Positions 1 to 64,000 of a DNA stretch of 64,000 nt are shown piece by piece. The notes under the pieces were generated by a model. That model was not told the origin of the DNA. It saw nothing but the letters and a program-made list of their open reading frames with translations, and did not search any database. Positions within the stretch are counted from its first letter, which is position 1. Each line of letters starts with the position of its first letter. The translations under genes were made by a program, and so were the position numbers. Origin of the DNA: Undaria pinnatifida (Eukaryota > Sar > Phaeophyceae > Laminariales > Alariaceae); the NCBI GenBank assembly GCA_012845835.1, contig JABAKD010000108.1, positions 908,001 to 972,000 on the forward strand. The letters are read 5' to 3'.

Positions 1-1079
1 AAAAAACTGAAAAGAGACGATCGCTGCTCTCGTGATGATGGTGTGCGTACGGGTCGTGGGTCTCCGTGTGCCATCCTCCTGCTGTGGTTCTCCGTGGCCG
101 CCTCATCGCCTTAGCTCACTCGGCCAGCTCCTTCGCACCTGCTCTCGTTGACGCTCAATTCCAATCGGTTCCCCTTCTCCCCCGTCCCAAAAAAACAAAA
201 TGCTCCTCGTAGCTTTTGGTGCTGATCTGAAAAACAACAATTCTCGTTCAGGGAGAGTTCAATCCGTCTCTTCCCCGCCCGTCGACGCTCAGTCGCCTTC
301 CTCCTTCGTCGTCGAATCCAGCCTCCTGCCGGCGCAGTTCCCTCCACTCAAACCATGACTGCGCCGTAGTGTGGCTCGTGGTGGCGCCTTCCTCCGCGCA
401 CGAGCATCCCGGTCAAGCATTGCTGCTCCGCCGCTGCTGCCTAAAAAGACGCACGAATTGTAGGTAACCATGCCTAGCGCACCACGTACGACCCAACTCT
501 ACCGCCACGCCTAAGCCTCGCGGCCACAGGCAGCAAGAAGGTGTCACTCCATGAGGGTGAGTCCGGCCTTACACCCGCCAGAAAGACCCCCCCCACTCGC
601 TACAAGCCTGCTAGGGCATGCCTCGCAGCATGTCTTACCGAGGCGGCAAGGGGAACGGGGGTATAATATATCGTGTGGGCTATGGCAGGAAGAAATTGCA
701 TCCTGCGTACGTAGGCGGGTCCAGGCTGCAGACTGGGGACCACCACATCGGCTGAAGACGTGTCCGTGCGTTCGCCAGCCGGGACATATCTTATCGCCGA
801 TACGCAAAAAGATTACGTCGTACCTCTGGTACTCGTATGATGCGTGCTGCTGCTGTATGGTATGTATCATCTCTGGTTTCTGATTTACCGTGACCATCTG
901 ACTCCAGCCTACTTCTGCGACTACCTTGTGTTGTGTGGGGTATGTATTGGGTTTGTATTGGGCTTGCATTTCCTGCTCCGTCCCCCACGGGGGGGGGGGG
1001 TGCTCTCAATCCCACCGAGTAGAGTCATTCGAAATGCTCCTTCTACAGCAGTAATACGGTTGCTGCCCCCGCGTGTTGT

Positions 1080-1195
1080 TGTTGTTATTGGTGTTGTTTA
1101 TCCTCCGGCGGATGGGGAAAAATAAAGCTTGAGCTCACCACACTTCCACGTATTTTGATACACGTCGTGTGTCGATTTAACTCAATTGCATTCGC
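1080..1195 (-). repeat. Dispersed repeat, inverted copy of 8968-9075
   Basis: The segment containing ATCCTCCGGCGGATGGGGAA, a CACTTCCACGTATTTT stretch and a TGTCGATTTAACTCA end is present again, reverse-complemented, at 8968-9075. The two copies are diverged and carry no ORF. It is probably a fragment of a non-autonomous transposon. Confidence 0.7.
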
Positions 1196-2229
1196 GACGT
1201 TGGTTGGTTGAGTGTGGACATGTGCTGTGTTGCTACGTGCTGGCTGGTTACGTTTGTTTTTTATTATTTTCGAGCCGTCCTGTCCCCCCTTGTTTTCCGT
1301 ATGTGTTTGTTTTTTTTCGTTTTCTTCGCTGCAAATAGTCTGGTGTGCTCGTGTTCCATGTTCATGTTTTTTGCCCGCGTGCTCATTGCAGTTGGCATTC
1401 ATTGCGGCCAAATAACCCTGCTGTGTTTGAATTGGGTATCTCTTGCCTCGTAGTTTGTGACCACAGAGTTCGTCTCTTTGAGAGGCATCAGCACGGACAC
1501 CGGTTGTGCTGGATGTAAATCGGTGGAAATATCAATTTAATGTCAAGAACACACCCATGCGATCGTTTTAGCCTCCCTAACACACAGGCTACGATCAAGG
1601 GTGCGCTGAAGGTGCGCTGAGGGTGCAAGTGTGTTTTCCTTCTAAGGGGTGCTGCTTGGGGCCTTCTTAATCTTGCGCAAGGGCTTTCACTTTAACTAAC
1701 CTAAAAGTGGAACCCGATGACCCAGGTACTAAAAAAATATCGATTTTGCATAACAAGAATGGCATTACACCTAATTGCGGCCCATGCATAAAAAACATTG
1801 CCAAAATATGGTATAAATCTATATATCTTAGTTCGCTTATCACATATGCACATCCTTACGTCTGCGGATATCTCCCGCCTCTGACCGCCTTTCCGCGCGG
1901 TTTCTTCGCTGAGGCGTGCCCCCGCCTCGCCTGCAACCACCGGCTCAGCTGATTCGCCCGCTCGGCGCCGTAGCGCGCGCGCGAGGCCTCGACGTCGAGA
2001 TCTACGACGAGATCTCCGAAAAATCGTGCCCTGTGAGACGTTTGGTGCGTAGTCTGCACACAGGGCTAATGTCTTCGCGTTATTTCTTCGGTACGTGTTC
2101 TCTGACGTCCGCCCCCCGGGGGGGGGTCGATTACCTGGCCGGCGTCGCCATTGTAAAGGCCACTAAGCGAGGTTTGTGCTAGGATCTGGGGAAGAAAAGT
2201 TCGTAATCCCCGAGAACACATGCCACCCA

Positions 2230-2600
2230 GGCGTAGTGGAGAACTGCGAAGTCTACGGCAGCACGTATACATGTACATGATGTACAGCAGTAGCTGAAGC
2301 TATGATGAGCCTGCAGCATCACGAAGCTACAAATGGTATATGCACAGCAGCATCACGAAGCTACAAATGGTGTATGCAAAGCAGAATCACGAAGCTACAA
2401 ATGGTATATGCACAGCAGCAGCTAGGCGTCGTGGAGAACTGCGAACTCTCAATATTTTTGAACCCCCGGTAGTCTACAGCAGCACGTATAAATCAGCAGC
2501 ACGTACATGTATACATGATGTACAGCAGTAGCTGAAGCTATGATGAGCCTGCAGCATGACGAAGCTACAAATGGTATATGCACAGCAGGTATATACACAG
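2230..2600. repeat. Nested direct repeats rich in CAGCAG/GAAGCTACAAATGG
   Basis: A unit holding AGCATCACGAAGCTACAAAT and GGTATATGCACAGCAG occurs four times. A longer unit, running from GGAGAACTGCGAA through a TGTACAGCAGTAGCTGAAGC stretch, occurs twice (about 2236-2350 and 2413-2590). Short open frames here are products of the repeat. Confidence 0.8.
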
Positions 2601-3027
2601 CAGCAGCTGTGGCCGCGCCTTTCTGCGTAGCAACGCAGAGCGTCACCCAGCTGGGGTGAACCGCCATGCTCTCCCATAATTTCCAGGCTGCCTTCTCGCA
2701 TTGTTCCGCCGCACACGGGAAATCGGGAAAAATTTGTCGACATTTTCCCTTTCCAGTATCTGCCATATATGAATTAACAAACTTCGTCTAACTCTTGGCA
2801 TTACTTCTTACCCTCTTAATATTTACTATCCTGCGCTGCGACTGGCGGCCGTCCAGGCCGCCGGCGTAGCCCCTTGTACCCTCTATCTTACATTATTTCC
2901 TATCAATATAATGTAGTGCACAACCCATGCCATCTTTCCAACCTTCCTTCCTGCCTTCCTCCCTGCCTTCCTCCCTGCCTTCCTGCCTCCCCTCCTCCCT
3001 CCCTTCCTTCCTCCCTTAACACGGCAG

Positions 3028-3559
3028 GGCGCACCACTGCCGCCTCTGCGGCCGCTGCGTGGTACGGATGGACCACCACTGTCCGTGGATGAACAACTGC
3101 GTCGGCATCGGCAACCAGAAATACTTCATCCTCTTCCTCTTCTACACCCTGGGCACCACCGGCTACGCGATCGGGCTCGTGCTGTACCACTTCGTGCAGT
3201 GCATGGCGGACGAGTACTGCGACGACTACAGCACCCTCACAGCAAACCTCATCCGTGCGGTGCTGGTTGTGTCCTGCGCTGCGATGATTTTTACCCTCAG
3301 CATGCTAATGAACCAGTTTCACGGCGTGATTACGGGTCTGGGCACCGTGGACAGGATGCAGAGGAGGCGGAAGGAGGGCAGGATAAGGGGGACCCCCGAA
3401 GATTACAGCCCCATGAAGTGGGAAGATATTTTTGGGGATGGAAACAAGTTGATGTGGCTCGTGCCGACAGACCCGCACTTCCACAAGTCTCAGAGAGAAA
3501 AAATATTGGGGTTCCGAGAGCCTGCGGCGGCGCGAAGGCACGACTACGAGGACGTGTAA
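3028..3559 (+). CDS. DHHC-type protein S-acyltransferase, 3' exon
   Basis: This exon encodes the C-terminal 176 residues of an integral-membrane palmitoyltransferase, which adds fatty acids to cysteines of target proteins. It opens inside the cysteine-rich zinc domain ([10 protein letters not shown]), followed by the catalytic DHHCPW motif at residues 15-20 of the exon and NNCVG. Two hydrophobic segments follow (about residues 31-50 and 68-90). The usual TTxE motif after the last membrane helix appears as GTVD. A PaCCT-like WEDIFG stretch lies before the end, as expected for the family. The acceptor CAG at 3025-3027 follows a long pyrimidine tract and gives a phase-2 start, and the stop is TAA. 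The N-terminal membrane helices are on upstream exons that I could not find, so the gene is incomplete here. The family assignment is firm but the substrate is unknown. Confidence 0.93.
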
Positions 3560-4210
3560 GATGCACAATTTTTATCGTCCGTGTTGTCGAAAATAATTGA
3601 CGAAGCGTTAATTTTACCCCCCCCCCTCCACCCCCCCCCCCTTCCACTCCCCCTCTTGCTTTTTTTCTTGTTGCTTTTCTTGTCTTTTTCGCATTTGTTT
3701 TTTTAGCGGTTTTAGTGTTATTCGCTTCATTCTGCTGCTGGCGATTGAACGCGGTACATGTAGTCTGGCGTTGGCTGAAAATAAAGAGAAAACAAACACC
3801 GAATGTTAGGTGTGATACAAACTTTTTGCGTTGTCGGCGCGTGTGCAGTTGGTTTTAGGTTGGGTAGAGAATGATGACCATTCTGTAGGTCTTGCTACTT
3901 TTTTTGGCGATGGTGGCGCGAGTATCAGGATGGGGGCAGCCGCGATTTGGAGGTGGCCGGGGGGAGATTATCAGAGATTATGATGTGCGCTGTGCGACGT
4001 TCAATCTCAAACCGTATGGTATGCCAGGTAACATGCAAGGTGACGCACACGTCCTCTCGGGCCATTTTCCATGGCGACTTCTTCGACAACGGGAAGACAG
4101 AAAAAACGCCGAGCGACGCCTCTACGGAAAGATATTTACGAGCTATTGGCACGAATGTCAGGCCGAGAGATGTTTGCGGCAGTGTTTCGCCTGGACGTTT
4201 TTGTTTTGTA
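3560..4210. other. 3' flank of the DHHC gene
   Basis: Contains poly-C runs (about 3619-3642) and T-rich sequence just after the stop codon, consistent with a 3' UTR or terminator region. No exon is seen. Confidence 0.4.
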
Positions 4211-4526
4211 GAAAGATCAGGCGGAGCCATGTGCAGAAAGACCAGACGGAGATATCTGCAAAAAGATCAAGCGGAGATATCTGCAGAAATATCAAGCGGA
4301 GATATCTGCAGAAAGATCAGGCCGAGATATGTCTGCAGAAAGATCAGGCCGAGATATGTCTGCAGAAAGATCAGGCCGAGATGTCTGCAGAAAATATCAG
4401 GCCGAGATACGTGTGCAGAAATATCACGCCGAGTTATCTGCAGAAATATCAGGCCGAGCCATCTGCAGAAGTGCAGAAATATCAGGCCGCAATATCTGCA
4501 GAAAGATCAGGCCGAGATATTTGCAG
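4211..4526. repeat. 24-25 bp minisatellite (GAAAGATCAGGCCGAGATAT type)
   Basis: About a dozen tandem units of 24-25 bp, each built on AGAAAGATCAGGCCGAGATA followed by TCTGC, with drifting point changes. All three forward frames stay open through part of the array, giving artefactual Q/K/R-rich ORFs. I see no splice or start context, so I treat it as non-coding. Confidence 0.9.
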
Positions 4527-4948
4527 TTTTTTTTTGTTGACGAGATAGTTCCAAGTTACGGCATTCTCGTCGTGTGTGCCCCCCTTGCTTTGGACGAATC
4601 GTGTCTGAATGTTCATCTCAGGGAGGTTGTTGTCTTGCGTGCGGTACGATAGTCGAGGTGCGCCCATTGGCGGTGATGGTGCATGTGACAGTTGCTACGC
4701 TCCCCGTGAGCATTGTTCTTGTGGGTGGGAATGCTTGCGGTAGATTGATTGGTTGACCGCTTGGCCGGTCTGGTTTGTGTCTGTCTGTGTGATGCTGCCT
4801 CTCGTAGCTAGGCTTGTTTTATATCGTTTTGTGATGCCACCTTATGTGTGCGCTGTTTTCATGTCGAGACCCTCACCGTAGGCGTCCGCAAGAACCGGAC
4901 GGGTTCCTATACTTTGATTTTTCTTGGTGTTGAGAGCAAACAGCGCTT

Positions 4949-5105
4949 GGTCCCTCTATAGCGCCGGTTGCCCGCTATAGTGCCTTTGGAATCGCTTGGC
5001 ACAGATGGGAACAACCAGTACTAGCAATATGCGAAGTAGTGTCGGTTGCCGCTGTAATGCCGGTATTTCCTTCTATAGTGCACATACCGGCACTACAGAG
5101 GAACC
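4949..5105 (+). mobile_element. MITE-like inverted-repeat element, CTATAGTGCCGG family
   Basis: The element begins GGTCCCTCTATAGCGCCGG and ends with its near reverse complement, CCGGCACTACAGAGGAACC. Inside are several shorter CTATAGTGC motifs and a GGGAACAACCAGTA core shared with the copies near 6.6-7.1 kb and 39.3 kb. It is about 157 bp long and has no coding capacity, so it is probably a non-autonomous DNA transposon. Confidence 0.75.
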
Positions 5106-5343
5106 ACTAGTACGGTACAAAAACACGCAACATTACGCACCCCTCAATACACATTCCGGGACTGGTTTTCTCGTCGATGGGCAGACGACGCAATGCCGAC
5201 CAATGGGTCTACGGACAGATGAGGACGATACGTTCCCAACGCCGCGGTTAAAATTGTGTTTTACCCCCCTCGTTTCGTAGAGTACTAATAATATCATACA
5301 TGTCGACTCAGAAATTCATGCCGTGGGGTGCTATGTTGTGCGC

Positions 5344-5572
5344 GTTGCAGCAGGATTTGGTTTTGCAACAGGCTTTGGTTTTGCAACAGGGTTTGGTGTT
5401 GCAGCAGGGCTTGGTGTTGCAGCAGGGCTTGGCGTTGCAGCAGGGCTTGGTGTTGCAGCACTGCTTGGTGTTGCCGCCGTGCTTGGTGATGCAGCAGTAC
5501 TTGGTGTTGCAGCAGTACTTGGTGTTGCAACAGAACTTGGTGTTGCAGCAGTACTTGGTGTTGCAGCTGTAG
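5344..5572. repeat. 15 bp minisatellite (CTTGGTGTTGCAGCAG type)
   Basis: About 15 tandem copies of a 15-bp unit. Because 15 is a multiple of three, several frames stay open on both strands (LGVAA repeats forward, ALLQHQ repeats reverse). The array has no flanking coding sequence and is best read as a satellite, though an expressed low-complexity peptide cannot be excluded. Confidence 0.88.
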
Positions 5573-6125
5573 TCCCGCCGCTTGGAATGGGCCTTGCTAC
5601 CAACCAAGAGTTTTTTTTGCTGTGATATGAACAAGTAGGTATAAGGTTTGGCTATATGTAGGCGTGATATGTAGGCAGGCGCGCCTCCGTGTTGTGGTTT
5701 TTCGCTTCTCCGGGCCAATAATACGTAGTTTTACTTTTCTCTTCTTTTTGCAAGTACCCTTTCACTAGTCGTGCTGTGCATTTCCTAATGGGATTTGATT
5801 ATCAGCTTTAGTACGGGACTTCGCGCGAGGCTCGCCAGTCATGATAAGATGATTTCCTGGACAGTACCCGGGTACCCATCCAGTCTTGAAACATTATTAT
5901 TTCCTGTTCGACATTACACCCGTTTTCTTTTCCCAGCTCTCGTTCACCTGTTGGCTACGTGCGGGTTGACGGGCCGAGAGAGAGGTCGGTAAGCACCTGG
6001 TGGATAAGAGTAGGTCTCCGAGACGAGCTTTGAACCCGATATGGTTCGTTGGCGGTTTGTGCGGAGAGACCAGTTACTTGCTTTGGGCGAGATGATGTTG
6101 AGTTTTTTTTTACAGGGTCGGGGTG

Positions 6126-6315
6126 GTCCAATGTTGTATCAGACCCGCGAGATTTTCGAAAGCCTCCTGTCGCGACCCGACCGACCCCTCCCGTCGGATT
6201 TCGCACACCTGCTGTCCCGACCCCGGCTCGGCCCGCGAAGTTTTGATAACCTCGTGACCCGACCCACAGGCCTGACCCGACCCACGACTTGTGTTATGAC
6301 CAGTCGAAATCCGTG
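6126..6315 (-). repeat. Dispersed GGGTCGGGTC-rich repeat
   Basis: A stretch dense in CCCGACC/GACCCGAC motifs. Its reverse complement matches 17424-17600, including the CACGGGTT..TTCGAA..CTCACGGGT arrangement. The two diverged, inverted copies have no ORF. Confidence 0.65.
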
Positions 6316-6534
6316 AGTATTTTCACGGTAGTGCAGCGTCATCGATGATTGGTGTTGGCTTGCTTTTCCGGTGGAACTACGGAGGTGCGGTCTGGTTTGC
6401 TCCGCTCCTACTGAGCTCTCGCTTTTTTTGTTGGTAAAAGTGAGCCCCCATTAAGCCGTTTAAAACTGCATCCATGCTGTTGGAGACTTAACTATTCAAC
6501 GTTAGTACGAAGTATAGGATACCGCGTGGGTCAA

Positions 6535-7170
6535 GTGATCCGCCGATATCATGGTTGACACAAGGCGGCGGAGGAAGAGGGTTAGACATTAGTAGTGCCC
6601 ATCTTCCTATCTATATTGGGCCGTTGTAGCAGTAGTAGTAGCAGTACTGGTGCCGACTGGCCGCTATAGTCCCTGTGAAATATTTGGCGCAGAAACGTGG
6701 GAACAACCAGTAGTGCCAGTATGCCGGGTAGAGCCTGTTTTTCGGTTACGTGACCCGCCATTAAGACCCGCCAATACCATGTCGACCCAGGGCGTGGCGG
6801 AGGAAAAGTGTAGCGGTAACGGTTCTTCTATAGTGCCGGTTGAGTAGTGCCGGCTGCCTGCTATAGTGCATGTGAAATGGTTTCGACACGGATACAGGAA
6901 CAACCACTAGCCGCAACATGCGGATTAGTGCCTGTTTTGCGGTTTCGTGACCCGCCATGAAGACCCAATGCGGGGGAGAAACAAGGTAGCAGTAGTGCTC
7001 CCTCTATAGGGCCGGTTGAGTAGTGCCGGCTGCCCGCTATAGTGCCTCTGAATCGTTTGGCATAGATGGGACCAACCAGTAGTGGCGGAGTATGCGGAGT
7101 AGTTCCAGCTTGCTGCCGCTATAGTGCCTGCTGGTACATACCGGTCGGCACCACCATAATAGAGAAAACA
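6535..7170 (+). mobile_element. Tandem cluster of CTATAGTGCCGG elements
   Basis: About three diverged units of roughly 190-220 bp, with CTATA-type starts near 6610, 6827 and 7002, follow one another. Each carries the GTGCCGGTTGAGTAGTGCCGG start and a GGGAACAACCAGTAGTGCCA-like core. The first two also carry a GTGACCCGCCA spacer; the third instead ends in an inverted-repeat half near 7120-7165. The arrangement suggests tandem amplification of the same element found singly at 4949-5105. Confidence 0.75.
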
Positions 7171-8779
7171 CTGCTGCGGTGAAGAACCGCCTCGGTCTTG
7201 TTTTATCGGCGGGAAGTATCAGCCTCAGGTGGTAGAAAGTTTTGTTGTGATGCATAACGACTTGATTTGAGTGTGTGCTTCTGTTGTGTGTATTCGCGGG
7301 CGTGGCACCAAAACGCGGCAAGAAAATAGTTACAGCAGCGGCAGCGGTGGTAGAGTACATTATTGTATTCACAAAGTTGTTTAGTTTTACGGTGGTCGAC
7401 CGGGGGTGTTTTATTCTGCCTTGTGTTGTCACAAAAAAATATATTGCGGGGGAGCCGGAGTGTCGGTAGCGGCTCTTGAAGTCTAGTTTTGCTATATCTT
7501 TTTTCTATTTTCTTCTCTTATTTTCTGTTGTTGCTATGCTACTACTGTGTGTTTGATTTTTTATGTTTGATGAATGGTAAAACATTTGTGTGTGAGGAAT
7601 TATGGGGGTTCGAACTGTAAAAGGAAAGGATGTTTACGTGCGGTGTGTGACTATCAACCTTACGGCAGCAATAATAAGGGAGTAGCGTCTTTTGTCACTC
7701 ACCGTGCCCGTGCTAGGCGACGGCCGTTAGTAGGTAAGACTAGACTGACCCGCCGTCGAAGACTACCATTAATGCTAATAATACTTACTTGTATAACTAT
7801 GGACAGGCCCTAGTCCTAGTGAATGCGTGACGAGCACCGTGCCGATACAGACATGATGTCACAGAGAAGGTCGATCCAGAGTACCGGTAGTCGTCGTCGT
7901 AGTAGTCGTAGTAGTAGTAAGAAGAAAATGGAAGGGCGAGAGTCGGGTGGCAAGTTCCAGTACCAATAGAGGTCTATAAACAAGATACTGCTGTCTAGCA
8001 ATATACACGCTTTAGTATCCGACGGGGCAGGTGGTGTGTACCTGGTACATTACACCCTGAAATGCTTTCAAACGTCGGACACATCACCCATCCCCACTTA
8101 CTTAAGTCTTGATGATCTACTACAGTAAGTAGATATTTCAGGGAATATCCGTATGTATGTATGGTGTAGCTCACGTTACCATGTCACCCCTGGGACCCTT
8201 ATGATCTGTGTGTTCAATGATGCATAATAGCATATACATTACTCTAGGTATACAGGTAGATCCTGCACGGCATGTTATCATGGCGCCAGATCCAGGCTGT
8301 ACTGCATGTACTGTATGTACTCTGTATGTACACTGTATAATATGCGTGTGTAGTAGTTTTGAAAAGACGCGTGCTGCGGCAGAGGTGCAGACCAACCATT
8401 GTTGTTTTTTCTGAGGTTCCTCGGTTTGGGAGGTTAAGACACGTCCTTCTTAACCCCAACAACCGATTTGGAGAGATAAAACATAATAACTGCTACCCCG
8501 GATGAAAACATCCCACGGCCTAGGGTGCACAACGAGAATCTCATGCAAACAAAACAAATGGCCTATTATGTACCTGGTATTTTTTTTCCATCGATTTTGG
8601 GTTCAGGAGCCCCGTCAAATTCAAAAAACATTTCAGGAGAAAACTGCAACCTCGATCGTAGTACGCGCGACTGTCGAGAGATGACCTGCTGGATCGTCAT
8701 CTGTCTGTCTCAAGTGTGAACGCTCGCTCGTGCATACTCACGTAGACATGCTTGCGTTTTCGGGCGGGAAAGCATAGTC
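7171..8779. other. Spacer without recognised genes
   Basis: The only patterns seen are short simple repeats, such as GTAGTCGTCGTCGTAGTAGT near 7890 and CTGTATGTA repeats near 8305. Short ORFs show no splice context or family resemblance. Confidence 0.5.
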
Positions 8780-8872
8780 TACTTGTAGTATTTCCCGGAC
8801 GAATTTTTATTTCGTTTGGTGTTTTCGGATCTTCCTAGGGCTCCAGCACCTTTGTGTGACCACGGACTCAAG
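8780..8872 (-). repeat. Dispersed repeat, inverted copy of 12572-12650
   Basis: The tract GTTTTCGGATCTTCCTAGG followed by TTTGTGTGACCACGGACTC matches 12572-12650 in reverse complement. It belongs to the family ending in GTCCGTGGTCACA that recurs at 14.6 and 48.1 kb. Confidence 0.65.
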
Positions 8873-8967
8873 ATGTTTGACAAGAGTTAATATGAGACAA
8901 ACAATTTTCAGCTCACGCTATCACTACAGTAGGATCCCAAGGGTGCGCCAGCTAGCGTTGGGTTGCG

Positions 8968-9075
8968 AAAGCAACTGAGTTAAATCGGCACACGACGCGT
9001 ATGAAAATACGTGGAAGTGTGATGAGCTTAAGCTTGATTTTTCCCCATCCGCCGGAGGATAAAAACAACAACAAC
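8968..9075 (+). repeat. Dispersed repeat, partner of 1080-1195
   Basis: This is the inverted copy of the element at 1080-1195, sharing the AAAATACGTGGAAGTGTGA stretch and the TTCCCCATCCGCCGGAGGAT stretch. Confidence 0.7.
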
Positions 9076-9289
9076 TCACATAGAAGACTTGCTTGTGTTG
9101 TCTCCGCAAGTTACTCGTTTTGGGATCACTTGATTGATTAACAGCAGCTGCTGCTGACTAGGCATAAACCCTCTTGGAGCATGTTCACGGTGGCTTTCTT
9201 CGCGTTCTTTGCTTTCTTCGTGTTCTTCGTGTTCTTCGGGACCGCCCCCACACTAACTTCAAGACAATATCTCCAGCGCTGTTTCAAAA

Positions 9290-10920
9290 AAAATCCGCAC
9301 ACTAATTTCAATATATTATTAAATACACTCAAGCTGTGAGATCGAATATTTTGTCGAAACTCATCTTTGCAAGCTGTGTGTGATACTCCGATCGCGCGTA
9401 TTACGGGTTGTGTGTCCTCATTGAGGATATAGGTCGGCGACTCCCCTTGCAACTACAGTGTAGCTACCAGGGTCAACAGGGTGATGTTAGGCAGTCTGTG
9501 CGCGGAAACTATAAAACCTGTTTCTGAGGGGGACAAAATCTGACAGCTGTGGAAGGAAATACATCAGTTTATCAAGTGAATCCTGTAAGTCGAATATCCG
9601 GTGAGGGGAGGGCGGAGTTTTTAAGGACGTGGGGGCCTGATTTTGATCAAAAGGGGGGCGGGAGGGGGGAAGGGGGGGGAGGGGACGGGTGGGGCAGGTC
9701 GATTTGTGCGTGGAAACTATAACTATTTCTTATGGGGGAGGGGGAGGAATGTGGCGGGGGGGGGGCCGGGGGCGGGGGCGGAGGGCTTTAGGTCGCATAG
9801 ATGTAGGGGTTGGCTATACGCGTGGTGCTAGTTCTAGGCGATGGTGCGGGTGGTGGGTGAAGGAGGGGGCGTTGGGGACGGGGGTGGGTGGGAATTGCAG
9901 CAGCGGCATGGACGGCTTTGAAACGATAACGAGGCGATATCCAGGGCGTGGAAGTGTCTATTACTCTGGCGGATTTCGATAGTAGTAGGTGGGGCGTTTA
10001 AGCAAGAGGAAGCGAGGGAAGGCGGGGGGGGGGGGGCGGGGGGGGGGGGGGGTTCAAGAGGTTTAGGTCACATATAATATTAAAATCAAGGATTTGGTCG
10101 ACACTGATGCTCGCAACATTGTGTGTGACCCTCCGATCGCGCGTATTAATCATATATGTAGGGGCCTACTATACGCGCGGTGCTGGGTCTAGGCGATCGT
10201 GCGGGGTGTGGGGAAGGAGGGGGCGTTGGAGGGGGGGAGGGGGGATGAATGAAAGCTACGTCATGGATGGCTAGTTTAATAAAAATATTTTGAGGACGTC
10301 AGCCGTGAGTTCGACGAATTTCGGGTCAACACTCATATTTGCAAGCTACGTTGTTGGTGGTATGTGGGGGTGCGTTTTTTTCATATTGGGAGGGGTCCTA
10401 TTCTTTTGTTTCAAAAAAAAAAAACATATATATACGAGTATATATTATATAAAATAATATTGTATGGACGTCAGCCGTGAGTTCGACAAATTTCGGGTCA
10501 ATACTCATCTTTGCAACCTGCGTTGTTGGTACACATGTAATATACTAGACTATATGGATGGGTGAGTTTTTATTTGGAGGGGTCCCTTTTTATTTTAATA
10601 TAAGTTTTGTTTTTCTCCACTCTAATGGTTAGTGTTGGTATTTTTACTTTAGGTGATTTCCACACTAAAATCAAGGTTGTATGTTCTAAAAGTCGGCAAA
10701 AAAAGGTACAACAAAAATAATAGGTCTTGAAAAACTCCAGTCATAATAACGAAAAAGAGTAAATCTTGTATCAAGTTTTGATTCATGAAACTTACTACCA
10801 GGTATTTAATAAAGACGGGCGATCGATATACATACTGCTGTAGTTCGCAGCTTGCAAAGATGATCATTCGAGTATCGACCCCAAGGTCAAAAGTCGTCGA
10901 ACTTACAGCTGACGTCGTTT
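9290..10920 (+). repeat. Long dispersed G-rich repeat, copy 1
   Basis: Blocks here match 49555-50330 in the same orientation: a TGAGATCGAA..TTCGTCGAAA start, CTCCGATCGCGCGTATTACG, ATAGGTCGGCGACTCCC, CAGGGTCAACAGGGTGATGT, GAGGGGGACAAAAT and GGTGAGGGGAGGGCGGAGTT. The middle (9640-9900 and 10020-10055) has long G runs. A GACGTCAGCCGTGAGTTCGA motif recurs at about 10290 and 10470 and appears inverted near 10900, so the element has internal inverted structure. It encodes no protein. Confidence 0.75.
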
Positions 10921-11174
10921 TTAGAATACTTGTATGAAAAGAGTAAAAAATGAGCAAGGTAGCAGTTCCCACAACATATATATGGACGAAATTCAGCAAA
11001 ATAAAAAGTAAGTGCCGATATAAACATCACTCACAAATGGTTTGTCCGAAGACGCATGTGCACGTCTATTATTTTGAACTTATCTGACACGTTGTTCGTA
11101 GACTACACAACTACACGGTTGCCGTCGAGCATGTATCACTAGGACAGAACAGCACAGCGCACTCAGCCCTCATA

Positions 11175-11530
11175 TTATAACATTATGTACCGATATGTAC
11201 CGATACGTTGTACGTGTGCACTGAGGTGTGCTCGTCTTTTGCTTTCTTCACTGATTGTCCTCTCGGTCCTCTTCGTGTTTACTTGACAGTTTTTTTTTTC
11301 GCAAATCACACCCGTCGTGCTGCCAATCAGAACGTGACATCGCCAGCGAGCACACAGCACAGCACAGGTCAATAAGCTCTGCACAAGTAGCTCCTGGCAT
11401 TATCAAATCATCGCTAGTTGCACCAAATATATCATGGGCCTCTTCTTTCTGCCCCCTTCACGTTTAGTTGTAGTCTTCGTGCGTGAGTGAGCGTACCGGG
11501 CGGCGTCAGCCGCCCGCGGAGGGTAGCCCT
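11175..11530 (-). repeat. Dispersed repeat with GC hairpin, copy A
   Basis: Related by sequence to 18679-18965 and 19590-19900, but inverted. Shared parts include the GGGCCTCTTCTTTCTGCCCC block, the AGCTCTGCACAAGTAGCTCC block and a perfect hairpin at 11497-11516 (stem CGGGCGGC, loop GTCA). It has no coding capacity. Confidence 0.75.
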
Positions 11531-11814
11531 CTTGTACATATATATGTCTCAAGGAAAACGCTCCATGCTTCAATTTATTAATATACTGTATTGTTTCTGA
11601 TTTTGCCTCGAGCCAGCGCGGTGTTGTCTTTTTGTGGTGCTCATATTTGAGGCGCCGGTTATAAAAAAGGCTTGGCACCAAAGTTGGCCAGATAGAGCAT
11701 TAATATACTGCTATTATTATTACTGATAGATTACAATGTTAGACTATGAGTCAGTCAGTCCACCCGTCCCGATTGTCCAGCAGTATAACAGTCCACCCGA
11801 CTCTATCGAGCAGC

Positions 11815-11905
11815 ACTGCTGTTAACCCTTTTAGAGGCCCGAAACCCCTCCCTATACAATTTCCAAGTTATTTGTCACCAAAAACGGGTTTCCAGTTGTT
11901 GAGGT
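11815..11905 (+). repeat. Dispersed 90 bp repeat (TTTCCAGTTGTTGAGG end), copy 1
   Basis: A block with AACCCTTTTAGAGGCCC, CCAAGTTATTTG and GGGTTTCCAGTTG recurs at about 17795-17900 and 35645-35745. Copies are diverged and short. Confidence 0.65.
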
Positions 11906-12540
11906 ATTAACAGCTGTACCCTTATTTCCCCAGTGCCGAAGGAACCAGTAGCCAATTCTTCCACGATTTTTACTGGCGGCATATTGTTGGCGTTGTCTTC
12001 CGGCAAGAAGGTAGCGTGGTGGATGGATGCCGTTCCGATAATAACCCCCAAAAAGAGCCACATACTTCAACCCCATCATGAGAGCGCATGGCATTGCATG
12101 TACCCACCCTCTCGCCAACTTTGTTCGCCGCCAAAAGCGGCCAAAACCTGTCTACCGCTCGTACTGCTTTGCTTTGGTTGCTCCCACCACAAGGATTCAT
12201 AGCCGAAAAACCACAATATATATATGCTGTTGTAGTTTCTCACACCAAAGTTGCCAAAACCTTGTGCAGCGATTGGTGCAGTTGGCCACACGCCATCATC
12301 CACGCATCACCATATTATTTTTCTCTCACGCGCGAAACCATCCCATCATCGAATCAGGTACTATTACCGTTATCTTTTTAATTTTCGAATCAGGTACTGC
12401 GATCCTTTTTTCAATAATCGAATCTGGTAATACCGTTCTTTGTTCAAGCACGAAATCATCCTGTCATCGAACAAGACACGGGGAGGGTTGGCTTTCCTAC
12501 TCGTGCATTGTTGGGGTTTCGAAGCACGCTCATTGTTGTG

Positions 12541-12650
12541 GCCTTTGTTATCATATTAATTCATGCAAAAAAACTAGAGTCCGTGGTCACACAAAGATGC
12601 TGGAATCCTAGGAAGATCCGAAAAACAAAAATAAATCAAATCCGGTCGGG
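12541..12650 (+). repeat. Dispersed repeat with GTCCGTGGTCACA motif
   Basis: Contains an ATATTAATTCATGC stretch followed by GTCCGTGGTCACACAAAG. Related copies lie at 14554-14680, 48098-48190 and, weakly, 60060-60150. The 3' part matches 8780-8872 inverted. Confidence 0.65.
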
Positions 12651-13548
12651 AATGTAGGCTTTCTCCCCTGTCTAGGCCAAGAAGGCGCACGACAAGTGAA
12701 AATAAATCAATGCGCAAACTGAACTAACACCGTGGCCGCGGGTATCCATTCGACTACAGCGAAAGAGACTTCCCGTTCCCACAACTAACCAATTTGTGAC
12801 TATTGACTACAGCGGTTGCTGTCTGGAGTGCTGCCTGCACCGTACAAAACGCACGGCAGTCGTGAACGCCAGAACAAAGGAATCCGCCTGTTGTCTGGCG
12901 TGCTGTCGGAGTGACAGACCGCGGGTATGCAGCGAAAACAGAGCAATCGAACCAAAAGCCTCCACAAAAATAGCAACAATCGCCACGTCTTCCCGGACTT
13001 TAAGGTAGTATCTGACAAGGCAAAGCACAGCTACGACGCCCCTGAAAATTAGTGGGAGCAGTTCCCCGTTAAGGTATACAACTCTACCAACACTGCAAAA
13101 ATCAGTGACGTATAGTAACATGTACTATTAATACTGCCTCGTAAAACATCCACAAAAAAAAATAGCATTGCTGCTCACGTGATGGTGTGCGCACCGCTCG
13201 CATACCCACCCATGAACGGCTCACCCAATCGCAAAAACAGCAGGGCTACGCACTGGTACACTATATACTCCCAGTAGATCACTGGTGTCACTATATATAT
13301 ACTGATATACTCCGTATGTACTGATTGAGCCTGGTAGTAGGTTGCAAATATGTTTGATGCTACGCCTACATCTAAGATACACGCCAACTCTCGTAACGGA
13401 AACCCATACAAATAATCGAGTTCCGGGAGGAGAGATGAGAGTTCGATTCGCTCGAACCCAGTACACTGATGCCGTCCAGAGTACTGACTGCTGACAGTCA
13501 GTACACTACGTATCTACTGCTTGAGGCTGCCAATGGGCACTCCCATAA

Positions 13549-13603
13549 ACCAGACGAAACGGCTACACCTTCCGCATCGGTTTCCGAAACACGCCCATAG
13601 GGC
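13549..13603 (-). repeat. Decayed duplicate of the methyltransferase gene's 3' end
   Basis: This segment resembles the last coding bases and stop region of exon 9 (about 13789-13840), with the same ACCAGA..AAACGGCTA..CC..CATCGGTTTYCGAARCAC order but many substitutions. It lies just downstream of the real stop and is not open as a continuation. Confidence 0.6.
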
Positions 13604-13809
13604 GATGACGATGATGCTGCTGAGGTTCGCTTGTTACACTACCAATAAGTCAATTCCCTCTAGCCTGGGTCCACAGACAAGGCTCAACAAGCATCCGGAC
13701 GCGGGGGGGGGGGAAACAGACACAAACAACGAGGTGAACCGCATCACCGCAGTACCAATACCCAGTCGCGGCTCACCCGACCCTCGAACCAGAAAAACGG
13801 CTATCCCTC

Positions 13810-16800
13810 CTACATCGGTTTTCGAAGCACCCCCATATAGCCAGGGGCGGCTTCGCCTCGCTGGACCATCGTGGAATGTCGTTTCAAAATTACGGTTTCG
13901 TAACCGTTTTTCCGCGCTAACTCCTCCAGGTATCCTCGGGAATAGGCGTAAGTGCCGTCGGACTTGAGTGAATATCCCAACGCAGGCCCGGCGGTCTGAG
14001 TACAGCACGCACAAGGGGGGTAAGAGGCACAAAAATTAAAAACGTCCTTGTTAGTTTTTTGCCCTCCGACAATGTAAGCGTAGGTGTCGTTCCGAGGTAA
14101 ATCGAATATCCTTCCACAAAGCAGTAGTATCCATGACCTTCTGCCAGCCATTTCCCAATTTCCTTTCCCCGCATCTTCTCGTTGTATCTACATCTACTTC
14201 CTTTCCTTACATCTGTGTTTCGATCTTTCTTCAAGAATGCAAAAGGTGCGGGCTGATTGATTGGCGTGTTTTCGGTTGGCCTTCGCCGGTTTCAATGAGA
14301 TTATTCAATAATTTCCCACGCAACCAAATTTGCTATCCCATAAACACCCCCTAATGCTACTATTAATAATACTACCTGCAAGCGACTGATAAGGCCAAAC
14401 GTATGGTTGAGTTGCTGGTTACCTCTGGGTCCCAAGAGAAGGTTAACAGTGGTATATCCGATTAATGATCGTCCACGATAACTTGAAACGGACGTAAGAG
14501 CGGTAAAAAATCGGCTTGTCACGCCTTGTGCGCCTACACCAAAATACACCAGTTAGTTGCTGTTGTGCTCACATTAACTCGCATGCATAATCAAGTTCGT
14601 GGTCACAGGACAGGTTCCATGCAGTCACTCTGGAATGGAAAAGTACCCAAGGAAAAAAATAAATCGAACCAAAAGTGGTACACGTATATAATAGTTGAAG
14701 CAAATCACACATCCGCCAAAAAAAATAAAGGTGAAAACGGGAGTCAGCGTAGGTACGTGCCAGTATATGATTGTCACGCCTCTACCAAAATCTCTACGAT
14801 ACCAAATCTGAGATAAGAGCGGCAACATTGGGCGGTTCCAAGGCGCTCTTAAATCGTTTAGCCCACTGTTTCCTAATCATACAGTCAGCAGATCTCGCCG
14901 CGGCACAACCCCCGCCTACCCTCCCGTACCCACCTGACTTATTCGTTCTCCTCCAGCATCCTCGTCTCCATGCTCCATCTCTTCCTCCTCGACCTCCCGC
15001 CTATCCACGGTGAACGAAAAATACCCCCCGGGTTTCAACACCTTGAAGGCGTCGGCAAACACGCCTTCCACGGGGCCAAGGTACTGCAGAGTTTCCGCGG
15101 CGACGACCAGATCGAACTGCTGCGCTTCCGACGCTGCCAGATAAGCCACGACATCCTGCCAAAATTAAGGCAAAAACAGTGCCACGCAGCTTTAAAAGTT
15201 GAGTATCACAATTCTATTTCATCGGTTGACCCCACAGCTGACGCAGGAGGAAAGCTGGCATTTTTAGAAAACCGCATGCGAGAAGCTCACGGCGGCTGCA
15301 CTATTTCGTCCCTCTAGAACTACATCCACGATTTTCGTGAAAAACTACTTAAAATTAGTGTGAAGTAATTTTCCGCATTTGAGTCACAAGTCCCACACGG
15401 TAAGGGGTCGAGCAGATTCTGATAATTTTCTGAGGTCCTAGCATGAGGAACTCGATATCATCCAACATCCATCATCATCCATCATCATCCATCATTATCC
15501 ATTATCATCCATCACCCGAAGCATGACTTCGAAGGCATTCGAAGGCATTCGAAGGCATTCAATCGTGCAACCCGACCAGCACTTGTAGGGATGTGCTACT
15601 ATTAATATCAACAATACTATCAACAATAATATCAACAATACTATCAACAATACTATCAACAATACTATCAACAATACTATCAACAATACTATCAACAATA
15701 CTATCAACAATACTACTAGTAATAATACTACTACAAATACTGTACTACTACTGTACTACTACCGTACTACTGTCCTACTGTACTACTGTGCTACTGTACT
15801 ACTGTACTACAGCTAATACTCCTCTTAATACTCCCATGAATACTCCTATTAATACTCTACTAGTACCGTAGTCCTATAACAAAAATAGTCGGTAAAAGTG
15901 AATCCGACTGATTCCGACTCAATCCGACTAAATCCGACTATGATAAGAGGTAGTTCCTCGCTTGAGTTGCTTAACCCGACTAAACCGCACTATAGAGGAC
16001 TTTAACCCTTACTACCGCACTATAGAGGGATGAGACTTGCCTTACATCGTGCTAAAACGGCTGATAAACCTCTTCGGGAGTTCAAAGGAGGGACGGGCCA
16101 ATGCTCGAAATAAATTACGACACTACCGTAATAATGCTACTAGTTTAAACGCCCCCCCGGGCGTTGCGATCGTACACGTAATGAAAAGGCAACCCGGGGC
16201 GTTTACTATGCGGCCAGGGAATTTTCGCATAATCGCAAAAAAGGGGGGCGTTTGCTCCGGGTTGCGCTCATTTTCGCTGGAAATAGCGCCCCGGGGCGTT
16301 TACTCCGGGCTGGGCGTTACTAGCATTATAGTAAAACAGTATGGCACACACAAATTGTGATAGCCCAGGCTGCTGCGGTACTGGTGCAGTAGGGCGTGTG
16401 TCCGAATCGCAACGGTAGCGGCTACCTGGTACACCATGGTATACGACAAGCGCGCAGCGTGGTAAAGACTCCTTCGGCTGCCATGGTAAATTCTTCCTCC
16501 CGCTATTCCGAGACGGTTGGGTGTGGCCCAACCCGACTATCCGGTCCTGTTTTCCTCCTCCTCCTCCTCCTCCTCCTCCTCCTCCTCTTGCTTCTTCGGA
16601 CGCCTCCTTCGATAGAGGTAGCAAACCCTTCCGTTTTTTTTCGTTTTCGGACTGGAGGGGCTCCTTTAGCCCTTTGAGACTTGAGACGGAAAATCGACGA
16701 CGAAAATTGTCGATGACAGCATCGGCATCGTCCAGTGCTATCAATGCCATTCAGGGTTTGTGATGATGAAATGGCTGTCCGAACGACAATGCCAAGAATG

Positions 16801-19800
16801 CAAAGACTCGCACGGGACGGGCGCAGGCATGATACATCCTAGTCCTCGTCCTACTGCTGCGGGCTCATCTACTGGTAGACGCTAAAAAATGTATCGCGAT
16901 CAATCGTCGTTTTTTTGGTCGCTACACATGGGCCTCAACAAGCCCCAAATCGTCCAAATTCCATTCCTGTTTTGCGATACTGGCATCAACAGGAATATTT
17001 GTTATACCTGGGCCATGCGATGTCATGGCATATCAAGGGATGGCATGGGATCTCATGGGATGGCATGGGATGTCATGGGATGTCATGGGATGTCAAGGTA
17101 AGGGATGGGATGGGATGGCATGGGATGGTATGCTTTGTCCATCGGGTTGCATTTTGAGTTTCTTTAACGCAAAATCAGCTTTGGGGCGAGGTATAGAGTA
17201 GTTTATCAAATGACCATCCTAATAAAAACTTCGTGCAGCTCTACCGTAGTATTACTAGTATTACTAGTATTAGACTATTACTGTACTATCAGTAGCATCT
17301 ATCTTCACCCGAAGACCGGTGACACACACCGCAACACCTATACGCGGGAGTTGGCTTACGTCAAATATATACCCCCCCCCCCGCCCCCCCCCAAAAACAA
17401 AATAATAGCAAGGGCTTTTCACCGGTCATGACACGTCATTACACGAACCGCGGGTCGGGTCAGGCGCTTTTCAAAATCTCACGGGTTCAGTCGGGTCGGG
17501 ATTGGAGGTGTTCGAAGTCTCACGGGTCGGTTCGGGTCGGGTCGGGTCGGATCACCCTGAACCAACGCGACCCCCGAGCAATGACCCGACCCCGTGAAAA
17601 ACAAAAACGTCTCGCGCTTCTTGGCGCTGCTGCTGTTGCAAATTGTCCAATATTATAGCAGGCTTGGTTTGAGCAGACAGTTGGTTAACCTCTTACCAGT
17701 GGTCGAACGGACTACCAATAATACTCCCTTAATTCCTTAACAAGTGGCGTCGTCGGGAGGATCATGGGTTGTTGGGTCGTGGGTCCCTTTATTAATAACA
17801 CCTTAACCCCTTTAGAGCCCTAAAACCCTTCCCCATACAAATTCCAAGTTAATTGCTCCCAAAAATGGGTTTCCAAGTTATGGGAGGATAATGAATGGCA
17901 CCATCTTGCATACTTGTATATCGAGCCAGACGCAGTGGCTTATCTCGTCCCGCAAGTGTATCTACAGTAAGTGGACACAGTAGTAAGCAATACCAGATAT
18001 TTTAGGTCGCCCTCCATCTTCAACTTGCAGATAGATGGCTTCGAATAAAAGAAGACAAACTGGCGGTGTGACTTCAGAAGAAATTAAAAGCTGCACACTA
18101 CTCAGGCTAAACATACTACGAGCGTGACATGACCAACTGGCAGCGTGACTCTAGGCAGAAACAAAAAGTTGCCTATCAATTTAGGCAACAAAAAAAATGC
18201 CACGAGCGTGACTTCGGACAAAAGTAAACAGCCAGGGTGACTTAAGATATATACAAAAAATGTGTTACCACCCAGTGAGTAGCCATAGTTAGTAAGCAGT
18301 ATTGTAGCTCGCCCTTCATTTTCAACTTGTAGGCGACCTCACACAAAAAAAGACAAACTGGCGGTGTAACTCAAGACGAAAAAAAAGTTGCAGATTACTT
18401 GCAGTAGGCTTAAGAAAACTACAAGCGTGACACGACAAACTGGAAGTGTGACTTCAGCCTCAACGAGAAAATTCCCGATACTTTTAGGCAAAAAAATAAA
18501 TCAAGCGTGACTTCAGACCACAAAAACCTGTGCACAGGAGACTTTGTCGGCGAAAAAAACTCCACATGATTGTAGACAAGACAAAGAAAACTGCAGAAGA
18601 CGTTACACACAAACAACACTTCCAGCTTTTTGTATACAAAAAAAAATGAACTGGTATCAAGCACAAGGATTCCGCTCCGCGGGCGGCTGACGCCGCCCGC
18701 AACGCTCGAGCAAGGAAGATTTCAACTTCTGAATGTGAAGGGAGCAGAAAGAAGAGGCCCGTGATTTAGTGCAACTAGCGATTTGATAATGCCAAAAGCT
18801 ACTTGTGCGGAGCTGATTGCCCTGTCCGTGCTGTGCTGCATGTTGGCGATGTCACGTGCTGATCGGCAGTAGTACGGGTGTAATTTGCGAAGAAAAAATC
18901 GCGAAGAGGGCCGAGATGGAGAACAAAACTAACGACGAAAAAGCAAAAAGACGAGTACACACACGTACCAACGGTACCTGGTACCTAGTACTTCGTCCAA
19001 TACCTGGTGGCACTGTGTGTGGTTCTAAAGAAATCACAAGGCTCTGCTCTGCAAGGTGTTAAGGTATTAGTGGGGTATTAGTCCGCTTGAACACTTGCCA
19101 AAGGTTAACCAATAGCTTACCCAAACTAAGCCGTATAACACTCTCCCCCCCTGAAACGGCGGGATAGCAGGTCGGCCGGACATACCAGCGGACCTATCGA
19201 TATATCCAATTTGTTAAGGTATTAGTGGGGTATTAGTCCGTTTGACCACATGCAAAAGGTTAACCAATAGCTTACCCAAACTAAGCCTTATAACACCCTC
19301 CGCCCCTGAAACGGCGGGATAGCAGGTCGGCCAGACATACGGGCGGACCTGTCAATTATCCAAGCCGTTTCATTTCCTGGGTATACCGGGGAGAGCATTT
19401 TTCAAGTTCGACATGGGGAAAGTCTGAAAAAGTTTATTATGGTCGATGTGGAATTTGAACCCACGATCCAAAAAAAAACATGGTCTGTCGACGACGCCAT
19501 TTGTTAAGGAATTAGTGGGGTATTAGTCCGTTTGGCCACTTGAAAAGGTTAACCAATAGCTTACCCACACAAAGCCTTATAACAAAGGCTACTGACGCCG
19601 CCCGCTACGCTCGCGCAAGGAAAAATGCAACTATTCAATAACTGAAACATGTAAATAAATGGGGCAGAAAGAAGAGGCCCGTGATTATTTGGTGCGGAGA
19701 GCGAACTGATGATAATGCCAAGAGGTGCTTGTGCAGAGCTAATTGCCCTGCGCTGTGCTGTGTGCTTGTTGATGCCACGTTCTGAACGGCAGCACGTGCG

Positions 19801-22800
19801 ATATTCGCAGGGGGGGTAGGACATGGAGACCGAGAGAGGACAATCATCTGAAGAAAGAAAAAAGACGAGTACACAAAACACGTACATAAACCTGGTATCT
19901 GTATCATACCTGGTACTACAACTACTACTATTAATAGGAACTGCTGCCGTATGTTCAAAAGAACGCACAGCGCCGCACGACGCAGCGCCGCAAAACGAAG
20001 GGCAAGGCACGGCACCGCACTGCGCTGCGCTGCTCAGCTATATATTCGTAGCCGTGCTGAACTGAGCTGGGGGTGCATTGTTTGTGATCCAATAACAACG
20101 TCATATGTACAAACCTGGTGTAGTATTAATAGTACCGGTACGTGGTATGATACTTCGAATACTATTGGCATGTACAAACTAGTAAAAAAGTACAGCAAAG
20201 CACGCAGCATGGCAGAGCACGGCAAAGCACAGCGCTTCGCTCTGCTGAGCTAGCGCTGCGCTGCGGTGCGTTGCTGAGCTGAGCTGCAGGGCATCGCAGG
20301 GCACTACACGGCGCTGCGGTGTGTAGCTGATGAGCCCAGCCCAGATCTCAGCTGATGAATCTTCGTCAAGTACAAAAAAATACCATGGGGGGAATCAAAG
20401 AAAAGCTAAAGCTGGACCGTTCCGCAACTAATGCACAGGCGGCAAATTAGCGGCAAATGGTAGGAAGTTCAACTTACTAGACAAAAAGGAAGAAAACATC
20501 GCGAAAAAGTTCAAAATCGTGTTGGCAGAGAAACCAAATTTGCAGGAAGCAGTTGAAAGGTCAAGAAACAACTGGCAAAACGAGCAGCAACAAAAACAAT
20601 GAAGGCCGAGCAAGAAACCAAAGAAAAGCTGGACCGTTCCGCAAGTAAGCAGGACCGCCTGACCCCGGAAATGCCAGGGATGCAACAACCGAGCGCTCTC
20701 AGCAGAAAGAAGTTAGCAAGTATATTTCTAAGCGTATCACCAGAAAGTAAAGTAGCAGTGTGATTTCAGAAAAAAAGAAAACTCCCTCACCCCTCTCCGT
20801 AGCTCGTGGTATTAATAGCACCCAACCTAGCATTGTAACCTTCAAAGAAAACAGACTGGCCGTGTGGCGTCAGAACGTGAAAACACTCGCTCACCCCTCT
20901 TCGAAGCTCGTGGTAGCACCCCTTCTTGGTTGCCATGTCAAGCATGGTCGGCGATATGTCCACCCCTACTATCTTGTTGGCGTAATCTTTAAACCAGCTG
21001 CCGATCAGTCCCGTCCCGCAACCAAGGTCGAGGATATCGAGGGACCCGTTGAGGTAGGAGAGCACGTCACCGTTGTGCGAGGACCGAATTTCCTCGGGGA
21101 AGGCCTGAAAGGTCGCGTTGTAGACCTCCTTCAAGTTCTGACAAGGGGGCAAACATGAAAGCGGTATACACAAAGGTTGGGGTCGAAGGTGCACATCCTT
21201 AAGGTTCCGTCGAGACGCAAACATGAAGCAGGTACAAAGGCAAGAGGTACACACATGCAGAGGTACACAAAGGCAGAGGTACAAGGTACAAGGTACACCA
21301 CTATAAGATTGTGGGAGACGCGACCATAATTGAGGGAAAAAATGGTCGGGGTTAGGAATTGGGTGACGGAAAGGGCTGGGCAGCTGCCGACCAGATCCGT
21401 TCCGCAGTCAATGTCGAGGATGTCGAGGGACTCGTTGACGTATCATAGGAGAGCACGTCCCCCTAGTGTGAGGATCGAAGTTCCGCTATGGGAAGGCCTG
21501 AAAGGCGGTGCTGTAGACCTCCTTAAGGTTCTGACGAAAGGCAGACGTGGACGGAATACATAGGCAGCGGTACAAGGTACTAGGTACAATATACAAGGTA
21601 CAAGGTACAGGGTACAAAGTACACCTCCTGAAGGGTTCTGACGAAAGCAAATCACGAAGGAGGTATCCAGAGGCAGAGGTATACACGATACAAGGTACAC
21701 CTCTTTTAAGCGCTGGCGAGAGACAAAAAACCAGAAGATGGGAACGAATGAACAGACACGCGAACGTGCAAGGAGTATATTTAACTTGGCGCCAACTAGT
21801 ACGCCGTTTGAAACTCTATGCTTTCCCATTCCAATTCCACATATGCTCTCTCGATATCGGGTCAACTCTTTGGTTATCGCAAAAAGCACCTCACACTGAT
21901 TCCAAGTAGTATGCCCACAAAAACGCGTGAGCAATTCTGAAGACGCCTTCGGCCATGCAATAGCCTATCTGGCAGCATAGTAAATATATCAGTCATTCAT
22001 AACGCTTAAATAACTTGAAGGAGCAAAAGACCGACGAACACAACAACGACGCTACGCTGTCCCAAGGCGCGTCGCCACCATACAGTCTCCCAACGCTGGA
22101 GGATGGCGCGCGCTGCCACTTGAGGCACGTGATTGCAGCAAACGAGCTAAAGCGCCGAACACATTCGACCGCGCCGGCAAAAACAAAAAAAAAACGTCGA
22201 GTTGCATGCTAAACAAAAAAAGAAAAAATAAACAAAACGCCTTCCGTGCCGACAAAAAACGGGAGAACGAATACAGCTGCACAATCAGCGTCTGTTCTTG
22301 TTCGGCATTAATAGTACCAGGTATGGGATTAACTGCAGTAGTGGCCTCACCTACCGCGAGGGCTGGTTGGGCCACCCTCCACGAATAATGAGGGAATTAT
22401 CATTTTCTCAAGCTCTGACAAATATGATCGTGCCTGTCATCTGCGGCGTGGGTTCGTGAGAAGAACTTTACTCCGCTGTCGGGGTGGGTAGGTGGGTGGA
22501 TGGGTGGGTGGTGTTTTCCCAGCTTTTTTCACCTTCTCTCTATTTTGCTCGGTGAACCTTGCAGTAGATCGTGCCTGCAAGAGCGAGGTCCGACTCGATG
22601 TAATACTGCCTACTAGCTAAGAAACCGGGGTCAGGGGTTCTGAGATCATTCCTCGCATTGGTTCTGACAATACAGCTGTATAACTACGGCAGAGTCCGTT
22701 CTTCTCAAGTAGTTTGGGGTGCACCAATGGCCTCACCTCCTGCGGCTGGTGATTTACTCCACTTTCCCTTACTAACTCGGCGTTTTAAGCCTGTGCCTGG

Positions 22801-25800
22801 GTATTTTCTTGCCTAGGGTGTACGAAGGCCGTTTCCCCTTCCCATACTTCTCGCATATCAAGTTCGTCTTCGTCAGGTTGGTTTCCGCAGGCCTTCCACA
22901 ACTTGCTCTGATCGCTGAGGGTGAGCTCGTTGGATTTCCTGTACTGAGATGCGACCATACCCTCGCCTCCTGAGCTGGGCGCTACGCCCTCCTCAGGTGT
23001 CATGTACCGCCACGCCGCCATGGGTTTTTCCCTGTGTGCCCTCCGCATAATGGTCGTCACCGACTCTACTGCTTACACAAGGAACGCTACTCCGCGTGGG
23101 CTACACGAATGCCTCGAAAAAGCTTGTACCTTCACCGTCATGATTTTGGATTCGTCACACCACCTTGGCAGAAATAGAATACCGACACCTTTACCATAAT
23201 TTGTCCTCGTTGTGACATTGTGGGAAGCACGTATTACATACAGTACCTGAGACGTGTCCCACCCGGCGTGGAGTTCCACTGCCACAAACTGCTCTACCGC
23301 CAGAACCGGGGACTTGGTCACTTCCTTTCTTTCCTTCGTACAGAGCTGTGACGAAGTCGTTCGATCTGTCTCGCAACGCAACGTTTTAGACCGCAATATT
23401 TTTCCCCACTGAAAGCTAGTTAAAGACAAGCCCGCCGTGGTGAGGTAGTCATAAAATGCGGTACGCATAATATGAGGGTCGTACTGAGCTCCTCGTGTCG
23501 TGCCGAACGAGACGCAAAAATATTGACGTCGCAATACGGCTCTGCGAGGAAGCTCAACCGGCGGTAGGAAAACAAATACCAGTCGGGGCGTAAACGTAAG
23601 GACCGTAGGCACCGTTTGGGTATTATGACAACATTGACATAACATTGACAGTCCCATGGTCCTTACATGTACGTCCAGAGTGGTAAAGAGCGGTCGGTAG
23701 GTCCCCATTTTTCTTCCCCCGGGGTGCGTGCCGAGGCGTTTTTACTACGCATTACCAATAGCGTAGGATAAGGGTGCCTATTGATGAGGCTCCTATTACC
23801 GAACTGTATTTAACAACAACCTATTATTCAACTAGCAATAACAATCTGTTATTAATAGTAGCACTAACTATTTTATAGATAACTTTAACTCTTACCTCGA
23901 AAACTTAACTTTAGAAAAAACGAACGCGCAACCAGATGAACAATCCCACCACCTATCGTATATATGGTACGTGTTTCCGACGAATAGACGAACACCATTC
24001 CAAAACAAAAAGTGGACCAGTGAGAATCAACAACCATCTTGGGTAGTTCTTTGGTCTAATTGGTTTAATCGGTTTATAACCTAATCGGTCTAATCGGTCT
24101 AACTGGTCTAACCAGTCTAGTTCGTCTAATCGGTTTAATAGGTCTAATTGGTGTAGTCGGTTTAATCGGGCTAATCGATATAACTGGTCTAATCGGTCTA
24201 ACTGGTCCAATGGGCCTAATGGGTCTAACCGGTTCAATCGGTCTAATCGATCTAACCGGTCTAAGTGGCCTAACTGGTGTAATTGGTCTAATTGGTCTAA
24301 TTGGTGCAATTGGTGTAATTGGTGTAATTAGTGGTGCAATTGGTGTAATTGGTATAATTAGTGGTGCAACTGGTCTAGTTCAGGAGCCTTGTGGGTGATA
24401 AAAAAAAGTTAGGCTGGACAGGGTGACTGTACAAATATATCCACATAGTATATAACAATTACCAAAAGCGTAGCTTGCGAAGATAATTATTGACCTGGAA
24501 TTCGTTGAACTCACGGCTGACGTCCTTGAAATATCTTTTATAAATTATCGCAGCGTTTTTCTCACTAAAGGTACCAAACGCGTCTTGAGCAGTACAGCAA
24601 AAACTCTCGCGATGTACCTGTCGGAGTAGCCTCGGGCCGGTGTACAGTAGCTTCTTCCGCACGTGGTCATCGTACGTAGGGGCATAATAGTCAAACAGCT
24701 CCCGGGCGTAGGCTAGCTGTAGACGGCAAGAGTTTGCGCGTACAGAGCGTCACAGGGGGAGGGTGGGGGGGGGGGGTATTGGCGAGGGGAGGGGGGGTAC
24801 TCATTTGTTGCATGCCCTAGCCAATTGACCATAGCAAACCATTGAACACGCATCCCTTTCGAGACGGAGTACCGTTCATTCCTACTCCGACAAATAATGG
24901 AGACACCCCAAACAGTTCGGCGCTCGGTATGCTCCCTCCATATATTACATGAAAAATATTTGTTTATCGTGTCTCCTTCCTCTGTGGCCGCCTGTGGCCA
25001 CAATCTGTCTCCTAGGATAGCGATCGTTTTCTCGCTACTACCAATGTACCAAATTTCTCCAATTCACATCAGTCAATATTCCTCATTTCTTCCTTCAACA
25101 CATAGGGGGGGGGGGGGGAGGCGTAGGCGGAGGCTAAAGGGGCTTGGCTTTCTGAAGCGCACTTGGACCTTGTGCTGGGGGTTTTCCCGTCTGACAGGAC
25201 TTGCTAGGCAAAAAGTGATCATGGAAAGAGGTGTGGCAGCGGCGTGAGGGAAGACGCAAGGATGCGGCAATGAAAACATGGACGATGTATACGATGTATA
25301 CGATGTATACGATGTATACGATGTATAGTGTGTATAGTGTGTATAGTGTGTATAGTGTAGACAAGACATACGCTATGGAAAGGGTGCGCCAACCATTGTT
25401 TTTCGTGAGGCTCGTAACATCTTGAGGAGCTCAATAACCTTGACCCTTAACCCTAACCTTGGGGTAGAAAAAGTGATTCACTATTACTACGAGTAAACTG
25501 AAAACGAAACCCGATGAATTTATCCATCACAATCCATACATGGCCTACGGACACAAAACGTTCATACTGCAAAACAAGAACGACACTCCGACGAACTTGG
25601 GCTAATCGTATTAATATTATGAATAGTATGAATAGTATGAATAGGTTAAGGAGTCCCGTCATTCAAGAAATACATAAACCAAAAAGTGGTATACCTCAAT
25701 ACCTTAATCGCAGAACGTGTCCCAACAAAGGCATTTATGTGAACGACACCATAGAGCAGTGAAGACCCAAGATGCCTAGTGTCGACCGGCGCAGTCCCAC

Positions 25801-28800
25801 TGTCACACCCAACAACACAAAGCAAGGCTCTAAGAAGGTAAACACTGCCGAGCGGGGCTAACTCCAATAACTATCAAAAACAACCTGTACCAAGCTACTT
25901 CGAACTACGCTACTAATAAAAATCAATACTACTGTCAATAACAAGCAATACTGTTGAAAACAAAACAACCTATGCGTATACAGCCTACGTATGACCAACA
26001 ACCTATACGTTAAAAACGTTAACTAGCAACCTAGCATGGAGTATATGTACTGCTACTAACAGCCTATACTAGAACAAGAGTAAGCCGGGCAAAACAAAAC
26101 TGGTACAGCAGTAGCTGTTCAACACATGCGGCAAGCCGAAAAAAGGCCATGCGAGAGGGAGGACCTCTACTACTGTCTCGCCATACCTGATCGTCCCTCG
26201 TCAGCCGCTCCGGGTCTGACTCTAGCGACGCCAAGAGGTACTTGGCCGACACTCCGGAGTCTGGCTCGAGCTTGAGCTTCTGGCGCAAACTGAGCGGCAA
26301 AGGAGAAAGACAGGGCGTTACTAACACATAGATATTGACATTTTGAAAACACATGAGCACTCACTAACACATTTTTACCAGGGCGGTACGTTATGCCGTG
26401 GACAGCGAAAAAAAATACACGGCAGTGACAATGCATCAAAAGCCCATAACACAGCACTATTAATACTACCTAATGAATACCCTTCACCAGCAACTGCCCA
26501 GAAATCAAAGCGATCATCTCAAGCCGGCTGCAGCACTGCACCACTAGATTACCATACCAATCTGTGATTGGTAACCCTGTAAAGGAAACACGAGCTCTCA
26601 GCATCTTGCCAAGGGTTAGCTGGCCAACCATAACCCTATCCTATAACCCGAACCACAACCTTATCCCTAGAGTAACCCAAGACTAACCCTTTGCTAACTC
26701 TAACCTTATCCTAACACTAACCACAACCATAACCCTCGTCATAACCCTCAACATAACCCTGGTCATAACCCCAACCATGACCGCAACTATAACCCTATTG
26801 TAACGATAACCACAGCCCTGACCTAACCCTATTAATAGCCCTAACCCACCATCTGGCTGCCTCTTCCTCTTGCCCCATCTTCAGGTGCGCGTTGGCCAGG
26901 TTGAACCAGACGTTGGCCAGGGACGGATCCATTTCGAGCGCCCTCCCGTACGATTCCACAGCGGAGGACGGGTCGAGCCTCAACACCTGTTGGCAATAAG
27001 AAAGATTAAGACGTTACAACGGATCGACAGGGGAAGGGTGGCGAGCCACCCACAATGACCCCAACTTGATAACTAAGTCATGCATTCGAATTTCCACACC
27101 GTCATCTACGCATGTTCATATATCATACATCTGAATACCATACCCAATGATTACGAGTCATGAAACATTACAATACTTTACATAAACGGTCACACACGAT
27201 CACCAGGCACAAATCATGCTTATCTCGACAAGTATTTGCAGTGCATGGTTGTTATGAACGAAAACGCCAACATGCAACGCTACTCCGTTGTACGCCATCA
27301 CTCCCAACGCGTTTCCAGTGAAAGTCGCTGCAGAATAAATGCGTCAACATTTATTATTAATAATAGTTCCAAGCGCGGCAATCGGCCAATCGCAATACAA
27401 GTGTCAGTAAGTGACCCGATTTAAGAGCGCGCACGGTAAAATCGGCGTTCCCCGCGTATGTTAAAAACTACCTGGTATATACTGCCCACAATAGATAACA
27501 GCAATGTGTAGTCACAAGCGCATGTTTTGGCTTGTCACGGAATACAATGAAATCGGGGTACCCTCGGCTGTATTCGCAAACCACCTACTCCTGCGAAACA
27601 CAATTCTGACGCAACCCCAACGTCCACAACCAGCACAGAATGTCTACATTCAACCTAGAAGCCGAGCAAAGTGTCCGGCAAAAGCGGCAGCGAGCTTCAC
27701 ATCACACGCTCGGCGGTGCAAGCATTACTATGTACTCATTTTTATTCCAATAGATTCCTTTTTTTGTTTTTTTCGTGACCACAGGTTAGACTTTAGGGAA
27801 ATAAGCCATTCATAATGAGAGCGCATCATCATCAAAACTCCACGCGAGACCTGGCAGCGCCGGGAGAAAAATACGCCACTTACTGTAGGTGCCCGCTGTC
27901 AGCTTGGCGAGACGTGTATTCTGCGCGACGGCCCAACAATACCATAACATGCCTAAGTCGTCTACTCGAAACCCGAAAATAACTGATTAACAAAATGCAA
28001 TAATTTGCCGCCCTAAATACGATCGTCTTCATATATAACATGCCGGAAGGTGGAATATAACATGCCTGAAGGTTGCCCATCCGCGTGAGAACGTCCGTGT
28101 CTTCGCTGTGTGAATGCTGCAGGTAGTACTCGTAGCATCGAATGGCATGACCTCCCGCCTCTTCGTACTTGCCCACCGCCTGAAACGGTGATTGGAGCCC
28201 AACACGAAGCCCAACACGGTCACACCAAAGACGGTCATATAGAAGACGGTCAAATCGAAGAAGGCATGAAACAGAGGACGACAGAGGAAGAAAATCGTCC
28301 GGATATCATGGGTGAGATCGGACCACACGACAAAAAAAAACGACCCACGCGAGTAAACGCCTTCAGAACCGCACCCACTTTCGTACTACTTTCCCACCAC
28401 CTGTCATGGTGAATGAAACCCAACACGAAACCCAACACGGTCAACTCAAGGATGGTCATATCGAAGACGGTCATACTGAAGCACAGGAATACCGTGGGGG
28501 GCTGCCAATAGAGCCGGTTGAATAGTGCCAATGCTCTCTATAGTCCCGGTGGAATCGCTTGGTACCACTGGAGCTCCCTATAAGTAACTATATCCCCAAT
28601 AGTGCCAGTGCCCTGAACAGTGCGGGTATATTGGGCAGGCACATACCGGCACTATTCCCCCCCCCCACTGTACAGAGGAAGGATCGCGTCCAGATATCAT
28701 GACTGAAGATTATCCACGACAATTAACTTCCGAGCCTTGACACCAACTCCATTCAAACTGCATCCATATTTTCCGTATATAAACTATTTGAAATTTGTTT

Positions 28801-31717
28801 GTGCTGATTTAACTAGTAGCAGACTAGATAAGAAGGTGTGGGACGCAATCGGCGTGCTGGTGGGTAAGCGGACCTGCACATACCACACGCCGTTGTCCCT
28901 AGGCGTATCATAACACAAAAGTGGCTTTGGCTTCGTAACGTTGTACCCGGTACGTACGTACGGGCATCAAATATAAGTTACGCAGCACAACAAAACCATA
29001 CAAACTCCTGTAATATAAAACCGATCGATGCAATGATCAACACCTAAATCGATCGGTGCAAGGATCAATACCTAGTTGCTATGGCGGTAACGTATCGCGC
29101 GTCGCTTTGGTAGCGCCCCTGTGGGGCTAACAGTATCGTTCCACATTTCCAAGCACAGTTTAGTATTCACAGCAACGGTTTCCACCGATCGGTACAACAT
29201 AATAGAGGATGCTACACAAGAACGATCGACCTACCAGTTCCTCGTAGAGCATGCCGAGTTTGAGGTAGGCGAGAAGATCGTTCGGAGCGACGTTGATAGC
29301 CTGCTGGTAGCTCGCAAAAGCCATCTGGTGTTGCCCCTGGCTTTGGTACGCGCCGCCCAATCCACGGAAAATTTCGCTGCGGAGCGGATCCATCTGCAGC
29401 AGCGAACACGAATCGGGTCACGTGTGAGGCGCAATCAAGCTTAGCTTTCATTAGTCACACGACAACAGCCTCCAAACAGATATATCAAAATGGAATGCAG
29501 TTCGGGACTGCGAAGGTAGCAGTCAGCTCATTGAGCAGCGTAACTATTGCTATTATAATGCAAAGGAATTGTGGTAACTGACGCGTGTACACCAATGTAT
29601 ATGCGAGCCATGGCACGGGCAGTAGAACCTCTGCTGAAGAGCGCCGTATGCAACAACCCCCGAAATAGCAAAGCCAGCGCGTGTAGCAAGAAAACATCAC
29701 TCCCAGATATACGATTAGGTTTTAGAACGGTCCAGCTCTGCGATTATAGAACCTGCAGTTACGAAGCCGACCTGCGTCGACGAAAACGCCCAGTATTAGC
29801 AGCGAATGCATGCCCGATGTACCGAGCAAAAACAGCATTCTGACAGGATGCTACACGAGATTCACCCGCGCATCCAACACTTTACCGCCACAACCGTACG
29901 TATCACTGCTGTGCATTTACGAGGTGTGTGTGAGATAGTACGGTACCTCAAGCGCCTTCAGGTACGCGCCCACCGCCGCTTGCAGGTCTCCCTTATCGTG
30001 CAGCAGGCGCGCCTTAAGGTTCATCACCACTGCGCTAACGGCACCCCCTGCAAGTGATGCCTCGATCGCCTCCAAACCGGCGTCGCGATCTCCCGACAGT
30101 ACCACGCGCCCCTCTGGCAATTCTCCGCGAGCACTTCCCGAGCGCACCAATCCGTGGAGTTTGTAGAACGCGAGGGATTGCCGAGAGTCATCGGCCTCCA
30201 CCCGAAGCTATTGACGAGAAAAAGGTCACACACGCGGTCATCAAAGCTGGCTTATGTTAGTTACATATTGTTGTTAGGTCGCTGCGGCAGTATTTACAGG
30301 TTGCACCGGTGCTATAGTCTAAGGGGTTAGAGCAATGGAGGCGGCGAGGGGGGGAGGGGGGGGGAGAGAGTGCCGATGGCAAAGACCACCAGCTATTACA
30401 GCGTGCCGCGACGATGGGGGGTTTTGAGCAAGATGTATCACACGGGGATTCACATTGCCCCAATGGATTCGCATTGCCCCAAGGCTGGGGGTGTGAAGAG
30501 CAGCACGTTCAACTCTCAATACTCCGCAGCTGTATTGTACGAGTAGGGTATCGCGTCTTCGGCGCTTGGGGCACTCAGGCACCACGAGTCGTTTATTGGG
30601 TATCCGGTGGTCATCGCGCTACGTCTGCTATCTCGTACTGCCTGTGCCTCGGGGATACCTCCAAAGGATAAGGCATGTCGAGCAGGCATGCCGAGCAGCC
30701 AACGGGGTTACCGTGGGCGATTGCAAGTAGGGAGCTAGGCCTTCGCTTAAGGCAGTGTTACTGGCGTGATGGTTATAGGCATAATAGGCCTGGAACGGTG
30801 AGAGTAACTCGCTCGTGCGTAGAATAAATACGACTGTATCTTTGGCGTTCTCATCTATTTTCGGCGCAGACGAGACTGCATGATACAAACCTTGACCATA
30901 ATTCGCCGATGTTGAAACTTGCTGCAGTACCCTTGTATGATGCACCTTGGGCTGGTTATATTACCAGCTGTTTGATATTATAAAAATTAAAATACACTCC
31001 AGCTGTGAGATCGTATACAACAATAGACGCTGAAGTCTACTGCGAAGAACCCACCTGGCTGAGTTTCGCCCCCTCGTTAAGGAACTGGGCGATGGTCTCG
31101 TCCAGCAGTACATGCTCCACAGCCTCCGACACTCCCACCGCGCGTCGATGCCGAAGCAAGCACGCCCTGGTCGCGACTGAAGAGCCACCCACGGCCTCCA
31201 CTACCGACCCTGCCAGCGGAGCATTGCCGACCGCATCTCCTTCGTCAGTCGCTGCATTTCCATCCAGCGCTACTAGAGCGAGGGATACAGACTTTCTCGC
31301 TACCCATTCGCCCATGCCAAGCTTGTGCAGGTCTTGTGTGGACGGGCGCTTGAACTCGAGAGGTGTTCCGTCGAGTGCTACCCCTGTCCTGCTATGGTTC
31401 TCCGGTGCTGCTGCTGGTTTGGTGGCATCGTTTAGGCTTTCAGAGCTGCCACCTTCGTCATTAAGCAGCTCGGCTGCTAGCGGCAGCACCTGCTGCTGCT
31501 GCTGTTGCGTAGAGGCATCGTGGGCCGTCATTCTCGTGACAGTCAGCGGTCCTATGGGCGGGCGACTTGAGGTTCCAAGTATCATGTCGTTTGATGCAAC
31601 ATGTTCATGCTGTCGTCGCCTCGAGGTGGCAAGTGTGACTCTTGAACCGCTCAAGAGGAACGACTCGCCGACCTTGGCGGAAGCCAAGAGCAAGCCAAGA
31701 GCCACAGCTCTAGCCAT
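13810..31717 (-). CDS. TPR-repeat SAM-dependent methyltransferase (9 exons, 695 aa)
   Basis: Exons in gene order: 31717-31055, 30207-29947, 29393-29235, 28179-28066, 26986-26850, 26289-26187, 21137-20895, 15155-14934, 13995-13810. All joins keep frame. Residues 1-24 form a hydrophobic leader (ALGLLLASA) that could be a signal or plastid-type presequence. Residues 25-221 are low-complexity. Residues about 222-479 hold TPR-like helices (for example ASYQQAINVAPNDLLAYLKLG and SYGRALEMDPSLANVWFNL). A class I methyltransferase domain follows: LDLGCGTGL at 515-523, GVDIS at 537-541, DLVVAAETLQYLG at 575-587, LKPGG at 600-604. The end, GTYAYSRGYLEELA..GVLRKP, matches bacterial TPR-methyltransferases. 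Family knowledge: such proteins transfer methyl groups from SAM; the substrate here is unknown. Intron 4 starts with GC, the others with GT. An in-frame ATG at 31819 would add 34 residues. Introns 6 and 7 are 5.0 and 5.7 kb. Confidence 0.88.
14554..14680 (+). repeat. Dispersed repeat copy in intron 8 of the methyltransferase gene
   Basis: Carries GTTGTGCTCACATTAACTCG and TTCGTGGTCACAGGACAG followed by CAGTCACTCTGG, the same order as at 48098-48190. It is intronic and non-coding. Confidence 0.65.
15459..15885. repeat. Chain of microsatellites in intron 7
   Basis: Four simple arrays lie end to end: CATCATC units (15459-15515), the 10-bp unit GAAGGCATTC in three copies (about 15530-15560), a 12-bp AATACTATCAAC array of about nine copies (15601-15716), and TACTACTG-type repeats with palindromic TACTAGTA (15717-15880). 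Hydrophobic reverse ORFs (LIVLLIVLL) are translation artefacts. Confidence 0.9.
16555..16590. repeat. (CTC)n microsatellite
   Basis: About a dozen CTC/CCT triplets. Poly-Leu, poly-Pro and poly-Gly frames result from the repeat. Confidence 0.9.
17025..17125. repeat. 10 bp microsatellite (GGGATGTCAT / GGGATGGCAT)
   Basis: Roughly ten tandem units of 5-10 bp in intron 7 of the methyltransferase gene. Confidence 0.9.
17424..17600 (+). repeat. Dispersed GGGTCGGGTC-rich repeat, copy 2
   Basis: Inverted partner of 6126-6315, with GGGTCGGGTCAGGC, CTCACGGGTT and a run of GGGTCGGGTCGGGTC. No ORF. Confidence 0.65.
17651..17762 (+). mobile_element. Decayed short LTR plus primer-binding site
   Basis: Positions 17651-17742 align with the LTRs at 19.1-19.6 kb when those are read on the minus strand: TTGGTTAACC, AGTGG..AACGGACTA and a CTTAATTCCTTAACA end. 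The LTR end is followed after two bases by TGGCGTCGTCGGGAGGAT, a primer-binding site whose TGG start would pair with a tRNA CCA end. The rest of the element is not recognisable, so this is a truncated copy in the opposite orientation to the 19-kb array. Confidence 0.75.
17795..17900 (+). repeat. Dispersed 90 bp repeat, copy 2
   Basis: Matches 11815-11905: AACCCCTTTAGAGCCC, CATACAAATTCCAAGTTA, GGGTTTCCAAGTT. It directly follows the LTR remnant. Confidence 0.65.
17965..18520. repeat. Two diverged tandem copies of a ~300 bp unit
   Basis: The order AGTAAGCA..TAGGTCGCCCTYCAT..TTCAACTTG..GACAAACTGGCGGTGT occurs at about 17970-18070 and again at about 18290-18370, followed in both by scattered GCGTGAC motifs. 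It is intronic, with no coding signal. Confidence 0.65.
18679..18965 (+). repeat. Dispersed repeat with GC hairpin, copy B
   Basis: Begins with a perfect hairpin at 18679-18700 (stem GCGGGCGGC, loop TGAC), then GCAGAAAGAAGAGGCCCGTG, an ACTTGTGCGGAGCTGATTGC stretch and the GTGTAATTTGCGAAGAAAAA stretch. Copy C starts 900 bp downstream and copy A at 11.2 kb is inverted. Confidence 0.75.
19057..19584 (-). mobile_element. Miniature LTR retroelement (TRIM-like), tandem three-LTR array
   Basis: Three nearly identical 83-84 bp repeats lie at 19057-19140, 19212-19295 and 19502-19584, each bounded by TGTTA..TAACA. Read on the minus strand, the LTR at 19502-19584 is followed by a primer-binding site, TGGCGTCGTCGACAGA (about 19484-19499). 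Next comes a ~205-bp internal region, then a polypurine tract (AGGGGCGGAGGG) just before the second LTR. A shorter ~70-bp internal piece with its own polypurine tract leads to the third LTR. The whole array is flanked by AAGG on both sides (19053-19056 and 19585-19588), a 4-bp target duplication. It has no protein-coding capacity, so it must have moved using another element's proteins. Confidence 0.88.
19590..19900 (+). repeat. Dispersed repeat with GC hairpin, copy C
   Basis: Continues the family of copy B: GACGCCGCCCGC, CGCTCGCGCAAGGAA, GGGGCAGAAAGAAGAGGCCC and a GTGCTTGTGCAGAGCTAATT stretch. The miniature LTR array sits directly on its upstream border. Confidence 0.72.
20781..20823 (-). 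repeat. Decoy copy of the exon 7 donor region
   Basis: On the minus strand this reads like the end of exon 7 and its donor (about 20884-20925): GGGTGCTA..ACCACGAGCT..GAGGGGTGAG, with a small insertion. It lies about 100 bp into intron 7 and keeps a GTGAG donor-like site. Confidence 0.65.
21186..21725 (-). repeat. Decayed duplicates of exon 7 and its acceptor, with AGGTACA repeats
   Basis: The best copy, 21381-21540, matches most of the 5' half of exon 7 plus its splice acceptor (20996-21144). It preserves the AACCTTAAGGAGGTCTAC and TTTCAGGCCTTCCC stretches but carries indels and stops. Shorter copies of only the acceptor edge lie near 21190, 21625 and 21705. Between them are runs of AGGTACAAGGTACA. 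All lie in intron 6 just upstream of the real exon. Confidence 0.75.
22785..23708 (-). pseudogene. Stop-interrupted 308-codon ORF of unknown family in intron 6
   Basis: One reading frame runs from an ATG at 23708 to a stop at 22785 with a single in-frame TAA at 23073-23075, splitting it into 211 and about 95 codons. The predicted product has no motif I recognise. The C-terminal part is acidic (for example QPDEDELDMREVWEGE). Its length is unusual for intronic DNA of this composition. Likely explanations are a decayed transposon or retrocopied ORF, or a nested gene with a sequencing error or intron at the stop. No splice sites were found that would remove the TAA cleanly. Confidence 0.4.
24051..24380. 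repeat. 9-10 bp minisatellite (GGTCTAATC type)
   Basis: About 35 degenerate units (GGTCTAATC, GGTCTAACT, GGTGTAATT and variants) in intron 6. Open frames of L/I/G/T or D/R/L residues are repeat products. Confidence 0.9.
24459..24560 (-). repeat. Fragment of the long G-rich dispersed repeat
   Basis: On the minus strand it reads GGACGTCAGCCGTGAGTTCA and then a TCAATAATTATCTTCGCAAGC stretch, matching motifs near 10290 and 10470. Confidence 0.6.
25281..25362. repeat. Two adjoining 9 bp microsatellites
   Basis: GATGTATAC repeats about five times, then AGTGTGTAT about four times, in intron 6. Confidence 0.92.
26625..26849. repeat. Interstitial telomere-like CCCTAA repeats in intron 5
   Basis: A degenerate array of AACCCTAA, AACCATAACCCT and related units fills about 225 bp. 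It directly abuts exon 5, so on the minus strand the intron opens GTGGGTTAGGGCTATTAATA, meaning the donor is built from a telomere-type unit. Confidence 0.85.
28379..28475 (-). repeat. Decayed duplicate of the exon 4 acceptor region
   Basis: Matches 28161-28256, which contains the first bases of exon 4, its acceptor and the upstream intron: CTTTCGTACT..CCCACCRCCTG, CCCAACACGAARCCCAACAC, AAGAYGGTCATAT. It lies about 200 bp upstream in the gene's direction. It keeps the order but not a clean AG acceptor. Confidence 0.65.
28505..28676 (+). mobile_element. CTATAGTGCCGG-family element, diverged copy
   Basis: Has AGAGCCGGTTGAATAGTGCC at the left, TCTATAGTCCCGGTGGAATCG, CCAATAGTGCCAGTGCCCTG and CACATACCGGCACTATT at the right. 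Poly-C interrupts the right terminus. Confidence 0.6.
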
Positions 31718-31937
31718 TCTAAGCCTCGTCCGAGCGAGAGTCCCAGGCCCAACCTCAGAGCGCGAGTAAGTTGCGGCTACGACACTGCTGTGCCGAATCG
31801 AGAGGTTTCCAAAACGCATGGAGGCATGTACGACGTTGATAAGCTGCTTTGCTCTTCTTCTGCTGCCTGCTGCATGTCAGTGTGCCCTTGGAAGCAACCA
31901 GTGCAACAGACCACACCCACCCCCCAGATCGAGCACG
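31718..31937. promoter_or_regulatory. Shared divergent promoter region, methyltransferase / Tat-like
   Basis: Only about 220 bp separate the chosen start codons of two divergently transcribed genes, so both 5' UTRs and promoters must fit here or overlap. I see no TATA box. In-frame upstream ATGs exist on both sides (31819 minus, 31818 plus), so the true gap depends on start choice. Confidence 0.6.
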
Positions 31938-34900
31938 ATGACGCCTTCCCGCAGGCTAGGCGTGGCCCTTGTTTGCGCGTGCACGACGACCGTGGGGCTC
32001 GCTTTCGTCCCCAACGTGGGAGCCGGATGCGCTGGCTTGCGACCACGGCAAAGCGTTGAAGCTCGTAATACTGCTGTCATTCCCGGCCCTCATCATAGCT
32101 CATTCGCTGGCGCGCCGATCATCCACGCCTCACAAGCGGCGGGTGCTAGGAGACGTGGGAAGTTCGCGAAGCGTGGACGGAACGGTCGAGGGAAGAGGTG
32201 AGGTTTTTAACATAGCAGTAAGGTTCGATTCGCAGTAAGCATGGACAGATCAGCGTAGTTTGCCGTGCTCATGCTGTCCTGTTGCGCGAGCCACCTGACC
32301 TCCAACCCTCAAACATTATGAATATCGTAGAAGATCATGAGGCGACGAGTACGTACGTAAGCTCGCACAGAACATTCTTGAATGCAAGGGGTGCGTATAT
32401 TTGAAGACTTCGCGCAAGAGGGGTCCTGACCTACCGTTTAGTGGTACTGCTACCTACTGAAAATGACCTCTGCATGGTGTGCCTGCGGTTGGCTCCCGGG
32501 GTTCAGCAGCGGAACTAACTTTTTTCACTTTGTCGCAATTGCATCCAGCATGCTCAGAAACTGACACGTCCGCGATCAACCAAGCAACAGACTTGGAATC
32601 ATGGAATAGTGTGACAATGCTTGATGCTACCTAGACTGTCTGCCCTGATGATGTGTCCCCGCAAGCAACAGCATGTCAGTGCGACGGATACTAGGCCACA
32701 GGGTTTAATGCATGTAACCAATGATATGCTCGATGCATTTCGCCCCAGCGCACAAATCTAGAACTGCTGTGCAACAGCAGCAAATGCTGCACGCCGCAGA
32801 ACGCCCACGCCGAGCCGCTATAGATAAAAATGCTGTGTCATCGGTTTGCTCTTGATATAATCGTCCCTCTGTCCTCCCACCTCCTGCAGCATGGAGATGC
32901 TCTTGGGATTCGACGATACCATCCTTGGGGTGGGTGCACCCGAGGTGTTCATCATCTTGGCGGTTGGATACTTCGTGCTTGGGCCGGTAGAGCTGTTCAA
33001 GCTCACCAAGCAGGCGGGGGTCTTGGTGGGGCAGCTGAGGGACATCGGCCTGGGGACTGCGACAAACCTCGGGAACATCATGGATGAGCAGGTATGATAC
33101 TACGGCTTGCCTTCTCTCGGTCAACTCTGTTTCGTAAATGATGCGTATGCTAGCGTTGGACTTGCTGATATGTACCGTAGGCCGTTGTTGCCTCAAGGTC
33201 ACCTTCAAGGTGCGGTGGTGGAAGAGCCTATCGACCACTATCCAAACGCTTCACTCTGCACGTGGCACACATTTCTGGCTAAGCTTTTTTCTGTTGGGCA
33301 TTGCAGTTTGTTTGCAAGCCGCATCTTCTTCCCCAGCGGACAGCTCAAGAGCTATTTGTAGCGTTTGAGGTGCGCCCTGCGCTGTTGCGTACAGGCTGCA
33401 ACTTACTTGCTCGCTCTCCTAGACCATCGACTAAAGCATGTCGCCCACGGCTTCCTGTTGGGTGCCGCTGTCTGCCTCGTTTGTTCCGTTCTTGCTGTTG
33501 TTGCCCTTGAAGATCAAGCAAGCGGAGCAGGTGGCGTCGGGGGAGAGGCCTCCGGGGTACTTCGATCCCGAGCAGGAGTATCCGGAAGGCGAAGAGGACG
33601 AGTTCGAAGAAGTTACCGTGAGTTCCGACCACCCTCAGCGCCGTTTCGTCTTGTCTGAGCAGGCATCCTACTACTTAGAGCATGTCACCATCGCGTTCTG
33701 CATCTCCATCTGGGCATCGCATCGTCATGGGTTGTTATCGATCGTAGCACCAACAGCTCAGGCAAAGGCAGTAGTGCTTGATATTGTGTCGGCTACTGTA
33801 TTATTAAGCGTGGTTCATGTGCCGTGCATGTGTTTTGTGGCCGCACTGGTCATCAAAAGTCCGCGACAGCACTTGAGGAATAGGGAAAATACTAAAAACT
33901 GGCTCTAGATTTGCATGAAACGCACGAAAGCATTCGTCTATGCTGAAGCTGGTGCAGACTCACCTCTATTAACAATTTGATCCTGGTCCAAAATAAAAAC
34001 GATTGCTGTAGCACTGTAGTTTAGGACATGGATCGTCTCACGCTTTCCAAGTTGCGGAATCCCTGTTTGGTATGTTTTCTGCGGGCCCCCCATAAGTCAA
34101 TGACGCCTCCCGAGACGCAAGACTCGAACTATTTTTTAGCTTCAAACATCAAACCACACTGATTCCAAGTAGTGTGTCACAAATTTGTTGGTGCAGTCCT
34201 AAAAGGAAGCCCGCTGTTGTCGACGCCAACAGCCAGCCAATCAGCTACGCTCAACCCCCACTCCCTTACCCATGCACGGCAGTTGGATGAGTATGGGCGC
34301 ATTGTTTACGATGACGCAGCGCCAGTGCCGAAGATCCCGGAGGAGGACCAGGCGCCGTTCTGGGACGGGTGGTCTACGGAAAAGATGGGACTCAACGGAG
34401 AGGAGGTAGGGCTATAATTTTCTGTACGTACAGGGTACGGCACGGCTTGTGCGTGTTCTTGGTCTGCTGGGTGCGATTTCCCCCGTTTTTTTTCGTGTTT
34501 TCCTGGTGTGATATTTTATCCCACTTCAAAATTCTGGGAGCCTGTCTTGCGACCCCGGGCTAGATTGTGACGATGAGTTAACGTGAAAACACCTACAACA
34601 ACAAAAACAACGGCAATGTCTGGTTGTGCTATGTATGCACGCGCGCGTGGAAATTACGCTGTCGGAGATGTCCGGCCGTGGTAATGATGCGGCTTTGTTT
34701 TTTTTTGCCGGGCCTGCGCTGTCTTGCTATTCCTGGGTGAGTGCTTGCTGATTCCGTGGTCGACTGCGGGCAGGGGGACACGAAGTGGATGCCTATGAAA
34801 TCGAGGTTTAAGTGATCGCAAACCTAATACGAATTGTCCTACCACGGGAGTCTACGTTTGGCAGGATAGGCTGGAAGATTGGCAATACCCCACAAGGGTA

Positions 34901-36458
34901 AGCGATGCCAATCTACCCACCCCTTCCTAAACTGCGTGGTATATAACTCTTTGTCGACGGGGGAGGGAATCGATCTTGACTATCTTTGCCATATCATACG
35001 CCTGCCCCCCCCCCACCTCCACTCCCTTTAATATTTATCGTTAATCAAGGGTCCGTTGAAGGAAGCGAGCAAGTTTGCCGAGCAGCTAAGCGGGGCCGTG
35101 AACAAGAAGGTGTTGGGTCTTGGCGACGGTGACGCGCCTGCCGACGCTGCAGACGTTGGGGCAGAGGCGTGGGAGGGAGCAGAGGCGGCTGCGGCTATGA
35201 CAGCCGGTGGGGCGGCCGGGGCGGCTGGGGCTGGAATAGCGAAGGAATGGAAAGCGCCCACCAACGAGCTGGGCATGGACCAGGAACTGGCCAACGATGT
35301 TCCTGCCGAGCTAAGCATCGACGAGCAGGTGCGTGACGTGGATGGTTAGCCCTTTAGCTCTTTTGCTGGTGTAGCTTGAAGACGATGAAGTCGATGAAGA
35401 CGGTAGCCTTGGGCTAAGGGTGAACACACGTGCTACGGTAGGGGTGCGGCTATTTGTTTCTGAGGTTCCTCAATTGAAGGGCTCCATACCCCACATTAAT
35501 ACTAACACTAACACTAACGCAAACTCAACCACAAACACAAGCACCAAGCTTGAGAGAATATGAAACTGCAATCAGATGAACAATCCAATCGCCTAGGTTT
35601 AAAACAATTTTGCGAAATAAGAGTGACTTTCCCACGATATTGGGTTAAGATGGGTTATAACCCCTCAAGAGCCTCAAATCCCTCCCCAAGCTAACTTGGT
35701 AATTTTGAAAAATAAAAAGGTTTCCAGTTGTGAAGGCGTTAAGGACCTCCGTCATTCTTATTTTTTTCTTGTCAAAAGTGCTACTCCTATCGTACCACGC
35801 GCCAGAGAATGCCACACGCCATTTTCAAGTAGTTTATCCCCTAACCCGTGCGTGCGGTTCTAAAGGGGACACGTCGTTAGCCTGTGCGGGCAGGACAAGG
35901 ACTGGACTCGCGTTCAGCCCTGCTGCAACTCTACTTTTAGTTTTAAACCAAAAACGATGTTGATGTTGATGCTGTATGTCATCAAAGGTTTGTCTATGAC
36001 GAATAGCATCCTAAATGGCGGTTAGTAAAACTAGGCTTTGGGTCTAGGTTTACGATGATGGGTAGGTAGCATCGTGTCTATGTGGTGATGATGAAGTAGC
36101 TTGCAAACTAGCTGTTGACCCAATCGTCCACTTTCTTCCGTGGCAGTTTGAACGACTGGACACCATCGCAGCTTTGGAGCAGGAGAGAGCGACGATGATG
36201 GAGCGGCTGGAAGCGAAAATCGAGGCAAAAATTGGCAACATAAAGAACGAGTTGCTTGAACTCGTTGACGAGGATTTCCAAGAAAAGAGGGCTAAAATCA
36301 ACCGCGACTTTGCGGCGAAGACAGAGGCAAAGGCGGCTGCGGCGGCCGCCGCCGCGGCTGCTACCGTGCCAGCAAGTCCGACCGAAGCGGTGAACAGAAC
36401 AACAACAGCGTCAACAACAACGACGGCAGCGGCGGGTCGTGTTAGGGAAGATCAATAG
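31938..36458 (+). CDS. TatA/TatB (Hcf106)-like protein with plastid leader (7 exons, 437 aa)
   Basis: Exons: 31938-32197, 32890-33091, 33337-33369, 33513-33617, 34283-34405, 35050-35328, 36147-36458; all joins are in frame. Residues 1-25 are a hydrophobic leader ending TTVGLAFVP, close to the ASAFAP motif of secondary plastids, and residues 26-87 are basic like a transit peptide. Residues 100-119 (GVGAPE, hydrophobic stretch, VLGP) and an amphipathic helix to about 150 match the Tat signature: a short membrane anchor, a GP hinge and an amphipathic helix. In this family such proteins bind or form the thylakoid twin-arginine translocation pore. Residues 166-334 are acidic, then Ala/Gly-rich. 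Residues 335-398 form a charged coiled coil, followed by poly-Ala and a Thr-rich tail. The extension is much longer than usual. An in-frame ATG at 31818 is possible, but 31938 gives the better leader. A different membrane-anchored coiled-coil protein remains an alternative. Confidence 0.78.
35645..35745 (+). repeat. Dispersed 90 bp repeat, copy 3 (intron 6 of the Tat-like gene)
   Basis: Matches 11815-11905 and 17795-17900: AACCCCTCAAGAGCCTC, CCCTCCCCAAG, AGGTTTCCAGTTGTGAAGGC. Confidence 0.6.
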
Positions 36459-38587
36459 CGGGCGCAAGTTGGGAAGGGTTGTGGGCACCAGTAGAGACCG
36501 AGGAGGTTTTGTAGAGGCCGAGGAGGTCTTGTGGCGGTGACGCGGGGGGGCGGTGCGCTCGGCTCGAGGGCCACATGTGTGTTGTAATTTGTCAACATGA
36601 TGGATACAGACAAAGAGCTAATGTTTTGTACCAGTATCTGGTATACAGAAGAGGTTGTGCGAGTAATGGAGGTAAGTGATGCAAGACTGCGAATAGATTA
36701 TGAGCAGGGCATTCTCCAGCATGCCATATGCGGAAGTGTCACATGGGTTTTACGGTAACGAGGGCTGATTTATGATGTTTTGTACGGTTCAGAATGTTGA
36801 GCCCAGAGTTTGGAGTATAATGGCAATGCTGCTACGTGTGGTATATTTATGTCGGTGAACACCTGCGTCAGGTACACGACCTGCGAGGCGGGGGTGATGG
36901 GGATGTAGTCCACCGTAAGCAGCGTTTTCGACGCAGGCGGTTCTATCGCCGGAAGTGGTTATCCATCTTGGTATGACCACTTGACGTTGCTGTGAATGTC
37001 TTACACACTATCCACGCTGACACAAGTGCTACGATAGAGACAGCATTTTTTTGGTCGAATTGTTAATGACCGACTCCGAAACAGGATACCTTCTCAGTGT
37101 CGCTGGCAGAGCATTTGTGGTGCTCGTTATATACCTAGCCGACGGGATGGTCCATCTGGCTGCGCTCAGTTTTCTCAATATGATCGTGTTTTGAGTAGTA
37201 CGAGGTAGTGAGCCATACAACTCCAAGTGGAAAGTGAGGAGCCCCTGGAACAATATCACCCTTATCTTAGTAGGTATGCGTCTGCAAACCTTTTGATTTC
37301 AAGAGACCACGATATTAGGGCAATATTCGTATGGGCCTGATTTGTTTTGGAGTTAGTTCGCATTGTCCTGCCGCTGAACATTAGTAGTACATTCCAAATT
37401 TGACGCTTGACCGATCGGTATGATAGCAGGTACCAGGTAGTTTTAACCTTAAGATAATATGTTAATCCTTTCGGACCGCGTCATTCCGATCGTTATTCTG
37501 GGACTTCTACCACACACAACGTCCCGATTTTATTTTGTGGGGAGTGAGGTGCCAATGTGTGCAAGGGTACCGTACAAGCACCTGTGGCTTTGCGAAAGAG
37601 CTTCGAGTACGTACATCGATCACACGTAAACACACGTAAAAACTGAGTGGACGTCACACAAACAAATGTAAAAGAACACAATCTATTATGTAGACCAGAC
37701 CTTTTGTATACGCGGCAGAAAAAAAGTACCGATCTATGGTTTCCCTCCGCATTCGACGTAGGAAGCGGGTACTATACGCCGATTCTGATGGCCACATGCC
37801 TCCCTCGCTTGCTCCGGCCTTTAGTGCCAAACGCCCATGCTCTGCTCAACACTCATTCTCCCGCTGTCATTATGGAGGCGAAAGCTGCAAAAAACAAAAC
37901 TATTGCTCATCGACGACACCTCTTAGGGGTGAGTAGAGCGAGTAAGGCCTGCTAAACCCTCCCATAGCTGAGGGGAGGGAGGAGGGTTGCTGCTACACAA
38001 ATCTTCCAAAGCTGTTTTTTTTCGTTCACGAGTTACATGCTTCCGTACCTACCGCCGGCTTTGGCGCATAACGCAAAGGCCGCTGTGTTGCAGTTATCAC
38101 GCGTGGCGTTGCCCTGCAAGGCTAGACAAATGCGACAGGCTTGTCGCCTACCAGGTATACATAAACCCACGCGTCACCAATAAAAAACGGCTCGACCAAC
38201 AAAAACAACCCGATTTTTGGTATCCTTCCCCCCAACGTCGCCCTGACAAATTCCTCTCCCGCAACTTGGCGCGTGCCTGGCGCATTACTAGCCAACCTAT
38301 AGCCTTAGGGCTTACTTCACACACAAAAGCACGGGACCGATACAAAACCTGCGAGACATGGACGTCTCTATCGCAACACAGGACATGACGATAAAACCAC
38401 AACACAACGTAAAGCTAGGTACAAAGCACATGATCGAAATAGCGTTGGGCGAGTAAGCGACGTGACACCCATGAGGCCCTTAAACCATCACCTACTAACA
38501 CGTACAAGCGCCACAACACTGCTGCCGCAACACTGTCGCACACGGAGAAATCAATCAATAGGCAGTCGTGCCTGTTCGACGAACGTG
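36459..38587. other. Spacer between convergent Tat-like and MED6 genes
   Basis: Apart from the exon-like block at 36863-36942, no coding exon is supported. Open frames at 37987-38388 (+) and 38148-38405 (-) overlap each other and show no family resemblance or splice context. Confidence 0.45.
36863..36942 (-). CDS. Isolated exon-like block, unknown gene
   Basis: On the minus strand a CGATAG acceptor is followed by 2 bases and 26 codons (residues SKTLLTVDYIPITPASQVVY in the middle), then CAG|GTGTTC as donor, closing in phase 0. Codon composition and the protein-like sequence suggest a real exon. No partner exon was found nearby and the gene cannot be identified. It may be a relic, or part of a gene whose other exons I missed. 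Confidence 0.35.
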
Positions 38588-41500
38588 TCATCGAACAAGC
38601 TTTGTTGGTTCCGCAGACGCTGCAGGCTTGCTACCCATCGCCACCGCCCCTGGCGGCTCGCTTTTTGCCTGTGCGGCGCTACCACCCTTCGCCCCCACGG
38701 CAGGGCTACTGGTTCTCGTACTCGTACTACCACTACTGGAAATTGTTGTGGCCGCAGAAACAACAGCCTTTCGCTTGACTCCTCGGGCACCGTCTCCATC
38801 TCCGTCAATGTACTTTCCCACCAGGCCCTGAAAAACAGAAAACATGCAGGCAACACATAAAGGGGGTGACAGTGCGATGTTCAAACATGAGGCAATAGCA
38901 CGCCGTATGGAATCCCACATTCAGTAGCACAAAGGGAAAACATATATCCCTGCCACTTTTCTTGGTATGTCATGCCACTTTCAATAGAATTGAAGGAAAA
39001 TCATAAAACACGACGTTTCAAGAGGCTAAGAAAGTGAGTAATCACCGAGCACCTGCTTCATAGGCAGACCCGTAGGGGGTAGGGGACACTCTGTGTCCCC
39101 GACCCTATAACTTAACAAGTGGCGTCGTCGGCAGGACTTGGCACATGATGGCATCCCCCTTTTGATAGTACACACGGAAAAACTACATCGAAGAAGTTTG
39201 TTATCGGTGCTACACGTGCGGGCCAGGCTGCGCCCATCGCAAAACGCTCCCCAACATACAGCAGCAGTAGTGGTCCCTCTATAATACCGGTATGTGCACT
39301 ATAGATGCACTACAGATGGAAATACCGGCAGTATAGCGGCAACTACTGTACTACTACTCCGCAAACTGTCATCACTGGCTGTTCCAATCTGTATCAAACG
39401 ATTTCACAGGCACCATAGCAGGCCACCGGCGCTATAGAGGAACCTCTACTGTAGCACGGGCTTGTACGGCGAATACCCACGGTGTCTAGAGGCAATATCC
39501 CGACGACGTTTCTTGACTGGTGCTTCTTCAATACGCGTGGGCCAGGCTGCGCTCGTCGCAAAACGACTCTTAACTGCAGGGCCGCCACCACCTAGACATA
39601 GCACGAGCTAATACAGCCAAAACACAGAACCCCATACCATTTCCACGTACTCTGGCCTCAAAACGTGGGTGCAGTGCTGACGGCGAAATCTGCGCACAGG
39701 CAGCACGGTGTTCCATACAACAAAAACACGCGCGGAGCTTTGGATACAGAACACGAATATGTACAAGGCCTATCATGGTATCTATATTTATATTAAAATG
39801 CGAACATATAATCTGGGACCCGCGTATGCACAGCTCGTTCCTCGCCGAGGGCACTACTCCTTACCCCTAACCCCCGCGCATACACAAAAACCCTCTTCAC
39901 GGCATTGGCCCACACAATCGCCACCGCTCTAATTATATCCTGGCCCCCACGTGCTGCAACAGAGAAGCTTGCAACAGTTCCCGACTTGGAAGTGTTACCA
40001 CCCACCATGAGGATGTTATCCATGGACAGCTTGAGCGCCGCCTTGGCATCCCCATCTTCGGCCGTAGCCTCAGCAGCTCCCGCCGCCTCCAGCTTCTCTT
40101 TGAGGGCTTTTGCGTCCTTTTGCCATGCCCAATCGTAGCCACCTGCCGAGTCGTTCAGCTCTGCCAACTTGGACAATTCCACTGGTTTGGTAAGTGTCGA
40201 GCGCCACAGAGTCGGGAGTGCAAGGAAACGATCCGGACAACAACCGCAGCAAGGGAAGACGGATGTGAGGCAAAATGTGTCGATTGCCGGCGTCCATGAC
40301 CCTTAACCGGCAGCCGCCAACGACCTTGACGGACATGTCGAAGACCTCGCCTAGAGTCGTCGAACTCGACGGACAGTCACCAAGGACCTCCCCACGCTAA
40401 AATAGCACATTAACTCTAGACAGGCGTTGACGGGTTAAAAACAGGCTTTACCGACACATTTGGTGCGAGGGGGTAGTTGAACCTGACCCGCTTCACCCTG
40501 CCATGCCTTACGGCGCCGCAAAATACCGCTTGAAATGAGCAAAAAGTGACGCACACAGTAGGCGGTCTCTGTCTCCGCGCGTAAGATAACATTAAGATAA
40601 CATATTATCCCCCCGCGACGAACTTGAGAGCTCATTGTTTCCCAAGCAATGGAGGCACACACAACAAAACTGGTGGCTTCTGAGGTTTCCATAAATTCGT
40701 ACACCCGAAAATGGTGGCTTTGGATATTCCCATAGCCTCATAGGTAGGCGTTTGCACTCTACCCGTAGTCTAGGAAATCACCCTCCAAAATCGTCCAAGG
40801 GGAAGGGAATACAGGTGTGATATGTTGCTAGTTATACAGTATGATTGATACCTTGACAGAATAGCCAACAACCACACCTGAGCAAAAAAACAATACCAGG
40901 TATATCGTAAGAGGAAGGTCTCACCAAAGGCGTTGTTGAGGTGGTGCGTGAACTTGTTGAGGCGGGACTTGATGAGCTTCTGCACTGTCGGAGTCTGGTA
41001 GATGACGCCCTCCATGATGTAGTAGATCGCCCGGACCTCAACGGAAGTCCTGCTCTTCCGCATTTGTTTCTGAAACAAAGTCGTCGCACAAGAAGCAAGT
41101 TCGTCTAGAAGCACTGCTTGTGAATTGTAAGCCCATGTGATTAAGCTGTTGCATAGCTATATGCACGCGATAAGGTAAAGGGTGAAATTGGGGGCGTCAT
41201 GCCAAATGTAGCACATCGTACTTGGCACGCAAAAAAAAGTAGTTTAATGTGATCAGCTGGTTTTGTTCAGTGGACTGCAAGCAGTGATGTAATCTCATAG
41301 GTCCCTCCGCCGCCGACAAGCGCAGCACAACATGGGCGTTGCGTACATGGCGCGGCCGATGGACGCAAAACGCTAGGAGGATGTTTCGCAAGTTCTGTTT
41401 CTGCTGTTTACACGACGAGGTTGCGACGGGGTTGCTTGGAGGGAACAGAGGCTTGAAGGCGCATTGATACAGAAAATAGACCGGGTTCGGGATTTCATAT

Positions 41501-43837
41501 TCGAATTGTTCAGTTATGAACCGGTTAGTTCTATAAGCAGCAACCTTATGCTAACCTTGATGACGAAAAGGCGGCGAGGTTGCGGACCGACTGGAGCAGG
41601 TTGGCCTGGTGGCAAGAAGGACATCTCTTCGGGCAGGTCTTCCAGCATGAACCTATCAATAAAAAAGGGACGTGATCGGTGGCCGGGTCAGGAGAAAGGA
41701 ATAGCCGTACATCGAGCGGTTGGCGACGGTTAGTGCTTTGTCTAAGCATACTGATTACTCCGTTTGGGATCGCGCCATCTCGAAGCTGAACAGCCAGCTG
41801 TGATATCAGTACGTTCTGTGCCCGCTGATTTACGTGTGTGGACTCGTCTTCAGACGCTTGCTCAGACAGAGGTAGCACTTGATATTATTCATTTTTTCTG
41901 TCTAAACGACGGGGCTCCATAACCTATTAATACTATTAATACAGTCGTCGGAATGCTATTCTGGTTTTGCAATATTACTCATATTAATATTACTGTACGT
42001 TGTATACCTAGACCATGGGATGGTTTGTTCATCACAAAAGCATTTTCGCTTTCATCAAAATCAGCTTTTGGGGTAAGAAAGGCTGAAAAACGATAAGAAA
42101 GGTCAAGAAAGGTCCTCAAGTGAGAAGTTGTATATAAACAACAATGGTTGGTGCACCTCTACCGTTCTGTTAGTATTAGTACTACTATTAGCAATAGTAC
42201 TATTACTAGCATGTGCTTTCATGGTACAACAGTACCAGGTATCAACACCAGGTATGTATCAGGTATGACAGCAGTGGTGGGGCTGCTGGGCACGTTACGT
42301 GCCGGCACTTCTGGCGACGAATATCCACCCTTCGGAAAACGTGCAGAGGCCCGGGCTCAAATAGCCAGTCAGCCGTGCGACAAGACGAGGTACCCACAAC
42401 GTCCCATGAGTCTCGTGCGTACTATCGATAGTCGTGTATATACATACTTAAAATCCTTGGCGAAGACCGAGAGCGAACTGGAAATCTGGAGTTTTGGTCC
42501 TTCATCTCGGCTCTCGGCCTCACACCGGGATCTGTTGAACCCCGATCTCGGGGCCGAAGAATTTAGTTCCCCGGCCTGAATCTGATAACCGAGACTAACA
42601 ACGAAAGGGAGGCTACGATTTTTCGCGTCGTTGCTGTGCTAACCACGGCGCATCTGAGAGGCAGTCGCACCGGGCAATACCCACAGGGCATAGAGCAAAG
42701 GATACCGCCGCCTGCCTCGTTTCGCCGAGCCGAGACGGGCCCATAGAAACCCACCTGTTTATTGTTGTGAAAGTGGAAATTCCACCACGTTATTTCTCGC
42801 TTTGCTGCTGTTCTACTGCATCACACATGGTCCTCCAGGCTCAGCACTACTTGTGGTAATCGCGGTACAACAGCAGCCGTGCTGTGATCTCTCTCCATTG
42901 TGATAGCCACCGACGGTGTTCCTGTGTTAATGTGTATGTTCGCCTCTGTACGCACCAGGCATATCCGTGGGGGGAGTGGGTGTTGTCACAAAAACAGTAT
43001 ACAGAAGCAGACAATAGTAGCTGCGGCACAATGCCACCCGTGCTTCAAGCTCTTGCCTTTGCGCCAGTACGTAGTCACGGTGAATGTGTGTGGTTGGTGC
43101 ACAGCAGGAGATCGAACCCCGGCAGCATTTTCACAACTATTAATAATACAAAACAATCAAACACACATCGTCGGACCTCATACCAGGTATACGAGGCGTA
43201 CAACAACAGTAGCAAAAGCAGTAGCTTATATACATATTATTGGAATGCCTACGTATGTTCCCCCTTTTCGACTTGCGACGCCCCGGGGATATCAAATCAA
43301 CCCCATCCCGCAGGGGAACCTTGTACTAAGTATCACAACATGCTCGTCAAAGGTACGAGTAAAAAAAAGGAAACGACACATTATTCGTTGCCTATCCGAA
43401 GCATGGCCGGTGCGGAGCCCTTGTCGTCGCATAAATAACTCCACCTTTCAAACCTAGTCTAAACTTACGACCCGCACGTTCCTTTCAAACAAGCCTACAA
43501 ACAGCAGCACAATTCGGCAACGGTCGGTACAAGACGAGCTGTGGATGCTTTAATGCTACAGTTTTCCCCAAGCCCAACGTTGGTTCGTCACCCTGTACAA
43601 CCCAACATGGACGTGTACTACAACAGTGACTCACTCGAGGCCGGTTAGGTTTAGGAGTCCCTCGCGAGGATCCACACCCTGCATCCTGCACTGCTCGTTG
43701 TTGCAAGCTTTGTCGTAGAAAGGACTCAGCGCAAAATAGTCCAAAGCATTTTCAGGACCAAGTCCCCACTGCTGCAACCACACCGGGTCAATGAACGAGA
43801 TGGACTCGGGATCTTCTGTTGCACCAGGAAACTCCAT
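38588..43837 (-). CDS. MED6: Mediator complex subunit 6 (5 exons, 286 aa)
   Basis: Exons: 43837-43635, 41652-41556, 41069-40925, 40181-40006, 38827-38588; phases agree at every join. MED6 is a head-module subunit of Mediator, which links transcription factors to RNA polymerase II in the nucleus. Family landmarks are clear: SISFIDPVWL, then NALDYFALSPFYDKACNNE (residues 31-49), NLTGLE (63-68), RRLFVIKKQMRKS (95-106), AIYYIMEGVIYQTP (114-127), and SRLNKFTHHLNNAF (135-148). Compared with animal and fungal MED6, a Pro/Gly-rich insert lies between the TGLE and LFVIK segments (about residues 75-94). The C-terminal 79 residues are low-complexity Ser/Ala/Lys with one basic patch (VKRK). Total length is close to the family norm of about 250. 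RPL13A starts 197 bp away on the other strand. Confidence 0.95.
39080..39140 (+). mobile_element. LTR-end and primer-binding-site remnant
   Basis: CTTAACA (39111-39117) is followed by AG and TGGCGTCGTCGGCAGGAC, the same LTR end plus primer-binding site as at 17.7 and 19.5 kb. Upstream, instead of the LTR body, is a hairpin GGGTAGGGGACAC-TCT-GTGTCCCCGACCC. It is a truncated or rearranged copy in an intron of MED6. Confidence 0.65.
39272..39444 (-). mobile_element. CTATAGTGCCGG-family inverted-repeat element
   Basis: Bounded by GGTCCCTCTATAATACCGG and CCGGCGCTATAGAGGAACC, an almost perfect terminal inverted repeat. The body is the reverse complement of 4949-5105 (for example TGGCTGTTCCAATCTG and CGATTTCACAGGCACCATAG). 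It is 173 bp, non-coding, and lies in intron 4 of MED6. Confidence 0.8.
41653..43634. other. MED6 intron 1 (2 kb)
   Basis: No repeat family stands out. Two overlapping forward ORFs of about 185 codons (42884-43457) are open in different frames at once and resemble nothing known to me, so I do not call them genes. Confidence 0.5.
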
Positions 43838-44034
43838 AGTGACCAGAACCCGCCCTGAAAATTGTGCTGTTGTGCGGTGTGATGCGTGCTGTCACACATA
43901 TCAACTTTCCTAAATTGGAGGTTTCCATGTCATGGAACGTGTTTTTACCGGAAATGCGGGGATGATTATGTGGATGGTTCGTGGTGGGGAGGAAGCTCCA
44001 CACACGTGATCCTAGGGCAAGGGTTACTGCCATC
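43838..44034. promoter_or_regulatory. Shared divergent promoter region, MED6 / RPL13A
   Basis: 197 bp lie between the ATGs of MED6 (minus) and RPL13A (plus). Both starts are supported by protein conservation, so this is a firm head-to-head pair. No TATA box is seen. The region must serve a very highly expressed ribosomal protein gene and a modestly expressed Mediator gene. Confidence 0.75.
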
Positions 44035-47000
44035 ATGTTCGAGGCGCCGGTTGTCATCGATGGGCGTGGCCACCTTCTTGGGCGCCTTGCGTCCGTCGTT
44101 GCGAAGGAGCTGCTTTGCGGCCAGAAGGTCATCGTCGTCCGTTGCGAGCAGATCACCATCTCTGGCTCCCGTGAGTAATTCCTCGGGTCTTGCTTGTGCA
44201 TCGTCCATGTACGCTCGCCAACCCTCCGTTGCTTTCAGCGTAGGAACGATAGGCTTGAAGCTTAGAGGATATCACGGAAGTGCCAGTACGAGTTGCTGTT
44301 GGTGCACTAGCTGCAGTGGGCGATTAACCTTGGGGTGACCTTTAGTACCTCAGGCACAGCTGTTGGCAAATGGAATGCTTGAGCGGTGGCGTTTGGACGT
44401 CGCAAGTATGGCAGCCGCGGCAGCCAATCGATAGTTTGTTGAGTGCTCGATTGATGGTGGTATGCCGTCTGGGCCCCGTAGCACTGCAGGGCACTGAGGC
44501 AGGAGTGACAGAGAGGTCTTGTTCTCGGGGTCATTTGTACTGCTACAACTTTCGACGTGCGTAGGTGTGTCCATTTATCTTGTTTTTGCACGCGTTTTTT
44601 TGTATCGCTGGCGAAGTCTACGAGGTACCTTGTTTCTGGTATGTTTTCTGGGCGTCGATCAAGTCACGTCAAACCGAACACCAAACGTAGTCCTCTGCCC
44701 GATGGTGGCCTCATCCCGAATGAGTCTTGGCGTCTGAGTCTTAAGCAGAGTCCATTCGTTGCCATTGACCTCACCACGCTTGGGGCATATTCCTTTCTGC
44801 CCCCGCTATGCTAGATTCCTGATGAAGCTCTTACTTCGAAATAAAGCTGTTGATTGCACGTTTGAAGCTGTATTTTTGGTATTTTTCGAATGTACACTAC
44901 TACTGCTGTGTTCTGCTGTAGTGCTCTCAGGTAGAACAGCTGTACCGGTACCTGCGCGACGAGGCCAAAACCTGCCTTTCGCTTGCACTTTGCTCCCGCT
45001 CCCCTATTGAACCCTAAGGCATTCGTGCTGTTGCTTTTACTCCTGTAAAGAGTCTTATCTATACCTTACTTGCTGTTTGCTATGTGGTCTCCCTGCGTCG
45101 ACTATTGACCCTAATCCTGCTTTTTATTGTACTGCAGTTGTCCGCAACAAGGTGAAATACATGCAGTTCAAGAAGAAGAGGCACAACACCAACCCGAAGC
45201 GTGGCCCTTTCCACTTCCGCTCGCCTGCTCGCATCTTCTGGCGGACGGTGAGCTATATGCTTATCATAGTATCATACCATCGACTGCAATAATACTGCCA
45301 CAGACGAAAGCCGCTTGATAGTACAGGCTGATTGATGTTAGCCATCTGGCAATGATACTCTTGCTAGCTGCTCCAAAATTAATTGCACGGAAAACGGATA
45401 GCTTAAGCAAAACAGCGTGCGTGGTCCACGCCTGTGCTGCTGCTGTGCCTGCCTGGCTTTTTGTACCCAGCAAACAAGCACCGTGTGGAGTGCGACCATT
45501 GTAGTTCATCTTCGTACGGCTATTTGGCTTGATATGCTCTTGAATGGAAGCCCACTCGGTGCTCTTGCGTGATGGCGAAACCGACGCCTTGTCGATGCTT
45601 TTGAATTGCCTGGAGTAACGCGTACCTGAGTCGTATGGAGTAAGCAGTTTTTGCCGTCGGTTTCATAGGCCAGTTGTCCATTGGTGTGGTTCACCGTTAG
45701 GCTTTAGGGCTGGCACCGACGCTTGTTGATAGTAATCTGGGGTGATGGCAAATGCTCAAAGTATTCCAGGATGCCAGAGGGCAAAAGCTTCGCTGTCGGT
45801 CTCGAACGCCCGCACGGGGGAGGTCTATCGTGGCACTACGAGTACCGCGGTCGAGTCGAAATCAGGATTGCCCGCGTGTAAACTGGCTCTTGAGAAATTT
45901 CCAGTAGTTGGTAGAAATGTTAGCCATACGCCGGTGCAGTAGTACGCCCTCGAAAGCGGGCGTAACCGCTGTTTCTAGACCCGAGCCTGTGGGGGACAAC
46001 CAGAGGTCAGACAGTGCTGTACTACAAGTGTGGTTCCCGTTTTTTCTGAGGCCGTTCTGGTGGAAACCCGATTTTGGTATATAGGTAGTATGGAACTAGG
46101 GTGCTTGGTGGGCCCTGCCGGCGGCTAATCTTACCCAGGGTCAACGCGCTGTGTGGAGGTCTCAGGTCCAGGCCGCCGTGGGATCAAGTTGACATGTGGG
46201 AGCAGAGTCCGTAAAAGCGGCGACCTGCGAAATTCTGACAGACTCGTGTCTGCTAATACTTAATACCCTCAAGAGCTTCAATCGAGTACACGCCACGAGC
46301 TCCGAACAGCGCGTATTTCTGGTGCCGTGTTCTGTTTCTCCCGTCCCGGAGCATCTTCCTGCATATCTCCGTGCGTTTTTTCTTACCGCATATGTTTGTG
46401 TTAATCGTGTATGTTTGCTTGTGTGATGTTGCCCTTTGTGCGCGGCAGGTCCGCGGAATGATCCCCCGGAAGACGGCCAGGGGCGAGGAGGCTCTTGCCC
46501 GCCTTTCGGTAAGTAGAAATGAGCCACTATCATCGATACATCCCGCAGACGCAAACGGTGTTGGAACGACGCCAAGCGGGAGGCGCACATATAACGCTTC
46601 GTGGGGCAATAACGCGACGTGATGCTCCCATTTGGGTCACATACTCGAACGCGTATTGCAAAATTGTCTTCTAAAAATGCCTATTATTTTGGTGACAACG
46701 GGTGTCACGAGAAGTTTTTGATAATATATGTAATACATGGAATGCTTGGTTGCAGACGAAATCGGTGACGGTTGTTCTTGTCGACTTTTCGCGATTCGTC
46801 AGGCGGACGGGCAAAGGCATGCTGTGATTATAGTTGACATTTTTGAAGTGCGCTTGTCTTGTAGTGTTGCCATGTGACTGCCCTCTCTGCAGCTTGTCGA
46901 CGTTTGTTGAATCCCTCCCCTCCCCCTGTACCTTGCTCTATTCTACCGCGTGCTTTTTTACGTTCGCAAACGTTAGTGCTTCGAGGGCATCCCGTCCCCC

Positions 47001-48566
47001 TACGACAAGAAGAAGCGTATGGTTGTGCCCAACGCTCTCCAGGTCATCAAGATGGCGCCCGGCCGCCGCTTCTGCGTGCTCGGCCGGCTCTCGTCGGAAG
47101 TCGGATGGCCTCACGGAGAGCTGATCAAGCGCCTCGAAGTGAGCATCAGACTTGTCCACCGTTTGCTGACGCAGTGGGGCGTTCCGCTCAGTATGCAGCA
47201 ATTTTTCCCACCGCTTGCTAGCGGAATGAGATGTTACGCATAGTTCCCGCTGCACAGAGACACACACATGACGTTACAGAGTGCTTAAGTTTGTTGTTGT
47301 GTTGCCTCTGCCCGTGTTTTGTCGGCGACCCTACCATGAGCTGAAAGTAAAAGGATTGCCATTTGTTTTTTCGTGGAAGCCTTTGTGCTGGTATCGACTC
47401 GTACGTACGTATGCCATAATTTGCTAAGCACAGCAAGCGCGTCGTGTGCGTGATGGGAATTAGGCAGTGACGTGCTTCCACCACACGGCCTAAGTCAATG
47501 GGTCGGTCGCATGACGACATCGCCAGCCTGTGATCTCGACTCCTTGAAAAAATTGACTAAGTACGATTCTGGAATTTTCTACAAGCACAAGGATGAGGTC
47601 TAGTTTTAGTCCGGCATTCGTCCGATAGTCGACAAGTCCACTCCACTAAGTTGAACGACCGAGGAAGCAAGGTCTAAGGTCTTGGTGAACCGGCGTAAAG
47701 TATGTTAAATATCAGTTCAAGTTCGGTGATTGTGACCACGCTAGATTTGTGTTACACAGCGTCAAGTTTACGTGATATTTCGGCGGGAGTAACTGTAACA
47801 TGAACGGCAGCAAGAATCAGTTTGATATGTATTGTTCGCTTTTAAAGCTCGGTCGACGATACCAACCCCAACGGATGGTTAATTTCGAAACCCAGTTGGC
47901 AGCCACCCCTGTGTTGTGGAGCACGCGCGCCCATTTGCCGGCGTTGATGGCATTCTTGGCTTTTTCGCATCGAGGCTGCACACAATAGTACCAACACATA
48001 CATGAACAATTTGCTCGATTTGTCGGTTCCGGTCTTGTCGACAACTCGCATCCCATATACTGAGCGTAGATTGACAGGACGGCGATATTGTTGTTGTTGT
48101 TGTTGTTGTTGTTATTATTGTTCTCACATTAACCCGCATAATATGTCCGTGGTCACAGGACAGCCTCCAGTCACTCTGATATACACGGCGGCGGCTGCCA
48201 AAGCGTTTCTCTCGTCCCAGATACTCCGAGCGAATGCAAGTTGCTGTTTTGGGCCACGTTTAAGGTGGCTGAAAGCCTGGTTTTAAATAGGTTTTAGTTT
48301 ACGCCGCCGACGGAGGTTCATCTATGCGACTCTCCAGTTCTCCAACGCACACAAGTTGGCGGCAGTTAGGAATCTATTGATGCGCTCTATTCTTACTGGT
48401 GTTTTGGTGTTTCCCGCTGACTTTGCCTCCGTTTCAGGCCCAGCGCAAGATTAAGTCTGAGGCTTACTATGTGGAGAAGAAGGGAGCCACGCAGATCAAG
48501 GAGAAGGCCGAGGCAGCAGCGGACTTGTCTGCGGTCACCCCTGTGCTCGAACAGTTCGGCTTCTAA
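44035..48566 (+). CDS. RPL13A: Large ribosomal subunit protein uL13 / L13a (5 exons, 198 aa)
   Basis: Exons: 44035-44170, 45138-45247, 46449-46508, 46977-47138, 48438-48566; all phases agree and the product ends in TAA. This is a cytosolic 60S ribosomal protein. Conserved segments in order: [20 protein letters not shown] (residues 6-25), [32 protein letters not shown] (60-79), [34 protein letters not shown] (108-123), [12 protein letters not shown], then a shorter-than-animal C-terminus, rich in Lys and Ala and ending EQFGF. Length matches the eukaryotic family (about 200). The start ATG lies in ATCATGTTCG, four codons before the conserved core. Four introns of 468-1299 bp were scanned for the box C/D snoRNAs hosted by animal RPL13A introns; none was convincing. 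Confidence 0.97.
48098..48190 (+). repeat. Dispersed repeat copy in intron 4 of RPL13A
   Basis: A GTT microsatellite is followed by TCTCACATTAACCCGCATAA, GTCCGTGGTCACAGGACAG and CAGTCACTCTG, the same order as at 14554-14680. Confidence 0.65.
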
Positions 48567-49554
48567 GTTGCTCAGCTCTTACCGTACAGCCTTTTGCCTT
48601 CGGCGACAGTAGTTTTTGCAGGACTGCAGTCTGCTGCGTATCAACGCTGGCTCTGCAGGCGCCTCTGCTGTCATTGAATTGGACTGCCTGTCCGTGTGTA
48701 GTTCCTAGTTCATCAGGGTTACCGTGTATGGTTCCGTGTTAAGAAAGGCTACTATTGTGTACGGACCCCTCTCGAGTGAGCACATGCTGTGCGCGTTTGG
48801 GAGACTGCTGCAGTGGCTGTCACGGGGGGGTTGGTTGCCTTGCGTTTTTTCGCCGGGATCATGGTGGGACTGAATGTCCAAACAAAGGATCAAAACGTGT
48901 TTTACCTCGTCTGTTTGTTTTCGCTCGGGAAGGCCTAGTCGCGGCCGAGCTGTTATGCCTCCGTCCGAATAGTGTCCCTCTGGCCAGGAACGATGATGGC
49001 ATGATGTGATTTGACGATCTGTTAACAATCCTGGCCCATGCGCTGACAGTGTGCTCGTTGCGTATAGGTACTGCCGACGTTCCGTACTACTCCAAACTGC
49101 ATTACTAGTGCTCGCATTTATCCCGTACCTTCATAAGAACAAGCGGCACGGATCCTCGAGATCTCGGCGTGTGCTGATCGATGTTGCCTGTTTCAGTAGT
49201 GTCCGAAACGTGAGAAGAACACGAAGACACGACAGCAATAACAAGATGATCATTTTGCCACTTGGTGATGAAACGGGGCATCAGCTGCTGCTCCAATTAA
49301 TTGTTACAATGCAACACACTAAACAGGTCCTCGTAATTTAATAATATCACAAGAAAGTGTTCCTTTACACTTTGAAAAATTGCACTAACAACTGCAATAT
49401 AAAAAAATATTTGCGTGGAGAGAAGTGTATATACCAACTTCCAACCTTTCACCACACTTCTAACCGTTCATTTACCCCCACACATTTTTTTACCACATCA
49501 TTTCGTCAAAGTGGACATTTATTTATGTCCAAATAATATAATTATCACCAGGTA
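48567..49554. other. Spacer downstream of RPL13A
   Basis: No exon or repeat family recognised. The first few hundred bases should contain the RPL13A 3' UTR. Confidence 0.45.
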
Positions 49555-50330
49555 TTATTACAAAAATATAATTACACTCCAGCTTTGAGATCGAAGATTT
49601 CGTCGAAATTCATGTTTACAGTGAGGTGTGTGTGATCCTCCGATCGCGCGTATTACGAGGCGTGTCCTTATTAAGGGTATAGGTCGGCGACTCCCTTGGA
49701 ACTACAGCAGTAGTGTAGCTTGTACCAGGGTCAACAGGGTGATGTTAATACATCTGTGTGCGGAATCTACAAAAAAAAACGTTTTTTGAGGGGGACAAAA
49801 TGTGACAGCTGTGTGTGGCAGGAAATGCATCAATCAGATTATTAATCTCACGTGTTTTTATATCCTGTAAACTTGTCGTATGACCGGTGAGGGGAGGGCG
49901 GAGTTAAAAAACAAAAACTGGGGGCCGGGGGCGAAAAAGAGGGAGAGGGGGGGGGGGGGGGGACTCAATCTGTGCGCGGAAACTATAGACCCTTTTGGAC
50001 AAACCTGACGGTTGTGTAAAGAATGCATCAATCAGTTTACCATGACATAATGTATGTATTAATAGTATGTCCTGTAAGTCGTACAACTGGTCGATGAGGA
50101 GAGGGTTGGGCGGAATGTTCGAAGCGGAGGGGGGGAAGGGGGGATTACAGCCGCTTCAGGTCGCATAAAGGTATACCTGGTAGAAACTTACTATACGCGT
50201 GGTGTTAGGTCTAGGCGATGGTGCAGGTGGCGGGGAAGGAGGGGGCGGGGGGGGGGTGTTTGGAACTACTACGGTACTACGTATGGATGGCTAGAAAGAG
50301 AGGTATATTCTGGTGCATAGCTCCCTTGTA
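49555..50330 (+). repeat. Long dispersed G-rich repeat, copy 2
   Basis: Same order of blocks as 9290-10250: CTTTGAGATCGAAG, CTCCGATCGCGCGTATTACG, ATAGGTCGGCGACTCCC, CAGGGTCAACAGGGTGATGT, GGTGAGGGGAGGGCGGAGTT, poly-G runs and TATACGCGTGGTGTTAGGTC. Internal similarity is high enough to align by eye over about 700 bp. No coding capacity. Confidence 0.75.
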
Positions 50331-50762
50331 CAAATCTACTATACGAACAAACTCCCCCGACGCTGCGACGCATGTAATTCTCTGAGTGGTCTCGTCCCTA
50401 CTTCAAAAAATCTAAACTACATTTTTAGCACTGCCGTACCCCAGTAGTAGGTTGTATTATCCTTTTTTTTGGTAAACGCTCATCAAAGTTGGTTGTTATG
50501 TTACTTGGAGACAAACTACAAACTACCTTTGGAATTAGAGTCGGATACTTTTGTGGGGTTTCTCCCTGACATAAAGGCGCTTTAACGGAGACTTTTCGCC
50601 GTTCCCAGCCCCTCCTACCGTAGCCAAGGTCGAATTCACTCTCTTCGCAGTCACGCCTTACAGCACGGACGACCCTGCCTCTGAAGCGCCCTTGGGTGCT
50701 AGACAACAGCAGTCTTGACAGCCTTGGGTAGTGCTTGTTTCACCAAGCACTTCCCAATAAGT

Positions 50763-53700
50763 ATGACCCCTCCCGAGTCCCAGCGCGGCGGAAAACATAA
50801 CGGCAAACGCGTGCGTCGGTGTGCCCTCATAGCAGCTTCATCCAGCAAGGTACTGAACGTTGCTGAAGTGCACGACCTCGCATACTGGTGCCAATGGCGG
50901 CTTGCCATCCTCCAAGTATCTGCACGCTTTGAGGCCGCAGCGCAAGGTGAATCTGACACATGGTGCCGCGAGCAACTCGACCTGGTCAGCATCTCTCAGC
51001 AGGCTGCATTGAGCACTGAAGTGCGACATTTGGAGTCCCAGCTGGGGAAGCATACGAGCATGAACGCTAAGTTGGAGGCGGCGCTGTCTGCGAGTGCGGA
51101 GGCTCTCGGGAAGACAGAGTCGGCAAGGGTAGCGGCTACTGCTGCTGTTAGCCGGTTACAGGTCAGTGCATAGAGTTTGTGCTACTGATCTGACAACAGC
51201 AGTATTTTTGTTCATGATGAGCTTTTTAGATCTGTTGTGGTTTTAACCCTAACCCTAACCCTAATAAAGTGAAACGGAAGGTGCCAATAGGTGCGTTCTT
51301 GTGTACGTTCAGCAGTACTGCTGTAGTACCAACCACAGCAGTACAAACGAACGTACGAACGCGCGCACACGTACTCAGCACGCAGGCAGAGACAGGTGCT
51401 TCGGTGCTTCCTGTTTGGTATTTATACGGTATCAGATGACATGGGGCAATGGTGTTGGCATCGCTTGTTTCCTTTCGTCTCAGGCGGTACAGAAAAACTC
51501 GTGCAATCATTGTTGTTTATCGAATCAGTGGTGGTATGACACCTGCTCGACCGCGAGTTCAACTTTCCAGAAGCGATTACCCTGTGATGGTGGAACCTGT
51601 GCGTGTCCAGCTTCCAGGCAGCAAACATGTGACACACCAATCCCCGACCATGGACTACTGCCATATCATAGGCCACATGAACGGTACCCGACGTCCGACA
51701 TGCACCATGTACGCCTGTCTGAGAGAGTACAAGGTACAGCAGGCAGCTAGTTGTAGTACGGCAACAGTGTGCAGTAGCACGTGTCTGGAAACAACGACCA
51801 CAACCGCTTTGGTAGCACCGCCATTGATGGTAGCAAAGCGCGATCGGTCCGCCAATCGTAACCTGTTACCATATGGGCAAAATAAAGGTTTTCTTGCCGG
51901 CATAGCGCAAATATCGTAATCGTTACTGCAATAACACTCTCTTGGTTTTATTATACACTCTGCTGGAAGTCACCATCTCAGCGCCCCACTCCGCACACGA
52001 ACAAACAAACCCTCACGTTGCCACAGGCGCAAATATCCCACGACAGAGATGCAGCTGCTGTGTCCGCCAGGGAGCTAGAAGAAAAGCTATCGCGCTCAAG
52101 CACCGCCCAAGAAGGCCTCGCAGCAAGAGTCCAGCAAGCGGAGGCTGCCAAACTTACAGCCGAGCGGAAAGCGGCCGAGCTATTGAGACGTTCGTCTGAG
52201 ATGGAGGTGGAGTTGAGTGAGGCGCTGTCGGCGGCAGACAAGGCGTTGGATCAGTCCCTGACGGAGCGAGCAAGGGTGGAGGCGATGCAGGGCGATCTCG
52301 CGAACCTACGTGAGAAGTACAGCACTTTGAAGAGGCGTTACGTGGACGCTGGACGCAAGGTGCGAAGCGATCAAGACGCGCCGCATGAGTCTGCCATACG
52401 TACCAGGCATGCGATAGCGTACACAACACACCCATTGTGTCGTTCTTAGCAACTCTATCATGATACAGTATACGTTAGTGGTACGTGGTGAAATAGAAGT
52501 GCAAAACTCCTGCCAGGTATGACATTACCTCGCAAGGGGGATCGCACCACGGTTCGGTATAGTAGTCTCCCGCTGTCGATGTCGGGCAATACTGATGTGT
52601 TCATGTAGAAAGCTCAACAACATACTGCCGATGCTCTCACTTACAAGCAGCTTGCTGGGAGATAAAAGGCCGCGGTGTGACCGCTTGATAGACCGCCCAG
52701 TTTTCACTAACATTATTAAGAGCATCTTAAGGCCAAAAAGAGGCCCTGCCTTGGCGCGCCCAACAAGACCGGTCTCCTACTACTAGTAGCATATTTTCTC
52801 GGTATCGCTGCTGGACGACCATTTCTCTGGATTGGGTTGTGGTAAACGCTGAAATCAGAAATGTTGCACGCGTTACTATCAGCCCTGCCAATGAAGGGTT
52901 GTTCCACGCAATATCATGTCGCATTTTTTTTCATCGATCAGGAAGAAAAGAAAAGAAAATACCAATGCCACCCGGGAATGGCCTTTTCTCAAAATATCTT
53001 GATTAAACAGCGAACACGTGCATGATATCGTATGATGATTCCTTGCGTGTATCGTAAGGTAGAGCTCGCTGCTGATATCCGGTCATCACGATTGTACGGT
53101 TTGAGATAAATTGAATAGGTGTACATTTCTCCATGAAGATTTCAAATCAGGCGTGAAATTCCTACAATGTGCTGTTTTGTTCACCCTGTCTCCCCTGGTC
53201 AACTTGTCGCAGTTCATGATTTTATAGACTTACTCCTTTGGGTTATGGACTACTATCTATCTAGAAAACCAAACCGCATTGGAATCGGAAACGTTACTGC
53301 TAAGAAATCATCGGACAAACATGATCACATTGGGGGTACAAAAATAAAATCGCGTACTACACATAAAATCAAAACTGCTGTGTAGCCTGCAAACAGAGCA
53401 GCGGGTCCGGGTACTTTGTAATATTTATATTTTCATTTCGTTGCACTTCAATTGTAATTTTCGCACGTCTTTACGTCCAGAGCCGTTGCTTTCGTTCTTG
53501 TTTCCATACTGCGCTTGCGGCAGTTTTTTCTTACGTGCAACAGCAGCAGTCACGAAAATAACAAAAAGTCATGTTCTCATTCTCGCGCTGTTTGTTTTAC
53601 TGCGGTGATATTCATCGTACGCCCATTTGTACATGCTGAGTTATGAATGAGTTAAATTACACCGAGTTGCAGAGCATTAATCAGTTGTGCACCCTCCGCG

Positions 53701-56700
53701 AGAATGAGTTAAATACAGTATTGTATTGTAAGTCAGTTAAAGACGATACTGTAAGTCAGTTAAAGACGATACTGTAAGTCAGTTAAAGACGATACTGTAA
53801 GTCAGTTAAAGACGATACTGTAAGTCAGTTAAAGACGATACTGTAAGTCAGTTGTGCACATTCCGCGGGGGTGAGTTAAAGATTGCAACTCAGTTATGCA
53901 CACTCTGGGATGGTGAGTTAAAGACAAGTCAGTTATTCACACTCAGGGGTGGGGTGAGTTAAAGACGACAACTCAGTTATGCGCACTCAGGGGGTGTCAG
54001 TTAAAGAACATACCAGGTATGAGTTAACTCATGAGTTGTCCAATGTGTGATATTTTATATTTTTACTTTTTCAATGCCTGGTATCATATACTCCGGAGTA
54101 CCTCGTACGAAGAATACCACGTATTATACAGGTACTCGTATTGCGCGCACATTGTGTGCGCGACGTTTTATTGTAAGCAACCACGCCATTACTGCTGCTG
54201 CTGCTGCCGCAGCTGACGAACCACCGCGGGGCATGATTTTCGCTTGCTGCTAATCAGCGCCCCGTGCGGATTGCTGCTGGGAGTGTTGCAATTTTTACGA
54301 ATATGTATTCGTATTCGTTGGCTTTGTGTTCGGTTTGTGGGCAAGGATTCATCCGTGGACGAATACCCTCGTCGCAGGTGTGCTACAAGTGTTGTTCTGA
54401 TGGACAAACACCCTCTTAAATGCACAGTGCAAGGACGAATACCCTTTCAGAAACATGGGTAGGTGTTCGTCTGTGGACGAATAGCACCTATTCAACGAAT
54501 GGATTTCGCAGGTATTCAAATATTATCGAATTTACTCAAAATCGAATTTAGGGTCCGAATTAACGAGGAACTCGCCAAATCAAATTTCAAGTTTTTTTTT
54601 AGAATTGAATTTAATTGGCATCTGATTATTAATAGTCAAAAAATGAATCACCAAGAAGGCATTCTCAGAATTATTACGAAAATCAAATTCAACAAAGAAG
54701 TAAGAAAATAATTTCTCGGTCGAATTTGGTCGAAAATCGAAATTGAATTTGGGGAGTTTGTCCACCTAGACATGGCTTGTTCTGTGTAACCGAAGCCGGC
54801 CACGCGAATTGGTGCCATGTCGTCGGGTGATTGAGAGGCGAGAAGCCACCATTGCGAGAGGTAGGGCGACCGGAGCAGCCGCAGCGCGGCCTCCGAAGGT
54901 CCTTAGCACAGCGTAGAACGCCTGCGACGCTTCGAAAACAATCGAGACCGCCGCAAACCCAGTTTTTCGTCGCCCTGCACCTCGAAAGTTACACGACCAA
55001 CTACCACATGATGACTTCGCTCAGAAGTTCGACCGCTATATCCCCGTCGCTGCTGCCCGTGTCGAGCGGCGGGGTGGCGCCAGCCCATCCAAGAGACGCC
55101 TAGAGCCATAGCCTCCAAGCCGCTTCCGGCAAAAACGATCTGCCGCTAGCCGCGGCGCTCCGGGGATGACGCGAGCCATCGCTCGCCTCGGTCGTTGCCC
55201 ATGGGTGTTCGCTGACCCTTTTGCGTTTTTTTCAAATTTTATTTCCTAGAACGCACCACGCGCCGTTCCTTGATAAGAGCCAAAGTTGAATTTTACGTGT
55301 ATTTTTCATGAAATAATGATGAAAAAAAATCGAATTACGATTTTCCGTGCTCTTCGTTAATCTGGGCCCTTACTCAATATTTAACATTTTATTTATGAAA
55401 ACACAACAGCAGTACTCTCACGACAGTTACAGAATATTTCAGTATTGGACTGACGAAGGGCAAACTGTGGGTGGGCAACTGACGAACAGCCCCTTCGAAA
55501 CACGGAGAAAGTATTCGTCCGTGGACGAATACCGTGTCGAAAACGTGGGGCGAGTATTCGTCAATGGATGGACGAATACCCTTCCAGAAACATGGGGACA
55601 AGTGGTGGTACTGTGGTACTGCTGTGGACGAATACCCTGTCAGGAACGTGGGGCAAGTATTCTTCCGTCGACGAAAAATACCTATTGGACGAATACAATT
55701 TTGCGAGTATTCGTCAAATCTATTCCTATTCGTGCGGGGTGTGCGATTTTACCATTCCAACTAAAGCACCAACTCATATGATATAATATAGTTTAAAGAG
55801 TCTAAATTGGTACCATGGTACCAGGTACCTAAGTAGTTTTTCGCGCGACATCAGTTGAATCGCAAATGTAGCTGCTGCAGCAACTCGGGCAGGGTCGCCG
55901 CCGGGAATCGTTAGACTGCTGCAGATGATCGTCGCCCGATATGGACCGTCGCTGACGACCAGCGCGTGGCGTAGGCTGCTTCGTGTGCTGCTAATCATGT
56001 CATCTCCCGACACGGACTGCTGCTCCTGCTCCTGGTCCCGCTGCCGCTGCGGTGGCGTTCGGTAAGCTATCGCTGCGAGCGCTGGAGTTCGGCGAGACAG
56101 GCAGGCATGGAGTGTCCCGCTGATTTTGGGCTGTGGGTTGTGTTGTCGATAGTCCTGGCGGAAGCAAGAAGCACCAGCGCGAGGCACAACAAGCAGCCCC
56201 AACTCGCTCGAAAAACTTGAACAAAACCGCGGCTCACACTGAGCTCTTGAGCTCTTGTTGCCTCTGGGTTATTGATGCCGAGGATCATTCGTGGCTTCTG
56301 CTTGGTTGATTTGCTATTAATAAAGGCCAAACGTTTCAATTTCTTTGTAATAGCTATTTTGAGACATTAATATTTCCGTTGACGGCTATAATAAGCCTTC
56401 ATTGGCAGACCTAAATGTGGGCTGCTATGCATGCCCCGCCCGAGACCATACCGTATAACACAGATGATAGCACACCCCCTGCAAAAGCACACCGGGGGGT
56501 ATATTTTTGTTATTGTTTTTCGACCGTCAATTTATCACCGGGGGTACGTTGAATACCATACTCCCTTCGGACGTACGCCTCACCCCATATTAAGCTCCAA
56601 AGTATTATACCCGGTGGGCACCATTCACCCGCAACACGCACGCACCGGTGTGGATACCGGTACCAGCATGGATACCGGTACCAGCATGGAGGCAACTGCT

Positions 56701-57656
56701 GTGCGCCATCACAGTGGGCCGATCGAGCCTGCGACCTGGACCCCACCTGTACCTGTTGCTGCCCCGCGCCGAGCGGGAATCACGTCGATTTTTTCCGGGT
56801 TCACTCCGGCTATCGGTACCGGTACTGCCTCTCCTGCCGTGGTTCAAACCCCGACGGCGGGTACCAGGACAAGTGAAGTGCAAGGGCTCTGGCAGCAGCG
56901 CCCAAGCCACAGGGTCTGAGACCCCGGCAACAGCTCCAGAATTGCCAGCCACTCACACCCCCTGCAGTCTGCCGGGGTCTATTCACACTCCGTAGCAACC
57001 AAAGATACCGCTAGCCCACCCCCTCTCATCTCGCCGAGTCCGCTCGCACTCGATAGCAACCGACGTCCCGTTATCGCGTACCCTCGCTACCACATCCCAT
57101 CGTTACCACACCCTCCCGCTGCGGGGCTCCCGTGCATGGTGTATATCGCCGGGGGGTACGCTAGCTACCACACACCCCTATAAACGCCCCCTCTGTCATG
57201 ATATTTTCAAAGGTCAAGAGTTATCACCAGGGGTATGCTTTCATCCGGGTTATACCGTATTCGTCGTCACCCCCCCAACCTACCCCACCCCGCCCCACCC
57301 TACCCAACCTTACTCCACTTGCCCCCTACCAAAATTGGCCCCACCCACGCCTCCCTTCCCAACCTTACCCCACCCCCATCCCTACCAACCTCAACCCATC
57401 CCCTCCCAACCCCACTCTAACCCTATAGGTGGAGGCCGTGCGTGCCGAGCGCGACGCTCTGCGACTGGAGCATGCATCTCTGGAAGAAAAGCTAGCGGAT
57501 GTGGAAAGGTTTCAAACCTCGAAACGAGGACAGGCATTGGACCGCATGGAGCAGGAGCTCGCCACAGAGAAAATGGCCAGGGTGGAGCTAGAGGCGGATC
57601 GAGACGATCTACAGTCGCAATTGTCCGCCGCGCTCCAGGCCACCGCGCCAGCGTAG
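50763..57656 (+). CDS. Coiled-coil protein of unknown function (3 exons seen)
   Basis: Three exons in phase 0: about 50763-51161, 52027-52359 and 57429-57656 (stop). Donors are CAG|GTCAGT and AAG|GTGCGA; acceptors are CCACAG and CTATAG. The product is heptad-rich and charged nearly throughout, for example ARELEEKLSRSS, ANLREKYSTLKRRY, ALRLEHASLEEKL and MEQELATEKMARVELEAD, as in long structural or tethering coiled coils. No enzymatic motif or membrane segment is seen. The 5' end is uncertain. The coding look is strong from about 51000 (QAALSTEVRHLESQLG), where TCTCTCAG could be an acceptor; the ATG at 50763 is only a candidate. More exons may lie upstream. Intron 2 is 5.1 kb and holds satellites, hairpin repeats and an inverted-repeat element. 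Confidence 0.65.
51243..51266. repeat. Short telomere-like run (AACCCT)n
   Basis: Three to four perfect AACCCT units in intron 1 of the coiled-coil gene. Confidence 0.85.
53725..54010. repeat. 23 bp minisatellite (GATACTGTAAGTCAGTTAAA type)
   Basis: Five to six near-perfect 23-bp units (GACGATACTGTAAGTCAGTT plus AAA) are followed by longer, diverged units with TCAGTTATGCACACTC. There are no variable spacers, so it is a satellite and not a CRISPR array. Confidence 0.92.
54340..54490. repeat. Hairpin repeats (TTCGTC..GACGAA), cluster 1
   Basis: Units built on the palindrome TATTCGTCCGTGGACGAATA (here CATCCGTGGACGAATACC and GTTCGTCTGTGGACGAATAG) with CCCTTTCAGAAACATGGG between them. Related to 55500-55700. 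Confidence 0.75.
54780..55200. other. GC-rich block, possible decayed coding sequence
   Basis: This block is markedly richer in GC than the flanking AT-rich intron. One forward frame reads protein-like (HDDFAQKFDRYIPVAAARVE), but other frames on both strands are also open. No splice sites or family could be assigned; it may be a transposon fragment. Confidence 0.3.
55500..55700. repeat. Hairpin repeats (TATTCGTCCGTGGACGAATA), cluster 2
   Basis: Four to five units of about 40-60 bp alternate the palindrome with a spacer like CCCTTCCAGAAACATGGGGA or CCCTGTCAGGAACGTGGGGC. Each palindrome can fold into an 8-bp stem. Confidence 0.78.
55830..56339 (-). other. Exon-like GC-rich block on minus strand
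   Basis: From an ATG at 56339 one frame encodes a stretch with a signal-like core (GCLLCLALVLLASA). Another frame further on (to about 55830) is Gln/Ser-rich, then protein-like (SLRHALVVSDGPYRATIICS). I could not join the two frames by a credible intron. It may be a real first exon of a nested gene or chance. Confidence 0.25.
56448..57260. mobile_element. ~0.8 kb inverted-repeat element in intron 2 of the coiled-coil gene
   Basis: The left end reads ATACCGTATAACACAGATGA, then TAGCACACCCCCTG. The reverse complement of the right end reads ATACGGTATAACCCGGATGA, then AAGCATACCCCTGG. That makes terminal inverted repeats of about 34 bp with few mismatches. Subterminal ATCACCGGGGGTACG-type motifs recur near 56490, 56533, 57146 and 57223. 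The 162-codon forward ORF inside has no transposase motif, so this is a non-autonomous DNA transposon. No clear target duplication is seen. Confidence 0.7.
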
Positions 57657-60189
57657 AATAGTGTATCTATTAATAGCACCGCTCGAGTGAGCTGTATTTT
57701 GGAGCAGGTAGAACGCGCTGGTGGGTCGATTTTGTAAGTAACTATATTTTCTAAAAAATAATACGTAACAAGGAACACTCGTTGAAGTGACGTTGCTCGG
57801 CTTGTTAGCTTGTTAGCGTCACTGGCTTCAGCACGGACGGCTGACGGGCTTTTTAGCCGTTTAATACACATTTCTTGCGTTTGTTTTAATCAAGTTTGTT
57901 TTAATCGAGTTTGTTTTCATCAAGTTTGTTTTGATCGAGTTCGTTTTAATCAAGTTTGCGATTGCCTGCGTCGGTCGGGGCGTCAGCCCTAATCCACATC
58001 AAATGCTTCACATCGAATTGTTCACGTTGAATCATACACATCGAATCGAGGCGGGGAAAACCACAAACCGTACGAGCACCAGGTCTCTTGGTCTGCGTTC
58101 AAATACCAGATACATTGATTGAATACAGGGAACCAGCTATGCGGGTGTCCGCGCTGCATTGAAACTTCAGCGGCTCCTGCTCATGACATATGTCAATGTG
58201 GCCGTGCGTTCACAAAGGTGCACACACAAACAGCTTTGGACGAATGCTGCTCTCCTCAAGACCTTTAGTCCCAAAAAGTCCGTACTCCGTAAGCTAACAC
58301 ATTATGCTACACAAAAGGAACCTGTTTCAATGTGTGTTTTCAACTCGAGACAAACTGCACTGGGGCCCGCGATTGGTCTTATCCGTAGCACGCAGTAAGC
58401 AGTAGCCAGCAAGGGACCGGCGCGCCAAGCTCTGGGCACGCACGCGTACACGAAAATGCCCCATGCGCAAGAGCGCCCTTGGGCTATCATAACTAACCCG
58501 TTAGGGACTTCGCCCATTTTTTGGGGGGAATTTACTTGGAATTAGAGCAGGGTAAAAATGCAGTTCCCACAGGGTTCCACGGTGCTGTCTTTGTCAATTC
58601 ACGGCAGGGGTAGTCATAACCAAACCGAAAGCCTAAAACCGTGATGAGGAATCGAACTTCATCGTTGATTATTCAAACAGTGAGCTCTATAGTAATCGGT
58701 CGAAGACCATCCACGACAAAGAAAAGGCAAGGTCACACACAATTCTCCGATCAAGCCCTTTACATACACACGAGAGCAAATATATGACGGAGGAAGCAAA
58801 GCTACGGCATGAACAATGCGCTCGGAACTCACACCGTAGGAAAACCAAACCAATTGGCTGCGTAGCAAAGCCTTGCAATTCCACAAAACGACACGCAAAA
58901 CGACACGCTAATCAGAATCTGTGCATACACAGATGGGCAAAAACCAGTACACGAATGACAGTGCATTGGGCTAGAACAAAATTACCAGAACAAAATTACC
59001 CGCATCTCCACGAGTCCCTAAGAAAGAAAACAAAAGACAAGCTACTTTCGAGTCCCATCTGAGTCCCATACGTGTAAAGCCCAATCAGAGTCCCTTATCT
59101 ACAGTCCCATTAGAGTCCCATATCTAAGGCGGCCACTCCTTGGGAGATAGCCTTCTCTTCGCCGGCGTCCAGATATCGCCCCTCTCCAACCTCGGAATCC
59201 TATCCGGCAATCAAAGAGTAAAGGCGGAGCCGGCGGAAGGACGATTGCTGTCGGGGTCAGCTTAACCATGCGGCACGCCAGTACGAGGTGTGAAATAGCT
59301 AGCTCCACAAGAAAGCTACCACGTATCAGTGTACGCACTGCCTCCGAAAATTAACACTTGTAAAGGGACGCGAGTGATGGAATGATGGCTCACAAAGTTC
59401 CTGGATTTTGGGCAGACCATGTCATCCATGTAAATGCGTCTTCTCTTGTAGAGACTCGCTGGTCGCTGCGACTGGTCTCTGCGACCGCCGTGTTATGGAC
59501 GGCGCAATAGTATAACAAGGGGAACGACGAACGACGCGCACAGCCTACAGGTCACGATGCTATAGCAAAGGCGGCCCTAACGCCAAGAGCTCCAGCCTGA
59601 TTGGCGAATGCGAAATGCGGCATCGTGGTATTCCAAGATCTGAACGATAAAAACGCCGCAGGCGCGGCAATAACAAGTCTACACTACTGGGTGTTAGTCG
59701 TTGAGAACGTCGGTCCGTGATAGTCGGTGGATACGTGAATACCGTATTCCTACTGTAGTAGTGTGTTTGTTCAGTTCTTCAGTTCTTTACATTAAACTGA
59801 TGTTTCCAATCATCTACATCCAACACGAACTCGTAGTGTCCGTGCCGATGCCTCCTAGAGATACGAGGTATCAGTATCATGCTGTGATCCAAACTGTGAA
59901 ACAGAGGTACACATTGCAAATACACCAAGGCCATTCGGCCATGCAATACGAATCGCAATCAACACCGGGGCAAACCATATGCATGCCAGCACACCAGACT
60001 GTTTGCAACAAAAAAAGCAAAGAAGAATAAGAAAGAACCAAAATAAAAAGGTCGATGTAAGCAGTTGTTGTTATCACATTAATTCATCGCCAGAATTATT
60101 GTAGGACATGGTAGCAGGGCAGGATCCAATCACTCGGGCATGGGATAATGCCTCAGGAGGTAACCACGACTGGACACGCGGCGACACCT
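57657..60189. other. Spacer between convergent coiled-coil gene and Pelota
   Basis: Contains a 15-bp satellite (57880-57956), diverged copies of GAGTCCCAT units near 59055-59120, and a weak member of the TCACATTAATTCAT repeat family (60060-60150). No gene is supported. Confidence 0.5.
57880..57956. repeat. 15 bp minisatellite (TTTGTTTTAATCAAG)
   Basis: Five tandem units with single-base changes (TTTGTTTTAATCGAG, TTTGTTTTCATCAAG and so on). Confidence 0.92.
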
Positions 60190-63100
60190 TTACACCACAC
60201 CTACCTCGTCCGAGTCATCGTCCTCCTCTTCAATCTCCGGCAGCGGAAATCGTAGAATAGCTGCGATTCCGGTGAGATGTCCCAACTGCTCTCCCGTAAC
60301 GTGCATGCTGCGAACGCCGACCAATCACGTGCAGGGAAGTAATTGAAAATACCGCAAACACGGCACAAGCTCGCCGTAACATCCTAAGCACTCGCCCAGC
60401 AAGCAATTGAGAATATCGCGAGCAAGGCAGAACCTCCTTAACATCTCCGGCACTCGGTCAGATACCCTTGCGAGTACCCTCACGAGTAAACCGACCATAT
60501 AACTACAGTAAAAGCCCATTGAAAGGAATACGCTAACAACAACATAATACGGGGAAAATAATCTGAATTAAGAAAGCGTGCGCGCGCTGCCTAAGCCTTA
60601 CCAGGCATAAAATAGCGTATGCTCAACGTTGGTGTTGCAGCAAGGTTTGTAGCCTTGCTCACGTTTTGTTGGTGGGTGCATACTGTACATACAGTATGGT
60701 ATCAAACAGCAAACACAACATTAGCATTTGCACACCAAACCACATGTAATTACTCAAGATTTTAAAAATAATGACTACAATCCGCTATTGTACCTTTGCC
60801 GAGCTATACAATCATCTGGTTGGCAGCACTATCCGGCACAAGAGGCACGGGCAGCGCTCAACAGCGCGCTCCTTGAATTTTTGATCAAGTGTTGCATCAC
60901 TAGACTAGCTGTTGCATCACTGTTGATCAAGTGTAGGTTGAGTGTTGGCGAACTAACCTGGAGAAGACGAAGACTTTGGCGCCTCGGTCCCTCGCTGTCT
61001 CCACGAGGGCCACGTACTTTTTTCGCGTTGGCAAGTCACTAAAAATACAAAAAAACGACCAGCGAGCGACGACAAGAGTAAAAATCAAGGTAGGCACTCG
61101 GAATGCCACACTGATGTTTCAGGAGGCGCAATAGCATGGTGTTCGAGGATTGCAATCACATGGCGTTTTCAGGAGTTGCAATGGACGGTGAGCGGCTCCA
61201 CATCAATGCCAAAGACTGGAGTTCAGCATAAAGTAGAAAACTGTTAATATACTCCGCTAACGAGATGGCTTAGGAGGTTCTGGCACATAAAAAACGACAG
61301 TAAGAGAACGGCTGAAAAATGCCAGTGGTTGAACCCAAAACCGGAACGGTAAATATAAAAGAAATATTCCAATGATATAACAGAGCAGTTACGACACCCG
61401 AAACGCTGCTGCGGCGATAAAAAAAGCGGGGCGCTCCTCGCTCAACAATCTTCTGAGCATACGCAGTCCATCATCTTGCATTCAGCAAAATCGCCATCCA
61501 GTGCCCAGGCAATGCAACGCCTATGGTTGCGCCAAATGAGTATTCAAACGCACAGGTACAGTAAGCGCAACGCAAGTGATGGCAAGTTTATACGAATGAT
61601 CTATAAAAGCATGGAGCTACGATGCCATACACACGGTAGTTCGTGACCACAGACCACACATGCTAGACTATAGGTTGTACCTCTCTAGGATGAAGGACCG
61701 GCACGCACTGGATGTAACGGACGCGCTGGGTGTAAATAACTCTTTAATCTGAGAACCACACACATGGCTTACCTGCTTCGGAAAAGGCCATCAGTGACAA
61801 GCAAGCTGTCGATCGCCAGCTCTTCGTTAGCCCTGGACACGTGCTGCGCACAGCGATTACACCGGGGAAATACATATGAAAGTCCACGCACCGGGACACG
61901 GCATCCGCGTGAGAAGAGAACGACAACGCATCAACTTTCGAGTTGAAATTCTGGTTTTGGGCGGGTATATACGGTCGGCCCGCGGCAACTTCACACAACC
62001 CATGGCGATAAAAAATCTGCTATCTGCGGTGTCGCATTGACATCGTGTCAGTTAGCAACAAATAAATCATCGGGGATGCTGGAGAGCCCTGCCCCTTGTA
62101 TCGCAACGCTTACATAAGTCCCAATCACTCGGCGCTTTCGGTTTGTTGATTAAGAACAACGCTAATGTAATTTCTGGTGCTGGACGACGTCACGCAATCG
62201 CGTAGAATCGGACATTGGACCATCCTTCACTCGGGATATCAAGCGAAAAACCATATCACGCAACCTAGCCACCCTGGCATACGCGATGTGTATGCTCGAA
62301 ACAATGGTTGTGACCGTGCGCGACCTTGCCGGTATATACTTGGCGCGCCTGTTGGGCTGTGAGGCCGTTTCTACCCACAAGATTCAGCATATCCAGTGTT
62401 GGTGTTGATTCTTTTTCCTAGAATGATACCAGATCTCTGGTCGGAACTTAAAAGACAGATATCACACTAGACAAGACAGATATCACACTAGACAAAACAG
62501 ATATCACACTAGACTATACACCACACAACTTTCCGGTACCCGGATCATTTCAATGCGACTCACTCGTTCAGTCAGCATCACCACGACAGTACAACACAAT
62601 AGAGCCATCAGTGGAGGCGTTCTTCAAATTCGGGGAACGGGTGCAGCAAAAAAAAACGACGGGTACTTCGTAGGGGAGCTCAAGCGACTCACGTTATAAC
62701 CGTAGTAAGCCCGCTCAGGGTCCTTCTTGAGCATATCGAAGAACGTCGCGAGCGCCCGTATCTCATCCGAAGCTTTCGTGTCCGCCAGCCTTGTCTGCAC
62801 CGCGGGCTGCGACAGGATCTCTTCGACCGCCCGCTTGTGTCCCGACGAAGCGTGAACCAGCACAAACTTGGATTTGTTCTCTATGAGAACCTGCCGCACA
62901 AAGCAGACACATCGGACAACACGGTCAATCGCCTCGTCATGAGATCCTTACGGACAACGTTAATGCATCGGGCTGCACGGTCAATCGCCTCTCGATGGAA
63001 TCCTGATTAGCCAAGCGACCGCCGCGGGAGGCGTGGTCAATCGTCTCTCCATGATATTCTGATGGACAAACCAAACACATCGGGTAGCATATGGTGAATC

Positions 63101-63648
63101 GCCGGGTTTTGTGCGCGAACGTGCAGGCGGGGAGTGAAATGCAATGTTAGCGGCAGTTGCGTTTGCCCATGGGCTTCTGTACCAACGCTGTACATCAAAC
63201 AACAACTTTGTTGAATGTACCGCTGTATTTGCCTACTGTAACTTTGACCTAAATACTGCATACTGCTGCATCTGCATCTGCAAGGTATGGTGCATGGAGG
63301 GGACGCGCTCAGCGAAGCCCCCGAATTAGCAGCAGAATACTGGATGGAGAGCGGGTAGCCCGCAACTCGCGAAGCAACATTTTGGCGAACGACTCATCTG
63401 GCCGGTGGTGACTGTTTCGATGCTTCGGGTTTTCACTCTGCGAAAGGTCACCTACCGCAAACATGCCATCTATCGGCCAACACTTTTGTGTTCCGGCGCC
63501 AACAATCTGTTGTTCCGGCCAGTCTCACCCTCTGTTCTCTCCGAACAGCCTCGAGATTAAGGAACTGGAAGAAGTCATCCTTGACAAACCCGGGGCTGCC
63601 CAGAAGCAAGCACTTGATCTGCTCGAAATTCACGTGCCGAACGATCGC
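60190..63648 (-). CDS. PELO: Pelota / Dom34, C-terminal five exons
   Basis: Exons: 63648-63529, 62890-62693, 61843-61773, 61038-60958, 60307-60190, giving 195 residues in frame. The gene continues beyond the right edge, so the N-terminal Sm-like domain is missing here. Pelota is an eRF1 relative that, with an Hbs1-type GTPase, splits ribosomes stalled on mRNA. Central-domain landmarks: [20 protein letters not shown] and [11 protein letters not shown]-terminal domain: [91 protein letters not shown] and [20 protein letters not shown]. There is no GGQ, as expected for Pelota as opposed to eRF1. After DDDSDE the sequence could be a donor (GAG|GTAGGT), but reading on gives VGVV and TAA, which I adopt. 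Confidence 0.95.
62453..62514. repeat. 25 bp direct repeat x3 (AGACAGATATCACACTAGAC type)
   Basis: Three near-identical units in an intron of Pelota. Confidence 0.9.
62904..63105. repeat. Diverged ~60 bp tandem repeat next to a Pelota exon
   Basis: Three to four copies share ACACATCGG, CACGGTCAATCGCCTC, CATGA..ATCCT and GGACAA. The array begins about 14 bp from the acceptor of exon 62890-62693, so it occupies the intron's 3' end. Confidence 0.75.
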
Positions 63649-64000
63649 CTGCACGGTTGCATGATATAAACGAGGTGGCGCGGTGCGAGTTGCGAACCAT
63701 CAGGGAATATCATGGGCGCTGCAGAAGACATGTTCGCTGTATAGAACAGACCATTTTCACGCGCGAGACCTCTCTGACCCCGCCAAACCAATTGAGGCCG
63801 CATCGGTAGATGCCGAAGGTTTTCATGTAGTGTGGCGGTGCCAAAGCCTGATCGACACAAGAAATACAGGTAATTGCAACAGTACATGACTAGCAAGAGC
63901 GCTACCAAGTCACCTGAAGTATATATGTTGCCAAAAGGCGTCAACGATGTTGATCGCCATTCCGCCCCCCGTCCGAAAGGGATGCATGGTCAACGGTCAA
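63649..64000. other. Pelota intron reaching the window edge
   Basis: The next Pelota exon upstream was not found before position 64000. Open frames on the minus strand here do not resemble the expected Pelota sequence. Confidence 0.5.

Follow-up and report, generated by a model that had tools for sequence, protein, structure and literature searches.

The locus described here raises the question of what an intron-rich algal gene with TPRs ahead of a class I methyltransferase domain encodes, where its product would reside in the cell, and which acceptor it would methylate. The window, i.e. the whole stretch of DNA that was analysed, covers 64,000 bases (contig C11:908001-972000) of a genome assembly of 511,146,479 bases in 68 contigs. 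Taken as a whole, the evidence makes it somewhat probable that this is a ten-exon nuclear gene for a plastid-imported TPR-methyltransferase with a kept SAM site and a changed acceptor. What is new here appears to be the combination of a kept SAM site with replaced acceptor-side residues, and two features are worth testing, namely the probable plastid address and the replaced residues, the latter beside a relative that keeps them.

Structure of the gene and its protein family

The gene runs from 31717 to 13810 on the minus strand, and its ten exons join in frame to 728 residues (Table 1). The start, the stop, the hydrophobic leader and the TPR helices given by the first-pass annotation are borne out by the sequence and a domain search, and the class I methyltransferase domain and the C-terminal TYAYSRGYLEELA are likewise found in the assembled protein. 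The exon count had been put at nine, with eight introns and 695 residues, and needs to be corrected: dropping exon 7 gives exactly 695 residues, which dropping no other single exon does. Exon 7 holds LAYARELFDYYAPTYDDHVRKKLLYTGPRLLRQ, the counterpart of which is present in the aligned bacterial relatives, and carries the FDxYAxxYDxH helix common to the family and to animal METTL27. The gene is intron-rich, as had been noted, with nine introns summing to 15,721 bases (the longest, intron 8, of 5,739 bases; intron 7 of 3,480 bases), AG acceptors at all nine, GT donors at eight and a GC donor after exon 4.

Table 1. Coordinates of the features of the TPR-methyltransferase gene and its upstream gap, in positions of the window.
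Feature	Position	Strand	Content
Exon 1	31055..31717	-	residues 1-221, with leader 1-19, a basic stretch starting at F20 and a further, unassigned region
Predicted signal peptide	31661..31717	-	residues 1-19; predicted cut between VGES and FLLSG; rule-based test
Exon 2	29947..30207	-	residues 222-308, first TPR
Exon 3	29235..29393	-	residues 309-361, TPR
Exon 4	28066..28179	-	residues 362-399, TPR; GC donor (CAG, then GCATGT)
Exon 5	26850..26986	-	residues 400-445, TPR; end falls inside codon 445
Exon 6	26187..26289	-	residues 445-479 (codon 445 common to exon 5); end of TPRs and linker
Exon 7	24618..24716	-	residues 480-512, 33 residues; FDYYAPTYDDHV ... LLYTGPRLL helix
Exon 8	20895..21137	-	residues 513-593; motif I DLGCGTGL, acidic motif II GVD
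Exon 9	14934..15155	-	residues 594-667; FDLVVAAETLQYLG, LKPGGYFSFTVD; E614 (15095-15093), D644 (15005-15003)
Exon 10	13810..13995	-	residues 668-728 and stop; TYAYSRGYL segment
Altered residues in exon 10	T682 (13953-13951), Y685 (13944-13942), M710 (13869-13867)	-	
Gap between divergent start codons (methyltransferase 31717, Tat-like 31938)	31718..31937	.	220 bases

In addition to the in-frame sequence, the structure rests on coding signal and homology. Coding signal was assessed in a leave-one-out test over six frames, which compared the codon frequencies of the nine remaining exons with intron triplets, and the predicted frame was the best of the six in all ten exons. A 197-residue region before the TPRs had been described as of low complexity, and this holds only mildly: the mean 20-residue entropy over residues 23-221 is 3.27 bits, near the 3.28 bits of residues 222-467 and the 3.37 bits of residues 480-728, and windows below 3.2 bits number 84/180, 68/227 and 60/230, respectively. 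As a separate observation, bases 1-143 of exon 8 recur as a decayed tandem copy at 21530-21381 (79% identical, within 20742-21535), which seems to be a pseudo-exon because its reading frame is split between frames, and a 70-base stretch across the 3' end of the exon (20915-20846) recurs at 20811-20742 with 74% identity.

The protein matches the Pfam families TPR_1 (E 6.4e-21) and Methyltransf_11 (E 5.8e-18). By eye, about five TPR units can be recognised in residues 274-455, and the join of exons 4 and 5 forms an exact 34-residue unit. The SAM site is intact, with DxGCGTG at residues 549-555 and GxD at residues 570-572, and the [FY]DxxAxx[FY]D helix stands ahead of motif I. Over their whole length, the last 308 residues can be aligned with bacterial TPR-methyltransferases (best 31.5% identity, E 6e-32), and the TPR and methyltransferase exons are thus taken to form one protein. 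In a plasmid collection, 59 records match the 308-residue query, 22 of them with one place covering at least 80%, and a scan of bacterial and archaeal genomes yielded at least 328 relatives among 591 candidate stretches, of which the best 80 were kept. The bacterial relatives are co-linear with these 308 residues of the algal protein at about 31% identity, which supports the bacterial-type order of TPRs followed by methyltransferase that had been proposed. By its architecture, the gene looks like a genuine, ordinary-looking orphan methyltransferase gene.

An organelle-derived origin had also been suggested; the phylogenies of 70 and 71 rows back neither a mitochondrial nor any other particular donor. 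The gene sits on a long branch without resolved placement (1.22 changes per site in the 70-row and 1.35 in the 71-row tree), and 43 of the 70 rows of the first tree are labelled Alphaproteobacteria.

Kept and replaced residues of the methyltransferase domain

A search of the genome with 507 residues, in which the best candidates were scored so that all counts are lower bounds, gave at least 11 places, nine of them belonging to the window gene, which was found in one copy in the 511-Mb genome, and two to other genes. One of these is a second intron-bearing TPR-methyltransferase gene, hereafter the C52 gene (G000:C52, from about 4221622 to 4216278, minus strand; L104-L106). The other (C27, 11411537-11411953; L101, L107) is a more distant relative, whose helix has diverged and whose motif I contains GCGRG. 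The two introns of the window gene that can be checked within the methyltransferase part, 7 (after LLRQ) and 8 (after RRG), are absent from the C52 gene, which in turn has an intron before motif I that the window gene lacks; therefore, the two genes diverged before these introns arose, lost different ones, or were acquired apart. Separately, a contig of 88,778 bases (G000:C47; L006, L008) holds two methyltransferase-like frames without stops and is possibly bacterial DNA within the assembly.

Aligned with 68 bacterial rows, the window protein carries the consensus at 25 of the 30 columns that reach at least 90% conservation, including every SAM-motif column among the 30. All five mismatches fall on charged or His columns: D614E (bacterial residue conserved in 67/68 rows), E644D (63/68), R682T (67/68), H685Y (64/68) and R710M (68/68). 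Of the eight charged or His columns, five are changed, vs none of the 22 others (Fisher p 3.9e-4, the grouping having been chosen after the result was seen). The number of changes is high but not unique, and it is their concentration at charged residues that stands out. When all 30 columns are counted, 33 bacterial rows miss none, 21 miss one and 11 miss two, with one row each at three, four and five; the rows missing four and five do so at residues other than those of the window protein. Nor is drift at conserved columns special to the window gene, because the C52 gene misses three of the 30, none among the five, and C27 misses seven, one among the five.

Considering the five residues alone, 59 of the 68 bacterial rows miss none and eight miss one. 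The remaining row, L022 (Candidatus Binatia), misses three, with G at the 614 column and Y at both 682 and 685, and is the sole row with more than one of the five changed. Nine rows dropped from the alignment were inspected, three of which (L084, L085, L088) are without the Arg of RYAHS and keep the His. The RYAHS segment and an Arg near the end of strand 6 characterise the main sampled subfamily; the window protein has T682, Y685 and M710 instead, and is therefore classed as a variant of the bacterial TPR-methyltransferases.

Going by strand order in the structure predicted for L016, a bacterial relative, the counterparts of these residues are placed directly behind strand 4, where strand 5 ends, in the segment that precedes the last helix and close to the end of strand 6. 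This side of class I methyltransferases usually holds the acceptor, and the five replaced residues likely lie on the acceptor side of the fold. Since the replacements affect polar residues where strands 4, 5 and 6 reach the acceptor side, the acceptor is probably not that of the bacterial relatives, and we infer from the five replacements a changed methyl acceptor.

The main rival to the preferred reading of a changed acceptor is a loss of catalysis: the protein would be a SAM-binding pseudo-enzyme, with fold and cofactor site kept and catalysis ended by the loss of the conserved Arg, His and Arg, acting as a scaffold or SAM sensor. This would suit the nature and place of the five replaced residues, all of them charged or His and none within the SAM motifs, but two of the exchanges, D614E and E644D, are conservative, and both L022 and, as judged by eye, METTL27 are also without some of these residues; METTL27 binds SAM (PMC9240639), although its own activity is unproven. 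We consider the pseudo-enzyme unlikely. A bolder form of the preferred changed acceptor, in which the acceptor pocket of a plastid-imported enzyme was rebuilt around a kept SAM site for a methylation reaction that neither the bacterial relatives nor the C52 protein perform, is tentative and on the doubtful side. In any case, one genome holding both the C52 gene, with the five residues kept, and the window gene, with all of them replaced, offers a paired test of residue roles.

Leader, start codon and divergent neighbour

According to PMC4329603, import into ochrophyte plastids relies on a signal peptide and, behind it, a transit peptide with many hydroxylated residues and a net positive charge, the first residue of which is commonly Phe. 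We modelled a rule of our own, distinct from SignalP and ASAFind, on these criteria. Read from 31717, the leader satisfies the rule with a predicted signal peptide and Phe at +1, and residues 20-39, given this start, have a net charge of +3 with one acidic residue and five Ser/Thr. The window contains 251 frames that begin with ATG and stay open for 60 codons; two of them, the window gene included, pass with Phe at +1, and five do so when F, W, Y or L is allowed there. The Tat-like neighbour shows that the rule is crude in both directions: it does not pass when Phe is required but does pass with Leu, at a position one or more residues away from its visible site between GLA and FVP.

The frame is open 5' of 31717 and contains an in-frame ATG, the use of which would remove the signal peptide, and a leader read from there does not satisfy the rule. 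The upstream extension scores -0.10 per codon, a non-coding score, and the parts of exon 1 score positive (0.08, 0.13, 0.07 and 0.31 per codon), so 31717 is favoured; the leader codons themselves (first 120 bases) are weak, at 0.08 vs 0.12 in one antisense frame. With A at -3 and G at +4, 31717 is the best-supported candidate for the start codon. The plastid or secretory leader proposed in the first-pass annotation fits plastid import from this start by the rule-based test, and would be lost with the upstream ATG. The protein probably carries a plastid address.

The same evidence bears on the reading that the gene encodes an ordinary cytosolic or mitochondrial housekeeping enzyme with the bacterial acceptor, starting at the upstream ATG, so that the leader is not a signal peptide. 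The open frame with its ATG would allow for this, and METTL27 is found in both cytoplasm and nucleus according to PMC9240639; the non-coding score of the extension, the start context at 31717 and the rarity by chance of a leader with Phe at +1 (two of the 251 frames, the window gene being one) all speak against it, and we hold it improbable. The distinction matters: if the leader is genuine, it puts TPR-methyltransferase chemistry in a complex plastid, and if not, the gene is an ordinary orphan methyltransferase.

In the preferred, plastid-imported reading, the gene is a nuclear one, from an alga whose plastid is of ochrophyte type, and would be expressed as a TPR-methyltransferase whose leader takes it into the secretory path and then, judging from Phe at +1 and the basic stretch, most likely into the plastid. 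There, the TPR solenoid of about five units may dock a partner or substrate, and the class I domain behind it would bind SAM and transfer a methyl group to an acceptor that probably differs from that of the bacterial relatives.

The gap between the two divergent start codons is possibly a shared promoter region. The divergent gene (31938-33097) has a leader with GLA followed by FVP and a TatB-like exon, and an in-frame ATG with another hydrophobic stretch lies upstream at 31818. As for its earlier description as Tat-like, it has TatB matches in NCBIfam (best E 3.4e-6) that remain below the cutoff, at 27 bits vs 181; in Pfam, there was no match up to E 0.1.

Comparison with known systems

That a TPR gene and an adjoining methyltransferase gene were wrongly joined, as the long introns 7 and 8 might suggest, is very improbable, as the two parts share one reading frame in bacterial relatives, whose alignment runs through the join, the TPR frames of the C52 gene likewise precede its methyltransferase frames, and the linker and the hallmark helix are encoded by exons 6 and 7.

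Among the NCBIfam methyltransferase models, the best-scoring one is BioC, the malonyl-ACP methyltransferase (E 1.5e-12). Identity with BioC is rejected at 47.9 bits vs the TIGR02072 cutoff of 184.95, and the model presumably has no TPR part. The closest solved chain by family profile is METTL27 (WBSCR27; PDB 7qcb, E 1.1e-19), which shares the helix in the form FDxYAxxYD; the match spans 32-174 of a 240-residue chain and ends before the C-terminal segment. A stand-alone methyltransferase of METTL27 type, without TPRs, is ruled out by the TPRs of the window protein. PMC9240639 reports no acceptor for METTL27, and the authors assign its substrate site to the N-terminus and to the loop between strands 6 and 7.

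The bacterial TPR-methyltransferases, which we take to be COG4976-like, are the nearest known system, and most members of this kind sampled in the analysis are bacterial. We know of no methyl acceptor for this family, and a literature search for one found no paper. In eight of the best 80 loci (L003, L015, L018, L032, L052, L063, L064, L086), the relatives lie near one ORF cluster, the typed member of which (in L086) is the ligase-associated DNA-damage exonuclease TIGR04122; this cluster is a possible lead to the bacterial function. As seen in Azospirillum (L001), Methylobacteriaceae (L015) and Enterovirga (L016), the likeness to the window protein extends to the TPRs, the FDxYAxxFDxHL helix, DLGCGTGL and the C-terminal YAxSxxYL, in the same order. 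The window gene differs from them in its plastid-type leader, the long N-terminal region before the TPRs and its nine introns, and the protein in the replacement of five near-invariant charged or His residues. The C52 gene resembles the window gene in its TPR frames, FDxYA-type helix, DLGCGTGL, RYTHSREYL and introns; it keeps all five acceptor-side residues and C27 keeps four, whereas the window gene has none of them.
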